Assembly (NCBI GenBank): GCA_002844335.1
Contig: CP019155.1
Span: 372,001-436,000, forward strand
Length of the DNA: 64,000 bases
Direction: 5' to 3'
From: Haloarcula taiwanensis
GTDB taxonomy: Archaea; Halobacteriota; Halobacteria; Halobacteriales; Haloarculaceae
The notes under the pieces were generated by a model that was not told the DNA's origin, searched no databases, and saw nothing but the letters and a program-made list of their open reading frames with translations. A program made the position numbers and the translations under genes. Shown here in pieces: positions 1-64,000 of the stretch; position 1 is the first letter of the stretch; every line of letters begins with the position of its first letter.

Positions 1-489
1 GCTGGTGACGGCGCTTGCGACGGGAGCGACCGCGCTCGTAGCATCGTATCGGCCACCGATGCCGACTTCCAGCACCGCCACATCGACATCCTCGACATCG
101 AAGTGATACAGCGCTAGCGCGGTGAGTACCTCGAAATGCGTCGGCTTGTCCTCCTCGGCAGCCAGTTGGTCGATACAGGGCTCGATCTGCTCGACGAACT
201 CCGTTACCCGTTCTTTCGGTACCCGACCGCCGTTGACCGTAATCTGCTCCCGGAAGCCGTTCAATCCTGGCGAGGTGAACAGACCGACATCTAGCCCGGC
301 GGCCCTGAGCACGCTTTCGGTCATCCGGGCGGTGCTTCCCTTTCCGTTCGACCCGGCAATCTGCACGCTATCGAAACTGTCGTCCGGGTCACCGAGATGT
401 GAAAGCATCCGCGCCGTCGTATCGGTTCCCAACTTGGGCCGACGACGCTGTAACGACTGCAAGTAGTCCGCCGACTCGTGGTACTCCAT
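1..489 (-). CDS. folC: folylpolyglutamate/dihydrofolate synthase, N-terminal part (FolC, truncated by window edge)
   Basis: This is the first 163 codons of a Mur-ligase-like folylpolyglutamate synthase, which adds glutamate to (dihydro)folate using ATP in the cytoplasm. Translation begins MEYHESADYLQSLQ. The P-loop GSNGKGST appears near residue 46, followed by the family's LFTSPGL and the HFEVLTALAL and EVGIGGRYDAT stretches. The start at 489 is the only ATG that fits the family N-terminus. The 3' part lies outside the window; in haloarchaea this gene is often fused to dihydropteroate synthase (folCP), which cannot be checked here. It is divergent from the formate-tetrahydrofolate ligase gene and shares its 200-bp upstream region, consistent with a folate block. 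Confidence 0.9.
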   Translation of the reverse strand, partial: MEYHESADYLQSLQRRRPKLGTDTTARMLSHLGDPDDSFDSVQIAGSNGKGSTARMTESVLRAAGLDVGLFTSPGLNGFREQITVNGGRVPKERVTEFVEQIEPCIDQLAAEEDKPTHFEVLTALALYHFDVEDVDVAVLEVGIGGRYDATSAVAPVASAVTS

Positions 490-689
490 ACCATAACTGG
501 TCGGCGGTGGCATGATTAATGTATCGCCACGGGGGACTTTTCCGCCCGCCGTCGGTTCGGACCTACTCCGGTAAGCGGAGGAACACGATGTGTCGTCGTC
601 GGCCGTCGGCGGCGTCTCGAACACATCCTATTCCGGTAGTGTCAGGTTCACTAACATTATTACGACGGTGCAGGGAAGGGTAAGTAGAG

Positions 690-2435
690 ATGTCTTCACA
701 GGACGAGCAATCTTCGACCGAAGAGAGTCAGGAGCCGATTCCCACGGACTACGATATCGCCCAGTCGACCGACATGGAGCCGATCTGGGAGCTGGTCGAG
801 CCGTGGGGACTCGGTCTCGACGACCTCCAGTACTTCGGCGAATACACCGCGAAAGTCAAACAACACGCGATTGAGCGCCTCCGCGAACAGGCCGAGAACA
901 AGGAACAGAATCTCGTTCTGGTAACCGGAATGACGCCGACGCCGAAAGGCGAGGGGAAGACAGTAACGACTGTCGGCCTCGGCCAGACGCTCAATCACGT
1001 CGGCGAAGAGGCGATGATCGCCATCCGAGAACCGTCGCTCGGCCCCGTGTTCGGCGTCAAGGGCGGTGCCGCGGGCGGCGGCCGGTCGCAGGTGCTTCCA
1101 ATGGAGGACATAAACCTCCACTTCACCGGCGACCTCCACGCACTCACTTCCGCGCACAACCTCATCGCTGCGATGCTCGATGCGAAGATATCGCAGGGCG
1201 ACGACCTCGACATCGACATCAACAACGTCGCGTGGCCGCGGGCCATCGACATGAACGACCGCGCGCTCCGGGAGACGGTCGTCGGCCTCGGCGGCAAGAC
1301 CGGCGGGACCCCGCGGGAGGACAGTTTCATCCTGACGGCTGCCTCCGAGCTGATGGCGGTCCTCTGTCTGGCAAGCGACATCGGCGACCTCAAAGAGCGG
1401 GTCAGCCGCATCATCGTCGCCTACGACGAGGCCGGCGACCCGGTCACCGTCGACGACATCGAGGCGACCGGCCCGGCCACGATGTTGCTCCGTGACGCCA
1501 TCAAACCCAACGTCGTCCAGACTATTGAGGGGACGCCCGCGCTGGTCCACGGCGGCCCCTTCGCCAACATCGCCCACGGAACCAACTCCCTGGTCGCGGA
1601 TAAAACCGCTTTCGGCATGGGCGACTACCTCGTCACCGAGGCCGGCTTCGGCTCCGACCTCGGGGCCGAGAAGTTCATGGACGTGGTCTGTCGAAAGGGC
1701 GATATGACGCCGAACGCGGTCGTGCTCGTGGCTTCCGTTCGTGCGCTCAAGTACCACGGCCTCGACCAGTGGCCGGTCGACTACGACGAAATCGACGCGG
1801 CCGGCGTCGACGCCGTCGAGGCCGGCTTCTCGAACCTCGACAAGCACGCCCGGAACCTCCAGAAGTTCGGCGTCCCGGTCGTCGTCTCGGTCAACCGCTT
1901 CCCGGACGACACCGACGCGGAGATTCAGGCCGTGCTGGACCACTGCCGGGAGGACCTCGGGGTCCGTGCCGCCGAGTCAAACGTCTTTTCTGACGGGAGC
2001 GAGGGCGGCGTCGACCTCGCGGAGAACGTCATCGAGGCGACCGAGGAGAGCGACGAGGACGAGTTCCGGATGCTGTACGACGACGAGGACTCCATCAAAG
2101 AGAAGATACACACCGTCGCGACCGAAATCTACGGTGCTGACGACGTGAAATACACCGGCGGCGCGCTCGACGACATCGAGCAGATGAACGAGCTTGGGTT
2201 CGACGACTACCCCGTCGTCATGTCCAAGACGTTCCACTCGCTGAGCGACGACGCCAGCCGGAAGGGCGCGCCGGAGGATTGGGAACTCGAAATCAGCGAG
2301 GTGTACCCCTCTGCCGGGGCCGGCTTCCTCGTCGCGCTCACGGCCGACGCGCTCACGATGCCCGGCCTGCCGGCTCGGCCGGCCGCGGCCGACATGGACA
2401 TCGACGAGGACGGCAACATCTCCGGGCTGTTCTGA
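690..2435 (+). CDS. fhs: formate-tetrahydrofolate ligase
   Basis: This ATP-dependent ligase makes 10-formyl-tetrahydrofolate from formate and tetrahydrofolate, feeding purine and one-carbon metabolism. The 581-aa product has a P-loop-like TPTPKGEGKT at residues 82-91 and the highly conserved REPSLGPVFGVKGGAAGGG and HFTGDLHAL stretches downstream, with the SAGAGFLVALTADALTMPGLP end typical of the family. The length matches the usual 555-580 aa plus a short acidic N-terminal extension, as expected for a haloarchaeon. A purine-rich GGGAAGGG lies about 10 nt before the ATG and a TTATTA box about 30 nt upstream. The gene converges with a cyclodeaminase/cyclohydrolase gene with no spacer, an arrangement that pairs consecutive one-carbon steps. 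Confidence 0.95.
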   Translation: MSSQDEQSSTEESQEPIPTDYDIAQSTDMEPIWELVEPWGLGLDDLQYFGEYTAKVKQHAIERLREQAENKEQNLVLVTGMTPTPKGEGKTVTTVGLGQTLNHVGEEAMIAIREPSLGPVFGVKGGAAGGGRSQVLPMEDINLHFTGDLHALTSAHNLIAAMLDAKISQGDDLDIDINNVAWPRAIDMNDRALRETVVGLGGKTGGTPREDSFILTAASELMAVLCLASDIGDLKERVSRIIVAYDEAGDPVTVDDIEATGPATMLLRDAIKPNVVQTIEGTPALVHGGPFANIAHGTNSLVADKTAFGMGDYLVTEAGFGSDLGAEKFMDVVCRKGDMTPNAVVLVASVRALKYHGLDQWPVDYDEIDAAGVDAVEAGFSNLDKHARNLQKFGVPVVVSVNRFPDDTDAEIQAVLDHCREDLGVRAAESNVFSDGSEGGVDLAENVIEATEESDEDEFRMLYDDEDSIKEKIHTVATEIYGADDVKYTGGALDDIEQMNELGFDDYPVVMSKTFHSLSDDASRKGAPEDWELEISEVYPSAGAGFLVALTADALTMPGLPARPAAADMDIDEDGNISGLF

Positions 2436-3020
2436 CTACTCCCCCGCGCTCGCCCGAACCGCGCTAAGTGCCGCCTCGCCGGCCGCTTCCGCTTCGGCTG
2501 CTCGCCGCTCCATTTCTCCGACGACGGCTTCGTCGGCTAGCCCGTCGAGGTTCGCCCGCACCGTCGACACTGACCCCTCCAGCGCCGCGTGCGCGAGCAG
2601 CGCCCCGACGGCCGCGTCCGGGACGGCGACCGGCGTGCCCGCCGCCGTCACGGTGACGGTGTGTTCGACCACGTCCAGACACGCCTCGGCGGTCTCCATC
2701 GGGACCGTCGTCGACCGCTCCAGCGCCGCCTGAACCCGTGCGTCGTCGCCCGACGCGAACGCGGCCTTGACTGCGTCGACCGCTGCGGCGTCCTCGGCGG
2801 CGAGCGCGAGCAACCGCGCCCGCCTATCCGCCAGGGTATCCCGCACGGCCGACAGTTCCACCGTGTCTGACCCGCCACCGTGAACGGTGTGAACACAGGT
2901 CATCTCGCACAGCGCCGCCCCCATCGCCCCGCCGACAGCGGCGACGGCCCCGCCGCTGGGCGTCACCCGTTCAGACGCCACGGCGTCGAGGAACTCGCCG
3001 ATGGACTGGTCCGCAATCAT
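2436..3020 (-). CDS. fchA: methenyltetrahydrofolate cyclohydrolase / formiminotransferase-cyclodeaminase family protein
   Basis: The 194-aa product belongs to the cyclodeaminase/cyclohydrolase (FTCD_C) family. It begins MIADQSIGEFLDAVASERVTPSGGAVAAVGGAMGAAL, where the PSGGAVAA motif and the small-residue helix are diagnostic. Members open 5,10-methenyl-THF to 10-formyl-THF or deaminate formimino-THF. The open frame extends upstream to 3293, but that part is rich in Arg and Pro and has no family similarity, so I place the start at 3020. The stop abuts the stop of fhs on the other strand. With Fhs it would cover formyl- and methenyl-folate interconversion. A formiminotransferase partner is not seen nearby, so cyclohydrolase is the more likely activity. 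Confidence 0.85.
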   Translation of the reverse strand: MIADQSIGEFLDAVASERVTPSGGAVAAVGGAMGAALCEMTCVHTVHGGGSDTVELSAVRDTLADRRARLLALAAEDAAAVDAVKAAFASGDDARVQAALERSTTVPMETAEACLDVVEHTVTVTAAGTPVAVPDAAVGALLAHAALEGSVSTVRANLDGLADEAVVGEMERRAAEAEAAGEAALSAVRASAGE

Positions 3021-3347
3021 GTGTCTCGCCCGGAATCGCCGGTCCGTCGCGTTCGACTGTCCATGCTCTGTGGTCCCGGCGCAGGCGTCTAACGGTTTCG
3101 CCGGGCGCGGTCCCGACGGAGACGGCCCCCGTTGGTTCAGCCGTCTAACGGTCCCGTCCGGTCGCCGGACCCAATATATAAGTGACGGGATATGACGAGT
3201 TTTGCGCCGCTCACAAGTCACTTGTGACGGCTGTTGCCTCCCGCTTCCACTACTCCGTCGCTGAAATAACAGTGGTAACATTGTGATTTCCACAAACTGT
3301 CAGCGTGAGCTTACGTTGTGGTTCCGGCCGCCGACCACGCTGTCGCG
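3021..3347. other. intergenic region with likely promoter of the cyclohydrolase gene
   Basis: No convincing gene. A TATA-like element (CTTATATATT on the minus strand, about 3172-3181) could drive the cyclohydrolase gene with a leader of roughly 130 nt. The rest is low-complexity GC-rich DNA followed by the 3' end of the lipoprotein gene. Confidence 0.4.
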
Positions 3348-4652
3348 TCAGTCGGACTGGAGCGCTTGCACGGCCTGCCGTGCGGCCGGCGGTGCTGCTC
3401 GGGCCAGCGCCGTCGCGTGCCAGTAGCCCGCGACGCTTCTGTCGAGCGCGGACGCCGAAACCTCCCCTCGGTGCTCGGACAGGTAGCGGTCCGCGCTCAT
3501 GACTTCGTAGCCGGCGTCGACCAGCACCGTCCGGACCAGTTCCCGTGGGGCACTCGATTCGAGGGCCGCCGTGAGCGCGTCGCGTGCCGTCCGTCTGATG
3601 TCCCGGACCGCCGCCGCGTCCGTCGGGCGGGCGAGTTCGCCGGCCTCCCGACGCGTCTCCATGCGTTCGAGCGCCCGGAACCGGGCGAGCCGACCGGTCG
3701 CGTCGACGACGGCGCTCGCCGGCCCGATAGCCTCCGAGAGGCCGCTGGTGCCGTTCTCGGCCTCCCAGCGGAGGTCTTCGAGGACCATCCGCCCCGGCGT
3801 GCGGTCGCCGGCCGTCCCTTCTGGCGGCAGGTCCTCCCGCCGGTCCCGGACGGCCGCGAGCAACGTCTGGGCCCCAGCGGTCAGTACCGGCTCCAGCGTC
3901 CCGGAATCATCCGGGAGCGCGGCCTCGAACTGCGACCCCAGGTGGCGGGCGTCGTCGAGATACGCCTGCGCCGACTCGGCCCGCTCGCCCCATTCGGCCA
4001 CCGCCAGCAGCTCCGAGTCCGCTCTGGGCCTCCCGTCCGTCTCGTTGGCCCGCTGGAGTGCGGTCTCGATGCGGGCGTGGACCAGCGCCGCGCGCACCGG
4101 GTCGGTCCCGACGTACTCGTGTGCCTGCATGGCTTCCCGGGCCGCCAACACCGTCTGGCTGTGTTCCTCCCGGAAGGGGGCGTCAGTGCGACCGCGGTCG
4201 GCGACGCTCCAGCCCGCAGCGGCGTAGCGGGCGTGTTCGCGCGCCGACCGGAGCTCTCGAAGCGCCACCAACTCCGTTCGGGCCGTCCGCGCCTCGTCGA
4301 GGCCGTCAGAGGCGGTGCTGGCGGCGTCGGTCAGATGTTGGCGAACGTGGCCGTTCGGGATCTCGTCGGGGCCAAGCGGCGTCGGCAGCGTCGCCAGGAG
4401 CGAGCGGACCCGCTCGCGCGCGGCCTCGAAGTGACTCGCCGCGACGTCGACCGGGACCGACGGGGGCACCGGTGACTCAAGCTCCTCGTTGCGGCGGACG
4501 TCGGGCAGGTCGTAGGCGTCGATAGTCGGCTCGCTCCCGGTGGTACCGAAACTGCCACAGCCGGCGATGGCGCTGGCCCCGGCCAGCGCGAGCATCCCGC
4601 GGCGAGTCATCACCGCGCGGTTTCCACTCGTCCCGGACGTATCGTCAGTCAT
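3348..4652 (-). CDS. Tat-exported lipoprotein of unknown function (helical)
   Basis: The 434-aa product has a twin-arginine leader (RRGMLAL at residues 17-23) and a lipobox ending AIAGC with Cys32, so it is predicted to be exported folded and lipid-anchored on the cell surface. A second possible start is Met15, immediately before the arginine pair. The mature part is Ala-, Arg- and Glu-rich and predicted largely alpha-helical, with no motif I recognise. It overlaps the preceding lipoprotein gene by 8 nt and is therefore the second gene of a two-gene operon. No enzyme residues or metal ligands stand out. The function is unknown; the pairing suggests the two lipoproteins act together. Confidence 0.7.
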   Translation of the reverse strand: MTDDTSGTSGNRAVMTRRGMLALAGASAIAGCGSFGTTGSEPTIDAYDLPDVRRNEELESPVPPSVPVDVAASHFEAARERVRSLLATLPTPLGPDEIPNGHVRQHLTDAASTASDGLDEARTARTELVALRELRSAREHARYAAAGWSVADRGRTDAPFREEHSQTVLAAREAMQAHEYVGTDPVRAALVHARIETALQRANETDGRPRADSELLAVAEWGERAESAQAYLDDARHLGSQFEAALPDDSGTLEPVLTAGAQTLLAAVRDRREDLPPEGTAGDRTPGRMVLEDLRWEAENGTSGLSEAIGPASAVVDATGRLARFRALERMETRREAGELARPTDAAAVRDIRRTARDALTAALESSAPRELVRTVLVDAGYEVMSADRYLSEHRGEVSASALDRSVAGYWHATALARAAPPAARQAVQALQSD

Positions 4653-5325
4653 GCTCGCTCACCACCGGACCGACGCTGCTCTGTCCAGACCCGCCGACAC
4701 CTTCGCTTTCGGCACCCATCTGTGGGCCGTCACAGCCGCTGCCCCCGATAGAGGAGGAGAACGTAGTGACCTCGTCGGCGTCGAGCGCCTGCGGGATGCG
4801 GATGAACCACGCCGCGTACACCGTCTCGCCCGCCGTACAGCGTTCGTCGTAGGGACGGCTCACCCGCCCGTAGTCGGTCGAAATCCTGTCCGGCGACCAC
4901 TGGACTCTACAGAGCGACAGCCGGAAACACTCCTCGATGTTCACGTTCTGGAGGTATATTGTCTCGGTCTCGAAGTCGGTCTCGGCAAGGAAACTCTCGA
5001 TTGGCTCCCGGTCCACGGTTTCAGCGATGCCGAGCCGGTCGGCGTTCGCCGCGGTGTCGATAACCTCGGACTGCAACCGGTCTCTGCGTCGGCTTTCGGT
5101 CGGTCGTTCGTCGTCGAGCCAGACCGGTTTCCGGTCGGCGTCGACGCGGGCGACGACCGTGTCCGGGTCGGCTACCGAGCCGGCCCTCGGACCGGCCGCG
5201 TCGTTGCGTTCGGTCGGCGTGCGTGTCGAGCCGGTGCCGCCCTCGAACAGCCCGCTACAGCCGGCAAACAGCGTCGCCAGCCCGCAGGCGCTGTGGAGGA
5301 GGGCACGTCGGGTGAAGGGGACCAT
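4645..5325 (-). CDS. Tat-exported lipoprotein of unknown function
   Basis: The 226-aa product starts MVPFTRRALLHSACG, with the arginine pair at residues 6-7 and a lipobox LFAGC with Cys23. The mature protein is acidic, as is normal for a haloarchaeal surface protein, and has four cysteines after the lipobox (two close together in ECFRLSLC, then ERC and GSGC), which could form disulfides. It is the upstream member of an overlapping pair with the larger lipoprotein gene (8-nt overlap), so the two are very probably co-transcribed and translationally coupled. I recognise no domain. A signal-anchored binding or scaffolding role is possible but is only inference. Confidence 0.7.
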   Translation of the reverse strand: MVPFTRRALLHSACGLATLFAGCSGLFEGGTGSTRTPTERNDAAGPRAGSVADPDTVVARVDADRKPVWLDDERPTESRRRDRLQSEVIDTAANADRLGIAETVDREPIESFLAETDFETETIYLQNVNIEECFRLSLCRVQWSPDRISTDYGRVSRPYDERCTAGETVYAAWFIRIPQALDADEVTTFSSSIGGSGCDGPQMGAESEGVGGSGQSSVGPVVSEHD

Positions 5326-5621
5326 TGTGCAACTTCCCGCTTGCGCTGTCAGGTATAAAATCCTCGTGGTAGACTGACAGCGACCAGGTCGTGTTAGATA
5401 GCTGGAGCGCTGAACCGATGTCGATATTCTACACCGGACACTGTAGATATAAATACATCTTCGGAAGATTTACGCTTGGATTCGGCATTGATAATTTACA
5501 ATTTGCGGGTTCTGTGGCTACTGTTTGCGTCGCGGCCCCACCCGGTGAGCCGACTGCCCGGTACCGACGGACGCGGAGACGCAACACAACGGCTAAACCG
5601 GGCCGCCGCGTTCCGGCGGTA

Positions 5622-6218
5622 ATGGGGTCGGCGCAGTCCAAAGTCGGACGGCTAATCGAAACGTACGGTCTGGAGTCGATGGGTTCGGAGCTGGAACGGG
5701 CCTGGCTCGGCGACGGTCAGGAGCGCCAGAGCCTCCGTGATCTAGCTGACCGGTTCAACCGGGCCCTGCTCGTGGCCGCGATACGCGACGCGGGGATGGA
5801 CGTGGTCGACGGTGAACCGGCGAACTTCTATCGCCTCCTGACGGCCGATGACGTCAGCGCGGGCAAGCGGGTCGAAGCCCGGAACCGGCTCGAACGGGCC
5901 GGCATCGACGTCGAACGGCTGGAAGAGGAGTTCGTCACCTACCAGGCGATTCGCTACTACCTGACGGAGGTTCGCGGGGCGAGCTACGACCCCGACCGCG
6001 AGACCGAGCAGGTAGAGCGCGAGCGTGACACCATCGACCGCCTCCGCAGCCGGGTCGAGACCATCGTCCGAGACACGGTCGACAGACTGCAGACCGCCGA
6101 CAGGCTCACCGTCGGCGAGTACCGCGTGTTCGTCAGCATCGACATCCGCTGTCAGGACTGCGGGACGCGCCACAGCATCAGCGACCTCCTCGACCGCGGC
6201 GGCTGTAACTGCCGGTAG
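5622..6218 (+). CDS. rdfA: rod-determining factor RdfA family protein
   Basis: The 198-aa protein begins MGSAQSKVGRLIETYGL, contains an N-terminal helix-turn-helix-like LRDLADRFNRALL region, a long charged helical middle, and a C-terminal zinc-binding pattern CQDCG followed by CNC. This combination matches the haloarchaeal RdfA family, whose Haloferax member is needed for rod-shaped cells. The frame is open further upstream to 5391, but that stretch crosses an AT-rich promoter-like region, and the ATG at 5622 has a CTAAAC box about 27 nt upstream. The gene ends 23 bp from the end of the convergent SMC-related gene. I recall the two families being neighbours in other haloarchaea, which supports both calls. 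The family assignment is from memory of its members. Confidence 0.75.
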   Translation: MGSAQSKVGRLIETYGLESMGSELERAWLGDGQERQSLRDLADRFNRALLVAAIRDAGMDVVDGEPANFYRLLTADDVSAGKRVEARNRLERAGIDVERLEEEFVTYQAIRYYLTEVRGASYDPDRETEQVERERDTIDRLRSRVETIVRDTVDRLQTADRLTVGEYRVFVSIDIRCQDCGTRHSISDLLDRGGCNCR

Positions 6219-6241
6219 CGTCCCCGGCCGTACCCAGTCCC

Positions 6242-8200
6242 TCAGATGTCGGTAATCCGGGTGTACTCCTCGGAGAGCGCCTGCGCGTCCTCAGGGAGCA
6301 ACGCGACGACGAGGTAGGTGGGGAACTCCGCGAAGTACTCCACGAGGGCGGCGATGCGCTCCGCGTCGATTGCCTCAAGCGAGTCCAACAGCATGAACGG
6401 GACCTCTTCGTACACGTCGTGGACGAGGTAGCCGGCGAGCGCGAACACGAGCCCGGTCACCTCGCGCTCGCTCTCGCTCAGGTGGCCGACCGTGTCCTCG
6501 TACACCGTCCCGCCGTCGGTGCTCCTGACGACGTGGAGGGTGAACGTCGACCCCGTGACGCCGTCGTCGCCGCCGACGACCGGGCCGTCGGGCGTGTCGG
6601 TCCGTTCGAGCCAGATACGTTCGATGTTCCCGTAACCGAGAATGTCGAGCAAGTCGGCCATCTTCTCGTTGAACTGGTCGGTCGCCTCGGCTTCGAGCCG
6701 GTCGATACGCGACCGGAGGTCGATCAGCTCGTCGACTACCTCTTCCCGTCGGTCGGCTAGTTCGTCGTTCCGACGGATTTCTGACTCGATGTCGGCGATC
6801 TCCTCGCTCACCTCGTCCCGCTCTGATTCGAGGCGGTCCAGTTTCAGTTCCAGTTCGTTCGCCTCCGTATGGAGATCCAGCACTTCGTCGAACTCCTCGG
6901 TCCGGAGCGTCGTCACCCGGTCCTCCAGTTCCTCGACGCGGGCCGAAAGGTTGTCGCGTCGCTCCCGGAGGTCCGCTACGTCCGACTGCCGGCGCTCGAT
7001 TTCGGCATCGACCTCCGTAATTGTCTCCGTGAGTTCTCGTGCTCGCGCGCGCGTCTCCGAAATTTCGTCACGCTGGTCGGTTAGTTCGTCAAGGTTGTCT
7101 TCGACATCGTCAATCTCTGTGATCGTCTCCTGAAGGTGGTCGCGCATACTCTGGAGTGTCGACTCGATACGGGCCGGCTTCACTCGCGAGCCACAGGTCC
7201 AGCAGGTCGTCTTTGATCCCTTGTACAACTGTTCCGTGATGTCACCTACGCTCTCGGGCTTTGCGTCGATGGCATCAGTTATTTCCCGGTGTTCGCCGGA
7301 TAGCAGTTCTTCGTTGAACTCGATGACGTTCTGCAGTTGGGTGGTGTACTCTGAGAGTTCACGCTCCCGTTCCCGAAGTCGTTCGATGTCTGCATCTAGG
7401 GATTCGAGTCGGTCATCTGGTGAGTCTGGGAGCCCGGACCGTTCGACTGCGAGGTTGCCTCGCTCGTTGCGTAACGCCGCAATGCTCTCCTGTTCTGACT
7501 GAATATCCTCGCGGACGCGTTTCAGTTCGGACCGAGTAGCCTGGAGTTCATCGAGAGCAGTCTCGAGTTCGTCCCTGTTTTTCTGTGTCGTCTGGAAATC
7601 GACGTCCCGCTCGTCGATGCGTCCTTCGACACGCTTGAGCTCGTCTCTCGTCTCGGCAATTTCCTCGCGTAGATCCGCCTGCTGGCGTTCTAGGTCGGGA
7701 AGCTCACGCTTGAGCGACGCGATACGATCGAGTTCCTCGTCGATCTCCTCCTTGCGCTGCTCGGCCGCACGTATCTGTCGGTGGATAGACGCCACATCGA
7801 CGGGTCGCATGATAATCTCTCGGAGGTTATCACCCCGCTCGACAGCCCGCCTGGCCTCGTTGTCTTCGAGCAGGAACGCGAACAGGTCCGCAACAGTCGG
7901 GTCCGTGAGAAGACCGATGCCCGACCCGACAACCCCGTCGTCGGTTCTGGTCAGTGTTCGGGTGTACGTCTCACCTCCCAGTGAGAACTCGATGTGCCCC
8001 TGATCAGCGTCACCTTTGACGCTTGCCCACTCGCTCCCGTGAGCGGCCATCACTGCCTGCAGGAACGAGGTCCGATTCGTCGCGTTCCGGCCTTGGAGCA
8101 CCGTCACCCCTGGCGGGACCTCGACTGTCGTCTCGTCGATGCCCCCTATCTTCTCGACGGTGACGGTCGCCACTTCCCCAGATACCGAGAGTGAACCCAT
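6242..8200 (-). CDS. archaeal SMC-related / Rad50-like coiled-coil ATPase-fold protein
   Basis: The 652-aa product has an SMC/Rad50 layout: N-terminal nucleotide-binding half (1-130), two long Glu/Arg-rich coiled coils (about 140-300 and 340-540) flanking a hook with CWTCG at residues 333-337, then the C-terminal half with a signature-like LSESERE near 574 and a Walker B strand FMLLD at 602-606. The P-loop region reads GRNATNRTS (37-45) in place of GxxGxGK[ST], so the lysine is absent, and Walker B is followed by Ser, not Glu. This points to weak or absent ATP hydrolysis. The start at 8200 is preferred because the 19 upstream codons are not family-like. It converges with rdfA. Roles in chromosome organisation or cell shape are inferred from family and neighbour. 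Confidence 0.8.
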   Translation of the reverse strand: MGSLSVSGEVATVTVEKIGGIDETTVEVPPGVTVLQGRNATNRTSFLQAVMAAHGSEWASVKGDADQGHIEFSLGGETYTRTLTRTDDGVVGSGIGLLTDPTVADLFAFLLEDNEARRAVERGDNLREIIMRPVDVASIHRQIRAAEQRKEEIDEELDRIASLKRELPDLERQQADLREEIAETRDELKRVEGRIDERDVDFQTTQKNRDELETALDELQATRSELKRVREDIQSEQESIAALRNERGNLAVERSGLPDSPDDRLESLDADIERLRERERELSEYTTQLQNVIEFNEELLSGEHREITDAIDAKPESVGDITEQLYKGSKTTCWTCGSRVKPARIESTLQSMRDHLQETITEIDDVEDNLDELTDQRDEISETRARARELTETITEVDAEIERRQSDVADLRERRDNLSARVEELEDRVTTLRTEEFDEVLDLHTEANELELKLDRLESERDEVSEEIADIESEIRRNDELADRREEVVDELIDLRSRIDRLEAEATDQFNEKMADLLDILGYGNIERIWLERTDTPDGPVVGGDDGVTGSTFTLHVVRSTDGGTVYEDTVGHLSESEREVTGLVFALAGYLVHDVYEEVPFMLLDSLEAIDAERIAALVEYFAEFPTYLVVALLPEDAQALSEEYTRITDI

Positions 8201-8363
8201 GTTTCGGTGTGAGCGAGTTACGGGCATAAGCACTATGACGCGCGTGGCACCGACCATCCAGACATTGACCCTAATAGATGGAAGTGGCTAACAAGCATAT
8301 GCCTGTTATTCAACCGAATCCTCAGACCTATTTCCGTGCAGAAACAATCGCCTATATCCATAT

Positions 8364-8432
8364 ATCGAGCAGATTCGATAAATAACACGCTCAAACGTGT
8401 ATCTTTATATCACCCAATCGGCGTAGCTGTCG
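8364..8432 (+). promoter_or_regulatory. PTS operon promoter with two tandem palindromes
   Basis: Two inverted repeats of identical geometry precede the TATA box: ATCGA-N6-TCGAT at 8364-8379 and ACACG-N6-CGTGT at 8385-8400. Their centres are 21 bp apart, two helical turns. The TATA element TTTATAT follows at 8404-8410, placing the start of transcription at or next to the ATG at 8433, so the mRNA is probably leaderless. The upstream placement fits a dimeric activator bound on one face of the DNA; the sugar-responsive regulators GfcR and GlpR of Haloferax are candidates, but I cannot match a consensus. Confidence 0.55.
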
Positions 8433-9584
8433 ATGTCGTTGACCATGACAGATCAACACCGGGCTGAGAGTGCGCTTCGCGCTCACGTGACCTCCGTCAA
8501 GGAGGACCTGATGACGGGCGTATCGTTCATGATTCCCTTCGTAACTATCGGGGGGATTTTCCTCGCGGTCGCGTACGCGATAGGGGACACACAGGCAGTG
8601 TTCGGGAATACCGGCTCGGCGGGCTGGTTCCTGGCACAGATCGGCGTGGCCGGGCTGACAATTATGGTGCCCATTCTGGGCGGCTACATCGCGTACGCCA
8701 TCGCGGACCGCCCCGGACTCGCCCCGGGATTCCTGCTGGCATACATCCTCCAGCAAGGGAACGTCGTCGCCGAAGCGGCGACAGTAATCGGCATCTCCGG
8801 CGGCGAAGCCGGTGCCGGCTATCTCGGCGCCATCGTCGCTGGGCTGCTGGCCGGGTACGTCGCGCGCTTCTTCAAGAATCTCGACGTTCCCGAGTTCATT
8901 CAACCAATGATGCCGGTGTTGCTCATCCCAGTCGCGACGATGGCAGTTCTGACGCCGCTGATGCTGTTCGTGCTGGGCGTTCCCGTCGCACTCGCTAACG
9001 AGGCTCTGACCTCCTTCCTGCAGTCGATGCAGGGCGGTCAGGCTATCGTCGTCGGCCTCATCCTCGGGGGGATGATGGCCTTCGATATGGGTGGCCCAGT
9101 AAACAAGGTCGCGTACGTGTTCGCCACCGGGCTCATCACCGAGGAAATCTACGCTCCGATGGCCGCAGTGATGATCGGCGGGATGATTCCGCCAATCGGC
9201 CTCGCGCTCTCGAACTTCATCGCGCCCCACAAGTACGCGGCCGAGATGTACGAGAACGGGAAAAGCGGTATCGTGCTCGGCCTCTCGTTTATCACTGAGG
9301 GCGCGATTCCGTATGCAGCCGCGGACCCGCTGCGTGTCATCCCGGCTATCGTGGCCGGTAGCGCTGTCGGCGGTGCGACATCGATGGCCCTCGGCGTCAC
9401 GATGCCCGCGCCCCACGGCGGTATCTTCGTGGTCCTGCTGTCGAATCAGCCACTCGCCTTCCTGGGCAGCATCCTGCTGGGCTCGCTTGTGACAGCGGTT
9501 GTTGCTACGGTTATCAAGCCGGACTTCGAAGACCGTGTCGACACCGGGGCAGAGGCGAGCAGTACACAACCGTCGGACGACTAA
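8433..9584 (+). CDS. ptfC: PTS fructose-type EIIC permease
   Basis: This 383-aa integral membrane protein is the sugar channel of a fructose-specific phosphotransferase system. It shows about nine hydrophobic segments and the fructose EIIC landmarks: MTGVSFMIPFV near the start, GGMMAFDMGGPVNK in the middle, and FITEGAIPYAAADP and PAPHGGIF toward the end. EIIB and EIIA are separate genes here, unlike the fused FruA of many bacteria. Two Met codons occur at the start (residues 1 and 5); the first lies at the predicted leaderless transcription start. It heads a five-gene operon with EIIA, HPr, EI and EIIB, all tightly spaced or overlapping. Confidence 0.93.
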   Translation: MSLTMTDQHRAESALRAHVTSVKEDLMTGVSFMIPFVTIGGIFLAVAYAIGDTQAVFGNTGSAGWFLAQIGVAGLTIMVPILGGYIAYAIADRPGLAPGFLLAYILQQGNVVAEAATVIGISGGEAGAGYLGAIVAGLLAGYVARFFKNLDVPEFIQPMMPVLLIPVATMAVLTPLMLFVLGVPVALANEALTSFLQSMQGGQAIVVGLILGGMMAFDMGGPVNKVAYVFATGLITEEIYAPMAAVMIGGMIPPIGLALSNFIAPHKYAAEMYENGKSGIVLGLSFITEGAIPYAAADPLRVIPAIVAGSAVGGATSMALGVTMPAPHGGIFVVLLSNQPLAFLGSILLGSLVTAVVATVIKPDFEDRVDTGAEASSTQPSDD

Positions 9585-9598
9585 CTAGACTGACGACA

Positions 9599-10075
9599 AT
9601 GACAGATGCAATCTCAGCGGACGACATCGAAGAACTGATTCCGGCGAACCACATCTCGCTGTCCGAGCCGCCGGCAGAGAAGGAAGCGTGTATCGAGTCC
9701 CTGCTTGACCTGCTGGTGGACGGCGGCAGAGTCGAGGACCGCGAGCGCGCACTTGAAGCACTGCTGGAGCGCGAATCGGAGACGACAACGGGCGTCGGCA
9801 TGGGGATCGGGATTCCACACGCGAAGACTGACGCTGTGAGTCAGCCCTCGCTCGCGTTCGCTCGCTCCGAGGAGGGAATCGACTTCGGTTCCATGGACGG
9901 CGAACCCGCGACGCTCATCTTCATGATCCTTGTCCCGGAGGCCGGTGGGGAGGAGCACCTCGACATCCTCAGCTCGCTCTCGCGGGCTCTGATGCACGAC
10001 GACGTCCGGGACCGGCTCCACGCGGCGGAGGACGAAGCGACCGTTCAGGACACGCTTCGGGAGGCCATCGCATGA
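9599..10075 (+). CDS. ptfA: PTS fructose-type EIIA
   Basis: The 158-aa cytoplasmic protein is the phosphocarrier that accepts phosphate from HPr and passes it to EIIB. The active-site His is His74 in GIGIPHAKTD, within the conserved block that starts TTTGVGMGIGIPH and is characteristic of the mannitol/fructose EIIA family (PTS_EIIA_2). The length is that of a single-domain EIIA. It begins 14 nt after EIIC and its stop overlaps the HPr start by 4 nt (ATGA), so translation is coupled. The family and residue assignment are secure; the sugar is inferred from the operon. Confidence 0.93.
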   Translation: MTDAISADDIEELIPANHISLSEPPAEKEACIESLLDLLVDGGRVEDRERALEALLERESETTTGVGMGIGIPHAKTDAVSQPSLAFARSEEGIDFGSMDGEPATLIFMILVPEAGGEEHLDILSSLSRALMHDDVRDRLHAAEDEATVQDTLREAIA

Positions 10076-10359
10076 CGGTCGAACGAACTGTAACGGTTGT
10101 TCCGGAGGCGGGGTTGCATGCCCGGCCGGCGTCAGCGTTCGTCCAGGCCGTCAACGATCACGAGGCGGAGGTCTCGGCTGGGCGTCCGGATGGTGACCTT
10201 GTCCAGGCAGCGAGTATGATCGCCATCACCAGCCTCGGTGTCGGACAGGGCGACGACATCAAACTGGTCGCCGACGGCCCGGACGCAGAAGCCGTACTTG
10301 ACGAGCTGGAGCGAATACTAACAACACCAGAGGGGGAACTGGACACTGACGATGGCTGA
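10072..10359 (+). CDS. ptsH1: PTS phosphocarrier HPr
   Basis: The 95-aa protein is HPr, which shuttles phosphate from enzyme I to EIIA. The phosphorylated His is His16 in EAGLHARPAS, the canonical LHARPA motif. The regulatory region reads QAASMIAITSL, keeping a serine (Ser48) where the Firmicute HPr kinase target lies, although no HPr kinase gene is seen here and such control is not expected in haloarchaea. It overlaps EIIA by 4 nt and enzyme I by 8 nt. A short acidic C-terminal tail (ELDTDDG) is a haloarchaeal adaptation. Confidence 0.93.
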   Translation: MTVERTVTVVPEAGLHARPASAFVQAVNDHEAEVSAGRPDGDLVQAASMIAITSLGVGQGDDIKLVADGPDAEAVLDELERILTTPEGELDTDDG

Positions 10360-12037
10360 CCGCACACTCCACGGGACCGGTGCCACGCCGCGCTCCGGGG
10401 TCGGGACGGTTGTCTGGTACGGCCGCGACATCTCGCTACCGGACCCTGACGACGTGAAAGTCGACCCCGAGGCAGAAGGCCGGCGATTCGCCAACGCCGT
10501 CGACACCGCTCGCGAGGAACTAGCGTCCGAGCGCGAAGCGACTGCCGAACGCGTTGGTGAAGACGAAGCCGCAGTGTTCGACGCGCATATCCAGTTCCTC
10601 GAAGACCCGACTATCGAGGAGGCCGTCGAGACGATGATCGGCGAGGGCCAGCCCGCCCCGAACGCCGTAGACGCCGCGTTCGGCGAACATATCGAGCAGT
10701 TCGAAGGGATGGACGGCCGAATGGCCGAGCGTGCGGACGACCTTCGAGACGTGCGTGACCGCCTCCTCCGTCTGTTGACGGATGGGGAACGGGTCGACCT
10801 CGGTGACTTGCCCGACGGCAGTGTCGTCCTCGCCGAACGGTTGACACCCAGCGACACGGCACAGCTCGACCCGGACCGCGTGGCCGGCTTCGCTACAGTC
10901 ACGGGCGGACGGACATCGCACGCGTCGATTTTCGCCCGCTCGCTGGCCCTCCCGGCCGTTGTCGGTGTCGGGGAAGCGCTCGAAGCCATCGAAGACGGAA
11001 CAGAAGTGGTGATCGACGGCGACAGCGGCGAGGTGCTGGTCGCCCCTGATGACACCGAGCGAGCGGCCGCAGCAAGCGACTCGGGTGCCGCTGTCGTCGA
11101 TGCGTCCGTCGAAACCACTGACGGGCGACACGTCGAAGTGGCGGCAAATATCGGCCAGCCGGCGGAACTGAAGCCCGCAGTAGAACGAGGGGCTGACGGC
11201 GTTGGCCTCTACCGGACTGAGTTTCTCTTCCTCGACCGGGAGACGCCGCCGTCTGAAGATGAGCAGTACGAGGCCATCCGTGAGACACTCGACACGTTCC
11301 CGGATGGGCGCGTCGTCGTCCGAACGCTGGATATCGGTGGCGACAAGCAGATTCCGTATCTCGACCAGCCAGATGAGGAAAACCCATTCCTCGGTGAACG
11401 GGGAATCCGGCGCTCGCTCGGCCCGGATTCGGACCTTTTCGCCACGCAACTCCGTGCACTCCTGCGTGCTGCTGCGGACGGCGCCGGGGACCTCGCCATC
11501 ATGTTCCCGATGGTCGCTACGGTTACCGAACTCGACGCTGCACTCGACGCACTGGATACAGCAGCGGCTGATATTGAAGAGTGCGACGCCGACGTCGTTG
11601 ATGTCGAAGTCGGCGTCATGATCGAAACACCGAGCGCCGCATTCATGGCCGGCGAACTCGCGGCGCGAGTCGATTTCCTCTCTATCGGAACGAACGACCT
11701 CACACAGTACGTGATGGCCGCTGACCGAGAGAACGAGCGCGTCGGTGACTTACACGATCCTTCGCATCCGGGCGTCCTCCGGGCAATCCATCGGACAGTT
11801 ACCGCAGCCCACGAAGAAGACGCCTGGGTCGGAATGTGTGGCGAGATGGCCGGCGATCCCGACTTAACCGAGCTTCTTGTCGGTCTCGGCCTTGACGAAC
11901 TCAGCATGAGCGCTGTGACGATTCCGGAGGTCAAGACGGCCGTCAGCGACACCGAGTACAGCACCGCGAGTGAGCGTGCGGACCGCGCCCAACTCGCCGC
12001 AACGCGAAGCGAAGTCCACACCACACTAGACACATGA
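10352..12037 (+). CDS. ptsI: PTS enzyme I (phosphoenolpyruvate-protein phosphotransferase)
   Basis: The 561-aa enzyme takes phosphate from phosphoenolpyruvate and hands it to HPr. The phosphorylated His is His190 in GGRTSHASIFARSLALPAVVG. The C-terminal PEP-binding barrel has the expected GLYRTEFLFLDR, TLDIGGDKQIPYL, NPFLGERGIRRSL, SIGTNDLTQY and GMCGEMAGD motifs, the last holding the conserved acid/base Cys. The length is close to bacterial enzyme I (about 570 aa), so it is complete. It overlaps HPr by 8 nt and EIIB by 4 nt, placing the general PTS enzymes inside the sugar-specific operon. Confidence 0.95.
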   Translation: MADRTLHGTGATPRSGVGTVVWYGRDISLPDPDDVKVDPEAEGRRFANAVDTAREELASEREATAERVGEDEAAVFDAHIQFLEDPTIEEAVETMIGEGQPAPNAVDAAFGEHIEQFEGMDGRMAERADDLRDVRDRLLRLLTDGERVDLGDLPDGSVVLAERLTPSDTAQLDPDRVAGFATVTGGRTSHASIFARSLALPAVVGVGEALEAIEDGTEVVIDGDSGEVLVAPDDTERAAAASDSGAAVVDASVETTDGRHVEVAANIGQPAELKPAVERGADGVGLYRTEFLFLDRETPPSEDEQYEAIRETLDTFPDGRVVVRTLDIGGDKQIPYLDQPDEENPFLGERGIRRSLGPDSDLFATQLRALLRAAADGAGDLAIMFPMVATVTELDAALDALDTAAADIEECDADVVDVEVGVMIETPSAAFMAGELAARVDFLSIGTNDLTQYVMAADRENERVGDLHDPSHPGVLRAIHRTVTAAHEEDAWVGMCGEMAGDPDLTELLVGLGLDELSMSAVTIPEVKTAVSDTEYSTASERADRAQLAATRSEVHTTLDT

Positions 12038-12468
12038 AACTCGTCGCAGTCACCTCCTGTCCGACTGGTATCGCACACAGTCAGATGGCAGCCGAGAATC
12101 TTGAACAGACAGCCGAAGAACAGGGTCACGATATTAAGGTAGAAGTACAGGGGGCGATGGGAGCGGAGAACGAACTCTCCGAAACGGATATCCAATCCGC
12201 CGACGCCGCCATCATCGCCTCGGACACGTCGGTCAGCCAGGACCGGTTCGGCGGTATCCCGCTAATTAAAGGCACAGTCAAAGACGCCGTTAACGACGCC
12301 GAAGGCATGATCGCTGATGCGCTTGCGGCTGCTGACAGCGACGCATCGGACACTGGGTCCGATGTAGATGGATCCGAGTCCACGAGTACCGATTCTACTC
12401 AGCAGCGCCGTCGTGGTGGTGACCGTTCGAAGAGTCTCGTGGCTCGGTTGAAACGTCTGTTCAGTTGA
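12034..12468 (+). CDS. ptfB: PTS fructose-type EIIB with basic C-terminal tail
   Basis: The 144-aa protein carries phosphate from EIIA to the incoming sugar. The phosphorylated residue is Cys9 in VTSCPTGIAHSQMAAENLE, the signature of fructose EIIB. The EIIB domain ends near residue 95-100. A low-complexity Ser/Asp linker then leads to an Arg/Lys-rich end (QQRRRGGDRSKSLVARLKRLFS) that is amphipathic and positively charged, unusual in an otherwise acidic proteome. The tail might dock EIIB to the membrane or to EIIC; this is inference. It is the last gene of the operon, overlapping enzyme I by 4 nt. Confidence 0.92.
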   Translation: MKLVAVTSCPTGIAHSQMAAENLEQTAEEQGHDIKVEVQGAMGAENELSETDIQSADAAIIASDTSVSQDRFGGIPLIKGTVKDAVNDAEGMIADALAAADSDASDTGSDVDGSESTSTDSTQQRRRGGDRSKSLVARLKRLFS

Positions 12469-12647
12469 GCCGGAGCTATACCCCCTAACGTAGGAGACTC
12501 ATCCAACCGCCATAGCGGATTTACCCACTTTCACGAACGGACCTAATCTGAGAGTTGAGACCACGTTCTCAAACGCCGGAGTACGCATCAGTTGCAATGT
12601 CCAACCCAGTCCTTCTCGAGGGGCCGGTGGTTTTGGCTCGCTGGTGG

Positions 12648-14531
12648 TTATTCCTCACCTTCACCAGCGGAGTCACATCTATCCCTACCGCCGTTTCTTG
12701 GGGCAAGAAGATAACCCAGAACTGTTGTTCCTGACTCCGGACCGACCCGAAACTCCACGGTCTGTCGCTCCCGAGCGACGCCAAATTCGGGGAAGTATTC
12801 GGTTGTCGTAGTGCGAACGTCGTTTGTACCCAGTGGGTGAACGCTCAGCAAGGGCGGCTCATCGTCGGCCACTGCCCGGTGGGATGCTCGTACTGTCCCG
12901 GACTCGTCGATTGTGATAGCAATATCCGGGTGGAAATGGAGACGGGAGATGCACGGCTCGGTCTCAGTATCAGGCCCGCGGAGTGTATCGCGGACAAGCC
13001 ACCAGTCATCTGCCGCTACAATTTTCCTGGTGTGTTGATACGACGCTGGCGAATGTGGGTTCGTCACGTAGTGGCCATCGAAAACCGCCGGGTCTGTCCC
13101 TTCGTACTGTACCGTCGGTTCCGTCCGCGCCCCCATCAGATACTTTCCACCGATCTCTATCGGCTCGGTGTTGCCAACCTGTACCGTATTGTGGCCAGCG
13201 ACACCTCTGACGTACTGTCTGCGGTCGTCGCTGGCATAATCATATACACCGGTATCTGTAAGCACACGCTGTCCACCGACCCAGAGCAAGATACTCAGCA
13301 GGTCGTTGTGAGAGTGACCGGGTAAATGCGAAGGCCCGACCGGGCCGCCGTCAACTAACAGACGCCCATGGTCTGTATTGAGCCAGTAGTACCCTGTTTC
13401 TCCACTCGCTGGATTGCATGCCGGGGCGGGACGGTCACTCGACTCGAATCCGGCGGCAGCAGCGTACCTCAAACAGTCGGCAAGCGGAAGCGCCTGACCG
13501 AACACGGCGTCGTTGCAGAGCGGAAGCCGTTCGTCTGGGGGACAGAGGAACCGCAGATACGCTACGGCCTGCGTCGTCATCGCTGTCAGCCAGTTGGGGA
13601 GTGAGCGATCACTGGCTGCCAGCACGGCGCACGCTGTCACGAACCGCGTTGTCACGATTGCATGATACATCGGCGACCGTTCATAATGGCCACCGTCAGA
13701 AAGAAACTGCTTAGCCCCCATACGACCGAGTATAGAGAGCCCCTCCGAAACCCAGGACGTATCAGAATCCGGGAAAGTGAGCCCGCTCATGAGCAGTGCG
13801 AGCCCGTTCTCGACGAGGTGATTCCCGCCGACATCACCTTCGATATGGTTTTCGAGGAAGAGCGAATTCCGATATATTTCTCTGGCAAGGGCCTCGATGA
13901 GTTTTTCTGGAACGTCTTTCCGGGTGCCTCCAGTCCGCCACGCGAGGTATCGTGTGAGTGTTTGAATGCGGAGCGACACTGCCCACGGCGTCCACACGTC
14001 TCGAAGGTACCCCGGTTGGCCGATCTCAATACTATCGGTCCAGTCCCGCACCCACTGGTCGAACACATCGACAACCCTATCGGGGGCCGACTGTGGGTCT
14101 GTGAACCCCAGCGTCGCCCATCGAAGCGGTTCGAACGCGTATAGTTTCAGCGGCCAGAGCAGCGGATAGTCGTCGAACCGGTCGTCAAACCAGTTGAGTT
14201 GGTCTGGCGACCGTAGCTGTATGGTCCTGTTGAGGAACGTCAGATTACCATCGGCCGCCCGACGGCTCTGTTGCTGGAACATCTCGACGGTCGTCTCTGA
14301 AAGTTCTGCCCGAAGCAGGCGAAGATCCGTTTTGACCGGAGTGATTGCCACCGAGAGGGCCTGAGGAATCGCCGCGTCGTAGTGTGCGTCGAAGTCCAGC
14401 GGGAGTCGTGTAAGTACGGAGTTACGAGTCGTTCGCTCAACCATCCCGAGTACCTGAGCAGGCTCCAACTGTGTGAGCGTGTGTCCGTACAATCTGACCG
14501 CTTTGGGAAGCGTCTGCAGGGACTCAGTCAT
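12648..14531 (-). CDS. heparinase II/III family protein
   Basis: The 627-aa product resembles the heparinase II/III-like proteins found in exopolysaccharide gene clusters. It has an alpha-helical toroid region (about 80-370) containing GDVGGNHLVENGLALL and GGHYERSPMYHAIV, followed by a beta-sandwich domain starting around GHSHNDLLSILLWVGGQRVLTDTGVYDY, where His, Asn, Tyr and Arg residues are the likely active-site and metal region. There is no visible signal peptide, so it may be cytoplasmic or use an unrecognised route. It overlaps the upstream glycosyltransferase gene by 8 nt and is the second gene of that pair. True substrate and whether it is a lyase or a modifying enzyme are unknown. Confidence 0.85.
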   Translation of the reverse strand: MTESLQTLPKAVRLYGHTLTQLEPAQVLGMVERTTRNSVLTRLPLDFDAHYDAAIPQALSVAITPVKTDLRLLRAELSETTVEMFQQQSRRAADGNLTFLNRTIQLRSPDQLNWFDDRFDDYPLLWPLKLYAFEPLRWATLGFTDPQSAPDRVVDVFDQWVRDWTDSIEIGQPGYLRDVWTPWAVSLRIQTLTRYLAWRTGGTRKDVPEKLIEALAREIYRNSLFLENHIEGDVGGNHLVENGLALLMSGLTFPDSDTSWVSEGLSILGRMGAKQFLSDGGHYERSPMYHAIVTTRFVTACAVLAASDRSLPNWLTAMTTQAVAYLRFLCPPDERLPLCNDAVFGQALPLADCLRYAAAAGFESSDRPAPACNPASGETGYYWLNTDHGRLLVDGGPVGPSHLPGHSHNDLLSILLWVGGQRVLTDTGVYDYASDDRRQYVRGVAGHNTVQVGNTEPIEIGGKYLMGARTEPTVQYEGTDPAVFDGHYVTNPHSPASYQHTRKIVAADDWWLVRDTLRGPDTETEPCISRLHFHPDIAITIDESGTVRASHRAVADDEPPLLSVHPLGTNDVRTTTTEYFPEFGVARERQTVEFRVGPESGTTVLGYLLAPRNGGRDRCDSAGEGEE

Positions 14532-15774
14532 GCTCAGGTTCTGGGGCCGTGTACGATTCCAGTTGTTCGCCTGTTGTCAATGTCCGAAACACCTCGCCGA
14601 GTCGACCCGCGATGGCCTGCCGATCGTATGATTCGGAGACGACTCTGTGTCCGTCTCGACCCATCGCCACTCGCTTGTCGGGGTTTTCGAGAAGACTGTC
14701 AATTGCTGCCCCAATGCTCTCGGGAGTGGGTTCTGTGTGAATCCCTGCCTCTGTATCCGTTGCGAACCGCTTTATTTCCCCTCTTCCGGTGACGACAACG
14801 GGTAGCGAGCACGCCATGTACTCGTAGAGCTTCGTGGGTATTGCGTAGTCCAGTTCCGGACTGTCTTTTATTGGAGCCAATCCGATAGTTGCAGTATCAA
14901 GGATCTCCGGGATTCGCTCACGGTCCACCAGCCCGACAAACTCTACGCGGTCTTCAAGCCCAAGTCGGTCTGTCACATCTTTGAGCCGAGACACCTCGTC
15001 ACCGTCGCCGACTAACTGAAGCACTGCATCGTCGCTTGAAATGTGTTGCATTGCCCGGATACACGGTTCGAGTGCCTGTGCACTCCCGATATTACCGGTG
15101 TAAACGATTCGCGAGCCGCCGTTTTCAGGGGACGATACGGAGGAAAACCGGGTGATGTCAACACCGTTCGGGACGACTTGAACCCGGTCCCTGAGTTCGC
15201 TACCGTACGTGTCAGCGACTGCTTCTCCAAGCGTCTCAGTCGTTACTGTAATGCAGTCGGCGGAGTGCAGCGCGAGGCGCTGGAACGCGCGGCCGGCTGT
15301 TACTAGGGGACTATCTGCTGAAATGTATCCAAGGGCGATTGAGTTCTCAATCCACAGGTCGCGGACATCGATTACCCAGGGAGTTCCAGTGGCAGCAGCC
15401 ACGAGTCCGGGGAACCCAGTGGAGATCGGTGGCGTAGATGTCATGACAACGTCGTACTGCCGGAAATTCAAGACTAGCCAGAGAGCCGCATGCAGTGCGA
15501 ATATCAGGTAGTAGGGAAGTCGACGAAGCAGAGAGGGGTTCTCCCTCTGTGGCTGCCACGTCCACAGGCGGTGGACGACCACACCCTTATCGCGGTCTGT
15601 CTGTTTGCGCTTCCAAGTCCGTTCGAAGTTTCCCGGTGGGTAACAGAGGCACGGTGCCAGAACGGTCACGTCAAAGTCGTCACCGAGATTGACGGCTGTG
15701 TCGTGGATTCTGGATGCATTGCCGCCCTTTTCAGGGGGATACCGCTGAGAGACGATGACACAGTCAGTCGTCAT
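14524..15774 (-). CDS. glycosyltransferase family 4 (GT-B)
   Basis: The 416-aa enzyme is a GT-B fold glycosyltransferase. The N-terminal domain begins MTTDCVIVSQRYPPEKGGNA, with the acceptor-side RYPPxxGG motif seen in WcaI-like proteins; the C-terminal donor domain has RIVYTGNIGSAQALEPCI, LVGDGDEVSRLK, GLVDRERIPEIL and an E-x7-E-like stretch around KLYEYMACSLPVVVTG. It likely transfers a sugar from a nucleotide donor to a lipid-linked glycan at the inner face of the membrane. It is co-transcribed with the heparinase-like gene (8-nt overlap). Donor and acceptor cannot be read from sequence. Confidence 0.88.
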   Translation of the reverse strand: MTTDCVIVSQRYPPEKGGNASRIHDTAVNLGDDFDVTVLAPCLCYPPGNFERTWKRKQTDRDKGVVVHRLWTWQPQRENPSLLRRLPYYLIFALHAALWLVLNFRQYDVVMTSTPPISTGFPGLVAAATGTPWVIDVRDLWIENSIALGYISADSPLVTAGRAFQRLALHSADCITVTTETLGEAVADTYGSELRDRVQVVPNGVDITRFSSVSSPENGGSRIVYTGNIGSAQALEPCIRAMQHISSDDAVLQLVGDGDEVSRLKDVTDRLGLEDRVEFVGLVDRERIPEILDTATIGLAPIKDSPELDYAIPTKLYEYMACSLPVVVTGRGEIKRFATDTEAGIHTEPTPESIGAAIDSLLENPDKRVAMGRDGHRVVSESYDRQAIAGRLGEVFRTLTTGEQLESYTAPEPEHD

Positions 15775-16550
15775 CGTCGTGAAATGTGTACATCGCTCGG
15801 CCCACTCTCAGATGTTCCGCCCTCGATTTTGACGACGGTCCAGTGCCCGATCGCCTATCGCTACTCATCAACATCGAATCGTTGCACTGTACCCATGACG
15901 GGAGTATTAGTATACGTTTGATACTCTTGTGGTGCTCCGAACCTGAATCCGTTATGTACACTATTGAATCGGTATATATTGACTTATTAGGGATTCTCGA
16001 TCTTGAATAAAGTGTGCTGATAGATCAAAATATGGTCAAAGTACCAATCTGTATTATAATAAACTATCCTGACCTGTCTCTCAAACAAAGAGCCTCAGAA
16101 ACAGAGTATGAGACGTTCAGGACAGATTATTCGTGGACTCTGTATGCCATATAGACCAGTCTGTAACGGCCTCAAAATAGTCATGATTAATGAATCTCAC
16201 TCCCGCCAAACTGGATGGCTAAAATAAGTCAGATTACAGTCGTAACCGTCAAAACCACAGTTTCCGTATGTCCGTGATCGGTATCGTGCCGTTCCATACG
16301 AGTCAAATTTGGTGTCTGACTGAAGTAGTCTCTCTATACGGCTGAGTATAGCGTCCTGTGCTCAAGATGCGGATCAACCACGCTATACGATATCTTGCCT
16401 CAAGGTAGGATACTCTTACTCCTATCATGTATTATTAACTTAAGATAAGCTAACTGCCTGTAAATATCTTTAGTTGGTAATTAAAATGGGTCAAACTCAC
16501 TTTGACTGGTAGCATCAGTAAATACGGGACCTACACCAGCGGTGAGTGTG
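15775..16550. other. AT-rich intergenic region without recognisable gene
   Basis: About 780 bp with base composition far more AT-rich than the flanking genes. It holds the divergent promoters for the glycosyltransferase pair (minus) and the Tat/beta-helix gene (plus). I found no intact frame with family similarity, no inverted terminal repeats and no transposase motif. It may contain decayed foreign DNA. Confidence 0.5.
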
Positions 16551-16781
16551 ATGAATACCGAATCGGAGCAAAGTAATAAGTCATTAACTGAAGAAGCGGA
16601 CGGAAAGAACGGGCGGAACAAATCACTTGACGGGGGCCAACAAGGTACGATTAACCGCAGGGCATATCTCAAAGCGGGTGCTGTCACAGTCGCCGCACTT
16701 GTCGGTGCGAACAGCGTCGCTGCAACCGCATCGTCTCAGCAGACGCAGTATATGACTGATTTCAGTGAGTACGCGCTATGA
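16551..16781 (+). CDS. Tat signal peptide ORF, probably the detached N-terminus of the following beta-helix protein
   Basis: A 76-aa frame starting MNTESEQSNKSL (a GTG three codons upstream at 16542 is an alternative). It contains a clear twin-arginine leader, INRRAYLKAGAVTVAAL near residues 34-50, then ANSVAATA as a possible cleavage region, and stops after DFSEYAL. The stop overlaps the ATG of the next frame (ATGA at 16778-16781). The paralogue at 24475 carries its Tat leader and beta-helix in a single frame, so this pair is best read as one gene interrupted by a 1-nt frame change, or less likely as two coupled genes. If the break is real, the leader has no passenger. Confidence 0.6.
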   Translation: MNTESEQSNKSLTEEADGKNGRNKSLDGGQQGTINRRAYLKAGAVTVAALVGANSVAATASSQQTQYMTDFSEYAL

Positions 16782-19264
16782 CTGAAGACATAACCGAGCA
16801 CGGTGCGGTGGCGAACCCGGACGACCCTTCGTTCGATGCGGCGAAACGTAACTGGAAGGCAGTGCTTGACGCGGCAAATGCTACTGGCGACGGTGGCGAA
16901 ATTTACGTCCCAGAGGGAACGTTTTATTTCGCTCGTGACAGTCGGTCTTCGTTCTTTGAGTTCGGTGGGCAGGAGCCCGCCGGCATATCAATCACCGGGG
17001 CCGGTCCAGAGCGGTCAGCGCTAGGGGTGAGCAGGCACACCGACGCGTCATCCCACCCGATCCAGACAGGATTTTACTACGACGATGGTGCCGATCATGG
17101 CACGGTCACAATCCGTGATATACGGCTGGATGGGAACTACGAGAATCTACCGGACCTTCGCGGTGCTGGCGGGGGTTCTAGATGTATGAATATCGCTGGC
17201 AGTGGAGATGTACATTTCTCGAATGCGCATATCCGCGGCTGGTATCAAGAGGCTATCCTTGGCCGGGACGTGCTACGGACCGTCGACCGGTGTACGTTTG
17301 AAGATAACGCCATTGCGGACCACAATTATTCGGGTGGCGGACACATCGGTCACCACATCACCACTCATGCGAGCGAGGGCAACCCTCTCACAGTGACGAA
17401 CTCCCATTTCATCGACTGTTCCGGGAGCGCAATCGATGTCCGGTTTAACACTGGCGAGATACGGATGCGAGACTGTTACGTGACAGGGACGGGTGCCAAC
17501 CTGTGTAAGTTGAGCGCCTCCTCGCTGTTCGATGTCCGACGAGTATACCATCGCGCCAACACGCCTTCGCTCGAATCCAAACTTGATGAGAAGTCGGGCG
17601 AGAATTTTTATGGCCGCTGTTTCATCAACAGGCTGTCCGACCGCACCGGCGGTGTACCGACAGTGTATCTCGAGAATGTCGAAACCAGAGACCACATGGG
17701 ATACGCTATTCAGGCCGCCGCCGGACAACTGAATCTTCAGGGTGACAATTTTGCGATTCACAACGCAACGTTCGAGCTAGCTGACGAAGTGTTCCGTGAC
17801 CGTGACGGGGCGCATTTCTCCGATGTGGCTCTCGACCGCGTGTCAGTGCACAACTGCGAGCGGGAATTGTTCGGCACGCAGGACTCGGACGGGGCTATCA
17901 AGACACTCGCGCGTGATAGGAACGGCGGTCTCGGCGACACCGGCGCTATTACGATTGAGGCTGACGAGCAGGGTGCCGACCCGCTCACACCCGATGTGCC
18001 GACTGCTTCCGATGTCGGTATCAACTCGGCGTCCGATGACTCTGGGCAGGAAACGACCACTACCTCAGAGCCACCGTTGTTCGATCACTGGACACCGCAG
18101 TGGTCCAGTTCCACGAGTGATTGGAGTGTCGACACCGGATCGCAGTTCGCAGGAAACTCTGCTCTCGCCTTCGAGAACACTGACGGGAACCGTACCCGAT
18201 ACGCTATTTCCGCGGACAATGTCGGCCGACCGGCGGACGTTGAGGTACTAGATAAGTTTCGAGTTCCATCGTTCGCTGCGGAGACAGAATACGGGTTCCA
18301 CGCACGGGTGTATCTCCGTGGCTCGACGGTTGACGGTAATGCCAACGGCTACTGGATAGAGGTCGAAGACCGTGCAGACGCGTTCCGTCTGGGTAAATAC
18401 ACTGATGGGAACGTGAGAACGATTGCCCGATTCGGCACGCCACAGGAGAATGAATACTTCTACAGGCGGTTCCGTGCCGAGGGGTCCGAGCTGAAAGCGA
18501 AGGTGTGGCCTGCTGGGACGGACGAACCAACCGAGTGGGATGTTGTCGAGACTGACAGCGACCACGCTGACGGCTGGGTTGGGCTGGGGTCGTTCGACCC
18601 GCAACCCGTCGAAACGGACGTGTTCAGTGCCGTGACTGGCGGTGCCACCGCTCAATTCCTTGGCTCCGAGACGACAGATACGACGCCGTCTGTATCCTGG
18701 GCAACGCCGACTGATGGTGAGGTAGCGAGTGGCGAGGTGACGGTACAGATCGCAGCAAACGACGAGGAAGATGCGGCAGACGCACTGACTGTAGAACACC
18801 GCCTCGGCGACGCTAGCTGGAATACGGCCACATACAACGCTGAGACTGGGTATTTCGAGGACACGTGGGACACGACAGGAGTTGACGGGGGCGACTACCG
18901 ACTCGAAGCGCGTGTGACCGACTCCGCCGGAAACGACGCCACTGCCTCGGCCACCGTAACCGTAGACAACGGGACGGCTTTGAGCCCCCCGAAGATCGAA
19001 GCCGTCGAAGTGAACCGAACGAATACTGATGACTGGTCACGATTCGATGTTGACTGGACCGTTACGGACGCCGATGGGGACCTCGATATGGTCGTCACGA
19101 CGCTCCTCTCTCAGGGAACAGTGGTGGCTGCCGATAGCACCCGTGTCAGCGGGAAACAGGACAGTTACACGCACCGATTGCGAGACCGCGGTCAAGTCGA
19201 CGAACTTCGGATCACAGTGAATGACGTCGAGAATCAGGTGGATAGTCTGAGCGAACCGCTGTAG
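16778..19264 (+). CDS. right-handed parallel beta-helix protein (pectate-lyase superfamily-like) with C-terminal beta domains
   Basis: The 828-aa product starts directly at the beta-helix domain (TEHGAVANPDDPSFDAAKRN, then IYVPEGTFYF), without a leader of its own. Residues about 1-400 form the beta-helix, with repeated short strands such as VTNSHFIDCSGSAIDVRF. Residues about 430-640 look like a jelly-roll/LamG-type sugar-binding domain, about 650-740 an Ig-like domain (WATPTDGEVASGEVTVQIAA) and the rest another beta domain. Such proteins bind or cleave acidic polysaccharides outside the cell. Homology to the paralogue at 24475 covers only the beta-helix part; the extra C-terminal 400 residues are unique. 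Export would need the Tat leader in the preceding overlapping frame. Confidence 0.8.
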   Translation: MTEDITEHGAVANPDDPSFDAAKRNWKAVLDAANATGDGGEIYVPEGTFYFARDSRSSFFEFGGQEPAGISITGAGPERSALGVSRHTDASSHPIQTGFYYDDGADHGTVTIRDIRLDGNYENLPDLRGAGGGSRCMNIAGSGDVHFSNAHIRGWYQEAILGRDVLRTVDRCTFEDNAIADHNYSGGGHIGHHITTHASEGNPLTVTNSHFIDCSGSAIDVRFNTGEIRMRDCYVTGTGANLCKLSASSLFDVRRVYHRANTPSLESKLDEKSGENFYGRCFINRLSDRTGGVPTVYLENVETRDHMGYAIQAAAGQLNLQGDNFAIHNATFELADEVFRDRDGAHFSDVALDRVSVHNCERELFGTQDSDGAIKTLARDRNGGLGDTGAITIEADEQGADPLTPDVPTASDVGINSASDDSGQETTTTSEPPLFDHWTPQWSSSTSDWSVDTGSQFAGNSALAFENTDGNRTRYAISADNVGRPADVEVLDKFRVPSFAAETEYGFHARVYLRGSTVDGNANGYWIEVEDRADAFRLGKYTDGNVRTIARFGTPQENEYFYRRFRAEGSELKAKVWPAGTDEPTEWDVVETDSDHADGWVGLGSFDPQPVETDVFSAVTGGATAQFLGSETTDTTPSVSWATPTDGEVASGEVTVQIAANDEEDAADALTVEHRLGDASWNTATYNAETGYFEDTWDTTGVDGGDYRLEARVTDSAGNDATASATVTVDNGTALSPPKIEAVEVNRTNTDDWSRFDVDWTVTDADGDLDMVVTTLLSQGTVVAADSTRVSGKQDSYTHRLRDRGQVDELRITVNDVENQVDSLSEPL
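17228..17262 (+). repeat. 35-nt stretch identical to 25132-25166 in the paralogous beta-helix gene
   Basis: The two beta-helix genes are identical over this 35-nt stretch and near-identical in flanking codons, including synonymous positions, while diverging elsewhere. This marks them as direct paralogues and raises the possibility of recent gene conversion. Confidence 0.8.
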
Positions 19265-19332
19265 CTCCTGCTCCGTGTTATTCATCTCCCTGTCTGTGGG
19301 GCGAAGTTACGATTCAATCGTCGAACGGTTTG

Positions 19333-20697
19333 TCACTCTTTGTAGCCGAGTTTGCGGAGTTGGAGTCGGACGTTTTCGGAAATTTCGCTCTCAGTAGCTG
19401 TAACTTCGGCGTTTGCTACCGACTGAATGTGGTCGTCTAAAGCCCCGGCCAGCCTGTCGTATGCGACAGACTCAATGTCGTCTGGTTGGTTGATCTTTTC
19501 CGGTTCGGAGTGGCGCCTGCAAAAAATCTCCTCACCCGTCTCCAGATCCCTGATGAGCTTATACTCTCCGTCAGTTCCCATTAGTCCGCCGTCGTCGTGG
19601 TCGTAGCTCTCCGTGAATGCGATACGGTCGCTGGTAGCATCAAAATTTGGTCCGGCGATATCTCGTCCGTCGACTGACTCTGGTGCCTCGATACCGGCTC
19701 TTTTCAGTATCGTCGGGACTAGATCGACATGTGAAACCGGGGTCTCTATCTCCCCACCGCTAATCTCAGGTCCATCAATCATCATTGGAACATGAACGTT
19801 CTCCTCATAGAGAGCGCTTCCCGGATGAAAAACAAGTCCCTTCTCGTTGAACGCTTCGCCATGGTCCGACGTGAACACAAGGAGTGTCTCTTCGAGACCG
19901 AGCGTCTCGTCGAGTCGCTCTAGCAGGTTCCCAAGCTGCCGGTCGAAATACTCTATTTCACCACGATACAGACGCTCAAGGGAATTTATATCGCTCTCGG
20001 CGGCCTCGGACCGTTGTTGGTTAACTTTATGAAATAGTTTTACTGCCCGTCTCCGGCTGATTCCTTCACTGACTGTCCCCTCGTGAGGATAGTACGGATT
20101 ATGCACATCCATGTAATGTGCCCATACGAAGACGGGTTTAGACTGCTGTTTGGTCCAGTTGACGATATGCTGATTCAACTCTTCGGCCGGCTTGTAGAGG
20201 TTACTACCAAGCTGAATCCCCAGCCGCTTACCGGCGTTCTGGTACGTCCAAAAAACGAGATCTGAGAGTTGCTCGGTAGCGACAGCCCGTTCCACGGCCG
20301 TGTTGAACAGAGACGTGAGCTTGGAGTCTGTGTCCCCATCTCCTCCACTGTCACGACCCAGATAATAGTCGAACCCTCTATCGTAGTTGTATGTCGGGCT
20401 TAGATACGTGTTCGAGTGAAAGCCACCTGTGGCGTACCCCTCTTCGGACAACCGCTCCGCAATATGCACTCGGTCCGGATCGAAGCCAGTCTCCGCTGAT
20501 TCGAACGTCCAGGGATAGCTCCCGCTCAGAATCGAGAGAAACGATTGCTTCGTGTATGGCGCATTCGCGTATGCAGTGGAGCACGTGAGCCACTCTTCGG
20601 TCATCTGCGGAAGCGTTTCGAGCGAGTCAGGAGCCTTCTGCCCGGAAACATAGTCAGCACGCAGTGAATCGACGGTAATGAAAACGATATTTTTCAT
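19333..20697 (-). CDS. sulfatase-fold enzyme (alkaline phosphatase superfamily) with Thr at the nucleophile position
   Basis: The 454-aa product begins MKNIVFITVDSLRADYV, with the metal-binding Asp10, and has the superfamily's later metal motif TSDHGEAFNEKG and AHYMDVHNPYYPHEG. The segment aligned to the sulfatase C-x-P-S-R signature reads TKQSFLSILSG, so Thr49 replaces the Cys/Ser that is converted to formylglycine. It is therefore unlikely to be a classical sulfatase; phosphotransferases and phosphodiesterases of this superfamily use Thr. I place the start at the ATG five codons inside the longest frame because the core strand begins there. There is no signal peptide or membrane segment. 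Its neighbours are glycan genes, which suggests decoration or processing of a surface glycan. Confidence 0.82.
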   Translation of the reverse strand: MKNIVFITVDSLRADYVSGQKAPDSLETLPQMTEEWLTCSTAYANAPYTKQSFLSILSGSYPWTFESAETGFDPDRVHIAERLSEEGYATGGFHSNTYLSPTYNYDRGFDYYLGRDSGGDGDTDSKLTSLFNTAVERAVATEQLSDLVFWTYQNAGKRLGIQLGSNLYKPAEELNQHIVNWTKQQSKPVFVWAHYMDVHNPYYPHEGTVSEGISRRRAVKLFHKVNQQRSEAAESDINSLERLYRGEIEYFDRQLGNLLERLDETLGLEETLLVFTSDHGEAFNEKGLVFHPGSALYEENVHVPMMIDGPEISGGEIETPVSHVDLVPTILKRAGIEAPESVDGRDIAGPNFDATSDRIAFTESYDHDDGGLMGTDGEYKLIRDLETGEEIFCRRHSEPEKINQPDDIESVAYDRLAGALDDHIQSVANAEVTATESEISENVRLQLRKLGYKE

Positions 20698-20953
20698 TGC
20701 CATTCCCTCCACTGGCCGGAGTTATATCCCACAAATCGAACCCGTTCGCGTTTCATCAAATAGTCTCTCGTGTGTATCCAATTTGGATTCGACATGGGTA
20801 GTTTAGCAACATTCAAGGAAATAATTATACGTTCCCTAACCGAGTAACACGCCAACTCCGACGTTATCCCCACTTGATACGGATTATGAATCAATATCTC
20901 ACAGAACTACTCGACTACCCGTTCCAGATGTCGGAGTTCTGATCAGTGTGACA

Positions 20954-22753
20954 TCAGTTCGGACTCGCCGTCGTTCCGTCATTCGCGGTAGCATTAACGA
21001 GATATTGCGTATAATCGCCGTTGTCGTACAGTCGGTTGACTGTCTGGTCCCGTTCGAGTTGATCGAAATCACCGGGTGTGTATCGCCATCGGTCACGATA
21101 GCCCGGGAAAAGCTCTGGATACGTGATCCGGCCCTTCCGTGTGATTGTAAGGTAGTGGTCGGAGTCGTAACTACTCCCGAGATACTGTCGGGTGGTGTAA
21201 TTGAAATGACTCGGCGGTGTCCCTTCGTCGAAGTTATCCGCTGTCTGAACACCGTTCCGGTAGTCGTGATGTCGATGAAAGGTGATCCCGAAGCGGTCGA
21301 GATTTTCGGTGGCCTCGCCGTGGCCCATCAGCCATGCGCTCCCCTCAATTTCCATCTCGGTTACCTGTGGATTCCGTTCAGAACTCAGCGGCGATTTATA
21401 CACGCTGAATGTGGAAAGGCTTGCGAGCAGTAGGAGAACTACCACAGCTGTCGGCCAGAACCCTACAGTCCGTCCGATCCGTCTCTCGCTCCAGTCGACC
21501 TTTCTCCAGCTGACATACAACAGCTGTCCGACCAATATGATAGCGCCGATCTTAGCGATCTGGAATGGTCGGTTCGGCGGGACGATGAGGTCCGAGACTA
21601 GGAATAACAATCCTCCAAAGCTGAATACGACCACCGCCCCGGTAAACAGGCCGAGGTGTGGTGTTGGGACATATCGACCTTTCCAGACCAGAGCAGCTAC
21701 AGCGACGGTAAATGTGAACCCGAGCCCAAACAGCATGAATTCTACGCCATACTTGAACAGTATCACTCGAAGAATATCGATTAATGCCGGTGAAGATTCT
21801 TGAATAGTTTGCTGATAAGCGGCCACCGGCGGTTCCCCTTGATCGACACCGAACAGAGTGGTGTAGATCCGCTTGAAGCGCAGAAGGATACCCGCGTACT
21901 GCGTGTACCAAACCGCAAACAATGCTACTGAGAGCGAAAAGAGATTTTTCGTTGTGGGGAGTGGACCGCCCATACCCGGAACGTGATTGCTCCCGCGATA
22001 TAGGACGAATGTCCCGATGACAAAAAGCGCAGTTAGCGGGTGATAGAATGTCTGTGCGAAGAGTGCGATCACGAAAGCGGTTCGGGTTGCAGGTGCGGCG
22101 CTTTGATCACTCTTGAAAAGAAGGTACAGCGAGAACGGTATCAGCATAACACTCAGTGCAAAGGGGCGGAACCCGAGATGTGCGAATCGAAGCACAGGGA
22201 GCATGACGAACGGGAGTCCAAAGAGCATCTCTTGTCGGGAGTCGAACACGGTCCGCAACAGATAGAACATCGCTCCGTAATATAGCAGAGAAAACATGGG
22301 AGACAGCACCATCACGACCGTCATCCAGCCAAGACCCGTCGCATCGGAAACAGTGACAGCCAGAACGTGGGCTGGCGGGTAGATGTTGGCGCCGATCTCG
22401 CCGGTGACAACAAAATCGCGGATATACCCGAGATGTGACATAGGGTCTTCACGCCCATACATCTGATACCCACGCAGGAACGGCATGAGAAAGAGGACTA
22501 AATTAGAGAGAATCATGAGCGCGAGTGCCGGTCGCCACGTCGTATCCGCGCGCTCAGCCGCGCTCAAGAGTATAACAAGGCCGCCCACGAACAGCGCACC
22601 GACGATCGAGACCCAAAAATACGACGGGAGAGCCCCGTAGATGGATATTTCATACTTGGTTGCCGATGGCACCGTAGAAACGACTGCGACCGCAACCATG
22701 AGTAGCCCTGTCCCGAGGAGCGTAAGTAGTTCAAGATGCCGGGTTCGGCTCAT
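20954..22753 (-). CDS. polytopic membrane protein, GT-C-like, of the glycan cluster
   Basis: The 599-aa protein has about twelve to thirteen hydrophobic segments over residues 1-480 and a soluble C-terminal part of about 120 residues. After the third hydrophobic segment comes a loop with GREDPMSHLGYIRDFVVTGE followed by YPPAHVLAVT, the kind of acidic extracytoplasmic loop seen in GT-C glycosyltransferases that use lipid-linked sugars. I choose the ATG at 22753, which overlaps the stop of the upstream small gene (ATGA). It lies in an operon-like row with a GT2 gene, a small gene and the sulfatase-fold gene. It may be a glycosyltransferase or a repeat-unit polymerase; neither can be decided from sequence. 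Confidence 0.7.
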   Translation of the reverse strand: MSRTRHLELLTLLGTGLLMVAVAVVSTVPSATKYEISIYGALPSYFWVSIVGALFVGGLVILLSAAERADTTWRPALALMILSNLVLFLMPFLRGYQMYGREDPMSHLGYIRDFVVTGEIGANIYPPAHVLAVTVSDATGLGWMTVVMVLSPMFSLLYYGAMFYLLRTVFDSRQEMLFGLPFVMLPVLRFAHLGFRPFALSVMLIPFSLYLLFKSDQSAAPATRTAFVIALFAQTFYHPLTALFVIGTFVLYRGSNHVPGMGGPLPTTKNLFSLSVALFAVWYTQYAGILLRFKRIYTTLFGVDQGEPPVAAYQQTIQESSPALIDILRVILFKYGVEFMLFGLGFTFTVAVAALVWKGRYVPTPHLGLFTGAVVVFSFGGLLFLVSDLIVPPNRPFQIAKIGAIILVGQLLYVSWRKVDWSERRIGRTVGFWPTAVVVLLLLASLSTFSVYKSPLSSERNPQVTEMEIEGSAWLMGHGEATENLDRFGITFHRHHDYRNGVQTADNFDEGTPPSHFNYTTRQYLGSSYDSDHYLTITRKGRITYPELFPGYRDRWRYTPGDFDQLERDQTVNRLYDNGDYTQYLVNATANDGTTASPN

Positions 22754-23094
22754 CGGTGTCGCCTCCTGAGATTTCGCTGGAAGAACCACATCGTCGAGCG
22801 AGAGTAATGTTGATCAAGAGCATCAGATGATCCTTCACTTGATCGTGCTTGCATATCTTCCCCTTTCCGAATTGTATACATTGTTATGCGATCATTTAGC
22901 TGTCTCCACAGGGCCGCCGGAAGAATCTGCGGTCCGTCCGTGACGGTTCCGCTCCTGTCCGGTGTGCCTACTTGACTGACTGTGACATGGTCTATCTCAC
23001 TATCACTCCACGGTGGGAATGAAAACGACAACAGCGGTTCAGTTGAGCCGATGCCACAGTGTCCGGTTTCCCGATGGTACGTCGTCGCTGTCAT
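22750..23094 (-). CDS. small hypothetical protein in glycan operon
   Basis: A 114-aa frame between a GT2 gene (18 nt upstream) and the membrane protein gene (4-nt ATGA overlap). The tight spacing and the haloarchaeal codon use support translation. The sequence has no hydrophobic segment; a stretch WRQLNDRITMYTIRKGEDMQARS and a basic end FQRNLRRRHR are its only notable features. It is not acidic as typical secreted haloarchaeal proteins are. It could be a remnant of a longer gene whose 5' part was lost, or a small cytoplasmic accessory. I recognise no family. Confidence 0.5.
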   Translation of the reverse strand: MTATTYHRETGHCGIGSTEPLLSFSFPPWSDSEIDHVTVSQVGTPDRSGTVTDGPQILPAALWRQLNDRITMYTIRKGEDMQARSSEGSSDALDQHYSRSTMWFFQRNLRRRHR

Positions 23095-23112
23095 GCTGGA
23101 AGCCAGGAGAGT

Positions 23113-24090
23113 TTAGGTGCCGGAAGCGGGACCGTTAGTTACCTTCTGTCGGAGAGAGGCAATCGATTCATAAGACCATCTCCCACCGAGCGACGCAACC
23201 AAATGCGGATACACTGACCAGTACAACGGATTCGCGAGCGCGGATAAGAAAAAGTACTTCCTGGCCTCCCTGTAACGGTCGGCTCTAACCGCAGACCGTG
23301 CCAGCGAGCGACGCATTGTGGCTACGAACATCCGCTCATAGTAGAGTCCGTACTCCGCCGCAACCCAGTCATGTTTCGAGATGAGCAGTGGATAGGCCAC
23401 GTCTCGCTTCTCTTCAAACTTTTTCGTAATGCTGTCGGGGAGTCCGGTCTGACGGTACGTCAGCGTCTCCCGAACTGGCTGGAAGTGGGCGTGCTGTGCT
23501 AGGCGGAAGAACCACTCGCGGTCTTGCCAGGCAGGCAATCTCTCGTCGGGTAATCCTGCAGTTTCTATGACCGTCGTATCGACCATAACCGACGAGAACT
23601 GACCGAAGTTCGTGCCGGTCAGGAGGTCCGTCATTACGTCGCCCGATGCGACTGGTGTCGACACTGTCGTGCCCTCTGGCCCGTCCTTCCGAACGCCGGT
23701 GTACACAACACCGGTCTCCGAGCCAGACTCCTGAAATGCTTGCACCTGCTTTGTAATCTTCGTCTCGTCCCACTGGTCGTCATCGTCCAGAAATGCGACG
23801 TACCGGCCGTCGGCGGCTCTAATACCCGTATTCCTGGCAGCGTTCGCTCCTCGGTTCTTGTCGTGACGGAGGATCCGAAACGAGTTGCCCACCGTCGGAT
23901 CGAATGAGTCCAGCGTTTCTCTGACAGGAGTCGGAGATGCGTCATCGACGACGAGCAACTCAATGTTGTCGTACGTCTGCTCTAGAACACTCTGGATGGC
24001 GCTCGATAACCGTTCGTTCCGGCCGTACGTCGGAATGATTGCGCTCACGAGCGGCGTTGTCCCTCCTTCCGTGTCCACGGACTCATTCAT
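23113..24090 (-). CDS. glycosyltransferase family 2 (GT-A)
   Basis: The 325-aa enzyme has a GT-A fold: PLVSAIIPTYGRNERLSSAIQSVLEQTYDNIELLVVDDAS at the start, then NRGANAARNTGI and the metal-binding FLDDDDQWDETK. The QDREWFFRLAQ stretch is the typical acceptor-side ED-like motif. The frame is open another 64 codons upstream, but those are not family-like, and the ATG at 24090 directly precedes the conserved domain. C-terminal residues 220-325 are helical without clear membrane segments. It is the first gene of the minus-strand row that continues with the 114-aa protein and the membrane protein, and likely adds one sugar to the lipid-linked glycan. Confidence 0.88.
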   Translation of the reverse strand: MNESVDTEGGTTPLVSAIIPTYGRNERLSSAIQSVLEQTYDNIELLVVDDASPTPVRETLDSFDPTVGNSFRILRHDKNRGANAARNTGIRAADGRYVAFLDDDDQWDETKITKQVQAFQESGSETGVVYTGVRKDGPEGTTVSTPVASGDVMTDLLTGTNFGQFSSVMVDTTVIETAGLPDERLPAWQDREWFFRLAQHAHFQPVRETLTYRQTGLPDSITKKFEEKRDVAYPLLISKHDWVAAEYGLYYERMFVATMRRSLARSAVRADRYREARKYFFLSALANPLYWSVYPHLVASLGGRWSYESIASLRQKVTNGPASGT

Positions 24091-24474
24091 GTGGCTTCGG
24101 TATTGGGGGTCGGGACCGACAGTGTTCACTATTCGGCACCTACTCGTGCTCCCAAACCGCAAGTCATCGGCTGGACATCTCGCTGGTACCACCCGGTCGC
24201 CCTCTCTTCCTGAAGAAACTCCCCTCGAAGTCTGGACAACGTCCCGACCAGTAGTCAGATACACGCCTGAAAAACATATCAATACCGGAGTCGACGGGGT
24301 AACTAGAGGTGTGCCGTCTGATGGATTATGTTACTCCCGTCAATAGATACCAGAATAGGTTAAGAAGGGAATAACAATGCTATCAATCACAGCATATGTG
24401 GGTATGCTTACTGGGATCGCATCAAGTGATCTGCCCTCCGACGATACATGACTTGATTTACACGTACAAAAACA
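24091..24474. other. divergent intergenic region
   Basis: No gene supported. It holds the divergent promoters for the GT2 gene (minus) and the second beta-helix gene (plus). A GATTTACA element about 20 nt before the ATG at 24475 is the best plus-strand TATA candidate. The part nearest 24475 is AT-rich. Confidence 0.4.
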
Positions 24475-25962
24475 ATGACTGATGACTCAGGGTTGGCGTC
24501 GCAGATAGGCCGACGGAAGCTCCTTGCCCTCCTCGGATCAGCCGCGGTCACCGGTGGTGTTGCCCATCAAGTGTTTCGGGGTCGGTTTACCGGGCCCAGT
24601 GAGGAGCCACTGGCTAGTGTCAAAGGCACGCCGGAGGCAAAACCAGATCAGGAACATAAGCCAGAGACGAGCGGGGAGAACATCAGGGCGCACGGTGCGA
24701 AACCGAACCCGGGCGATCCGAGTATTGAGGCCGCAGAGAGGAATCTGAAGGCCCTCCAAACTGCTGCTCAAGCGGCTGGTGCTCACGGGTCTATTTACGT
24801 CCCAGAGGGAACGTACTACATTGGCCGTAGAGCAGCGCAGTACGAACCATTTAATCGGATCGGTGTCGACGGGGATATGCCACCCGGCATCTCAATCTAT
24901 GGAGCCGGCCCACAGGCCTCGGAACTCGCTATTACAGAACGACTTCAGGCCGATTCACACCCGGTACAGACCGGCTTCCGCTATATGGACGATGTGGACC
25001 ACGGTACGGTCGTTGTTAGGGATGTCCGGCTCAATGGAAACTATGAGAACCTCCCGAACCTCCGCGGTGCTGGTGGCGGATCAAGATGTATCAAAGTCGG
25101 TGGCGACGGTGATCTCCACCTATCGAACGCTCATATCCGCGGCTGGTATCAAGAGGCTATCCTTGGACGGGATGTGCTACGGACCGTCAACCGGTGTACA
25201 TTCGAAGACAATGCCATCGCCGACCACAATTATTCGGATGGCGGACACGTCGGCCACCACATCACCACCCACGCGAGCAAAGGCAATCCCCTCAGAGTGA
25301 CGAACTCTCGATTCATCGATTGTTCTGGAAGCGCCATCGATGTCCGATTTAACGCCGGCGAGATATCTGTCAGAAACTGCTATGTGACTGGTACTGGTGC
25401 GAATTTTTGTAAATTGAGTGCCGCATCCCTGTTGGATGTCCGTCGTGTCTTCCACCGCGCGAACACTCCCTCGCTCGAAGCGAAGCTTGATGACATCCCC
25501 GGACACGAGTTTGATGGGCGACAGTTCATTCAGCGTATAGCTTCCCGAGCGGACACCCCACCGACAGTACGTCTTAATGACGTTGTTACGACAAATATGA
25601 CAGACTACGCGCTCCAGTGTCGGATTGACCAAATGACTATCGAGGGAGATATGATAGCAATCATTAAAACGAACATACGAGAAGACGATGAAGTTATCAG
25701 AGACCGGGATTCTGGATGGTTCTCGGATATCGATATCGACCGGCTCTCAGTCCATGAGTGCAATGGCATGGTGTTCGATCTGAGCTCATCAAATGGCACT
25801 ATCCAGACCTTGGCACGGAACAATAATCAGGGAGGGCTCGGCAACACAGCTGACCTCACGGTCGAAACGGATGCGAAGGGGCAAGCACCGTTCGAGCCAT
25901 CAGTACCGTCGCCATCGACTGTCGGAATCAACACTGCGTCACACTCAGTGGTATGGAGGTGA
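24475..25962 (+). CDS. Tat-exported right-handed parallel beta-helix protein (pectate-lyase superfamily-like)
   Basis: The 495-aa product has an intact twin-arginine leader (GRRKLLALLGSAAVTGG, arginines at residues 13-14) without a lipobox, a Pro/Glu/Lys-rich linker to about residue 65, then the beta-helix domain (IRAHGAKPNPGDPSIEAAERN, IYVPEGTYYIGR, and strand repeats such as VTNSRFIDCSGSAIDVRF). It is the paralogue of the gene at 16778 and lacks that gene's C-terminal carbohydrate-binding-like domains. It is expected outside the membrane, acting on or binding polysaccharide. Catalytic residues cannot be assigned. A small membrane-protein gene follows 74 nt downstream on the same strand. Confidence 0.82.
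   Translation: MTDDSGLASQIGRRKLLALLGSAAVTGGVAHQVFRGRFTGPSEEPLASVKGTPEAKPDQEHKPETSGENIRAHGAKPNPGDPSIEAAERNLKALQTAAQAAGAHGSIYVPEGTYYIGRRAAQYEPFNRIGVDGDMPPGISIYGAGPQASELAITERLQADSHPVQTGFRYMDDVDHGTVVVRDVRLNGNYENLPNLRGAGGGSRCIKVGGDGDLHLSNAHIRGWYQEAILGRDVLRTVNRCTFEDNAIADHNYSDGGHVGHHITTHASKGNPLRVTNSRFIDCSGSAIDVRFNAGEISVRNCYVTGTGANFCKLSAASLLDVRRVFHRANTPSLEAKLDDIPGHEFDGRQFIQRIASRADTPPTVRLNDVVTTNMTDYALQCRIDQMTIEGDMIAIIKTNIREDDEVIRDRDSGWFSDIDIDRLSVHECNGMVFDLSSSNGTIQTLARNNNQGGLGNTADLTVETDAKGQAPFEPSVPSPSTVGINTASHSVVWR
25132..25166 (+). repeat. 35-nt stretch identical to 17228-17262 in the paralogous beta-helix gene
   Basis: Second copy of the identical block shared by the two beta-helix genes. It encodes the HIRGWYQEAILG segment that is also identical in protein. 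Confidence 0.8.
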
Positions 25963-26036
25963 TCTAGTATGCCTGCACTGAAACTCACTGCCAGTCACCG
26001 AACAGGGATTCACCGTAACTATCAGACATCTCAATC

Positions 26037-26354
26037 ATGAATGGACCAGACACAGGTATCAGACGATTGACTCTCGCATCACCGAAATCGGACACAGAGC
26101 CTCGACTCCGCCGGTTTCTGCTGATTTATATCAGCGTGCTGGTATCGCTTTCGCTGGCGATGTGGTGGGTCGGGTTTACGGCATTCAGTGTCTACTATGT
26201 CATCGCCTTCCTGTGGTTTCTAGTCCTGAGCGTACTCCTAGTTTCGCCGAAGGCAGATATGAGGTGGACCCACGGTCTTCGATGGGCTAAATGGCTCGGC
26301 TGGATACTGCTTGTGTATGTCCTCTTTAGACGTGTGATGCCTGTTCTTTCATAG
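26037..26354 (+). CDS. small membrane protein of unknown function
   Basis: A 105-aa frame with two or three hydrophobic segments: RFLLIYISVLVSLSLAMWWVGF, FSVYYVIAFLWFLVLSVLLV and WLGWILLVYVLF, preceded by a hydrophilic Arg-containing N-terminus. It begins 74 nt after the beta-helix gene on the same strand and is probably co-transcribed. I recognise no family. It could anchor or assist the secreted beta-helix protein, but that rests only on position. Confidence 0.55.
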   Translation: MNGPDTGIRRLTLASPKSDTEPRLRRFLLIYISVLVSLSLAMWWVGFTAFSVYYVIAFLWFLVLSVLLVSPKADMRWTHGLRWAKWLGWILLVYVLFRRVMPVLS

Positions 26355-26863
26355 CGAAGAATCAGTTCAAATGTTAGACCGAATACATCGCGTAGCTTTG
26401 ACCGTCACTGCGCTTATATATCAAAAGTATAATAACAAAACGTGGAATGTTAGCACTACTTGTGGATGGAAGGGTTCCTCTGAGCTCTGGATTGAAGACC
26501 TGCACCTCGACAGCCACATATCGGGTTGACGTAGAATCTGTAGGGTTCCATAGCATATATTGGGGTGCATATAACCCGAGAAGATCCTGTTTTCGACCGA
26601 CCATCCGCAGAAATTGGTGGCTCAACATATGTATTCTGAATAAAGTAACAGTTAGGCCCCTACGCGTCAAACTCATCTATAATTGCCAGTTCAAGGATGA
26701 CTTTAGCGCGATAGTTTCCCCCAGGAGCGTAGCATCCCAAAGTGAACAGCACATCCAAGATAGCTATAATTTTATTTGTTATTGTCTGTCTTCTAAACCA
26801 TGCGTCAAAGAGAACACCAGTACCCGATGCATACTTAATGAGGCGCATTTCTAGTCAGCATTC
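26355..26863. other. AT-rich intergenic region without supported gene
   Basis: About 510 bp with several open frames on both strands, none with a recognisable domain, a good promoter position or haloarchaeal composition. Cys- and Ile-rich translations argue against coding. It includes the promoter of the glycosyltransferase gene at 26864 and may hold decayed sequence. Confidence 0.45.
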
Positions 26864-28081
26864 ATGTACGATGCGGTCGTAAGTGCGATGAACCACCCAG
26901 ACCCCTTTAATCCCTACATGGGGCTGTTCAACTTCCGCTCTATCAAAGCGCTCAGTGCGAGAGACGCTAGTCTAGATGTTGTTACCCCTCGTCCGAGAGC
27001 GCCCCCGATCGGCCCCTATTCCGAGTTCAGTGATATCCCGAGTCGACATGAGTACAGCTCTCATGAGGTCCACTATCCAAGGTTCCTTTATTTGCTGCCA
27101 CAAAAACTATTCAAATACACATTATCGTCGAAGTCGTTTTCGGAAATGCTTCCGAAATATGTCTCATCGAACTTTGAGACGCCAGATATCTGTCACGCTG
27201 GTCACATCCATTACGATGGTTACGGGCTGGTTCCGTACTGCAGGAGCAACGATATCCCGTTGACAGTCATGGGACGTGGAAAAATTTTGAATAACTTCTA
27301 CAATCTCTCACAGATAAGCCGACGGAAGATCAGAGAGACTCTCGATTACGCGGATGGGATCTTTTGCGTGAGTGAATCACTCGCACGAATTGCCAACAAT
27401 ATTACCGAAACCCCGAAAGCCACTGTACTCCCCAACGGTGCGGATCCGTCACGGTATCCAACGGATAACGAGGCAACGATTCGACAGGAACTAGGAATCG
27501 ACCAAGATACTACGCTTGTCATGTTCTGTGGCGGGTATACGGAACGGAAAGGGATCCTCGAAATTTGTGAGGCTCTGGATAACATTCGTAACGACGACGT
27601 AGCCTTTGTGTTCGTCGGTCATTACGGTGATCTCCGCACAGAACTCCTCGCCGAACTCAAAGCTAGCCATCACGAGAACTATCGAGTTCTCTGGGAAGTT
27701 CCGCCACTGGGCCTTCGTCGATGGTTCGCTGCTGCAGACATTTTCATGCTCCCGAGCCACGCAGAAGGCCGGCCGAACACTATATACGAGTCGATGGCCA
27801 GCGAAACAGCGGTTGTCGCCTCTGCTGTGTCCGGTATCCCAGAACAAGTTGTAGACGAGGAGACGGGTCTCTTGATCCCAAAAAAAGACTCCGATGCGCT
27901 TGCTACCGCTCTGAACAGTCTCATCGGTAATTCAAAAGAACGAGAACGAATGGGAACAAACGGAAAGGAACGGTTAGTATCGAAGGGCTGGACGTGGGAG
28001 GCACACGGGCAACGACTTGCGAACCTGCACGAAACAATCATCAATGACGGCCAACTCCCCGCAGCTGAAATCTTAGGCTAA
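26864..28081 (+). CDS. glycosyltransferase family 4 (GT-B)
   Basis: The 405-aa enzyme has a GT-B fold. The C-terminal half shows the GT4 landmarks: VLPNGADPSRY, VMFCGGYTERKGILEICEAL, VFVGHYGDLR, WFAAADIFMLPSHAEGRPNTIYESMAS (the E-x7-E motif) and VSGIPEQVVDEETGLL. The N-terminal half contains HAGHIHYDGYGLVPYC, where acceptor binding is expected. No membrane segment is present. The codon use of the first third is more AT-rich than neighbours, in line with horizontal acquisition. It converges with the next GT4 gene with a 19-bp gap. Donor and acceptor unknown. Confidence 0.88.
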   Translation: MYDAVVSAMNHPDPFNPYMGLFNFRSIKALSARDASLDVVTPRPRAPPIGPYSEFSDIPSRHEYSSHEVHYPRFLYLLPQKLFKYTLSSKSFSEMLPKYVSSNFETPDICHAGHIHYDGYGLVPYCRSNDIPLTVMGRGKILNNFYNLSQISRRKIRETLDYADGIFCVSESLARIANNITETPKATVLPNGADPSRYPTDNEATIRQELGIDQDTTLVMFCGGYTERKGILEICEALDNIRNDDVAFVFVGHYGDLRTELLAELKASHHENYRVLWEVPPLGLRRWFAAADIFMLPSHAEGRPNTIYESMASETAVVASAVSGIPEQVVDEETGLLIPKKDSDALATALNSLIGNSKERERMGTNGKERLVSKGWTWEAHGQRLANLHETIINDGQLPAAEILG

Positions 28082-28100
28082 TGCCTGGCAGGTAGTGCTG

Positions 28101-29309
28101 TTAAGCTGTGAAGACGTGCTTTTCGAGGAAACGTTCGTACTCATCAAACACGGGTTTCGGCGAGAAGTCATCAGCGCGGGACCGCAACCGGTCAGAATCA
28201 GGCGGGTCAGCAAGCGTGTCACAGACTGCGTTGGCCAATCCATCCGTGTCGTCTATTGGGACAAGTGTACCATGCTCCCCATCAGAGAGGATCTCTCTGG
28301 GGCCGCTTGGACAGTCTGTCGACACGACCGGGCACCCAACCGCCAAACACTCGATCAATACCGTCGGTAATCCCTCATACTGGGACGAGAGGAGAAACAC
28401 ATCTGACTTTGTCATGTACCGATACGGGTTATCGACGAATCCGGGAAGAGACACCACATCTGATAACCCCAACTGCTCAACTGTCGTCTGAACTTGCGCT
28501 CTGCACGGTCCTTTACCCGCAATGACTGCACGCGCATTGGGGTTCCTGTTGACTACTTTCTCGAACGCATGGACCCATCCATCGAGATTCTTTTGCCGTG
28601 CGTGTCGCCCAACGAATAGGACGACATCTCGCTCATCGTTTTCTACCCACTCGTGCTCGACTGGTTGTCTGGCCCGACCACGAATCTGTTCGACATCCAC
28701 AGGGTTGTGTAGGACAGAAATGTCTGATCGGTCGACTGGTGTTCTATCGACGAGGCTATCCGCGACGCCTTCGGAAACACTGATTATCTGATCTGATGCG
28801 GGGTAAAGTCTGGGAACGATCCGTCTGACGATCTGGTCTTTCGGTGTCGCCTCAACGTCGTGTCCGAACACGGAGTGTTGCGTCGGAATCACTGCAGTAT
28901 CGGCGCTGAGGAACCGATTGATGGCGAGTGAGACAATGCTGGGGTGTTCAAGATGGGGAAACAACGCTGCTGGCTTTCGTTTATTTAAATATGTGGCCAG
29001 AAACGGTAGGTGCGCGGCCACCCCGACCACAGGCGTCTTCGATGGTGGCAGTTCGACGATAGACACCTGTTCGGATAATTCCGACCGAAGCTCACCGCTC
29101 GCCCGTGACAAGAGAAGATCAATGTCGTATCCTCGGGTGACCAGTCCGTTCGCGATTGTGATTGCGACCTGCTCTGCACCGCCAACGGAGAGATCTGGAA
29201 TGAAAAATGCCAGCAGTGGTCGGTCACCGTCCATCGTGGTTACATTGTTTTGCTTGGGTACTGTCGAGACAGCAGAACCGGCCCCATCTGAAAGCGTCGA
29301 CTCGTACAT
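28101..29309 (-). CDS. glycosyltransferase family 4 (GT-B)
   Basis: The 402-aa GT-B enzyme starts its core at LLAFFIPDLSVGGAEQVAITIANGL, the GGAE loop typical of GT4. The donor domain has SVLHNPVDVEQI, VLFVGRHARQKNLDGWVHAF, IAGKGPCRAQ, LPGFVDNPYRYM and DVFLLSSQYEGLPTVLIECLAVGCPVV. An internal ATG at 29234 (MDGDRPLL) is an alternative start that would remove a Ser/Thr-rich 25-residue extension. It belongs to the glycan region and faces the other GT4 gene tail to tail. The nearest good minus-strand TATA (TTTTATATG near 29620) would give a long leader of about 290 nt. Confidence 0.88.
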   Translation of the reverse strand: MYESTLSDGAGSAVSTVPKQNNVTTMDGDRPLLAFFIPDLSVGGAEQVAITIANGLVTRGYDIDLLLSRASGELRSELSEQVSIVELPPSKTPVVGVAAHLPFLATYLNKRKPAALFPHLEHPSIVSLAINRFLSADTAVIPTQHSVFGHDVEATPKDQIVRRIVPRLYPASDQIISVSEGVADSLVDRTPVDRSDISVLHNPVDVEQIRGRARQPVEHEWVENDERDVVLFVGRHARQKNLDGWVHAFEKVVNRNPNARAVIAGKGPCRAQVQTTVEQLGLSDVVSLPGFVDNPYRYMTKSDVFLLSSQYEGLPTVLIECLAVGCPVVSTDCPSGPREILSDGEHGTLVPIDDTDGLANAVCDTLADPPDSDRLRSRADDFSPKPVFDEYERFLEKHVFTA

Positions 29310-29745
29310 TGTCGTACTGATCCCGTCAGATAGTCTTTGTTAGTCACTGGGTTCCGAAATTGAATTCCACAACATGACCCCGCCTGTTCAGGTGAGCAGA
29401 TGAGATGGACAGAACGATAGAGCGGGTTAGAAGGAACAGACGGTAAGAAAATCTTACGAGACTCATTGTACAGTCCAATATGTAGTCTGCCCCTGCTAGC
29501 GGGCATTACACGTACGAAGCCTGCTCGTAGTGGTACCTGTACTGCGCTGCGGTCAATCCTGACCTCTACCAAACAGGAAACTGGGGACGTCAGCTCTAAC
29601 TCGTCAGGCTTGTTAGCTTCATATAAAATTTTCACAATTTGAGAGATTCATTGTGATAGCCCCAAGGCAGATCAGGATCATCAAATGAAGGCGTCATAAA
29701 GGTGTGCACGGTTGATACGTCATTACAAAGTGTGAACCGCTGCCG
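29310..29745. other. intergenic region, possible long leader of the GT4 gene
   Basis: About 435 bp with a minus-strand TATA-like TTTTATATG around 29618-29626. One minus-strand frame (29240-29635, GTG start) reads as plausible protein in parts but its start lies upstream of the expected transcription start and it has no family match, so I do not call it. Nothing else recognised. Confidence 0.4.
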
Positions 29746-30723
29746 TCAGGTACTGGTAACGCTAACCCAGATATGCGTACGTCGGTACGCGTTCTCGGGG
29801 CGAGGGTTCGATCCAACCGGGGCTTCGTTCCGATAGAGAAGGTATGAAACCCGGATATCCTCTCCAACCAGCGTGGGAGACATTTCGTGCGATCGATTAA
29901 GAGTTTCACCAGCCGCAACGCGGCTCCTGAACCGACCTATCTGCGCGGTAGCTAGGACACTGCCGTTCTTGATTCTCTGAGCGATGACTACCACTGTATA
30001 ATTTAGCTCTTGTCCCTCATGATTGCCGATGGTGACCTGAACAGTCCGGGAACTGCCGAGTGCCATCTCTGACGGATACTCAGACGCAATGGGCTCTCCG
30101 TTGTCGGATTCAGTTACCAGCGCAAACTCCGTAAACTGTTCACCCCGGTCAGTCGATATGGCCGCGTAACCGATCCCGGTACCGGAGAGAAGAAGCCCTA
30201 ATACAAGCAACGTCCGTAGCATCGGAACACTTCTAACCGGTGGTCGAGACGCCTTGCTCCGGACGGTTGTCATCCAACGTAAGGGACTGAAAGACTCGTC
30301 AGCTGGCACTCGCAGCCGTCGAATCGCTGCAGCAATCGTGAGAACGACAGTCGTTACGCCGATAGAGAGTTGGTACGGTCCGGTAGTCTCACCCGGGGAA
30401 ATCAAGACTACTCCTAGCCCCAATAGCGGGACAATACAGACACTGGTTCCAACTGCAAGGACACATCGTTCGCCTGTAGAGATTCGTCCCCCCCAGTTAT
30501 CAAACGATCCATCTGACTCGGCGGAACCGCGCGGGAATAGAAGCGCGGTCAAAGCGTATCCCGGCGCGATAAGCACCGCCACCAACCCCAAAACAACTCT
30601 TGCGGGAGACTGTCCGATATACCCTTGGACAGTGGCGAGATGCCAGAGGCCAAGGAGTCCGATCAGCAGAAGGTCGATCGGGAACGCCTCCGTCTCGATG
30701 TTCGCATCTGCATCAGTAGCCAT
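29746..30723 (-). CDS. DUF1616 family membrane protein
   Basis: The 325-aa protein matches DUF1616, a haloarchaeal and methanogen membrane family common in surface-glycan loci. The N-terminal half has four hydrophobic segments (IDLLLIGLLGLWHLATV, VVLGLVAVLIAPGYALTALLFP, CVLAVGTSVCIVPLLGLGVVL, VTTVVLTIAAAI) and one more at LRTLLVLGLLLSGTGIGYAAI, followed by an exported beta domain with EFALVTESDNGEPIASEYPSEMALGSSRTVQVTIGNHEG, where family members share the Y-P motif. The biochemical role is unknown. It stands alone on the minus strand between GT4 and WecB genes. Confidence 0.78.
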   Translation of the reverse strand: MATDADANIETEAFPIDLLLIGLLGLWHLATVQGYIGQSPARVVLGLVAVLIAPGYALTALLFPRGSAESDGSFDNWGGRISTGERCVLAVGTSVCIVPLLGLGVVLISPGETTGPYQLSIGVTTVVLTIAAAIRRLRVPADESFSPLRWMTTVRSKASRPPVRSVPMLRTLLVLGLLLSGTGIGYAAISTDRGEQFTEFALVTESDNGEPIASEYPSEMALGSSRTVQVTIGNHEGQELNYTVVVIAQRIKNGSVLATAQIGRFRSRVAAGETLNRSHEMSPTLVGEDIRVSYLLYRNEAPVGSNPRPENAYRRTHIWVSVTST

Positions 30724-31015
30724 TATGGCTTGATGAGAGTGAAGTAATAAAATTAGACAGTTACTACCAGTGTAGACCGTCAGATCAAAGATTATCGTCC
30801 GTAATCTGGCCTCCCAATTTGCTCACTGGATGGCAAGGAGACTGTTGTCAGTTGATGAACTGCCACTTGGAAAGCAACTGTCCAGAGCGTGGGCGTCCAG
30901 TTGTACGCAATTGAGTCGGGATCCGTCTATCCCCAGCCAAGCGAATCATCGGGGACCGGTCAATTCGGGCTTAAGAATAGACTCACTATCGAGAGACAGT
31001 GCTTGCCGGCTCTGG

Positions 31016-32131
31016 TCACTCGGGGGCCGTGACTGTTTCTCTTGCGGGGAGTTCCGGGACTGCATCGAGAATCTGAACGGCGGCTGTCCCATCTCCGAAA
31101 GGCGTGTTCCAGTCCCCGGCCTTTCCGCGCATTTGTGTCGCTGCCGCGGTGATGCTACTCGGTTTCCGGCCGGCAACACAGTTCGCACCAACAAATGCTG
31201 TCTCAGGGCGTTCAGTTCCATACCTAAGCGTCACACACGGTGTCCCGAGGATGCTGCACTCCTCCTGCACACCACCTGAGTCGGTGAACACCAGGTCCGC
31301 TGTGCTCTCTAATCTGAGGAAATCAAAGAAATCCAGTGGCTCGATAAGACGAATTTGGTCGGGAACTGCAATACCGAACTCTTCGAGGCGGTCCTTCGCT
31401 CGGGGATGAATCGGGTAGATGACTTCTCGTTTCGCTTGAGCGCTTGCTCGTGCGACGCCGCTGAGAATCCGCTCGAACGCTTCCCGGTCATCGACTGTTT
31501 CCGCTCGGTGAGCGGTCAAGAGGTCGAACTGCCCTTCTGAAACGCCGAGCTCACTCAGAATCTGACTGCTGGTTGCAGCATCATCGTCAAAGGTCTCGAC
31601 TGCGTCGACAATCGTATTTCCAGTGACTGTGATACGGTCCTCGGGAATCCCCTCATCTCGGAGTAACGTTGCTGTTTCGGCGGTTGGTGGGAACAAATGG
31701 TCAGCGATGTGATCAATGATGACGCGGTTCGTCTCTTCGGGCATTTCGTCATCGAAACTTCGAAGTCCTGCTTCGACGTGAGCCACGTCGACATCCATCT
31801 TGCTCCCCGCGAGTGCGCCCGCAAGGGTGGAGTTCGTGTCTCCCTGGACAAACACCACTGTGGGCTCAGTGGCTTGAAGTTCTTCTTCGATACCAGTGAG
31901 CATCGCACCAGTCTGCGCCCCGTGATCGTCAGATCCGACTTCGAGGTTCACATCTGGCGGTGATAACCCGAGCTGTCGGAAAAAGACAGTATCAAGCGAG
32001 TCTGAGTAATGCTGTCCAGTGTGGACGATGTGTGTACCGACGCCACGCCGGTGACACTCTTTGATTACCGGGGCTAACTTGATAATCTCTGGGCGCGTTC
32101 CAAGCACAAACCCAACGGTGTTGTCAGTCAT
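31016..32131 (-). CDS. wecB: UDP-N-acetylglucosamine 2-epimerase, non-hydrolysing
   Basis: The 371-aa cytoplasmic enzyme converts UDP-GlcNAc to UDP-ManNAc. Family motifs are clear: GTRPEIIKLAPVI, HTGQHYS, VQGDTNSTLAGALA, HVEAGLRSFDDEMPEETNRVIID, LTAHRAETVD, and DSGGVQEECSILGTPCVTLRYGTERPE near the C-terminus. The length is that of bacterial WecB. The gene is followed upstream on the same strand by WecC, the next step, with a 163-bp gap, so UDP-ManNAc uronic acid is the predicted product of the pair. Confidence 0.93.
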   Translation of the reverse strand: MTDNTVGFVLGTRPEIIKLAPVIKECHRRGVGTHIVHTGQHYSDSLDTVFFRQLGLSPPDVNLEVGSDDHGAQTGAMLTGIEEELQATEPTVVFVQGDTNSTLAGALAGSKMDVDVAHVEAGLRSFDDEMPEETNRVIIDHIADHLFPPTAETATLLRDEGIPEDRITVTGNTIVDAVETFDDDAATSSQILSELGVSEGQFDLLTAHRAETVDDREAFERILSGVARASAQAKREVIYPIHPRAKDRLEEFGIAVPDQIRLIEPLDFFDFLRLESTADLVFTDSGGVQEECSILGTPCVTLRYGTERPETAFVGANCVAGRKPSSITAAATQMRGKAGDWNTPFGDGTAAVQILDAVPELPARETVTAPE

Positions 32132-32294
32132 TGTTGCTCACGATTCCGGTAATTGAACGTCCGGTGGGAGTCCACCCACTCAGTTTCATAGCGATTCCGT
32201 GAGTAGCCGATAAGATTTGTTATAGGCCTCCTACGCCGTTGTTGATTGCCAGTGGGAGAATTGTTTCTGACAGACGGCTATTCGGAGCACTAAC

Positions 32295-33575
32295 TCAGAG
32301 TGTCCGGACATCGAATCCGTGCTCAGTCCATTGCGCCGTGTCGATGACATCAACTGGATCAACCACAGTCCGGCCTGCCATCTTCGACCTGATGTCCTCT
32401 GGGTCGAGCGCTGCAAACTCATCGTGTGCAGCCCCGAATATCACCGCGTCAGCGCCGTCAACTGCTACATCGAGTGGCACTAGCTGTAATCTGGAGTCCG
32501 TTGCCCGCGGGTCGTGAATCGTGACTGATCCCTCGTCCCAACCCCCATCCATGGCCGGGCGTGTATCCACTGTGACAGTCCCGAGCAGTTTGGCTATTTC
32601 CAATCCCGGAGAATTGCGAGTGTCGCTGACGTTGCCCTTGTACGTGATTCCAAGGACGGCCACAGTCTTGTCTTCGAGTGAGCCGATGGCATCTTCGAGT
32701 ATTCTGACGACGTGTTCGGGCATCCTGCTGTTGACTCGGCTCGCGATATCGATTAGCTCTGTAGCACCAGACCCATCGCTCAGGAAATGTGGGTCGACAG
32801 GAAGGCAGTGCCCACCCACGCCCGGACCAGGGCTCAAAATATCAACCCGTGGATGGTTGTTCGCGAGCGAAATTGCAGACCGAACATCGATGCCGTAGTT
32901 CTCTGCGAGGAGCGCAAGCGTGTTGGCATATGCGATACTGACGTTTCGTTCGGCGTTTTGTGCTAGCTTCACGAACTCGGCGGTCGTTGGGTCTGCGGCG
33001 ACATGTATCTCTCCTGAGGTGAGTGGTTGATAAAGCGATTTGATGGCACTGACTGAGGCCTCATCAACACCACCAACGATTCGATCGTTGGTTCGGAGTT
33101 CTGTGAGCGTATTCCCTGGCATCACCGTCTCAGGCGTGTACCCCAGGTGTACATCCTCACCGATATCGAAGTCGTCTTGTGACAGGATCGGTGCCAAGAT
33201 TCCGGTCGTTGTGCCCGGCGGTACTGTTGATTCCAGCACCACGGTGTCGCCCGATCTGAGAACGTCTGCCACGTTCCGTCCGGCATCTTTCACGTATGTC
33301 AGGTCCGCCCCGTCGTTCAGTTCGTCGTACGGGGTTGGAACACAGATAATATGTACATCAGCGGGTTGGGGACGGCGGCTCGGCGTTAGATTGGACTCCA
33401 GTGCATCCTGAATGTACGATTCAAGTTCAGGCTCGCTGACGTTCGGGTTTCCCTCGTTGAGGCGATCGATTACACCTTCGTCAACATCGAAACCAGTGAC
33501 ATCAGTACCTGCGTTGGCGAACAGCGATGCAGTCGCGAGCCCGATATAGCCGAGCCCATGGACGCAGATACTCAT
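32295..33575 (-). CDS. wecC: UDP-N-acetyl-D-mannosamine dehydrogenase (nucleotide-sugar dehydrogenase)
   Basis: The 426-aa NAD-dependent enzyme oxidises UDP-ManNAc twice to UDP-ManNAcA. It begins MSICVHGLGYIGLATASLFANAG, the NAD-binding glycine loop, has the central EFVKLAQNAERNVSIAYAN with the conserved Lys and Asn, the catalytic Cys in GPGVGGHCLPVDP, and the C-terminal UDP-binding domain (LGITYKGNVSDTRNSPGLEI). Related UDP-glucose dehydrogenases share the layout, but HCLPVDPHFL and the WecB neighbour favour the ManNAc enzyme. It supplies an acidic sugar for the glycan. Confidence 0.9.
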   Translation of the reverse strand: MSICVHGLGYIGLATASLFANAGTDVTGFDVDEGVIDRLNEGNPNVSEPELESYIQDALESNLTPSRRPQPADVHIICVPTPYDELNDGADLTYVKDAGRNVADVLRSGDTVVLESTVPPGTTTGILAPILSQDDFDIGEDVHLGYTPETVMPGNTLTELRTNDRIVGGVDEASVSAIKSLYQPLTSGEIHVAADPTTAEFVKLAQNAERNVSIAYANTLALLAENYGIDVRSAISLANNHPRVDILSPGPGVGGHCLPVDPHFLSDGSGATELIDIASRVNSRMPEHVVRILEDAIGSLEDKTVAVLGITYKGNVSDTRNSPGLEIAKLLGTVTVDTRPAMDGGWDEGSVTIHDPRATDSRLQLVPLDVAVDGADAVIFGAAHDEFAALDPEDIRSKMAGRTVVDPVDVIDTAQWTEHGFDVRTL

Positions 33576-33794
33576 GCTCTCTGTGCCCTCGGTCGTTTCG
33601 TTATTGACTCGCCACGCTGTCGCCGTGCTAGATAGTCTGATGTTGATTCGCTTCGCATTGACTTACGAATCATATAGATTAGCCTTTGTTATGCAGAAGT
33701 TGTTTCTGGTAATAGAGATAACACCATAGTAAACCCAGACCTGATAAGTGTGTCTGGACCACCTAATATGGCCAATCAACTACTGAGCCGCCGG

Positions 33795-35114
33795 CTATTT
33801 CCGGTATAATTCCAAGGAGTGAAGAATAATTCCGGTGAAAGATGCGAGGATCCCAATGATTGTGAAAGTGGTGCTAGCCAGAGCATATCCAAGCGGAAAG
33901 CTCCCGGACTGAAGATAATTGAACATCGTGAAGTAGGTGAACGCAAATCCGACCAGAACGCAGGATACTCCGGGCACACCAAGCAACATGATAGGGTGCT
34001 CTCGCTCAACTGTCCGAATAATGTTACCAACGAGGGTGAGTCCATGCTCAACTGGGCCAAGGTTGTTAGAAGCCTCCACGTCGTAATCTATCGTCGTTGG
34101 GACCTCTACGACTTGGTAGCCGTTCGAGTGTGCGTGATAGAGAATATTGGTGCTTGCATCCATGTGGTCGCCGATTGAGTTGTCTTCAGCGAGTGAGCTT
34201 ATCGCCTCTGTACTATACGCACGGAACCCGCTCTGTGTGTCGCTGATCTGCTTGGTCGGTCTGAGGATTCCGAGGCTGAGATTAGTCATGAGATTCACCG
34301 CAAACAGACCAAACCGCCGATACAACGGCATCTCGGTGTCTGCGTCCTCATCGAACCGATTTCCAATAACGACTTCGGCTCCCGACTCCTGTTGCTGTTC
34401 GATCAAGTCCGGGATATCACTGGGATCGTGTTGCCCATCAGCATCAAGGATGACCAGGTAGTCGGCATCACCCCGGTCAGCCTGGTCAAAAATACTGTTG
34501 AGGGCACCACCATACCCGACGTTACGGTCGTGCTCGTACACTGTCGCGCCCGCCGCCGATGCGACTTCGACAGTGTCGTCAGTACTCCCGTCGTCGACCA
34601 CCAGAACGCTGTCTGCATAGTTCTTGGCAGACTCCACCACCGTACCAATCGTTGCCGCCTCGTTGTATGCCGGAATTCCGACCATGACAGTCGGATCCGC
34701 CTCGGTGACGGGTTCAAGTTGGGCGTCGACGGTGAATTTCTCGGTCTCTTTCAGGGCGTCCCGGCTTGCCGGGAGATTAACTGACCCATCCTCCTCACCA
34801 TGGTAGAGAAGGCCTGGATACCCAGCTTCCTTGGCGAACAGCTGCAGGCGCTCGCGGGGGGAATCGGCCTCAGCCCAGTTTCCAGAGGGGAGAACCACTT
34901 CTGCATCGAGCCATCGGGCAAAAGTGAGTGCCTGAAGATCAGCATCAACTGCAGCCGTGACAATTGCCTGGTGTGCCCGTGAGTGTATACGAAGAATCTC
35001 AGCCGCAATCCACTCTGCGTTCGACTCGGTTGCGACTAACCCAACGGCGGGCAAGTTCTTTGAAACCTCGCGTGTGCTGTCACTAGCGGGCGATTGCTGT
35101 ATTCTATCCGACAT
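33795..35114 (-). CDS. glycosyltransferase family 2 with N-terminal extension and C-terminal membrane segments
   Basis: The 439-aa protein starts MSDRIQQSP (an in-frame Met eight codons upstream is less likely). Residues about 25-135 form an extra domain with alternating strands and helices (AVGLVATESNAEWIAAEILRIHSRA, GYPGLLYHGEEDG) not found in ordinary GT2 enzymes. The GT2 domain follows with VMVGIPAYNEAATIGTVVESA, VLVVDDGSTDDT, LDADGQHDPSDI and SDTQSGFRAYS. Two C-terminal hydrophobic segments (LLGVPGVSCVLVGFAFTYFTMF and FTIIGILASFTGIILHSL) make it a membrane-anchored, DPM/GtrB-like enzyme that may charge dolichol phosphate with a sugar. Confidence 0.88.
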   Translation of the reverse strand: MSDRIQQSPASDSTREVSKNLPAVGLVATESNAEWIAAEILRIHSRAHQAIVTAAVDADLQALTFARWLDAEVVLPSGNWAEADSPRERLQLFAKEAGYPGLLYHGEEDGSVNLPASRDALKETEKFTVDAQLEPVTEADPTVMVGIPAYNEAATIGTVVESAKNYADSVLVVDDGSTDDTVEVASAAGATVYEHDRNVGYGGALNSIFDQADRGDADYLVILDADGQHDPSDIPDLIEQQQESGAEVVIGNRFDEDADTEMPLYRRFGLFAVNLMTNLSLGILRPTKQISDTQSGFRAYSTEAISSLAEDNSIGDHMDASTNILYHAHSNGYQVVEVPTTIDYDVEASNNLGPVEHGLTLVGNIIRTVEREHPIMLLGVPGVSCVLVGFAFTYFTMFNYLQSGSFPLGYALASTTFTIIGILASFTGIILHSLELYRK

Positions 35115-35463
35115 CTCAGTTCCACTCCGGAACCGCACTCAATTGCGGTCGTCCGGTGTGATCGTCCACACGCTCCGGTACGTTTAGTGGTGTCATTGTG
35201 GCGAATAGTGGATTCCGTTATGCTCTGCTGTGAACGAGTTATCATATTGTTATTCCCAGCTTTCCGAGATTGCGCCAATCCTGTATTATTCGCAAAAAGC
35301 TGGTAACAAAGTACGGACTGACGTGAGGACACGATACGTGGCCGCTATGGTCTCACCGGGCGTTCGCTCGGCACATGCCCTGTGATCCAAAGATTAGTCG
35401 CTTATGAACCGAGGCGTATGTCTACGAATAACTTAACCCATGAAAACCCCCCGTTCGGGTAGC
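35115..35463. other. divergent intergenic region
   Basis: No gene supported. It carries promoters for the GT2 gene (minus) and the epimerase gene (plus). ACTTAAC around 35430-35436, about 28 nt before the ATG at 35464, is the likely plus-strand TATA and supports that start as leaderless. Confidence 0.45.
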
Positions 35464-36393
35464 ATGTCGACGAATGAGATCCGCAATTGTCGGGTGTTAG
35501 TTACCGGAGGGGGTGGATTCATTGGGAGCCATCTTACGTCAGCGCTAGCGGAGGAGAACGATGTGCGGGTCCTCGATGACTTTTCAACGGGACGGCGTGC
35601 CAATCTCCCAGCCGATGTAACCGTCGTTGAGGGTGATATACGAAAAAAGGGAACGCTTGACGAGGCGATGAATGACGTTGACGTAGTTTTTCATGAGGCC
35701 GCAATGGTTAGTGTTCCACAGTCGGTTGAGCAGCCGGTCGCCTGTCACGAACTTAATGGGTCGGCAACTGTCTCCGTGTTCGACTGCGCTCGACGACAGG
35801 ATGCGCGGGTCGTACTCGCCTCCAGTGCCGCCGTATACGGTACCCCCGATACGGTCCCAATTACGGAAGCGGAACCGGCTGATCCACGCACTCCGTACGG
35901 AATCGAGAAGCATCTCGGCGAGCAGTATGCGCGGTTTTATACAGAGCAGTACGGTCTGCCGACAGTCCCGCTACGGTACTTTAACGTCTATGGGCCGCGT
36001 GGACTGGACGGGGAATACGCTGGTGTCATCGGCACGTTCATCCGTCAGGCGCAGGCCGGTAACCCGCTCACAGTCGAAGGTGACGGAAAGCAGACGCGTG
36101 ATTTCGTTCACGTCGATGATGTCGTCCGGGCCAACCTGCTCGCAGCCACGACAGATGCGACCGGCAGGCCGTTCAACATCGGAACTGGGCGAAGCATTAG
36201 TATCAACGAACTCGCCGAAACCGTCCGGGACGTCGTTGGAACGGATGTGGCAATTGAACACGTCTCCGAGCGGGTGGGTGATATCAGAGAGAGCGAAGCG
36301 GACCTCAGTGACGCACGCACACTGCTCGGATATGAACCGACCGTATCTCTCCGAGAAGGGCTTGAGTCAACGCTCAACGCTGAAGGCGAATAG
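35464..36393 (+). CDS. NAD-dependent nucleotide-sugar epimerase/dehydratase (GalE-like SDR)
   Basis: The 309-aa extended short-chain dehydrogenase begins MSTNEIRNCRVLVTGGGGFIGSHL, with the NAD-binding GGxGFIG loop. The catalytic set is SSAAVYG (Ser) and TPYGIEK (Tyr-x3-Lys). RYFNVYGPRG, TRDFVHVDDV and PFNIGTGRSISINEL are typical of UDP-sugar 4-epimerases. I take the ATG at 35464 over one eight codons earlier because the Rossmann strand follows immediately and a TATA-like box fits. It supplies a UDP-hexose or hexuronate for the glycan cluster and is its last gene on this side. The exact substrate is not determined. Confidence 0.88.
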   Translation: MSTNEIRNCRVLVTGGGGFIGSHLTSALAEENDVRVLDDFSTGRRANLPADVTVVEGDIRKKGTLDEAMNDVDVVFHEAAMVSVPQSVEQPVACHELNGSATVSVFDCARRQDARVVLASSAAVYGTPDTVPITEAEPADPRTPYGIEKHLGEQYARFYTEQYGLPTVPLRYFNVYGPRGLDGEYAGVIGTFIRQAQAGNPLTVEGDGKQTRDFVHVDDVVRANLLAATTDATGRPFNIGTGRSISINELAETVRDVVGTDVAIEHVSERVGDIRESEADLSDARTLLGYEPTVSLREGLESTLNAEGE

Positions 36394-36781
36394 GCACCTC
36401 CTGTTGCTGCTAACGGATATTGCAAATGCGGGGCAATAGTCTCATTCAGGCCATTTTTTGCTCCCGATAGTAGCGAAATGGCTTTTTGCGTCACGAAGTC
36501 ATCACTTGTACACACAGCGATGATATAACCAAGGCATACTGATATAAAATAGCGTCTAACACTGACCTGACCAACTCATTCGAAAACGAGAACAGCCGTG
36601 CTGTTGCCTGTCTACATTTTCACTCAGTACTGGCAGACACGGCAGTGCGGTACGCTGTGGAGCCATCTAACGGGTCACGCACAGTGCCTGCACTGCCTCC
36701 AGACTAGAAGCGGCTTCTGGCAGCACCACTGAGCACCGTTTCTGCGGGGGATTTTTTACCGATTCGGACGGAATCAGTCGT
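36394..36781. other. intergenic region after the glycan cluster
   Basis: No gene seen. A TTTTTTGCTC tract about 65 nt after the epimerase stop could terminate it. A TTTTTTACC element around 36750-36757 lies about 28 nt before the glycerate kinase ATG and is its probable TATA box, giving a leaderless transcript. Confidence 0.4.
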
Positions 36782-38116
36782 ATGATTCATAACCGGAGCA
36801 CACTGGCTGCCAGCGCTGCACACGAGGTGGCACTCGACTGTCTCGAAGCTGCTGTGGACGCGGCTGCACCCACGGCCGCCACCAAATCGGCTGTCAGCCG
36901 CGACGGCGAGACGCTGACAATCGCCGGAACGACCTACGAACTTGCCGAGTATACCGATGTTATCGTTATCGGCGGTGGGAAAGCCGTCGGCGGCGTGACA
37001 CGGGCACTTGAGTCTATGCTCGGCGACAGCCTCAGCGGCGGCCACATCCTCTCCAAGCAGGCCGTCGACACTCAAACCGTCCAGAGTTCGATGGGAGACC
37101 ACCCGTTACCGTCGGACAAGAACGTCGCGGCGACGACTGAGATACTAGAGACAGTCGATGAAGCCGACACGGACACGCTCATCTTATTTGTCCTGACTGG
37201 TGGAGCCAGCGCGCTGCTATCGGCTCCGGCCGGGGACCTGACACTGAACGACCTCCAGACAACGACCGATAGACTCCTCAGTGGTGGCGTTCCGATTACG
37301 GAGATTAATGCGGTCCGGAAGCACCTCTCAGACCTGAAGGGTGGACAGATAGCACGGCGCGCGGCTCCCGCTACTGTTGCCGGGGTACTAGTCAGCGATG
37401 TCGTCGGAAACGACCTCTCGACCATCGGTAGCGGTCCGTCAGTCCCGGACGAAACCACGTATGGAGATGCGATCGATGTGTTCGAACGATACGGCCTCGC
37501 GCCGCCGCCAGCCGTTCACGACCATCTTGAAGCCGGGCAAGATGGCCGACGACCGGAGACACCGTTCCCCGACGATTCGGTCTTCGACCGTGTTACGAAC
37601 CATCTCATCGCGGACAACGCAACTGCACTTGACGCCGCCGCTGCTGTCGCACGGGAGGCCAGCTACGAACCATTGGTCCTCACGTCTCGGCTGCGCGGCG
37701 AGGCCTGTGAGGTAGCGAAGCCGCTCGTCGCTATCGCCGAAGAAGCGACAGCGACTGGCACACCGGTCGAACCGCCAGCAGTCCTCCTTGCCGGTGGTGA
37801 GACGACTGTCACGGTCAGGGGAGATGGCGGACAGGGCGGCCCCAATCAGGAATTCGTCCTTTCGGGGGCACTGGCCCACGACGGCGACGCAGTCATCGCT
37901 GCCGTCGACACTGATGGCGAAGACGGAAGTTCAGACGTGGCCGGAGCTATCGCTGATACGAGCATCATCGAGGACCGCGAACGAGCCCGCGACGCGCTGC
38001 TCGCAAATGATGCCGGCTCGCACCTCTCAGAACTCGAGGCGACAGTTGAAACCGGACCGACCGGGACGAACGTCAACGACGTGATTGTGCTCGTTGTTCC
38101 AGAGGCAACCGAGTAA
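36782..38116 (+). CDS. glycerate 2-kinase (GckA/MOFRL family)
   Basis: The 444-aa cytoplasmic enzyme phosphorylates D-glycerate to 2-phosphoglycerate with ATP. The N-terminal DUF4147 domain has VIVIGGGKAVGGVTRALES, GDHPLPSDKNV, LTGGASALLSAP and INAVRKHLSDLKGGQIAR; the C-terminal MOFRL domain has LLAGGETTVTVRGDGGQGGPNQEF and AVDTDGEDGSSDVAGAI. The length matches the family. It is separated by 126 bp from a LarA-like racemase gene on the same strand. In haloarchaea glycerate kinase belongs to the semi-phosphorylative or glycerate routes; here it joins a block that handles three-carbon hydroxy acids. Confidence 0.9.
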   Translation: MIHNRSTLAASAAHEVALDCLEAAVDAAAPTAATKSAVSRDGETLTIAGTTYELAEYTDVIVIGGGKAVGGVTRALESMLGDSLSGGHILSKQAVDTQTVQSSMGDHPLPSDKNVAATTEILETVDEADTDTLILFVLTGGASALLSAPAGDLTLNDLQTTTDRLLSGGVPITEINAVRKHLSDLKGGQIARRAAPATVAGVLVSDVVGNDLSTIGSGPSVPDETTYGDAIDVFERYGLAPPPAVHDHLEAGQDGRRPETPFPDDSVFDRVTNHLIADNATALDAAAAVAREASYEPLVLTSRLRGEACEVAKPLVAIAEEATATGTPVEPPAVLLAGGETTVTVRGDGGQGGPNQEFVLSGALAHDGDAVIAAVDTDGEDGSSDVAGAIADTSIIEDRERARDALLANDAGSHLSELEATVETGPTGTNVNDVIVLVVPEATE

Positions 38117-38242
38117 CGGCGGCACAGGTACGCGGTGGCTACTCTTAGGTGGTACTACCGGACCGTTGTATCACGGAGGATGTGGCAGCCACCGTTCGAT
38201 CCGTGGGTCACGTTTATCAGCAGACGGGCTGATATGCCGTGC

Positions 38243-39592
38243 ATGAACGCACCTGATCAACAGGTCGCGGCGGACGCCCTCTCCGTCCCGGAAGAGACGA
38301 TCGTCGATGCCTGTGGCGACCCGCCGCTCCCCGAACTCGGCGTCATCGAACAGAACTGGGAGACAGACCCGATAGCGCCGGACGACGTCGCAGTACACGC
38401 AGCGCGGGCAGTCGAGTCACTATCTTTTGCCGAGGTACCTGCAGGCGGCGAGGTCGCGCTTGGCGTCGGTAGTCGCGGTATCGCGAACCTTCCCACTATC
38501 GTCGCCGGCGTCGTTGAAGCAGTGTCTGATGCCGGCTACAAGCCATTCGTCTTCCCAGCCATGGGGAGTCACGGTGGCGCGACCGGCGAGGGCCAGCGAA
38601 CGATGCTGAACGAGCTGGGCGTGACAGAGTCGGCAATAGGCTGTGAAATCCGGTCGACGATGGATGTTGTCGAGGTCGGACGGACACCAGACCGGGATGT
38701 GCCTGTCGTCGCCGACGATACCGCTGTGGCGGCTGATGCAATCATCCCCATCAACCGCGTCAAGCCGCACACGGATTTCGACGGTCCCGTCGAAAGCGGG
38801 CTCTCGAAGATGCTGGTCATCGGGATGGGCAAGCAACGCGGCGCACAGATTGCTCACAAGTGGGCTGTCGACTGGTCGTTCCGGCGGATGATTCCAGAGA
38901 TTACCGGCCAGTTACTCGACGAGTTGCCCATTGTCGGCGGCGTCGCAATCGTTGAGGACCAGCACGACGAGACGACGCTGATAGAGGGTGTGCCGCCGAG
39001 TGGGTTCCTCGACCGCGAGGCGGAGCTGTTAGAGACTGCCTACGAACTGATGCCGACACTCCCGTTCGGGGACCTCGACCTCGTGATATTCGACCGCCAG
39101 GGGAAAGAAATCAGCGGTCAGGGACTGGACACGAACGTTATCGGTCGCCGACCGTTTTCGATAAACGAACCGGCTCCGGAGACGCCAGACATCAAGCGCA
39201 TCTTCACACGCGGGCTGACCGAAAAGACACACGGGAACGCGATGGGTGTCGGTTCCGCGGATGTCGTTCACGAAGATGTCGTCGCAGAACTCGACGCGCA
39301 AACGTCGCTTATCAACGCACTCACTGCAAGCACTATTCGTGGAGTGAAGCTGCCGCCAGTGGTCGAAACCGACCGCGCCGGCATCGTCGCTGCGCTGTCG
39401 ACGATAGGCGTCGTCGACACCGAAACCGTTCGTGTCCTCCGTGCAGCTGATACGATGCACCTTCACCGGCTCTACGCCTCGCCAGCGCTGGTCGAGGCCG
39501 CACGCGACCGTGCTGACCTCCGTGTCATCGAAGAGCCGTCACCGATTGAGTTTGATACCGGACAGCTCGTCGCGCCGCCGCTCCGCGAGTAG
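38243..39592 (+). CDS. LarA-like nickel-dependent hydroxy-acid racemase family protein (DUF2088)
   Basis: The 449-aa protein matches lactate racemase LarA and its homologues, which use a nickel-pincer nucleotide to racemise or epimerise 2-hydroxy acids. Landmarks are VALGVGSRGIANL, MGSHGGATGEGQ (107-118), INRVKPHTDFDGPVESGLSKML (with KPHTDF at 174-179, the expected catalytic His region) and MGKQRGAQ. I place the start at 38243 because TTTATCA about 26 nt upstream fits a leaderless promoter; the frame is open to 38135. No LarB/C/E cofactor genes are in the window. With the LUD genes downstream, a role in lactate-type acid use is inferred; the substrate is open. Confidence 0.85.
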   Translation: MNAPDQQVAADALSVPEETIVDACGDPPLPELGVIEQNWETDPIAPDDVAVHAARAVESLSFAEVPAGGEVALGVGSRGIANLPTIVAGVVEAVSDAGYKPFVFPAMGSHGGATGEGQRTMLNELGVTESAIGCEIRSTMDVVEVGRTPDRDVPVVADDTAVAADAIIPINRVKPHTDFDGPVESGLSKMLVIGMGKQRGAQIAHKWAVDWSFRRMIPEITGQLLDELPIVGGVAIVEDQHDETTLIEGVPPSGFLDREAELLETAYELMPTLPFGDLDLVIFDRQGKEISGQGLDTNVIGRRPFSINEPAPETPDIKRIFTRGLTEKTHGNAMGVGSADVVHEDVVAELDAQTSLINALTASTIRGVKLPPVVETDRAGIVAALSTIGVVDTETVRVLRAADTMHLHRLYASPALVEAARDRADLRVIEEPSPIEFDTGQLVAPPLRE

Positions 39593-39801
39593 CTGCCGGT
39601 AGCAGACCTGTACACGTGTATTGCAGAGCGTAGGCGGGGTGGGCTATGTTTTATCGCGGCGACACTTACACGATATCTCAGACCGTGAAGGCCAAGCGAC
39701 ACACGGGCCTGCCTCACGGAAGGCTATAAAAACGGGGTAAATAACGGGCGTACACGCGTTAGGTGATTGTGCTGGCTCGCGCACGCAAACCGTAAAAAAG
39801 G

Positions 39802-41982
39802 TTACGTCGCCAAGAGCTCAATAGGGTGGCTCGGCTGCCGCTCAAGCAGAGCGTCGATCTGCTCCAGACACGAGGTTCCGCTGGCGACAACGGGCCGGTC
39901 CTGTACGCCGTCGTCTCGTAGTTGTGTCCGGAGTCTGTCTCCGACATCCATGCTCAGTTCGTAGTAGTCGGACTTATACCCGAAGCTCCCGGCCATGCCA
40001 CAACACTCCACATCAGATGTGACGACATCGTACCCACACTCCTCGAGCACAGCGACGGTATGAGCTTCGAGCCCGAGTGTCCGCTGCTGGCAGTGGCTGT
40101 GGTACGCGATTTCGGCCCCCTCTACGGTAGAGAGTGAATCGACGGCCGCCCCGTTGTCGAGCAGGCCGAACACGTACTCGAACACCTCGTAGCTGTTCGC
40201 CGCGATGTCAGCGAACGCCGACTCGTCGATGAGGCGTTCGTACTCCCGTGTGAACATCGCATGGTCACTCGGCTCAATAACGACCACGTCGCGGCCGTCT
40301 TGGATGTGGGGGGCCAGAGCCTCTGTGACCCGTTCGGCGTGGTCTGTCGCCGTCGCAACCATCCCCTGAGAAAACGGCGCGCGGCCGCTAGACGGAGCCG
40401 GTGGAACCACCACATCGACGCCAAGCGATTCGAGGACCTTTACCGCGGCTTTCCCGCGCTCGACCTGGACGTGGTTCGTGTACAGGTCCGGGTACAGCAC
40501 TGCCCGGCGCTCGGGATCATCGACCTGTGAGTCACGAGCAGCGGCCCAGTCGACGAGCGTCTCCCGTTCGAACGTTGGCAGGTCCCGCCGCGGGTCGATA
40601 CCCAGGACTCGTGACATCGTCTGTCGGGCGAGTGTCGTATCGGCCAGCCAGTTCGACACCGGCGCGGTGGCGCTGCCGAGTTTCGCCACGGTCTCAAAGT
40701 TTCCGAAGAAGCGTTTCTGCAAGGGGGCACCGTCGTCCTCCTCGTCGGGGGTGAGGCCGTCGACGAGCCACTCACCGGGGGTGTCCTTGTCGCGGTTGAT
40801 CCGATCCCGGACCACGGTGTTGATCCACGGAATGTCGATGCCAACCGGGCAGGCGTTTACGCAGCGCGTACACCCGGTACAGAGGTCGTTGAACTCCTCG
40901 GCCACGTCCAGCCCTTCGATGCCGGCTTCCCAGCCCGTCGCAATACCGCCCGAATACGTCTCCCCGCCGAAGGCGTGGCCGCCAACGCTCTGGAAGTTTG
41001 CACAGGAGTTCGAACAGGCGGAACACCGGATACAGTACAGCGTCTCCCGGAGCTGTTCGTCGTCTCGCATCTCAAGTCGGCCGTTGTCGATAAGTACGAG
41101 GTGGAAGTCGCGTTCGGAGTCGAATTCCGACAGCGGCGTTTCGTCGTCCGTGAAATCGACGACCGGCGTGTCAACTGGCGGGGTCAGCAAGGAGACGTAC
41201 GACGTGATGTCCTGACCGGTGCCCGACCGACCGATGAGTTCGATGAACGGGTGGAGGTCCGCAACTGTCGGAATCACCTTCTCGACGCCAGCGACAGCGA
41301 CGTGCGTGTCGGTCGCAGCCACCGTCTTGCGAGCGTTCCCTTCACTGGTGACCAGCGCCATCGTCCCGGTGTCGGCTGCGATGAAGTTCGCACCGGTGAT
41401 ACCGACTTCCGCGTCGGTAATCTGCTCGCCGAGTTTCTCGCGAGCGAAATGGGTCAGTTCCTCGGCCGTCTCCAGTGGTTCGTCGGGGTCGAACCGCTCG
41501 TTGAACAGCGTAGCGATGCTCTCCCGTGACTTGTGAATCGCGGGAGCGACGATGTGTGACGGGGCTTCGTCGGCGACCTGCAACACCCACTCGCCGAGGT
41601 CCGTCTCGACCACGTCCACGCCATCCGCTTCGAGCGCTTCGTTGACCTCGATCTCCTCGCTGGTCATCGACTTGCTCTTGACGACCCGGTCAGCCGCTCG
41701 CTCGTCGGCTACCTCGCGGATGTACTCGTTCGCGTCAGCAGCGTCGTCGGCGATGTACACTGTCCCGCCGTTCGCTTCGACGGTCTCCGTGAGCTGGTCG
41801 AGAAGCTCCGGTAGCTCCGCGATTGCGTCCTCCTTGATACTGCGGGCTGCTCGCTTGAGGTCCTCGTAGTCCTCCAGGTCCCCGACAGAGTCATAGCGCC
41901 CCGCGTTGAACCCCTGCGTGTTCTCCGCGATTGCTGCCCCTTCGGTCCGCATCAGTTCGCGGATTTCGTCGGCAGTCGCCAT
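39802..41982 (-). CDS. LutB-type iron-sulfur protein fused to a CCG-domain (LutA-like) subunit
   Basis: The 726-aa protein joins three parts. Residues about 60-300 are a LUD domain (GITGANFIAADTGTMALVTSEGNAR). Residues 317-378 hold two 4Fe-4S clusters, CxxCxxCxxxC at 317-327 and the CTGCTRCVNACP motif at 368-379. The C-terminal half ends in a heterodisulfide-reductase-like cysteine domain with HCQQR (Cys631), CCG at 660-662 and Cys705. In bacteria these are separate LutA and LutB, which with LutC oxidise L-lactate to pyruvate. It is translated 2 bp after LutC on the same strand. The fusion and the neighbouring LarA-like racemase support hydroxy-acid oxidation. Confidence 0.9.
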   Translation of the reverse strand: MATADEIRELMRTEGAAIAENTQGFNAGRYDSVGDLEDYEDLKRAARSIKEDAIAELPELLDQLTETVEANGGTVYIADDAADANEYIREVADERAADRVVKSKSMTSEEIEVNEALEADGVDVVETDLGEWVLQVADEAPSHIVAPAIHKSRESIATLFNERFDPDEPLETAEELTHFAREKLGEQITDAEVGITGANFIAADTGTMALVTSEGNARKTVAATDTHVAVAGVEKVIPTVADLHPFIELIGRSGTGQDITSYVSLLTPPVDTPVVDFTDDETPLSEFDSERDFHLVLIDNGRLEMRDDEQLRETLYCIRCSACSNSCANFQSVGGHAFGGETYSGGIATGWEAGIEGLDVAEEFNDLCTGCTRCVNACPVGIDIPWINTVVRDRINRDKDTPGEWLVDGLTPDEEDDGAPLQKRFFGNFETVAKLGSATAPVSNWLADTTLARQTMSRVLGIDPRRDLPTFERETLVDWAAARDSQVDDPERRAVLYPDLYTNHVQVERGKAAVKVLESLGVDVVVPPAPSSGRAPFSQGMVATATDHAERVTEALAPHIQDGRDVVVIEPSDHAMFTREYERLIDESAFADIAANSYEVFEYVFGLLDNGAAVDSLSTVEGAEIAYHSHCQQRTLGLEAHTVAVLEECGYDVVTSDVECCGMAGSFGYKSDYYELSMDVGDRLRTQLRDDGVQDRPVVASGTSCLEQIDALLERQPSHPIELLAT

Positions 41983-41984
41983 TG

Positions 41985-42506
41985 TCAGGCCGCCTCCTCG
42001 ACGATGATGACGTGGACCTCCTTAGGCCCATGTGCGCCTTTGACGAGCGCGCCCATATCGGCTGTCGCGCTCGGTCCTGTTGCGATGATCGCGCTCCCGT
42101 TCGTTTCGGTAAACCGCTCGTCCAGTTCTGCCACAGCTGCGTCCATATCTGGCTGGATGTCTTCCTCGTGAAGAATAGCCACATGGCGCTCAACGAACAG
42201 GCTCACGAGTTCACTGGCCTGTTCGGTCATCGTGAGGACGAGTGAGCCGTAGTCGCCGACACCGAGTTCGGCACCGGTTACGCCGGTGGTCGCCTCGCGA
42301 AGCCCGACCGGCGTCGGATCGACTGTTACCGGCGTCTCTGCGAGAGAAAACGCCTCGTCCCCGACCGTCTCGTCAAGCCCGATCCCGACTGCCGGCTCCG
42401 TGACTGCCTCCGTGACAGCGGCTTCAAGTTCAGACTCGGGTGTGCTGGAAACTGACACGCCCAGTGCTTCGAGCGACCCCTCGAACGAAGCGCGTTTGCT
42501 TTCCAT
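41985..42506 (-). CDS. LutC-like LUD domain protein
   Basis: The 173-aa LUD-domain protein is the small partner of the lactate utilisation complex. It has the family core PTPVGLREATTGVTGAELGVGDYGSLVL and the end IIATGPSATADMGALVKGAHGPKEVHVIIVEEA, where GPSxTADIExxLVxGxHGP is diagnostic of LutC. It is the first gene of the two-gene operon, with LutB/A starting 2 bp after its stop. A minus-strand AATTAAAT element about 27 nt upstream suggests a leaderless transcript. Confidence 0.9.
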   Translation of the reverse strand: MESKRASFEGSLEALGVSVSSTPESELEAAVTEAVTEPAVGIGLDETVGDEAFSLAETPVTVDPTPVGLREATTGVTGAELGVGDYGSLVLTMTEQASELVSLFVERHVAILHEEDIQPDMDAAVAELDERFTETNGSAIIATGPSATADMGALVKGAHGPKEVHVIIVEEAA

Positions 42507-42867
42507 CTATACGCGAACCGAAAACCTACATCATCATTTAATTTTTGTCTGAAAGAGACGACGGCCCAGCAGGCGTGGTCGATCACCGTTCACCTTCCCT
42601 CCCGAACTGGATAGTGTTTTTATATTATATCTGGTATCCTGATTCCATTTACTGCTATTATTTACATTCCTTCCAGATTTTATATCCAAATTCGACACTC
42701 TTAGATAATAATTCGAATATATGGATGTATATCTGCCACTTCCGTCACTAGGCAGTCTATCAATCTCGTCATAGCAGTTGCAACAGTGATCGGTTGTGTT
42801 TGTGTCGAACAACGACCGGGAGGCAAGGGACTTTGTGGGTTCTGTGAGAAACACCGACAACGGATCG
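42507..42867. other. AT-rich divergent intergenic region
   Basis: Promoter region of the lut operon (minus) and the HEAT-repeat gene (plus). Several TTATAT and TTTTATAT elements lie between 42620 and 42690. The plus-strand frame at 42545 (Tyr- and Ile-rich, 68 aa) looks like translated AT-rich DNA, not a gene. Confidence 0.45.
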
Positions 42868-43872
42868 ATGGATAACCCACCCGGCGTACCTCCAGAGACA
42901 AAGGTTGCGACATTACTAGAAGAGGGGAAAGAAGCTGACGCACGAACAGCGCTTGAGGGTCTTTGGAGGGCCGAACCAGCGACCCAGCAGACGTGCTTGC
43001 AGTCACTCAAAGCGGCTGCCGAGGGCCACCCCGAACTGTTCGGCGGCGTCCTGCCGTCGCTCACTGAGTTCTTACAGGGCAGTGAGCGGCCGACACGACT
43101 CACGACAGCGAAGTTGTTCGTCGCAGTCAGTGAGGGCGCGCCGGACAGCGTGGTTCCCGTCGTCCCGACGCTTGCCGAGCGACTTGCGGACGAATCGGAG
43201 TTCTACTACGTCCGTGCACGGTGTGCGGAGGCGCTGGGCTACGTCGCCGTCGACCATCCCGACGCCGTCGTCTCGCCGGAGGTCGTAGCAGACCTGCGTA
43301 TCGGTCTGGAGTTCGACGAACCAGAGGTACGAGAGAAATTGGCGAAGGCCCTGTCCTACATCGCCCTGGGTAGTCCCGACAGACTCCGGTATCAGGTCGA
43401 TTCACTCGCCGAGCATCTCCACGTGGACGACGAACTGGTTCGATATCACCTGAGCACGGCACTCGTCGTCATCGGTACTGAGTGTCCCGAACGGCTTACA
43501 GACGCCAGTGAAGAACTCATATCAGGTCTCGAAGACGAAAGCAGATACGTTCGTGGGCGGGCAGCCGAAGCGCTAGGTTTGCTCGCCGGCACTGCTGATC
43601 TGGCGTCGTTCCCACACGACCGGCTCGACGCACTCACCGACGACCACGAGTTTGTCGCAGAGCGAGCGCAGCTCGCTCTATCCCAGTCCCGTGGGGAAGA
43701 GCTTGACAGTGCATATGACGAAGTAGCCACGAAAGAGACGATTCGCACGCAAACAGCCGACATTGTCTCAGAAATCCGTACGTCGGGAGATGATGGCGAG
43801 TGCCCACATTGCGGACTCTCACTCCCCGATTCCGGCCCCCCGCTCTGCCCAAGCTGTGGCACCCCGCTGTGA
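42868..43872 (+). CDS. HEAT-repeat protein with C-terminal zinc ribbon
   Basis: The protein is 334 aa from the ATG at 42868 (MDNPPGVPPETKVATLLEEG); a GTG at 42796 would add 24 residues. Residues about 20-290 are tandem helical repeats of 35-40 residues, each with a hydrophobic pattern such as VVPTLAERLADESEFYYVRARCAEALGYVAVDHPDAV, typical of HEAT or PBS-lyase-like scaffolds. The C-terminus is a two-CxxC zinc ribbon (CPHCGLSLPDSGPPLCPSCG). Such proteins bind other proteins; no catalytic residues are seen. It is monocistronic between lut and dab genes. The role is unknown. Confidence 0.8.
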   Translation: MDNPPGVPPETKVATLLEEGKEADARTALEGLWRAEPATQQTCLQSLKAAAEGHPELFGGVLPSLTEFLQGSERPTRLTTAKLFVAVSEGAPDSVVPVVPTLAERLADESEFYYVRARCAEALGYVAVDHPDAVVSPEVVADLRIGLEFDEPEVREKLAKALSYIALGSPDRLRYQVDSLAEHLHVDDELVRYHLSTALVVIGTECPERLTDASEELISGLEDESRYVRGRAAEALGLLAGTADLASFPHDRLDALTDDHEFVAERAQLALSQSRGEELDSAYDEVATKETIRTQTADIVSEIRTSGDDGECPHCGLSLPDSGPPLCPSCGTPL

Positions 43873-44098
43873 AGGACGGTCGGATTACTGCAGTTTCCAC
43901 AGAACGGCCCCGCTGTATACGGTCATCTCAGTCGGATATATTACTACTTACTTCAAATCGAATAGCATATAGACGGTCTGTATATAAATTGAGTGTGATT
44001 TTTGAGCCGCTGACCGGACCAGAGAACGCAGCGTGAGAGTAGCGCTTTCGAAGCATCGACGGCCTATGGCGTCCGGAGGCCGCCTATTCGCACCCGGG

Positions 44099-46504
44099 TT
44101 AGTCGTCCGCGGCCGCGGGCGAGGTCGACTCCGCAACATCGGCCTCGGGCAGGGCAGACACTGGCGACCACTCCAAGTCATGCTCGTACTCGAAGGCACG
44201 GTGGGCCTGCGTTGGGTCGACGACTGTGAGAGCGAGCCAGTTGTTGTCCAGCAGGTCTGCCAGCTCAGCGTGGTCAGCGAGCACGTCGGTGACGCGGTCG
44301 ACCGGCGCGTGGATGACCGTCGAGAGACGGAGCGGCTGGTGGTACGGATCGTCGTCAGCAGCCATGAGCGACTGTAGCGGCAGGCCGGTCATCAGGTCAC
44401 CGCCGTTGCCCTGGTAGACACCGACGTTGCCAACGGGGTTGTGGGTCACTTTCGACCCGCTGCCGTAGACAGCGTTGTCGACCGTCGAGAAGTAGTACTG
44501 GGTGTTGATCCACTGCGTGACGACCATTGGACCGGTGAGTATTGCTTCGAGCGCTTCACCGTCGGGGTCAGTCGACCAGTCATAAGAGTGGAGGAAGGCG
44601 CGGCCGTCGAGGTCGACACCGCTCGTCAGTTCGCGGGGACCGATAACGAAGCCAGCATTGCCAGCCAGACCCCACTCGGGGCGGGTCTCGGCCCAGTCGG
44701 CGGCGCGGCGTTCCGTTTCGCTGACTCCCGACGCACCGTCGACGCCCATCGATTCGGCACGCTCGGCAGCCGCGTTCTCGCGGGTCGTCGCGAGGTCGGC
44801 ACGCAACTGCGCGAGGTCATCAGCGTGGCTCTCGGGGACATCGCTGTCGTACAGGTCCACCTCAGCGGTCGTCGTGTTGTGTTCACCAGCGAGGAAGACG
44901 GTATCGGCAGGGATCTCGAATCCGCGGTCGCGGAGCGCGGCCCTGACCTCCTCGTCGTTGCAGATTTCAGCCAGCACGCGGGCGTTCGGGCCGCCGGGGT
45001 TGCCGGCGCAGGCACCACAGTCCAGACTCGAATCGTATGGATTGTTGGTTGTTTCACTGGCGTGGCCGGTGAAGACGACGAGGCGACTGAACGTCTCCCA
45101 GCCCATCAGGTCGAACGCGGTGGCGGCGTACTCGACTTTCTCATCGGTGGTCAGCCCGACGGGCAAGTCACCGGTGTAGGTGTGCTGGTGGTGGACGAGC
45201 GGGTCGCAGAACTCGTGGTCGTCGGGCACCGAGCGCCCAGCCGCGTCAAACAGGTCCTGCACGCGCCCGGGGACAAGCGTTCGAGCCGCGAGTGCGAGGC
45301 CGTACCCGCTCCCGGCAGTCTCGACGAAACCGTAGGCCGTGGCGGCGTTGGCCTCCAGCGTCTCGACAATTTCGTCGGCAGTCTCACGGATGCCGGATAA
45401 GCGGTCGTAGCTCTTCTGGGTCTCGCTGTCGGTCGGAACGTCGGTGACGTGGTGCTGGGGGTCAAGAATCGGCGGGCAGGCATCGACCGACACGTCAGTG
45501 TCGTAGCCCTGGTACTCCATCGGAATACCGAAGAAACCAGCGTACCCGTGGGTTTCGTAGTCGCCCACGGCCTCGAGATGACGGCGGATGAGTTCTGAGC
45601 GAGTGTCAATGCAGAAGACAAGCTGGGCGTCCGGACGACCCGAACTGTCGCTGTCGGCGAGTGACTGGCTCTCCGTGGCGACGGTTTCGACGAGGTCGCC
45701 GCGATAGGTCGCCTCCCAGGCACGCAGGAACGCTCCGGCGAGTTCGGCGGCCGGGTCCGGGTCGATGCTGTCGTTCGAGGGAGCGATATCAGCACCGACA
45801 GCATCCAGCAGCGCCAGACGCGCCGCGAGGTATCCCGCAAGCGTAATCGGGCACGCCGACTGCCACTCGCTCTCGTCGTCGGCACGCTGCTTGATGAGTC
45901 CCGTCCAGCCCGGGAGGGCAGCCAGTTGCTCCTCGAAGATGTGCACCCACTGACTCTCCGGGTACGACGCGAGCACCGTTTCGATGGTCTCGGTCGGCGT
46001 CTCCGGCAGGGCAGTGATAATTCCCTCGTCGGGAATCTCGCCGTCGTGTTCGGCCATCCCACGGAAGGCGGTGTAGAACCCCGCTTCGCGGTTCGGCATC
46101 GACCAGTGGGCGCTCCCCTCGTCGAGGAACGCCGACAGCCATTTTGTCAACACTTGGTCGACGCGGTCCGGAGCAGTGTCGGAGTCACTGTCCGCGGCAT
46201 CGGTCACTTCTGCCAGCCGGTCGAGCAGTATCTCGGGGTCGCTTTCGTAGCCGGCTTCGGAGAGTTCCGCGTCGAGAATCTCCGGGTCTATCTGGCCGCG
46301 CTCCAGCGCCGCACGGAACGTCTCCGCGCTGGGGTAGCCACGGCCGCCCAGCAGTTCGGACGCTTGCGAGACCGCCTCACTGAACGGCTGGTCCTCGAAC
46401 CCCGCGAGTGGGTTTGCCGTCACGAACGAGTGGATGGGCCAGAGGGAGCCGACGGTGGTTGCTGCGGTGTCGATACTGTCGTGGATGGTGGATTCAGTAC
46501 TCAT
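44099..46504 (-). CDS. dabA: DabA, inorganic carbon transporter zinc subunit
   Basis: The 801-aa protein (DUF2309) is the carbonic-anhydrase-like subunit of the Dab system, which takes up inorganic carbon coupled to the ion gradient through DabB. The zinc site can be located: Cys298 and Asp300 in VFCIDTRSE, and His481 and Cys496 in TGHASETTNNPYDSSLDCGACAGNPGG. The spacings (2 and 15 residues) equal those of the bacterial site C351/D353/H524/C539 as I recall it. It is cytoplasmic, peripheral to DabB. Its start overlaps the dabB stop by 11 nt, so the two are coupled. Confidence 0.92.
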   Translation of the reverse strand: MSTESTIHDSIDTAATTVGSLWPIHSFVTANPLAGFEDQPFSEAVSQASELLGGRGYPSAETFRAALERGQIDPEILDAELSEAGYESDPEILLDRLAEVTDAADSDSDTAPDRVDQVLTKWLSAFLDEGSAHWSMPNREAGFYTAFRGMAEHDGEIPDEGIITALPETPTETIETVLASYPESQWVHIFEEQLAALPGWTGLIKQRADDESEWQSACPITLAGYLAARLALLDAVGADIAPSNDSIDPDPAAELAGAFLRAWEATYRGDLVETVATESQSLADSDSSGRPDAQLVFCIDTRSELIRRHLEAVGDYETHGYAGFFGIPMEYQGYDTDVSVDACPPILDPQHHVTDVPTDSETQKSYDRLSGIRETADEIVETLEANAATAYGFVETAGSGYGLALAARTLVPGRVQDLFDAAGRSVPDDHEFCDPLVHHQHTYTGDLPVGLTTDEKVEYAATAFDLMGWETFSRLVVFTGHASETTNNPYDSSLDCGACAGNPGGPNARVLAEICNDEEVRAALRDRGFEIPADTVFLAGEHNTTTAEVDLYDSDVPESHADDLAQLRADLATTRENAAAERAESMGVDGASGVSETERRAADWAETRPEWGLAGNAGFVIGPRELTSGVDLDGRAFLHSYDWSTDPDGEALEAILTGPMVVTQWINTQYYFSTVDNAVYGSGSKVTHNPVGNVGVYQGNGGDLMTGLPLQSLMAADDDPYHQPLRLSTVIHAPVDRVTDVLADHAELADLLDNNWLALTVVDPTQAHRAFEYEHDLEWSPVSALPEADVAESTSPAAADD

Positions 46505-47981
46505 TGTAGTCCTCCGTCGTGGTCAGCACAGTGTCGGCTGCCGGTTGGCCAGCGTTCAGCAACGCCACGTAGAGGCGCTGGCTGCGCTCGTGGACCCCGG
46601 TCTCGATAGCGGTGTAAATGCCGACGAAGACGACGGCAATGATGCCGTGTAGTAGCGTCAGTTCCGTCGTTGCAGGGCTGACAGGCATGAGTCCCGAGAC
46701 GCCCGTGTAAACTGCGGCGTAGACGACGATGGCCGGGAAGAAAACCACCGGAACGGCCCCGTAGCGCGCCACCGTCGGAAGCGAGGTCTGCTGGACGGCG
46801 TTGCGGGCCGCGTGCAGCGTCGTGAACACCACGAAGAAGGTCAGCAAGAGCCCACTGTCGACCGTCATTCCTTTGCCTGTTAACAGTGCAAACACCGCGC
46901 CGCCGGCGAGTCCGGTCAGCAGCGTACCGATGACGCCAACGATGCTCGCTGTCGTCCCGAGCGTATGCGGCGTTCCTTCGCTCGGGCTCGTGTGTTCGAC
47001 CTGTCCGCCGGCACTGAGGAACTGATAGGCCTTGTAGAACCCGTGCAGGATGAGGTGGGTGATAGCAGCCCCGAAGAAGCCGAGGCCGGCCTGCATGATC
47101 ATAAAGCCCATCTGGCCGACCGTCGAACAGCCGAGCTTGCCCTTGATGTCCGTCTGAACTGATTTCAGGAGTTTCCCGCCGATGGCGCTGGCACCGCCGA
47201 CACCGACGATTGCGAGCATGAGCGCGGTGTCAACGGTGATGACCGGCGCGAAGCGAGTCAATAGAATGCCGCCAGCGTTGACAAACCCGGCATGCATCAG
47301 TGCCGAAGCAGGCGTCGGAGCGGTCATCGAAGAGAGGAGCCAGCCGTGGAACGGAATCAGGGCGGACTGAATCATCGCCGCGAGCACGAGTGCGCCCGCG
47401 GCGGCCAGCCACACCGGACCACCGAGTGAGTCGGCGGCCGCCGTGATTCCAGAGACTGATGTGGCACCGGTCGTCCACCACAGTGCCGTTAGCGCGACGG
47501 TGAGAAGCGCGCTGCTGGCGACGAAGTACTTCCGCGCGACCGTGGCAGCCGCCTGTGCCTGGGCCCAGCCGCTGGCGATACCGATGAGCTTCGCCATCAA
47601 CAGCCCCATGGCAAGCCACAGCGCTCCGAACAGGGCGAGGTGGTCAGCCGCGACCAGCCCCATCACGACCACTGTGAAGCCGAACACGGTGGCGAAAAAG
47701 GGCGTCTTGACGCGACTCCCCGCCAGATAGCGGCGCGAGTAGCTGTGAACGATACCGCTGAAGAAGGTGACGACCACCCACATCAGAACGGTCAACCCAT
47801 CAATGGCGACCGCACCGGGTATCTCCCATGCGAACCCGGTTCGGACCCGGACGGCAAGCACAGCAATGCTCGCGGCAAACATCGACCACACGAGCCATGT
47901 GAGTGCGACGGGCACGAGCGGCGAGTCTGCCGTCGTGTCCGGGAGTGATCCGACCGTTTTCGATGAGTTGTGTCCTGACAT
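46494..47981 (-). CDS. dabB: DabB, proton-translocating membrane subunit (NuoL/MrpA-like)
   Basis: The 495-aa membrane protein has about thirteen hydrophobic segments and the proton-conducting antiporter-like core of NuoL/ND5: HSYSRRYLAGSRVKTPFF, ALWLAMGLLMAKLIG, IPFHGWLLSSMTAPTPASALMHAGFVNAGGILLTRF and KLGCSTVGQMGFMIMQAGLGFFGAAITHLILHGFYKAYQFLSAG. It lacks other complex I partners but lies directly before dabA, which identifies it as DabB. It is thought to pass cations into the cell to drive bicarbonate or CO2 capture by DabA. It is the first gene of the operon. Confidence 0.9.
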   Translation of the reverse strand: MSGHNSSKTVGSLPDTTADSPLVPVALTWLVWSMFAASIAVLAVRVRTGFAWEIPGAVAIDGLTVLMWVVVTFFSGIVHSYSRRYLAGSRVKTPFFATVFGFTVVVMGLVAADHLALFGALWLAMGLLMAKLIGIASGWAQAQAAATVARKYFVASSALLTVALTALWWTTGATSVSGITAAADSLGGPVWLAAAGALVLAAMIQSALIPFHGWLLSSMTAPTPASALMHAGFVNAGGILLTRFAPVITVDTALMLAIVGVGGASAIGGKLLKSVQTDIKGKLGCSTVGQMGFMIMQAGLGFFGAAITHLILHGFYKAYQFLSAGGQVEHTSPSEGTPHTLGTTASIVGVIGTLLTGLAGGAVFALLTGKGMTVDSGLLLTFFVVFTTLHAARNAVQQTSLPTVARYGAVPVVFFPAIVVYAAVYTGVSGLMPVSPATTELTLLHGIIAVVFVGIYTAIETGVHERSQRLYVALLNAGQPAADTVLTTTEDYNEY

Positions 47982-48391
47982 CGTTGTTCGTTACCAATCA
48001 CGGCAATCACGGACTGTGACTGACCGATTCTGGCTGTCTTCACCCATAGTGCGAACGGACTGGTTATTAAATCCTTCTATACTACCAATTTGTTCCTGAA
48101 AAGGTGTATTATAGAACATTATGTTTACTCGTTGGTGCTCAGCCGAAACCACCATCACGGTAGGAAACAGGCGTCTCGTGGCCTGAATCGACAAGTTTCT
48201 TCGAAAAAGGGCCGTACGCACGGACGCACGGAATCAACTGCTGAGGACTAATTGAGTATGGAAGGTGTCGAGATCACTAGTTTGTTCGTCGTGGCCGTTC
48301 GAAAACAAGACCTTACAAAAGACGAGGCAGTCACATCGATAGAGACGCAGTCGTCCGGCCAACGGCCCCGCAAAAGCACCACCGTTCTCAG
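47982..48391. other. intergenic region upstream of dabBA
   Basis: No gene seen. A minus-strand TTTAATAA box at 48064-48071 could start the dab transcript with a leader of about 60 nt. An 11-bp symmetric element AACAT-T-ATGTT lies at 48115-48125, some 50 bp further upstream, and is a candidate site for a regulator such as the neighbouring Lrp protein. The right half (48241-48391) is the 3' flank of the lrp gene. Confidence 0.4.
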
Positions 48392-48865
48392 TTAGCTCTC
48401 GGACTCGGAATCGAACTTACCGAAGGGCGTGGTCTCGTGGCTTCGGACGAGAACTTCGTCGGCTACTGTCAGGCCCATATCGAGAAGTGCCTGCGCAACT
48501 GGGGTGATATCGCTATCCGATTCGCCGACAGCCGTCACGAGGAGGTTCTCCTCGCCGGTGACCAGTTCTTGTACCGAGACAACGCCGTCAATATCGAGGA
48601 TCTTCGGGATTAAATCGCCCCGGTCGGGAATCGACGCGGTGCAGTAAAGCAGCATCCGGAGCGGGTAGCCAGCCTGCTGATAGTCGACATCAGCGCTGTA
48701 GCCTTTGATGACTTCCCTCGACTCCAGATGGTTGATGCGCTTGCGGACGGTGCTGTCGGACGTATCGGTTCGCTCTGCGATGTCCCCGGACGACATATTT
48801 CGAGCGTCCTCCTGTAATGCGTACAGAATCGCTCTATCCACGTCGTCGATTTCCTCGTCGGCCAT
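48392..48865 (-). CDS. Lrp/AsnC family transcriptional regulator
   Basis: The 157-aa protein has an N-terminal winged helix (DDVDRAILYALQEDARNMSSGDIAERTDTSDSTVRKRINHLESREVIKGYSADVDY) and a C-terminal RAM/AsnC ligand domain (LLYCTASIPDRGDLIPKILDIDGVVSVQELVTGEENLLVTAVG). It is therefore a multimeric DNA-binding protein probably responding to a small molecule. Its gene follows on the same strand upstream of dabBA with a 410-bp gap, so it may regulate that operon. CAACAG and CTGTTG arms at 48873-48878 and 48892-48897 overlap its own promoter and could be an autoregulatory site. Confidence 0.88.
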   Translation of the reverse strand: MADEEIDDVDRAILYALQEDARNMSSGDIAERTDTSDSTVRKRINHLESREVIKGYSADVDYQQAGYPLRMLLYCTASIPDRGDLIPKILDIDGVVSVQELVTGEENLLVTAVGESDSDITPVAQALLDMGLTVADEVLVRSHETTPFGKFDSESES

Positions 48866-49241
48866 ACTAGTGTGTCAACAGCAAGGACACTTTACTGTTG
48901 TACGTTCCCCGATACCGCTGTTGTGGCTGGCAGCAATACAGCCGGGGGTTCGACCGCGCTTGCGCTGTCAGTCGATAGGTCGGGCTTGACTCCGTTTGCA
49001 GCGAAGAATTGCGACGCCGAGAAACAGATGTGACCCCAGTGCGAACAGTCCGATCACGCACGCTCTCCCGAATCTGAAGCAACTATCACCTCATCGTCGA
49101 TTCGGATACAAGCGTATGCTTGACGGCGTCCCCATCGGATGTCTCGTCAAGATAATCGAGTGAAACCCACGGCAGTGCCCCGATTTTCAGGCCCCCCTAA
49201 AATCCGAAGCAGTTATGTATTTTTAGGCTGCCCTAATATTT
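48866..49241. other. divergent intergenic region between lrp and the iron-binding lipoprotein operon
   Basis: No gene seen. The left end holds the lrp promoter. The right end holds the promoter and iron-box-like operator of the lipoprotein operon, with a TTATGTAT TATA element at 49213-49220 about 25 nt before the ATG and an extra half-site CCTAA at 49196-49200. Confidence 0.5.
49223..49236. promoter_or_regulatory. iron-box-like operator (DtxR/Idr type) of the lipoprotein operon
   Basis: A perfect inverted repeat TTAGG-ctgc-CCTAA lies between the TATA element (49213-49220) and the ATG at 49242, where a bound repressor would block initiation. The arms resemble the TTAGGTTAG-type box recognised by DtxR/IdeR metal repressors, whose haloarchaeal relatives are Idr1/Idr2 and SirR. 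The downstream genes encode siderophore-type binding proteins, so iron control is the natural reading. Confidence 0.6.
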
Positions 49242-50492
49242 ATGTCGAAAGACGAGACGGCTCACAGATCCCCGACGAGACGTGACTACATGAAGTACGG
49301 CGGCGCAGCGGTAGCTGGCGGTTTGCTAGCGGGCTGTGTAGATCAGTCCGGCGCAGAATCAACCCCGGCCCAGACAGACTCAGAAGGGCAGTCGTCCGCA
49401 ACAGCCGACCCGACGACGGGCGACGACGGTTATTCTGTTACAATGTCACCCATGGGGACCGTCGAGTTTGATGCGGTTCCCCAGAACGTGTTCACGATAC
49501 TGGGCCACCACGTAGACATGCTGGTCGCACTCGGTCGAGGTGATGCAATCAACGCGATGCACGCGCCCGAATACCACCAGTCGCTGTATCAGAAGTTCCT
49601 CCATCGACTGGAGGGCGTCTCAACCGATTGGGAGGGTCTGTACTCTTCGTGGCCACCGTCGAAGGAGAAACTGTACGAACTCGACAGCGATGTACACATA
49701 GCTGACCCAGCGAAGGTTGCGACGGCCGAGGGGTGGGACAACGACAGCATCCAGGAGATCGGCTCGAACGTTGGCCCGTGGTTCGGGAACACACTCAGCG
49801 GCACGCAGCAGGACCCGCCATCAGGCTGGGCCGATGCGTACGAATACTACACACTTTGGGAAATCTTCGGAAAGCTCGCGGCGGTCTTTCGGGCACGGGA
49901 GCGATATGGGGAGTTCAGATCCGTCCGCGATTCGATGATGCAAACTATCAACGCGGGCCTTCCCTCGGCGAATGACCGGCCGAGTGCGGCCCTGGTCCTG
50001 TTTTCCACATCCGGCGAGAAAATCTGGGGCTACAAGATGAACCATCCGGGCTACTATGCTGCCCACACCCGCCCGCTCGGTGCGACCGATGCCTTAGCCG
50101 ATGCCGTCGGTAACGGGTACGGCGACGACGGGCGGAATATCACGCTCGATTCCGAATTGCTTCTTGATGCTGATCCGGACGTGTTGCTTGTCCTCGGGCC
50201 GATGACGGAGTACCACAATCTCGACGACATTCGGTCACAACTGGCAGACGACGAGGTACTGAGAAAAATGACTGCCGTGCAAGAAGGGCGGATATACGCT
50301 CAGGGTGCCCGTCGGCAGGGTCCGATCCTGAACCTGTTCCAGACGGAAATGACTGCGAAACAACTGTATCCCGACCAGTTCGGTGAGTGGCCGGGCTATG
50401 TCGACGGCGAGCCATACCCCGAAATTCCCGCCGAGGAACAGCTGTTCGATCGCCAGCGGGTCGCAGATATAATCACGGGTGAAGGACTGTGA
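49242..50492 (+). CDS. Tat lipoprotein, iron/siderophore ABC substrate-binding protein
   Basis: The 416-aa protein has arginines 13-14 in TRRDYMKYGGAAVAGG and a lipobox LLAGC with Cys32, so it is a Tat-exported lipid-anchored binding protein. The mature part has the periplasmic-binding-protein-2 pattern of iron-chelate receptors: VTMSPMGTVEFDAVPQNVFTI, then VDMLVALGRGDAINAM, a central helix, and DADPDVLLVLGP and AVQEGRIYAQGARRQGPILNLF in the second lobe. It is leaderless behind an iron-box-like operator. Its stop overlaps the next binding-protein gene by 4 nt. No permease or ATPase gene follows. Confidence 0.87.
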   Translation: MSKDETAHRSPTRRDYMKYGGAAVAGGLLAGCVDQSGAESTPAQTDSEGQSSATADPTTGDDGYSVTMSPMGTVEFDAVPQNVFTILGHHVDMLVALGRGDAINAMHAPEYHQSLYQKFLHRLEGVSTDWEGLYSSWPPSKEKLYELDSDVHIADPAKVATAEGWDNDSIQEIGSNVGPWFGNTLSGTQQDPPSGWADAYEYYTLWEIFGKLAAVFRARERYGEFRSVRDSMMQTINAGLPSANDRPSAALVLFSTSGEKIWGYKMNHPGYYAAHTRPLGATDALADAVGNGYGDDGRNITLDSELLLDADPDVLLVLGPMTEYHNLDDIRSQLADDEVLRKMTAVQEGRIYAQGARRQGPILNLFQTEMTAKQLYPDQFGEWPGYVDGEPYPEIPAEEQLFDRQRVADIITGEGL

Positions 50493-51661
50493 CTGACGCC
50501 GACAAAACGCCGCGTGAACGGTCGACACGCAGAGACTATATCAAGGGTGCTGGGCTGATTGCGGGCGGCAGTTTGCTCGCCGGGTGTGCCAGCGATGCTG
50601 TCTCAGAACCCACTGCAACCGAGCACAGAGGGACGCCCGCCACAACCGAGACGGAATCGTATACCGTTACCATGGAGCCGGTCGGCACCGTCGAATTCGA
50701 GACTGTACCCGAGACAATCGCCCCGTTCACCGCCGACTACATCGATATGCTGGTCGCGCTCGGTCACGGTGACGCAGTACAGTCAATCTGGTACCGTGGG
50801 CGGTACAAGACGCTACACTACGAGGAGTTAGATGGAGTGTCTATTGACCTCGACGGGCTCACACAGCTCTGGAACGACGGCGTCTCGAAAGAACCGTTCT
50901 ACGAGATGGACGCAGACCTGCACCTCATCGATCCGAACGCGCTTATCGACTGGCTCGGGGCGTGGGATCAGTCTGACCTCACGGAGATTCGCGAGAACGT
51001 CGCACCGTTTCTCGGGAACCTCATCTTCCGGCGGACCGACGACTGGCACGACTACCGATACTACAGCCTGTACGAGGCTTTCGAGAAGGTAGCTGAGATG
51101 GTTCAGGAGCAGGCCCGTTTCGAGGCAATCCGCTCGATACATGACGAGATGGTCGAAACGGTGCAGGCTCGGCTCCCGGCACCAGCAGATCGGCCAAACG
51201 CCGCTCTGGTGTTCGCTGGCGAGGAACCGGAGGAGTTCACGCCGTATCGAATCAACGGAAACGGGGCAAATAAAGAACACTTCCAAACGCTCGGGATTTC
51301 CGACGCCTTTGCCGATACCGGAGTCGAGGGGTACTCCGGCTCGGAATCGCTTGATTACGAGGCGCTGTTAGAGATAGACCCGGACTCACTCCTGCTGCGG
51401 TATCACCGAGAAGGGAAGACCCGCGAGGAGTTCGAGAACTCGGTTCTCGCGTACATGAAAGACCACGAAGTGGGCAGCCAGTTGCGGGCCGTCCAGAACG
51501 ACAGGGTGTTTCGTGGCGGCCCGATCTACACCGGCCCGCTGCACAACCTATTCATGATTGAACGGTACGCGAAGGCCTACTTCCCTGACGAATTTACAGA
51601 GGCGCACCTGTTCGACCGGGAGCACCTCGCGGAGATTATCACAGAGGGACCAGCTGAGTAA
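50489..51661 (+). CDS. Tat lipoprotein, second iron/siderophore ABC substrate-binding protein
   Basis: The 390-aa protein starts at a GTG that overlaps the previous stop (GTGA). It has a Tat leader TRRDYIKGAGLIAGG and lipobox LLAGC with Cys33. The mature sequence parallels its upstream neighbour (VTMEPVGTVEFETVPETIAPF, YIDMLVALGHGDAVQSI, AVQNDRVFRGGPIYTGPLHNLF), so the pair arose by tandem duplication and then diverged. It is co-expressed under the same operator. Both may serve one transporter encoded elsewhere with different ligands. Confidence 0.86.
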   Translation: MTDADKTPRERSTRRDYIKGAGLIAGGSLLAGCASDAVSEPTATEHRGTPATTETESYTVTMEPVGTVEFETVPETIAPFTADYIDMLVALGHGDAVQSIWYRGRYKTLHYEELDGVSIDLDGLTQLWNDGVSKEPFYEMDADLHLIDPNALIDWLGAWDQSDLTEIRENVAPFLGNLIFRRTDDWHDYRYYSLYEAFEKVAEMVQEQARFEAIRSIHDEMVETVQARLPAPADRPNAALVFAGEEPEEFTPYRINGNGANKEHFQTLGISDAFADTGVEGYSGSESLDYEALLEIDPDSLLLRYHREGKTREEFENSVLAYMKDHEVGSQLRAVQNDRVFRGGPIYTGPLHNLFMIERYAKAYFPDEFTEAHLFDREHLAEIITEGPAE

Positions 51662-51810
51662 TCGGACTCTCCGGTCATCGCGGAACTATGCTCAGTCGGG
51701 CGTAGCTGAATATCAGTATCGTGATGAAGACAGGTCGCACCCGCGGCCCCGCCGTCGTGCGAATAGACTTGAAAAGACTTTTACACAGATTCGAGTTCAA
51801 TTTTACATAG

Positions 51811-53190
51811 ATGTCCACAGCTACCATACGGAACGTCCTCCGCGGTGACGGCGACCGGTTCGTCTACGTCGTCTCCGCGTTAGCCGCGCTGAACGGACTG
51901 TTGTTCGGGTTCGACACCGGGATCATCTCGGGCGCGTTCCTGTTCATTCAGGACTCGTTCGTCATGTCGCCGCTCGTCGAAGGGATCATCGTCAGTGGTG
52001 CGATGGCCGGGGCCGCGGCCGGTGCGGCCGTGGGTGGCCAGTTAGCCGACCGCCTCGGTCGCCGCCGACTCATCCTTATTGCAGCCATCGTGTTCTTCGT
52101 CGGCTCGTTCACGATGGCCGTCGCGCCGACCGTTCCCGTCCTCGTCGCCGGGCGGCTTATCGACGGCGTCGCTATCGGCTTCGCGTCGATCGTCGGGCCG
52201 CTCTACATCTCAGAGATTGCACCGCCGCATATTCGCGGTGGACTCACCTCGCTCAATCAGCTCATGGTGACGACCGGTATCCTGCTCTCGTATTTCGTCA
52301 ATTACGCGTTCGCCGACGCGGGCGCGTGGCGCTGGATGCTCGGTGCCGGAATGGTCCCCGCCGTTGTGCTTGCTATCGGGATTCTGAAGATGCCCGAGAG
52401 CCCGCGCTGGCTCTTCGAACACGGGCGGGAAGACGAAGCCAGAGCCGTGCTCAACCGAACGCGGTCCGGCGGCGTCGAGCAGGAACTCGACGAGATCCAA
52501 GAGACCGTCGAAACACAGGCCGAAACCGGCGTTCGGGATCTGCTGGCATCGTGGCTCCGCCCCGCGCTGGTTGTCGGACTCGGACTCGCCGTGTTCCAGC
52601 AGATCACCGGTATCAACGCCGTCATTTACTACGCTCCGACGATTCTCGAATCTACCGGCCTCGGAAACGTGGCATCGATCCTCGCGACAGTTGGAATCGG
52701 GACGATAAACGTCGTGATGACTGTCGTGGCGATCATGCTCGTCGACCGTGTCGGCCGGCGTCGACTGCTCCTTGTCGGTGTCGGTGGCATGGTTGCAACT
52801 CTCGCCGTCCTCGGTACCGTGTTCTACCTCCCCGGTCTTAGCGGGGGCCTCGGCATCATCGCCACAATCAGTCTGATGCTGTTCGTGTCCTTTTTTGCCA
52901 TTGGCCTCGGCCCGGTCTTCTGGCTCCTGATATCGGAGATATACCCGCTTTCCGTTCGCGGGTCGGCGATGGGCGTCGTTACAGTCGCCAACTGGGGTGC
53001 GAATCTCCTCGTCTCGCTGACGTTCCCTGTCCTGACTGACAGCGTCGGAACCTCAGCGACGTTCTGGCTGTTCGGCCTCTGCAGCCTCGCGGGACTGGTG
53101 TTTGTCTACCGCACCGTCCCCGAAACCAAGGGGCGGACGCTGGAGGCAATCGAAGACGACCTCCGGCAGAACATCTCGCTGACTGACTGA
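51811..53190 (+). CDS. MFS sugar transporter (sugar porter family)
   Basis: The 459-aa membrane protein has twelve hydrophobic segments and the sugar porter signatures: GFDTGIISGAFLFIQ, GGQLADRLGRRRLIL, GRLIDGVAIGFASIVGPLYISEIAPPHIRG, PESPRWLFEHGRE, QQITGINAVIYYAP, DRVGRRRLL and the end VPETKGRTLE. It most likely imports a hexose or pentose by proton or sodium symport, but the substrate is not readable. A TTTTACA element about 25 nt before the ATG at 51811 fits a leaderless start. It converges with a fructosamine-kinase-like gene. Confidence 0.9.
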   Translation: MSTATIRNVLRGDGDRFVYVVSALAALNGLLFGFDTGIISGAFLFIQDSFVMSPLVEGIIVSGAMAGAAAGAAVGGQLADRLGRRRLILIAAIVFFVGSFTMAVAPTVPVLVAGRLIDGVAIGFASIVGPLYISEIAPPHIRGGLTSLNQLMVTTGILLSYFVNYAFADAGAWRWMLGAGMVPAVVLAIGILKMPESPRWLFEHGREDEARAVLNRTRSGGVEQELDEIQETVETQAETGVRDLLASWLRPALVVGLGLAVFQQITGINAVIYYAPTILESTGLGNVASILATVGIGTINVVMTVVAIMLVDRVGRRRLLLVGVGGMVATLAVLGTVFYLPGLSGGLGIIATISLMLFVSFFAIGLGPVFWLLISEIYPLSVRGSAMGVVTVANWGANLLVSLTFPVLTDSVGTSATFWLFGLCSLAGLVFVYRTVPETKGRTLEAIEDDLRQNISLTD

Positions 53191-53232
53191 AGCGGCCATC
53201 GGAACGGTAGGCTGTGCTGCTGTCTGTGGCTT

Positions 53233-54108
53233 TTAGAGACCGAGGCGATCTAACGCACTGTCGAGCCTCGGGAGTCTGTCGTCGCCGAAAAACCGGACGT
53301 TCTCCAGCGCGTGGAAGGCGACGTACACGTCGCGTCGCTTTTCGAAGTACTCGGCGGAGATATCACGGTGGCGGCGATATTCGTCGTAGAAGGCAGCACC
53401 GATCGAATCCAGTCGGTCGACGTACGCCAGGTCAACTTCGGCGTGGCCGAAATATATCGCCGGATCAAGGACGGCCCGAACAGTTCCGTCTGCCACCACA
53501 GTGTTGCCGGGATGGATGTCGCCGTGCAACAGCGACGGCGAGGCCGGCTCGACGAGCCGAGCATCGAGTGTGTCCGCCAGTTGCTGCACCCGGTCGAACT
53601 CGGCGGCTGGCAAGGTGCCGTCGTTCCGCGCGGCCCTCGCAAACGGGAGTACCCGTTGCTCGCGGAAGAAATCGACCCACGAATCGGTCCACGGATTCGG
53701 CTGCCTGAACGGCCCAGAAAGGGTGTCGAACTGAAAGCCGAACGCATCGGCTGAGATATCGTGGAGAGACGCGACGTGGCGCGCGAGGTCGCGCTCGGCC
53801 CGTTCACTGAATCGGCCGTCTCCACGGATGAACGATAGTACGAGCAGGTTCGGTTCGACGTGGAGGACTTCCGGAACGGGGAGGGATGTGGTACGGGTGA
53901 GATACTGAAGCATTGCTGCTTCGATTCCAAGCGGCGAGTCGTCAACTTTCACCGCCACGTCAGGCCGGTCGTGAAACGAGACGTGGTAGACCGACCCGAC
54001 TTCTCCGCCGTCGAGTTCCGTCACGTCGTGAGCATCGGCGTCCAATACGCTCGATACCCGCTGTAGCACTGTCGCCTTCGGTCGTTCCGTGCCCGTCCCT
54101 TCGCCCAT
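53233..54108 (-). CDS. fructosamine kinase-like phosphotransferase
   Basis: The 291-aa protein has the aminoglycoside-phosphotransferase fold with fructosamine-kinase features: GGEVGSVYHVSFHDRPDVAVKV (nucleotide loop and Lys), ASLHDISADAFGF, the catalytic LLHGDIHPGNTVV and the metal site LDPAIYFGHAEVDLAYV. Members phosphorylate ketosamines formed by protein glycation, starting their repair, or other sugars. It converges with a sugar transporter gene with a 42-bp gap. The length equals the family norm. Confidence 0.85.
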   Translation of the reverse strand: MGEGTGTERPKATVLQRVSSVLDADAHDVTELDGGEVGSVYHVSFHDRPDVAVKVDDSPLGIEAAMLQYLTRTTSLPVPEVLHVEPNLLVLSFIRGDGRFSERAERDLARHVASLHDISADAFGFQFDTLSGPFRQPNPWTDSWVDFFREQRVLPFARAARNDGTLPAAEFDRVQQLADTLDARLVEPASPSLLHGDIHPGNTVVADGTVRAVLDPAIYFGHAEVDLAYVDRLDSIGAAFYDEYRRHRDISAEYFEKRRDVYVAFHALENVRFFGDDRLPRLDSALDRLGL

Positions 54109-54227
54109 ATTCGACGTACGAGAACCGTTCCAATAGGTCTGTTTGTCTCAGTCTCTGCGGCGAAAACAACGCCAGCCAAGTCTGACTGCAAGCTTCGGGT
54201 GCAGGCAGTCCGTGAAGCCGCTGGACA

Positions 54228-54581
54228 CTACACGGAGCGGTCAGCGCTATCACCGAACTGCACGACAAGCCGTTCCGTGGCGAGGGCGTACACTGTCATC
54301 TCTGTCCCCTTCTCCGAGTACCACGTCTCGGCGGGTTCGATGAGGTCAGCTTCACAGAGCCGGTCGAGGTGATAGGAGACGCTCTGGAGCGAGCGGTCGA
54401 CCGCGTCGGCGATGTCCGATGCGGTCCGCGGCTCATCTCTGACTGCCCCAAGTATCTCCTGAGCGGCTTCGGACGAGAGGATTTGAAGAACGTCAGTCGG
54501 TTCGGTACCGTTGACTACGACGCTCGTCTGCTCACGGGGTGCATAGTCAACCGGTGGGTGGTGGGGAAAAGCACTTGCCAT
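54228..54581 (-). CDS. winged-helix transcriptional regulator (ArsR-like)
   Basis: The 117-aa protein from the ATG at 54581 contains one winged helix: TDVLQILSSEAAQEILGAVRDEPRTASDIADAVDRSLQSVSYHLDRLCEADLIEPAETWYSEKGTEMTVYALATERL. This is the ArsR-like/HTH_20 pattern common in haloarchaea, with no metal-binding cysteines. Codons upstream of 54581 in the same frame are Cys-rich and cross the AT-rich promoter, so the longer start is rejected. It is divergent from a GbsR-type regulator across a 26-bp palindrome that lies about 30 bp before its start, so autoregulation is likely. Confidence 0.82.
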   Translation of the reverse strand: MASAFPHHPPVDYAPREQTSVVVNGTEPTDVLQILSSEAAQEILGAVRDEPRTASDIADAVDRSLQSVSYHLDRLCEADLIEPAETWYSEKGTEMTVYALATERLVVQFGDSADRSV

Positions 54582-54610
54582 TGATTGTTGGAGTAGCGAC
54601 GGACGTTTTT

Positions 54611-54636
54611 GTTTGTTCGACCCAATCCGAACAAAC
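54611..54636. promoter_or_regulatory. palindromic operator between divergent regulators
   Basis: A perfect 9-bp inverted repeat GTTTGTTCG-acccaatc-CGAACAAAC (26 bp in all). It lies 30 bp upstream of the minus-strand winged-helix gene and 12 bp before the plus-strand TATA element TTTAATAC (54648-54655). The position lets one dimeric regulator control both directions. Confidence 0.7.
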
Positions 54637-54678
54637 CAATCAAACAATTTAATACTTACGAAAGCAATAGCCGGAGAT

Positions 54679-54732
54679 ATGACACGGCAGGACACGCGAC
54701 AAACAGGGCAGGCGACTCGGATGCATGAGTGA
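54679..54732 (+). CDS. possible 17-codon leader ORF of the GbsR-type gene
   Basis: The ATG at 54679 lies 24-31 nt after the TATA element TTTAATAC, the expected place of a leaderless start. It opens a frame of 17 codons (MTRQDTRQTGQATRMHE) whose stop overlaps the first codons of the regulator gene at 54725. It may be an upstream ORF coupling or limiting translation of that gene, or chance. No homologue is known to me. Confidence 0.3.
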   Translation: MTRQDTRQTGQATRMHE

Positions 54733-55228
54733 TGCTGACAGTTCGGTGGCACGGGAACGCGTCATCGAATCGATGGAGCAATCAGCCGAAGTGTACGGTC
54801 TCAGCCGAAGTGCCGGGCGCATCTACGGCGTGCTGTACTTCGCATCAGATCCGCTCTCAATCCCGGAACTCGTCGACCAGACGGGCTACGCGAAATCGAC
54901 GGTCAGTAACGTCACACGGACGCTGTCGCGTCTCGGGCTCATCCACCGCCGGTCGTCGACGGGAGGCGGCAGACGAGTCCGGTTCGAGGCTGAACGTGAA
55001 ATCTGGTTCATCCTACAGGACGTGTTCCAGCAATACGTCCAGCGGGAGGTCCAGACGACGCTCAGAACCATCCGCCGGGCGGAAGAGCAGGTAGCGGCAG
55101 ATACTCGCGAGGAAGAGCGCGTTCGCAATCTCCGCGAGACGTATGAAGATCTGGAGGAGATCGTACAGCTCGTGTCGGAGTACTCGGCCGCCGAACTCCG
55201 CGAAGCACTTGCGACCTACGAGCGGTAG
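54725..55228 (+). CDS. GbsR/MarR family transcriptional regulator
   Basis: The 167-aa protein has the GbsR layout: a helix EQSAEVYGLSRSAGRIYGVLYFASDPLSIPELVDQTGYAKSTVSNVTRTLSRLGLIHRRSSTGGGRRVRFEAE giving a winged helix, then a coiled dimerisation helix (VQTTLRTIRRAEEQVAADTREEERVRNLRETYEDLEEIVQLV). GbsR proteins respond to osmolytes such as choline in bacteria; in haloarchaea they are numerous and mostly unassigned. The gene diverges from the winged-helix regulator over a shared palindrome. Confidence 0.85.
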   Translation: MSDADSSVARERVIESMEQSAEVYGLSRSAGRIYGVLYFASDPLSIPELVDQTGYAKSTVSNVTRTLSRLGLIHRRSSTGGGRRVRFEAEREIWFILQDVFQQYVQREVQTTLRTIRRAEEQVAADTREEERVRNLRETYEDLEEIVQLVSEYSAAELREALATYER

Positions 55229-55234
55229 TCACCG

Positions 55235-55786
55235 CTACCAGTAGACCGTATAGGTACACGCATCCTCTCCGTTCCGACGACACGTTTCACCCGTTTCTTC
55301 GAGGAAGACGAACGCGTCGACCGGGGCGTACTGCTGGGCGACGCCCCTGATGAGACCGCGGTCGAACGGGCACGGATACGGATTCTCACACGTCACCTCG
55401 CCGGTCCGCTCGCCAACGGATTCAAAACGGTAGTGTCCGATGTCGCCGCCACGGTGGTTTCGCTGATAGGCCTCGTCTATCGACGTGAGAGCCTCTGGGA
55501 CAGTGTCAAAGTCGTTGGGCCAGTCGGCGACACGAGGGATCTGCTCGCCTAGTCGGTCGAGGACGTGCGGCTGCAGGTCGTCAGCAATTATTTCGAACGC
55601 GTTCAGCCAGGCCTGCTGGGGATACCACTCGTCGGCCGCCGGTTCGGTGATTCCCTCCGAAGCGAGCGCCGTCAGCGCGCGGTCCCGGTACTCGTCTGAG
55701 AACTTCCCCATCGCCTCCTCAACTATCGTGAGTACCGTTTGCCCATTAATTTCGACAGCGGAGTCAAACGCGTCGTAGGATGCCAT
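55235..55786 (-). CDS. V4R-like small-molecule-binding protein (hypothetical)
   Basis: The 183-aa protein is predicted mixed alpha/beta. Its C-terminal third has CENPYPCPFDRGLIRGVAQQYAP and ends CRRNGEDACTYTVYW, the cysteine pattern C...G...C-x-Y of V4R/heme-NO-binding-like domains. The N-terminal part is helical with no match. The gene is convergent with the GbsR-type gene, 6 bp apart. Function unknown; a sensor role is only suggested by fold. Confidence 0.6.
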   Translation of the reverse strand: MASYDAFDSAVEINGQTVLTIVEEAMGKFSDEYRDRALTALASEGITEPAADEWYPQQAWLNAFEIIADDLQPHVLDRLGEQIPRVADWPNDFDTVPEALTSIDEAYQRNHRGGDIGHYRFESVGERTGEVTCENPYPCPFDRGLIRGVAQQYAPVDAFVFLEETGETCRRNGEDACTYTVYW

Positions 55787-55982
55787 TCTGTCCTGGCGTT
55801 CACAGGGGAAGCAATAAAAACCGACCGTATACGCGGCAGACGTGACACTATCAGCCCAGAGAACGCACCTTCCGACAATGCTTCCTGCACCGCTGGACGC
55901 TACAGCGTGTCATTGTCACTTGCAGACAGTTCGCCGAGAGGTGACGGCTCCACAGAGTTCGTACAGGACAGTTCCCCTGTGA

Positions 55983-56801
55983 CTATCGGTCCTCGGATCC
56001 GGCTTTGACCGCGGTGACCCACGCCGGTCGACGCACTGTCGGCTCGCCCGACTTGAACTCGACGGAGATGTCGTACGTTGTCGGCGCATCGCCCGTTAGT
56101 CTGACCAGCGCGAGTTCTGCATACGTCCCCGCTGATCCCGTCTGGTCCCACCTAACTTCCGCGGAGCGAACGCCAGTCGTGTCACTGACGGTTCGCACTT
56201 GCCCTGTGGCCCCGGTAATATGGTACGGTTCGCGTCCTTCGTACCAGCCGTTTTCTGGCTTGTAGACAGTCGCTTCCTGAGAGGGATCGATGTCCCGCTG
56301 GTATCCGACAACGTACAAGCTCCTGACAACGACAGATGCCGCTCCCGAGACATCGGTCCTCAGATCGCTTGCATTCTGCTTAATAATGAACGTGACATCG
56401 CCCTCAGTTCGGCTCTCCCTGATGAGTTTCCGATCGGTATCGCGCTGTATCTGCTCTCGTCGGCGGTCAGTACTACCGACATCCTCGACAACGAGACGAC
56501 TGTAGACCGGAGCGCCAGGCGACGCCTGAAACTGTTCGGTTCGGACACCACCCTCGTCGATGAACAGGTAGCGCCCGCCGTCAGCAGTCACAGCGCCCTC
56601 AAATTTGAGCGCTGTCTCACCATCCGCGACAATCGCTCCCGTCGCCCGGTAGTCATCGACCTCGGGCACAGTGAATCGTTCATCGACCGGTTGCGTCGAG
56701 TGCGATTCTGCGGTCGTGACCGGATACACAGCGGCGAGCACAAGCACGAGACAGCACAGCGCTAGCGCACCGTTGAGCAGCCTCGCGGTACGACGGTCCA
56801 T
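55983..56801 (-). CDS. exported hypothetical protein with N-terminal hydrophobic segment
   Basis: The 272-aa protein has a Sec-type signal or membrane anchor (LLNGALALCCLVLVLAAVYPVTTAES, residues about 7-32) and an acidic exported beta-rich part with no cysteines. I recognise no domain. It ends the minus-strand row that starts with the ABC ATPase and permease, 163 bp downstream of the permease stop, and so could be an accessory of that transporter or a separate envelope protein. Confidence 0.6.
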   Translation of the reverse strand: MDRRTARLLNGALALCCLVLVLAAVYPVTTAESHSTQPVDERFTVPEVDDYRATGAIVADGETALKFEGAVTADGGRYLFIDEGGVRTEQFQASPGAPVYSRLVVEDVGSTDRRREQIQRDTDRKLIRESRTEGDVTFIIKQNASDLRTDVSGAASVVVRSLYVVGYQRDIDPSQEATVYKPENGWYEGREPYHITGATGQVRTVSDTTGVRSAEVRWDQTGSAGTYAELALVRLTGDAPTTYDISVEFKSGEPTVRRPAWVTAVKAGSEDR

Positions 56802-56964
56802 ACCCCAGTGCCACTACTGATCAAGAAAAGCTATTCGAAAAGCGCAGTACAACCGTTGCTGTTCGTTCGGGGAATCGTAGCCGGATTACGCTACACAGGC
56901 AACGAGAACCTCGATGAAGACCGGGTCGGTGCTGGAGGCGATGTGGACGACCGCAAACGACCAC

Positions 56965-58398
56965 TCACGACTGTTGATACCGCGTCGACCACTTCGGTAC
57001 CGACCGACGGTACAGGCCGACACCGACAGCACCCAAGACGCCGCCAGACCCACCGAGCACGGCCAGCAGGCTGCCAGACACCGGCGAGACGGCGAACCCG
57101 ACGATGAGGACCGGGACCAGCGGGAGGACCATCGCTACGCCGAAGACAGCGAACAGGGCCGTGTCGAAAAGGAACTCGTTCGGAGAGAGACCGGTGAGGT
57201 AGACGGTGGTGCCGAAGATGTAGCAGGCGACGCCGACAAGCAAGACAGCCCCGACGGCGGCCTCAGCAGCCGGCCCGCCACGCCAGACGAGTGCAAGCCC
57301 GTAGAACGCAAGTCCGACCAGCGGGCCGAGCAGGAGAAACGCCCGGAATTTCCCCGCGAAAACGGCTCTCACAGAGAGTGGCTGGGCGAAATACAGGCTC
57401 ACGTCGTCGGACTGGGTGAGCCAGTTGTAGGTCGTGAATCCCGAGAGCCCGAGAATCGCACCGAAGGAGATACCAGTCGACGGCTGTACACCCGTGATCT
57501 GTCCGGCGAAATCGACCAGTGCAGCAGTAACGCCGAACAGCACCGCCGCTGAAAAGAGGACTTTTCCGAACCCGCCTGCACTCCGGTGGATGTCGAGCAG
57601 GCTCTTCGTCGCAACTGGGTCACCGAACCGTTGCCACCACGCGCGAAACGCTGGTTCGACTGTTTGAGCAGGGTCAGGCGCGGTCGCATCGAAAGTGGCT
57701 GCACCCAGCAGAAAGACGCCGCCGATACCGAGAGCTGTCGTGCCGACCCGCAGGGGTGTCTGGGCCAGAAACAGGCCGTAGGGGGTATAGGAAACGATAG
57801 TAACACCACTGACTGCCGCTGCACCGACAGCGGCGAGTGGGGCCGCAAGCAGCGCCAGCCCGGGAACGCCGCGCCCAGCGAGGCCGAGACCTGCAATCGT
57901 CGTTCCCATTCCCAAGACGAACATCAGTGCCAGTGTCGTCCACAGAAGGGAGACAGTCTTGGCGACGAGGAGAGGCCCAGCAGCCCCTCGCACTGCAAGC
58001 ACCGTTCCGAGAGAGATTGGTAGCAGAAACAGCACCGCGTAGTAGACACTGTCCTTGACGACGAACAGGCCCAGCAGCGTGTTCTGCGAGAGCGGGAGTG
58101 TGCGGGCAGAGAACATCAGCAGCGTCACGTCACCGAGAAGGTTCTGGAGAGCATCACGTCCCACAAAGCCGATCGACCCCGTGTGGAGTCCGAAGACAAA
58201 TACCAGTGCGTGGAGGCCGGCGAAGACGGTTCGCGGCTCGGTCCCGGTAACGGACAGCAGCTTGGCTGCGCCCCCAACGAGCAGGCAAATGAACACCGGA
58301 AACAGGGAGAAGTGACTGCCGCCGAAGAGCCGGCTGTGGAGTCGCCACTCCTCGCGGACCATCTCGACGAACACCCTGCGCACCCGTCCGTCACTCAT
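56965..58398 (-). CDS. ABC-2-like transporter permease
   Basis: The 477-aa protein has about twelve hydrophobic segments in two sets, matching a large ABC-2-type export permease. The N-terminus RVRRVFVEMVREEWRLHSRLFGGSHFSLFPVFICLLVGGAAKLL is cytosolic then enters the membrane. Its start overlaps the ATPase stop by 4 nt, so they form one transporter. Many haloarchaeal homologues have no known substrate. Export, not import, is inferred from the lack of a binding protein. Confidence 0.82.
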   Translation of the reverse strand: MSDGRVRRVFVEMVREEWRLHSRLFGGSHFSLFPVFICLLVGGAAKLLSVTGTEPRTVFAGLHALVFVFGLHTGSIGFVGRDALQNLLGDVTLLMFSARTLPLSQNTLLGLFVVKDSVYYAVLFLLPISLGTVLAVRGAAGPLLVAKTVSLLWTTLALMFVLGMGTTIAGLGLAGRGVPGLALLAAPLAAVGAAAVSGVTIVSYTPYGLFLAQTPLRVGTTALGIGGVFLLGAATFDATAPDPAQTVEPAFRAWWQRFGDPVATKSLLDIHRSAGGFGKVLFSAAVLFGVTAALVDFAGQITGVQPSTGISFGAILGLSGFTTYNWLTQSDDVSLYFAQPLSVRAVFAGKFRAFLLLGPLVGLAFYGLALVWRGGPAAEAAVGAVLLVGVACYIFGTTVYLTGLSPNEFLFDTALFAVFGVAMVLPLVPVLIVGFAVSPVSGSLLAVLGGSGGVLGAVGVGLYRRSVPKWSTRYQQS

Positions 58399-59141
58399 GT
58401 ATCAGCAGGTTGCTTCTCCCGGTCCACTGTTGCGTCGACGGTGTCCAGAAATACGTCAAGGAGCGTCACATCAGCGTCGAGTTCCGCCGGCCTGACATCA
58501 GCGACGAGGTTGCCGCCGTACATGATGCCAACCCGTGAACAGAGTTCGGCAGCGACATCTACGTCGTGTGTCGTGAGGATAATCGTATTGCCGGCGTCCC
58601 GGTAGGAGCGCAGGAACCGCTTGACCCGCTCTTGAACGATCGGGTCGAGGTTCGCCAGCGGTTCGTCGATGAACACGACAGCTGGCTCGTGGAAGAACGC
58701 GCCGGCGATCATCACTTTCTGCTGTTGGCCCCGCGACAGGTCCGAGGACAGCGTGTCGAGTTTCGCGGTAAAGCCGAGCCGGTCGGCCCAGGACGCGGTC
58801 CGCGCTGCCACCACGTCGCCCGGCATATCCCGGATAGCACCGACGAAATCGAAGTACTCACGTGGCGTCATGAAACTCGGCGGTGACTCCTTTTCAGGAA
58901 GAATCCCTGCCCGTTCGCGGACCGACGTCGGCTGGGTTGCCGGGTCGGCACCGAGTACCGCAGTCTGTCCACTGTCCGGACTGAGCTGCCCGGTGAGTAT
59001 CTCCATCGTCGTTGTCTTACCGGCCCCGTTCGGCCCGAGCAGTCCGAAGAACTCGCCCTCGTCGACGCTCAGCGAGAGGTTCGCTATCGCGGTCATGTCG
59101 CCGTAAGACTTCCGGAGCGACTCGATCTCGATTGCTGTCAC
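58395..59141 (-). CDS. ABC transporter ATP-binding protein
   Basis: The 248-aa ATPase starts at GTG (59141) and has Walker A GPNGAGKTT (36-44), Q-loop region, signature LSRGQQQKVMIAGAF, Walker B AVVFIDEPLANLDP and the switch His in TTHDVDVAAEL. It is of the CcmA/DRR exporter type. Its stop overlaps the permease start by 4 nt. The promoter contains a symmetric GTATAA/TTATAC element whose minus-strand half can serve as TATA box. Confidence 0.92.
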   Translation of the reverse strand: MTAIEIESLRKSYGDMTAIANLSLSVDEGEFFGLLGPNGAGKTTTMEILTGQLSPDSGQTAVLGADPATQPTSVRERAGILPEKESPPSFMTPREYFDFVGAIRDMPGDVVAARTASWADRLGFTAKLDTLSSDLSRGQQQKVMIAGAFFHEPAVVFIDEPLANLDPIVQERVKRFLRSYRDAGNTIILTTHDVDVAAELCSRVGIMYGGNLVADVRPAELDADVTLLDVFLDTVDATVDREKQPADT

Positions 59142-59592
59142 AGCGTTCTGCCTACCATCGTGGTTGTGTCGGTATAAGTTGTTATACTGTAGAAGGGCAG
59201 TCCAGATACACTAACAACAGCTTGGCCGACACATACACCGAAATCGCCGACTCTGTGTCCTGCGGTCTCGCCTCCACCAACGGCGAAATCGCGTTCCTGA
59301 CGAGTGACCGCGAACGCGACAGCGGCTTCGATAGTACGCGCTGTACGCATCCCAAAGTATAATGACGCGGGCGTCAGACCCAATCGACGACGCCCAAGCG
59401 GCGGCCACTTCGCTCGGCCGCTACACCGACACCGAGGATGGGAGACCACGGCTGGCAGAGCCGGCGAAATATGTACCGCACAGTTCACTGAACCGAGATG
59501 TATTGGTCCCAGTGTCGCCCGCTGTCCGTGTTGGTATAACTATTCTTTGAGTAATCGACATCTCTTAACATATGACAGGATAGGTAGATTAC
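59142..59592. other. divergent intergenic region
   Basis: Apart from promoters, one short plus-strand frame (59362-59550, 62 aa, start MTRASDPIDDAQAAATSLGRY) has haloarchaeal-looking composition in its first half but no promoter at the right distance and no family match; I do not call it. A TTAACAT element near 59565 is the probable TATA of the gene at 59593. Confidence 0.35.
59172..59187. promoter_or_regulatory. symmetric TATA-containing element GTATAA-N4-TTATAC
   Basis: A 16-bp inverted repeat 31 bp upstream of the ABC ATPase start. Its arms read as TATA boxes on both strands, so it can be the core promoter and also a repressor site that occludes it. Confidence 0.4.
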
Positions 59593-60918
59593 ATGGCCCC
59601 GCATCGACGCCACCACCTTGCTCTCCTCTGTCTGGTCTGTACGTCGCTCCTCTGTATCGCTGTGCCTGCTGGCGCAGCACCGCCGCCGCGGCCGCTATGT
59701 GACGCCTGCGGTGACTCGTTTGCATCAACAGCCGAGTCACACGGTATTTCGGTCGCAGTCACTCACAGCAACGCCACCGTCACCGTCCACAACAACGGAA
59801 CCGCAACGTGGGTCGTCCACAACCGCCTGTCTGGCACAGAGGCGGCTGCACGTCTCCGGACAAACGAGAGTCTCCGAACCGCTATCGCCGACAGAGCGAT
59901 GTGGGATACCGAACTTCTGGGCGCGAACGTTTCTGGCGATGGCGTCATAACGCTGCGCTACCGCGAGCCTGACTTCGCCGAGCAGTCCGTCGGCGGGGCG
60001 GTCCGAACGGGTGAGTTTACCGAGGCCTACGGGTATCGAAACCTTGATGGCCTCGGTGCTGACCGACTCGTCGTCGTTGCACCCGACGGGATGCGAGTCG
60101 AGCGGCCCATCGACGGTGCAACCGTCTCAGACGACGGACAGCGGATGACACTGACCGAACTCAACGATGGACGTATCGTGACCTTTGTCCCCCGTGAGAC
60201 GGCTGTCGGGCCGCTGTTGAGCCTCCTTGCGCTCGGAGCACTTCTCGGTCCCGTGATGGCGGTGAAGGCACTCGCATACATCACCCTCCCCACAGCGGTA
60301 TTTACCCTCTTGATTGGCGCTGCCGCCGGGGGTGTTGCCTGGCTTGACTGGGAGTTCAAAGGAGTACGGGACTCCGTCGGCATTGTATTCGCCGGTGTCG
60401 GCGCGCTATCGGCTTCCCTGTCGCTTCTCGGAGCGATAGGCGTGTTACGGCTGGGCGGCACAGCAGCACCGCTGTTCGGCGGTGGCACTGCACTGTTCGT
60501 CTGTGGAATAGCCCTGTCACGGCGACGTATCCGTGAGCAGACGAGCTATCGGACGGTCGTCGTCGGCACAGTAGTCGGCGCAGGCATCGCGCTGGGAGCG
60601 ACGATAGCGGCGGCTCCGATGGTCGTCAGTGACGGTTCCACGCCCCCGGTGACAACGCTGCTGGTTCTCGGACCCGCGTTTGTCCTTTTCCCGGCCGGAT
60701 ACGCAGTCGGCCACGGGAACCGTCGGTTAGCAGTGAAGACGGCCGCTATCGGGTTCGTGCTGTCGATGCTACCGGTTCTCCCGGTACTCCCTGCGCCGTA
60801 TGGACTGGGCGTGCTTTTCATCCCCGTTGTCACGGCCAGTGCCGCTGCCGTTGTGATCGCCGGTCTCCCGATATTCCTCGCTGGAGTCTCGCTCGGTGTT
60901 CCGCAAACGTCCCGCTGA
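59593..60918 (+). CDS. exported-domain membrane protein of unknown function
   Basis: The 441-aa protein has a signal peptide (LALLCLVCTSLLCIAVPAGA), an exported beta domain (about 30-200) with a CDACG motif and HNNGTATWVVHNRL, and then about eight hydrophobic segments from residue 205 on. An exported domain followed by a helical bundle is common among haloarchaeal envelope proteins of unknown role. The gene is divergent from the ABC transporter across 451 bp. No catalytic motif is seen. Confidence 0.7.
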   Translation: MAPHRRHHLALLCLVCTSLLCIAVPAGAAPPPRPLCDACGDSFASTAESHGISVAVTHSNATVTVHNNGTATWVVHNRLSGTEAAARLRTNESLRTAIADRAMWDTELLGANVSGDGVITLRYREPDFAEQSVGGAVRTGEFTEAYGYRNLDGLGADRLVVVAPDGMRVERPIDGATVSDDGQRMTLTELNDGRIVTFVPRETAVGPLLSLLALGALLGPVMAVKALAYITLPTAVFTLLIGAAAGGVAWLDWEFKGVRDSVGIVFAGVGALSASLSLLGAIGVLRLGGTAAPLFGGGTALFVCGIALSRRRIREQTSYRTVVVGTVVGAGIALGATIAAAPMVVSDGSTPPVTTLLVLGPAFVLFPAGYAVGHGNRRLAVKTAAIGFVLSMLPVLPVLPAPYGLGVLFIPVVTASAAAVVIAGLPIFLAGVSLGVPQTSR

Positions 60919-60989
60919 CCGGTGGAACACATCGGTCAATTGAACTGGTGGCGCTCTCAGGGGAGTGGATTCGGCAGAGGGCAACGGCA

Positions 60990-61250
60990 CTAGCACCAGC
61001 GACTGTAACTGGACTGCACCTCTCGGCGTTCTCCCCGGGACTGCATAGCTCCACAGAGTATGAGTGCACTCGCGGCGAGTCCAGCGGTCCCACTAGCAAC
61101 ACCGAATCCGCCACCTATCTCAAACAGTGGAACCAGCGGTCTGAAAAGCAACGGTGAAACCCACACGTCCCGCACTTTGGCGGCCGCCATTTCCATAGTT
61201 TCGATTCCGGATGTGCTGGACGTAACCCGTGCTGCTTGAATCTGTGCCAT
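60990..61250 (-). CDS. small hypothetical protein, possible single membrane segment
   Basis: An 86-aa frame (MAQIQAARVTSSTSG) with a hydrophobic segment FEIGGGFGVASGTAGLAASALILCGAM near residues 48-74 and haloarchaeal third-position GC. It lies between the membrane-protein gene and the 5S rRNA gene, opposite in strand. No promoter or family is evident, so the call is tentative. Confidence 0.35.
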   Translation of the reverse strand: MAQIQAARVTSSTSGIETMEMAAAKVRDVWVSPLLFRPLVPLFEIGGGFGVASGTAGLAASALILCGAMQSRGERREVQSSYSRWC

Positions 61251-61304
61251 TGAGACAATGTGTCAGATTGTGATCCAACGACTCCCGTCATCAAGTAGCC
61301 ACTC

Positions 61305-61310
61305 TTATAA
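61305..61310 (+). promoter_or_regulatory. TATA box of the solitary 5S rRNA gene
   Basis: TTATAA within CTCTTATAAGC lies 23-28 nt upstream of 61333, the first base of the 5S gene by length, matching archaeal promoter geometry. It indicates that the gene can be transcribed on its own. Confidence 0.6.
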
Positions 61311-61332
61311 GCGTAGCTGGTAGAGTTATAGT

Positions 61333-61454
61333 ATAGGCGGCCACCGCGGTGGGGTTGCCTCCCGTACCCATCCCGAACACGGAAGATAAGCCCACCAGCG
61401 TTCCGGGGAGTACTGGAGTGCGCGAGCCTCTGGGAAATCCGGTTCGCCGCCACC
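61333..61454 (+). rRNA. rrf: 5S ribosomal RNA, solitary gene
   Basis: The 122-nt sequence contains the universal 5S core (CCCGTACCCATCCCGAACAC, then GAAGATAAGCCCACC and AGTACTGGAGTGCGCGAGCC) and closes with helix I, GGCGGC (61336-61341) pairing with GCCGCC (61446-61451). The length equals that of Haloarcula marismortui 5S, and by memory it differs at about three positions: the first base, one loop base (CCACCGCGG for CCACAGCGG) and AAATCC for AAACCC, the last changing a G-C to a G-U pair. No 23S rRNA precedes it and no tRNA follows; the neighbours are protein genes. The folding appears intact, so it may be functional. Confidence 0.93.
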
Positions 61455-61641
61455 ATTCATACCGCTTCTTACGTTCCGAGGAGCGACGACGTTGCTGTAG
61501 CTCAGCCTCGGAGTTATCGCGCACTCACAGACAGATCCCTGGTGCATCTCGAAGTATTTACAGCCGAATCGTTGCCCTGTCGCTGTCGATGCTAAGAACA
61601 GCGAACAATCCGTCATCCGCCAGGGGTCAACAGTCGCTCGA

Positions 61642-62307
61642 TTAAAGCGACACCACGCCCAGTTCGAACACTGAGAGGTAAATCTGCCCGCCGCCGGCGA
61701 GTATCATCACGACGGCTGCGATCTGGTGTATCCGTTGCAGGTACTTGCCAAAAGTGCGCCAGATGCCGATGCCAACGCCTGCAAGGAGTGTCACGCCGAC
61801 AAGCGGAAGCGCGACCCCGAGCGCGTATGCCGCTAGAACGAGAGCGCTCACGTGAACTGGCAGTGCAAGCGCCTGGGTGACTACGCCGAAGAACAGCGGC
61901 ACGACACAGCCGGCTGCGGCGATTGCATACACAGCCCCAAACACGCCGAATCCAGTTACTGACGCTGGTCGCTGTGGCAGCGGGACGTGGAGTTCGGGCT
62001 CGCGGTTCAGGAGCATCGCAACGCCGAACACGGCCAGAGCGAGTCCGATCACCGGTTCGAGTATCGGGAGTGCGTTCTTTAGTGGCTGCCCGAGAGCGAG
62101 GACGAGCAGCGCAACGAGGGTGAGCGCGACAAAGGCTCCGCCAGCAGCGGCAGTTGCGGGTGGCAGCATACCGACATTCCCGTCACTTTCGCGCATGTAA
62201 TATCCGACGTACCCCGGGAGAAGCGGGAACGCACACGGGGCGAAGAACGTCCCGACGCCGGCGCTCGCGGCGAACACGAGTGTCCCGAGTACAGCAACGC
62301 CAGCCAT
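61642..62307 (-). CDS. ccdA: CcdA/DsbD-like thiol-disulfide membrane transporter
   Basis: The 221-aa membrane protein has six hydrophobic segments and the CcdA cysteine pair: Cys25 in FFAPCAFPLLPGY and Cys134 in AAAGCVVPLFFG. CcdA passes reducing equivalents from cytoplasmic thioredoxin to exported thioredoxin-like proteins. I use the ATG at 62307, which follows the stop of the TlpA-like gene by one base; upstream codons in this frame belong to that gene's shadow. It is the third gene of the Sco/TlpA/CcdA operon. Confidence 0.9.
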   Translation of the reverse strand: MAGVAVLGTLVFAASAGVGTFFAPCAFPLLPGYVGYYMRESDGNVGMLPPATAAAGGAFVALTLVALLVLALGQPLKNALPILEPVIGLALAVFGVAMLLNREPELHVPLPQRPASVTGFGVFGAVYAIAAAGCVVPLFFGVVTQALALPVHVSALVLAAYALGVALPLVGVTLLAGVGIGIWRTFGKYLQRIHQIAAVVMILAGGGQIYLSVFELGVVSL

Positions 62308-62308
62308 C

Positions 62309-62836
62309 TTACACCAGCGCGTCAAGTTCGTCTCGAAGCGTTTTTTCATCGGCAAGCCCGCTGTGACCGAACTGGACGATACCGTTCTCGTCGACAATCG
62401 CGATGTACGGAAGTCCGTCCGCCCCGAACGCCGCCAGCAGTTCGCTTCCGGGGTCCAGTCCGACAGTCCAGGCACCGCCGTTGCGATTCCACCATTCGCT
62501 GATGTCTGCCCTCGTCAGAGTCTCACTCGGCCGTTCGTTCGTCACTGAGACGAATGACACGTCGGCGTACTCAGGTCGGATCGCGTCGAGAATCTTGAGC
62601 TGGTCGTCACAGGGCGCACACCACGTGGCGAACAGGTCGACCACTGTGACGGTTCCCGGCGTCGGCACGCGTGTCTCGCCTGCTGACGAGCCGCGTGCAC
62701 CGAGGGTTTCCACACGGACCGGAAGCTGGTCTGTGTCCCGGGACTGGATACCCGACAGGCCATTCTGTGCAACCCAGAGACTCCCGCCAGAGAGGCCGAG
62801 CCCGGTTATCGCCGCGACGACCTGCCGACGGTTCAC
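62309..62836 (-). CDS. TlpA/ResA-like exported thioredoxin
   Basis: The 175-aa protein has an N-terminal RRQ-containing signal or anchor (MNRRQVVAAITGLGLSGGSL) and a thioredoxin fold with the redox pair Cys73-Cys76 in FATWCAPCDDQL and the cis-Pro loop GLPYIAIVDENG. TlpA-type proteins reduce disulfides in apocytochromes or copper-site proteins outside the cytoplasm. It overlaps the Sco gene by 4 nt and precedes ccdA, its probable electron donor. Confidence 0.88.
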   Translation of the reverse strand: MNRRQVVAAITGLGLSGGSLWVAQNGLSGIQSRDTDQLPVRVETLGARGSSAGETRVPTPGTVTVVDLFATWCAPCDDQLKILDAIRPEYADVSFVSVTNERPSETLTRADISEWWNRNGGAWTVGLDPGSELLAAFGADGLPYIAIVDENGIVQFGHSGLADEKTLRDELDALV

Positions 62837-63510
62837 GCGTTTCTCACCGTCTTCAGGTCGGCAATAATACTCTCTACGTCCGGTGACTTCGAGCGATACG
62901 CACGCTCGACGAACCCATCAGCGTTGACCAGTAGGGTCAGGGCTGTGTGCGTGAACATGTACATATCCATGTCCTTGGGTGTAGTCCGCTGGAACATGAC
63001 TCCGAACTGGTCCTGTATGATAGCCTTGGCTCGCTGCTTCGACGCTGGTCGAAGGAACTGCCAGTTCTCGCTATCAACGTTGACGTTCATCTTGTCAGCA
63101 TACGCCGCGAGTCGTTTTGCGGTATCACGGACGGGGTCGAATGTCATCGGGAGGAACGTGACCGAATCCGCATAGCCGTTGTTCTGTGCGTGGCTCTGGA
63201 TGTTTCGCTGCGTCGAGATGAGAACTGGACACACAGTCTGGCAGTGGCTGTAAAAAAACGTGAGGAGAGTCGGCGTTTCAATGTCTCGCAACGGGACCTT
63301 GCGTGCCTCGGTCGGTGTGGCGACACGTACGTCCGGGATTTGCTCACCCCAGGCGGGATACGGAACGTCGCTGCTCTCGAACTCCCGGTCGGGCTCTTCG
63401 AGGACGACATCTGGGTTCGAATCGCCGAAGCGACTACCGCCAAGACACCCGGCGACTCCGACAATTGTTCCAACCGCACCCGTCGACTTGAGAACCGTCC
63501 GTCGGCGCAT
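62833..63510 (-). CDS. SCO1/SenC-like copper chaperone lipoprotein
   Basis: The 225-aa protein starts MRRRTVLKSTGAVG with a Tat-like leader and lipobox VAGC (Cys22). The SCO fold has the copper ligands Cys90 and Cys94 in YSHCQTVCPVL and His188 in MFTHTALTLL. It would deliver copper to the CuA site of cytochrome oxidase at the outer face of the membrane. The frame is open to 63612 but the ATG at 63510 is the one that gives a leader. It heads the operon with TlpA- and CcdA-like genes, a set that fits oxidase assembly. Confidence 0.9.
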   Translation of the reverse strand: MRRRTVLKSTGAVGTIVGVAGCLGGSRFGDSNPDVVLEEPDREFESSDVPYPAWGEQIPDVRVATPTEARKVPLRDIETPTLLTFFYSHCQTVCPVLISTQRNIQSHAQNNGYADSVTFLPMTFDPVRDTAKRLAAYADKMNVNVDSENWQFLRPASKQRAKAIIQDQFGVMFQRTTPKDMDMYMFTHTALTLLVNADGFVERAYRSKSPDVESIIADLKTVRNA

Positions 63511-63951
63511 ACACGGTGCTTGTGCCCTCGAATATTTGGAGAATCTGGTGTGACTCTCGTAAACAGCCGTTCGCCGGCGTTCGTGTGAACTCTGGCTGTG
63601 AGTGTGTAGCAATGCTACAGAGTTCCCAGTCTGCGGCTGTTTTCAGCTCCGGCTGAGTTCATATAATCCTGCGTGCTTAATAGGTCAGGACACTACCAAT
63701 CTGCTGCGTGATGGGGTGGGTGAGATTATCAACAATCATGGGATATCCACATCTAATATAACCAAAACTAACTGGACGGCTGATTGAATTTTTATTTGTC
63801 CTATGTACACTTATATCACTGTTCTCTACTGATATGTGGTTGTCTATCGGAACTACGTATTTGGATACTGTTGACTCTCGTCTGAAACTGTACGTTCTAA
63901 ATATCAATCGTCCGAACACTTATGTGTAATCTATCCGATACTGTAGCCGTA
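63511..63951. other. divergent intergenic region
   Basis: About 440 bp, AT-rich in its right half. It holds the promoters for the Sco operon (minus) and for the gene at 63952 (plus). ACTTATGT near 63918-63925 is the likely TATA for the latter. No gene seen. Confidence 0.4.
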
Positions 63952-64000
63952 ATGCCAGAAACGAAGTTCGAGGTAGATGTCGACAGTGCGCCAGATGAAC
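63952..64000 (+). CDS. start of an unidentified gene (cut by window edge)
   Basis: A frame beginning MPETKFEVDVDSAPDE runs off the window after 16 codons. The ATG lies about 30 nt after a TATA-like element, consistent with a leaderless gene. The fragment is too short to identify. Confidence 0.45.
   Translation, partial: MPETKFEVDVDSAPDE

Follow-up and report, generated by a model that had tools for sequence, protein, structure and literature searches.

A conserved solitary 5S rRNA gene with its own promoter in one clade of Haloarcula

Introduction

The presence of a 5S rRNA gene apart from any rRNA operon on chromosome II of Haloarcula taiwanensis raises the question of whether this gene is a working source of 5S rRNA or the debris of a duplication. 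Haloarcula is a classic model for ribosome structure and rRNA heterogeneity, and only its rRNA operons have been regarded as a source of its 5S rRNA. PMC5368182 speaks of three operons whose 5S genes are identical, and an RNA-seq study lists just two 5S genes for H. hispanica (PMC9138242, Table 5). In Crenarchaeota and Thermococcales, it is normal for 5S genes to be unlinked (PMC8339473, PMC5627344). Among open-licence papers, the sole mention found of an extra Haloarcula 5S gene is one passing clause in PMC12650772, which credits a replicon of Haloarcula sp. NS06 with an "extra 5S rRNA copy". That paper takes up neither a promoter nor a comparison nor a function; the copy is probably the same gene as the one analyzed here.

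The solitary gene and its neighborhood

The DNA analyzed (the window) is a stretch of 64,000 nucleotides. As searched with cmscan over its whole length, it contains a single RNA family match, a full-length 5S rRNA (Rfam RF00001; 80.5 bits against a gathering threshold of 38, E = 1.7e-15) that covers the model end to end, from position 1 to 120. The features of the locus are as follows.

59593..60918, forward strand: upstream neighbor, an ORF for a 441-aa predicted membrane protein; syntenic marker with homologues at the orthologous loci
61287..61305, forward strand: conserved upstream promoter element, consensus CC.AGTAGCTAC.CT, from an ungapped alignment of 14 species
61305..61310, forward strand: TATA box TTATAA, −28 to −23 from 61333, with a TATA in 14/14 orthologues
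61333, forward strand: predicted transcription start at mature 5S nucleotide 1 (A), a purine in 14/14 solitary copies
61333..61455, forward strand: solitary 5S rRNA gene (RF00001), with a fold resembling that of the operon copy
61456..61463, forward strand: TTCATACC tail, a probable 3' end-forming signal common to operonic 5S 3' flanks
about 62310 down to 61642, reverse strand: downstream neighbor, an ORF for a CcdA-like protein

The genome (PMC5794945) was sequenced with PacBio and comprises 3,721,706 bp, with contigs of 2,966,258 and 525,233 bp and two more. It has three 5S and two 16S genes. Chromosome I (contig C1) carries both 16S genes and the two other 5S genes; these 5S genes terminate the only two rRNA operons of the genome. 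BLAST with the genome's own 16S gene and 16S-to-5S interval detected no 16S or 23S anywhere in the window, and no 23S was found in the 20 kb fetched around the solitary gene. The full-length match and the absence of 16S and 23S from the window bear out the claim, made earlier by a reading of the sequence only, that a complete 5S gene stands here outside any rRNA operon. The protein genes which that reading placed on both sides are the membrane-protein ORF on the forward strand and the CcdA-like ORF on the reverse strand. Beyond the latter lie TlpA-like and SCO-family genes, annotated as such in H. marismortui pNG700 and H. sinaiiensis pHsi388. Signs of a pseudogene (indels, broken stems or a lost promoter) were absent: the 14 solitary copies described below carry no indels, and their helix II is 100% paired.

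Orthologues and distribution

A TATA-to-5S pattern identified 14 solitary 5S genes, that of H. taiwanensis included, among 32 genomes of the genus. The remaining matches in these genomes were operonic copies with a TATA by chance in a tRNA-like arm. The orthologues belong to 14 Haloarcula species and are located on secondary replicons or unlinked contigs, among them H. marismortui pNG700 and H. hispanica pHH400; a separate search showed H. sinaiiensis pHsi388 to be a carrier. A pattern scan of the whole of GTDB, which was too unspecific and whose matches were mostly due to chance, named H. sebkhae, H. amylolytica and H. mannanilytica as carriers.

A full-length homologue of the 441-aa membrane protein is encoded upstream of the 5S gene at 12 of the 14 loci (H. 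taiwanensis counted), and CcdA–TlpA–SCO genes are found near most. In H. marismortui, H. hispanica and others, a nitroreductase-family gene stands between the membrane-protein gene and the solitary 5S. In the corresponding gap of H. taiwanensis (60919–61332) this gene is missing, with no significant match. The series of locus tags in the RefSeq records of H. marismortui, H. hispanica and H. sinaiiensis has a gap precisely at the solitary 5S, which suggests an RNA annotation at that place, the plasmid collection used being one without RNA genes. On H. hispanica pHH400 the gene occupies 122455–122577, with HAH_RS17870 as its predicted tag, and is absent from the published 5S gene table.

A tree of rpoB from 30 Haloarcula genomes groups the 14 carriers in a single clade (support 100/99), and the gene is present in all 14 species examined of this clade. 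One gain and no loss suffice to account for the distribution. No solitary gene was found outside the clade in the nearly closed genomes G002, G013–G015, G021, G023 and G018 (the last not on the tree); for fragmented drafts, absence is weaker evidence. Across 392 Halobacteriales genomes, a TATA-linked solitary 5S was found in no other genus, and the other pattern matches resemble either the tRNA-like elements of operons or unrelated sequence.

A general haloarchaeal habit of carrying solitary 5S genes on plasmids was considered and rejected. Seventeen other plasmid-borne 5S records were sampled, 15 of them from other genera, and all end complete rRNA operons. The expectation that haloarchaeal 5S genes are otherwise operon-terminal agrees with these 17/17 plasmid records and with the operonic copies of the genus Haloarcula, 47 of 47 usable ones.

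Promoter and 5' end

The sequence-only reading had proposed a promoter of the gene's own, with a TATA box at −25. The promoter is conserved, and the box spans −28 to −23, an archaeal distance from the 5S 5' end that is kept among relatives. The spacing from TATA to the GGCGG of the 5S is identical in 14/14 solitary genes. Directly 5' of the TATA box and running into it is the conserved upstream element, so placed that the promoter consensus over the solitary loci reads, 5' to 3', CC.AGTAGCTAC.CTTATA..TGTGGC. In view of the fixed spacing and the conserved block in 14 species, a chance TATA was rejected.

The upstream element is possibly a BRE or an activator site. Elsewhere in the genome it has no convincing copy (9 matches at ≤3 mismatches versus 43 for the reversed control), and the idea of a regulon sharing it in H. 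taiwanensis was dropped. A promoter common with the rrn operons was likewise rejected, as the rrn promoters inspected look, by eye, of another type.

The first base of the gene is A in 13 and G in one of the 14 solitary copies; it is T in 47/47 operonic copies. Abutting the 5S is a T-arm-like stem of five bases with the loop TTCRANN in 47/47 operonic and 0/14 solitary cases. For Haloferax volcanii, Hoelzle et al. (2008; cited in PMC7714728) reported in vitro formation of the 5S 5' end by tRNase Z. According to PMC5627344, this enzyme presumably recognizes a tRNA-like structure upstream of 5S. The arm at the operonic genes agrees with this known site. The purine and the absent arm go back to one ancestral event and therefore cannot be counted as independent proof from each of the 14 species. 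A clade-wide gene, a missing tRNA-like 5' processing element and a start base that is now a purine all go beyond the sequence-only reading.

Comparison with the operonic copies

The two operonic 5S copies of H. taiwanensis are identical to each other. The solitary gene differs from them by four substitutions: 1 T>A, 13 A>C, 18 C>T and 62 G>A. In helix II, 18 pairs with 62; with both positions changed, C-G became U-A and pairing is kept. This comparison with all 5S copies of the genome, which the sequence-only reading had suggested, sets the gene apart from both operonic copies. The reading correctly had the gene differ from the Haloarcula 5S, and its count of about three positions becomes four against the copies of the same genome. 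The G-U pair that it noted is not particular to the solitary copy: the U at 106 (G-U pair 74–106) is also present in the operonic copies of H. taiwanensis. In H. marismortui, the operonic 5S genes are not all identical, and one (L066) differs from two others (L067 and L068) at 73, 106, 107 and the base after the gene.

3' flank

The sequence TTCATACCT or a one-base variant of it is found in 12 of the 14 solitary copies and in most operonic copies. The region past the solitary 5S showed no classical terminator. A short conserved block lies at 61485–61502 and at the same place in relatives (GAGCGACGCG...CTGTAG in the latter), about 30–50 bases downstream of the 5S. It is possibly a terminator or a 3' signal. 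A fold common to relatives was sought just downstream of the solitary gene and not found.

Origin and function of the solitary gene

The solitary gene is likely to be an additional 5S gene that is functional and transcribed independently of the operons. It would have arisen by one duplication, and its transcript would start at the mature 5' end and supplement the 5S supply. In the ancestor of the Haloarcula clade, the 5S portion of an operon together with at least 8 bp of 3' flank would have been duplicated to a secondary replicon, where the copy acquired, or landed behind, a TATA promoter. In effect, a promoter directing a start at the mature end would have taken the place of a processing element. 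RNA polymerase is predicted to initiate there, at the +1 purine, so that no tRNase Z cut would be needed; the operonic 5S, by contrast, would be freed from a long precursor at the tRNA-like element. The product would be a normal 5S that joins the ribosome pool, and the benefit would lie in a supply independent of rRNA operon transcription. Being kept in all 14 clade species examined, the gene is very probably a working second source of 5S and not debris. It is real and conserved and, as judged from sequence comparison, very probably expressed. The product is ordinary, and the arrangement is new for haloarchaea. Among the roles proposed in the sequence-only reading, an extra supply of 5S fits best, while an alternative 5S and a balancing of stoichiometry are possible. 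More tentatively, and on the unlikely side, the gene may constitute a second 5S route independent of tRNase Z, with a triphosphate purine start, regulation separate from the operons and a distinguishable ribosome subpopulation.

A regulated, specialized 5S was considered as an alternative, that is, a variant made under particular conditions such as temperature or salinity and destined for a ribosome subpopulation or a non-ribosomal role. The upstream element, being separate, conserved and different from the inspected rrn promoters, would suit this explanation, as would the condition-dependent use of divergent 16S genes for which Haloarcula is known (PMC5368182, PMC6373231). Nevertheless, a product specialized in sequence is expected to show shared substitutions, and beyond +1 no substitution separates all solitary from operonic copies. 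In G009 and G028, position 1 is the only difference of the solitary 5S from the operon copy compared. A regulated, specialized 5S is improbable.

A drifting duplicate or relic, whose shape is kept merely by gene conversion from operonic copies, is more improbable still. Conversion may occur, as the near-identity of the G009 and G028 genes to operon copies of the same genome indicates, and the solitary copies in G009, G016 and G020 share operon alleles at 106–107 with their own genome. Retention of the 5S sequence could thus come partly from conversion. Nevertheless, the promoter, which lies outside any conversion tract, is conserved and the flanks are not. Over the 14 loci, the mean pairwise identity in ungapped alignment is 0.97 for the 5S, 0.81 for −49 to −27 and 0.68 for −27 to −1; it is 0.71 for the first 10 bases downstream, 0.27–0.37 for the surroundings and 0.27–0.35 further upstream. 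Moreover, +1 has never been converted back to T, no losses are seen among the 14 species, and several copies are separated from their own operon copies by a full pair swap. This concerns pair 18/62 in H. taiwanensis, G005, G017 and G019; relative to the operon copies compared, both bases are always exchanged, and the swaps run in both directions across these genomes. The covariation score is 0.038 versus 0.026 for shuffled alignments (16/500 shuffles as high) and rests on one pair; with few variable sites, this support is formally modest. Conservation of the promoter outside the 5S tract appears to be the stronger argument for selection. Retention in 14 species, the conserved promoter, the fixed TATA-to-start spacing and the paired double change contradict the drifting copy that the sequence-only reading had entertained.

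That the assembly created the gene or cut short an rRNA operon is practically out of the question: no point was found in favor of this idea, the genome was sequenced with PacBio, the promoter occupies the place of the 23S that was looked for directly upstream, and it is already refuted by H. marismortui, H. hispanica and H. sinaiiensis, whose genomes, each sequenced independently, have the same gene in the same neighborhood.

Relation to known systems

In its predicted transcription as a gene by itself, the solitary 5S resembles the unlinked genes of Thermococcales (P. furiosus PF_r003 and PF_r004) and Crenarchaeota, which also lie apart from 16S–23S, those of P. furiosus having predicted promoters of their own (PMC5627344, PMC8339473). 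In those groups, however, the unlinked genes are the only 5S source, whereas in Haloarcula the gene is additional to operonic copies. In P. furiosus, the promoter lies about 60 nt upstream and yields a 5' precursor, while the promoter position in Haloarcula implies a start at the mature end. Compared with the operonic rrnA/B/C 5S of Haloarcula, the solitary gene has a nearly identical product and the same TTCATACC 3' flank; it differs in lacking an upstream 23S or tRNA-like arm, in having its own promoter and in starting with A or G instead of T.

A surplus of 5S over 16S and 23S is also known from bacteria, as in the second 5S of E. coli rrnD and the 13 5S genes beside three operons in Syntrophomonas wolfei (PMC7283268). 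In E. coli, deletion of 5S genes is reported to cost more fitness than that of the same number of 16S or 23S genes (cited in PMC7283268). The extra E. coli gene lies inside an operon, whereas that of Haloarcula is on another replicon with its own promoter. The apparent swap of a tRNase Z element for a promoter offers a simple in vivo test of whether 5S supply needs operon linkage or tRNase Z, and the single-base tag at +1 lets the share of the solitary 5S in ribosomes be counted.

Other additional 5S genes

A second kind of unlinked 5S, without 23S, was observed in a Haloarcula-group genome (L043:4001-4122; G008:C5:135376-135497). It is 89% identical to the H. taiwanensis operon copy, has a paired change in helix I (A5-U) and is closely preceded by an arm-like hairpin whose loop is altered. 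It seems to have arisen by a separate duplication from the end of an operon. Genome G016 seemingly has six rRNA operons besides the solitary 5S, two of them on short contigs of 13–19 kb that may be small replicons or assembly fragments. In addition, a tandem second 5S is located about 190 bases past the first at operon ends on a plasmid of Natrinema sp. SYSU A 869 (L131) and in another genome of the order (L108, G057).
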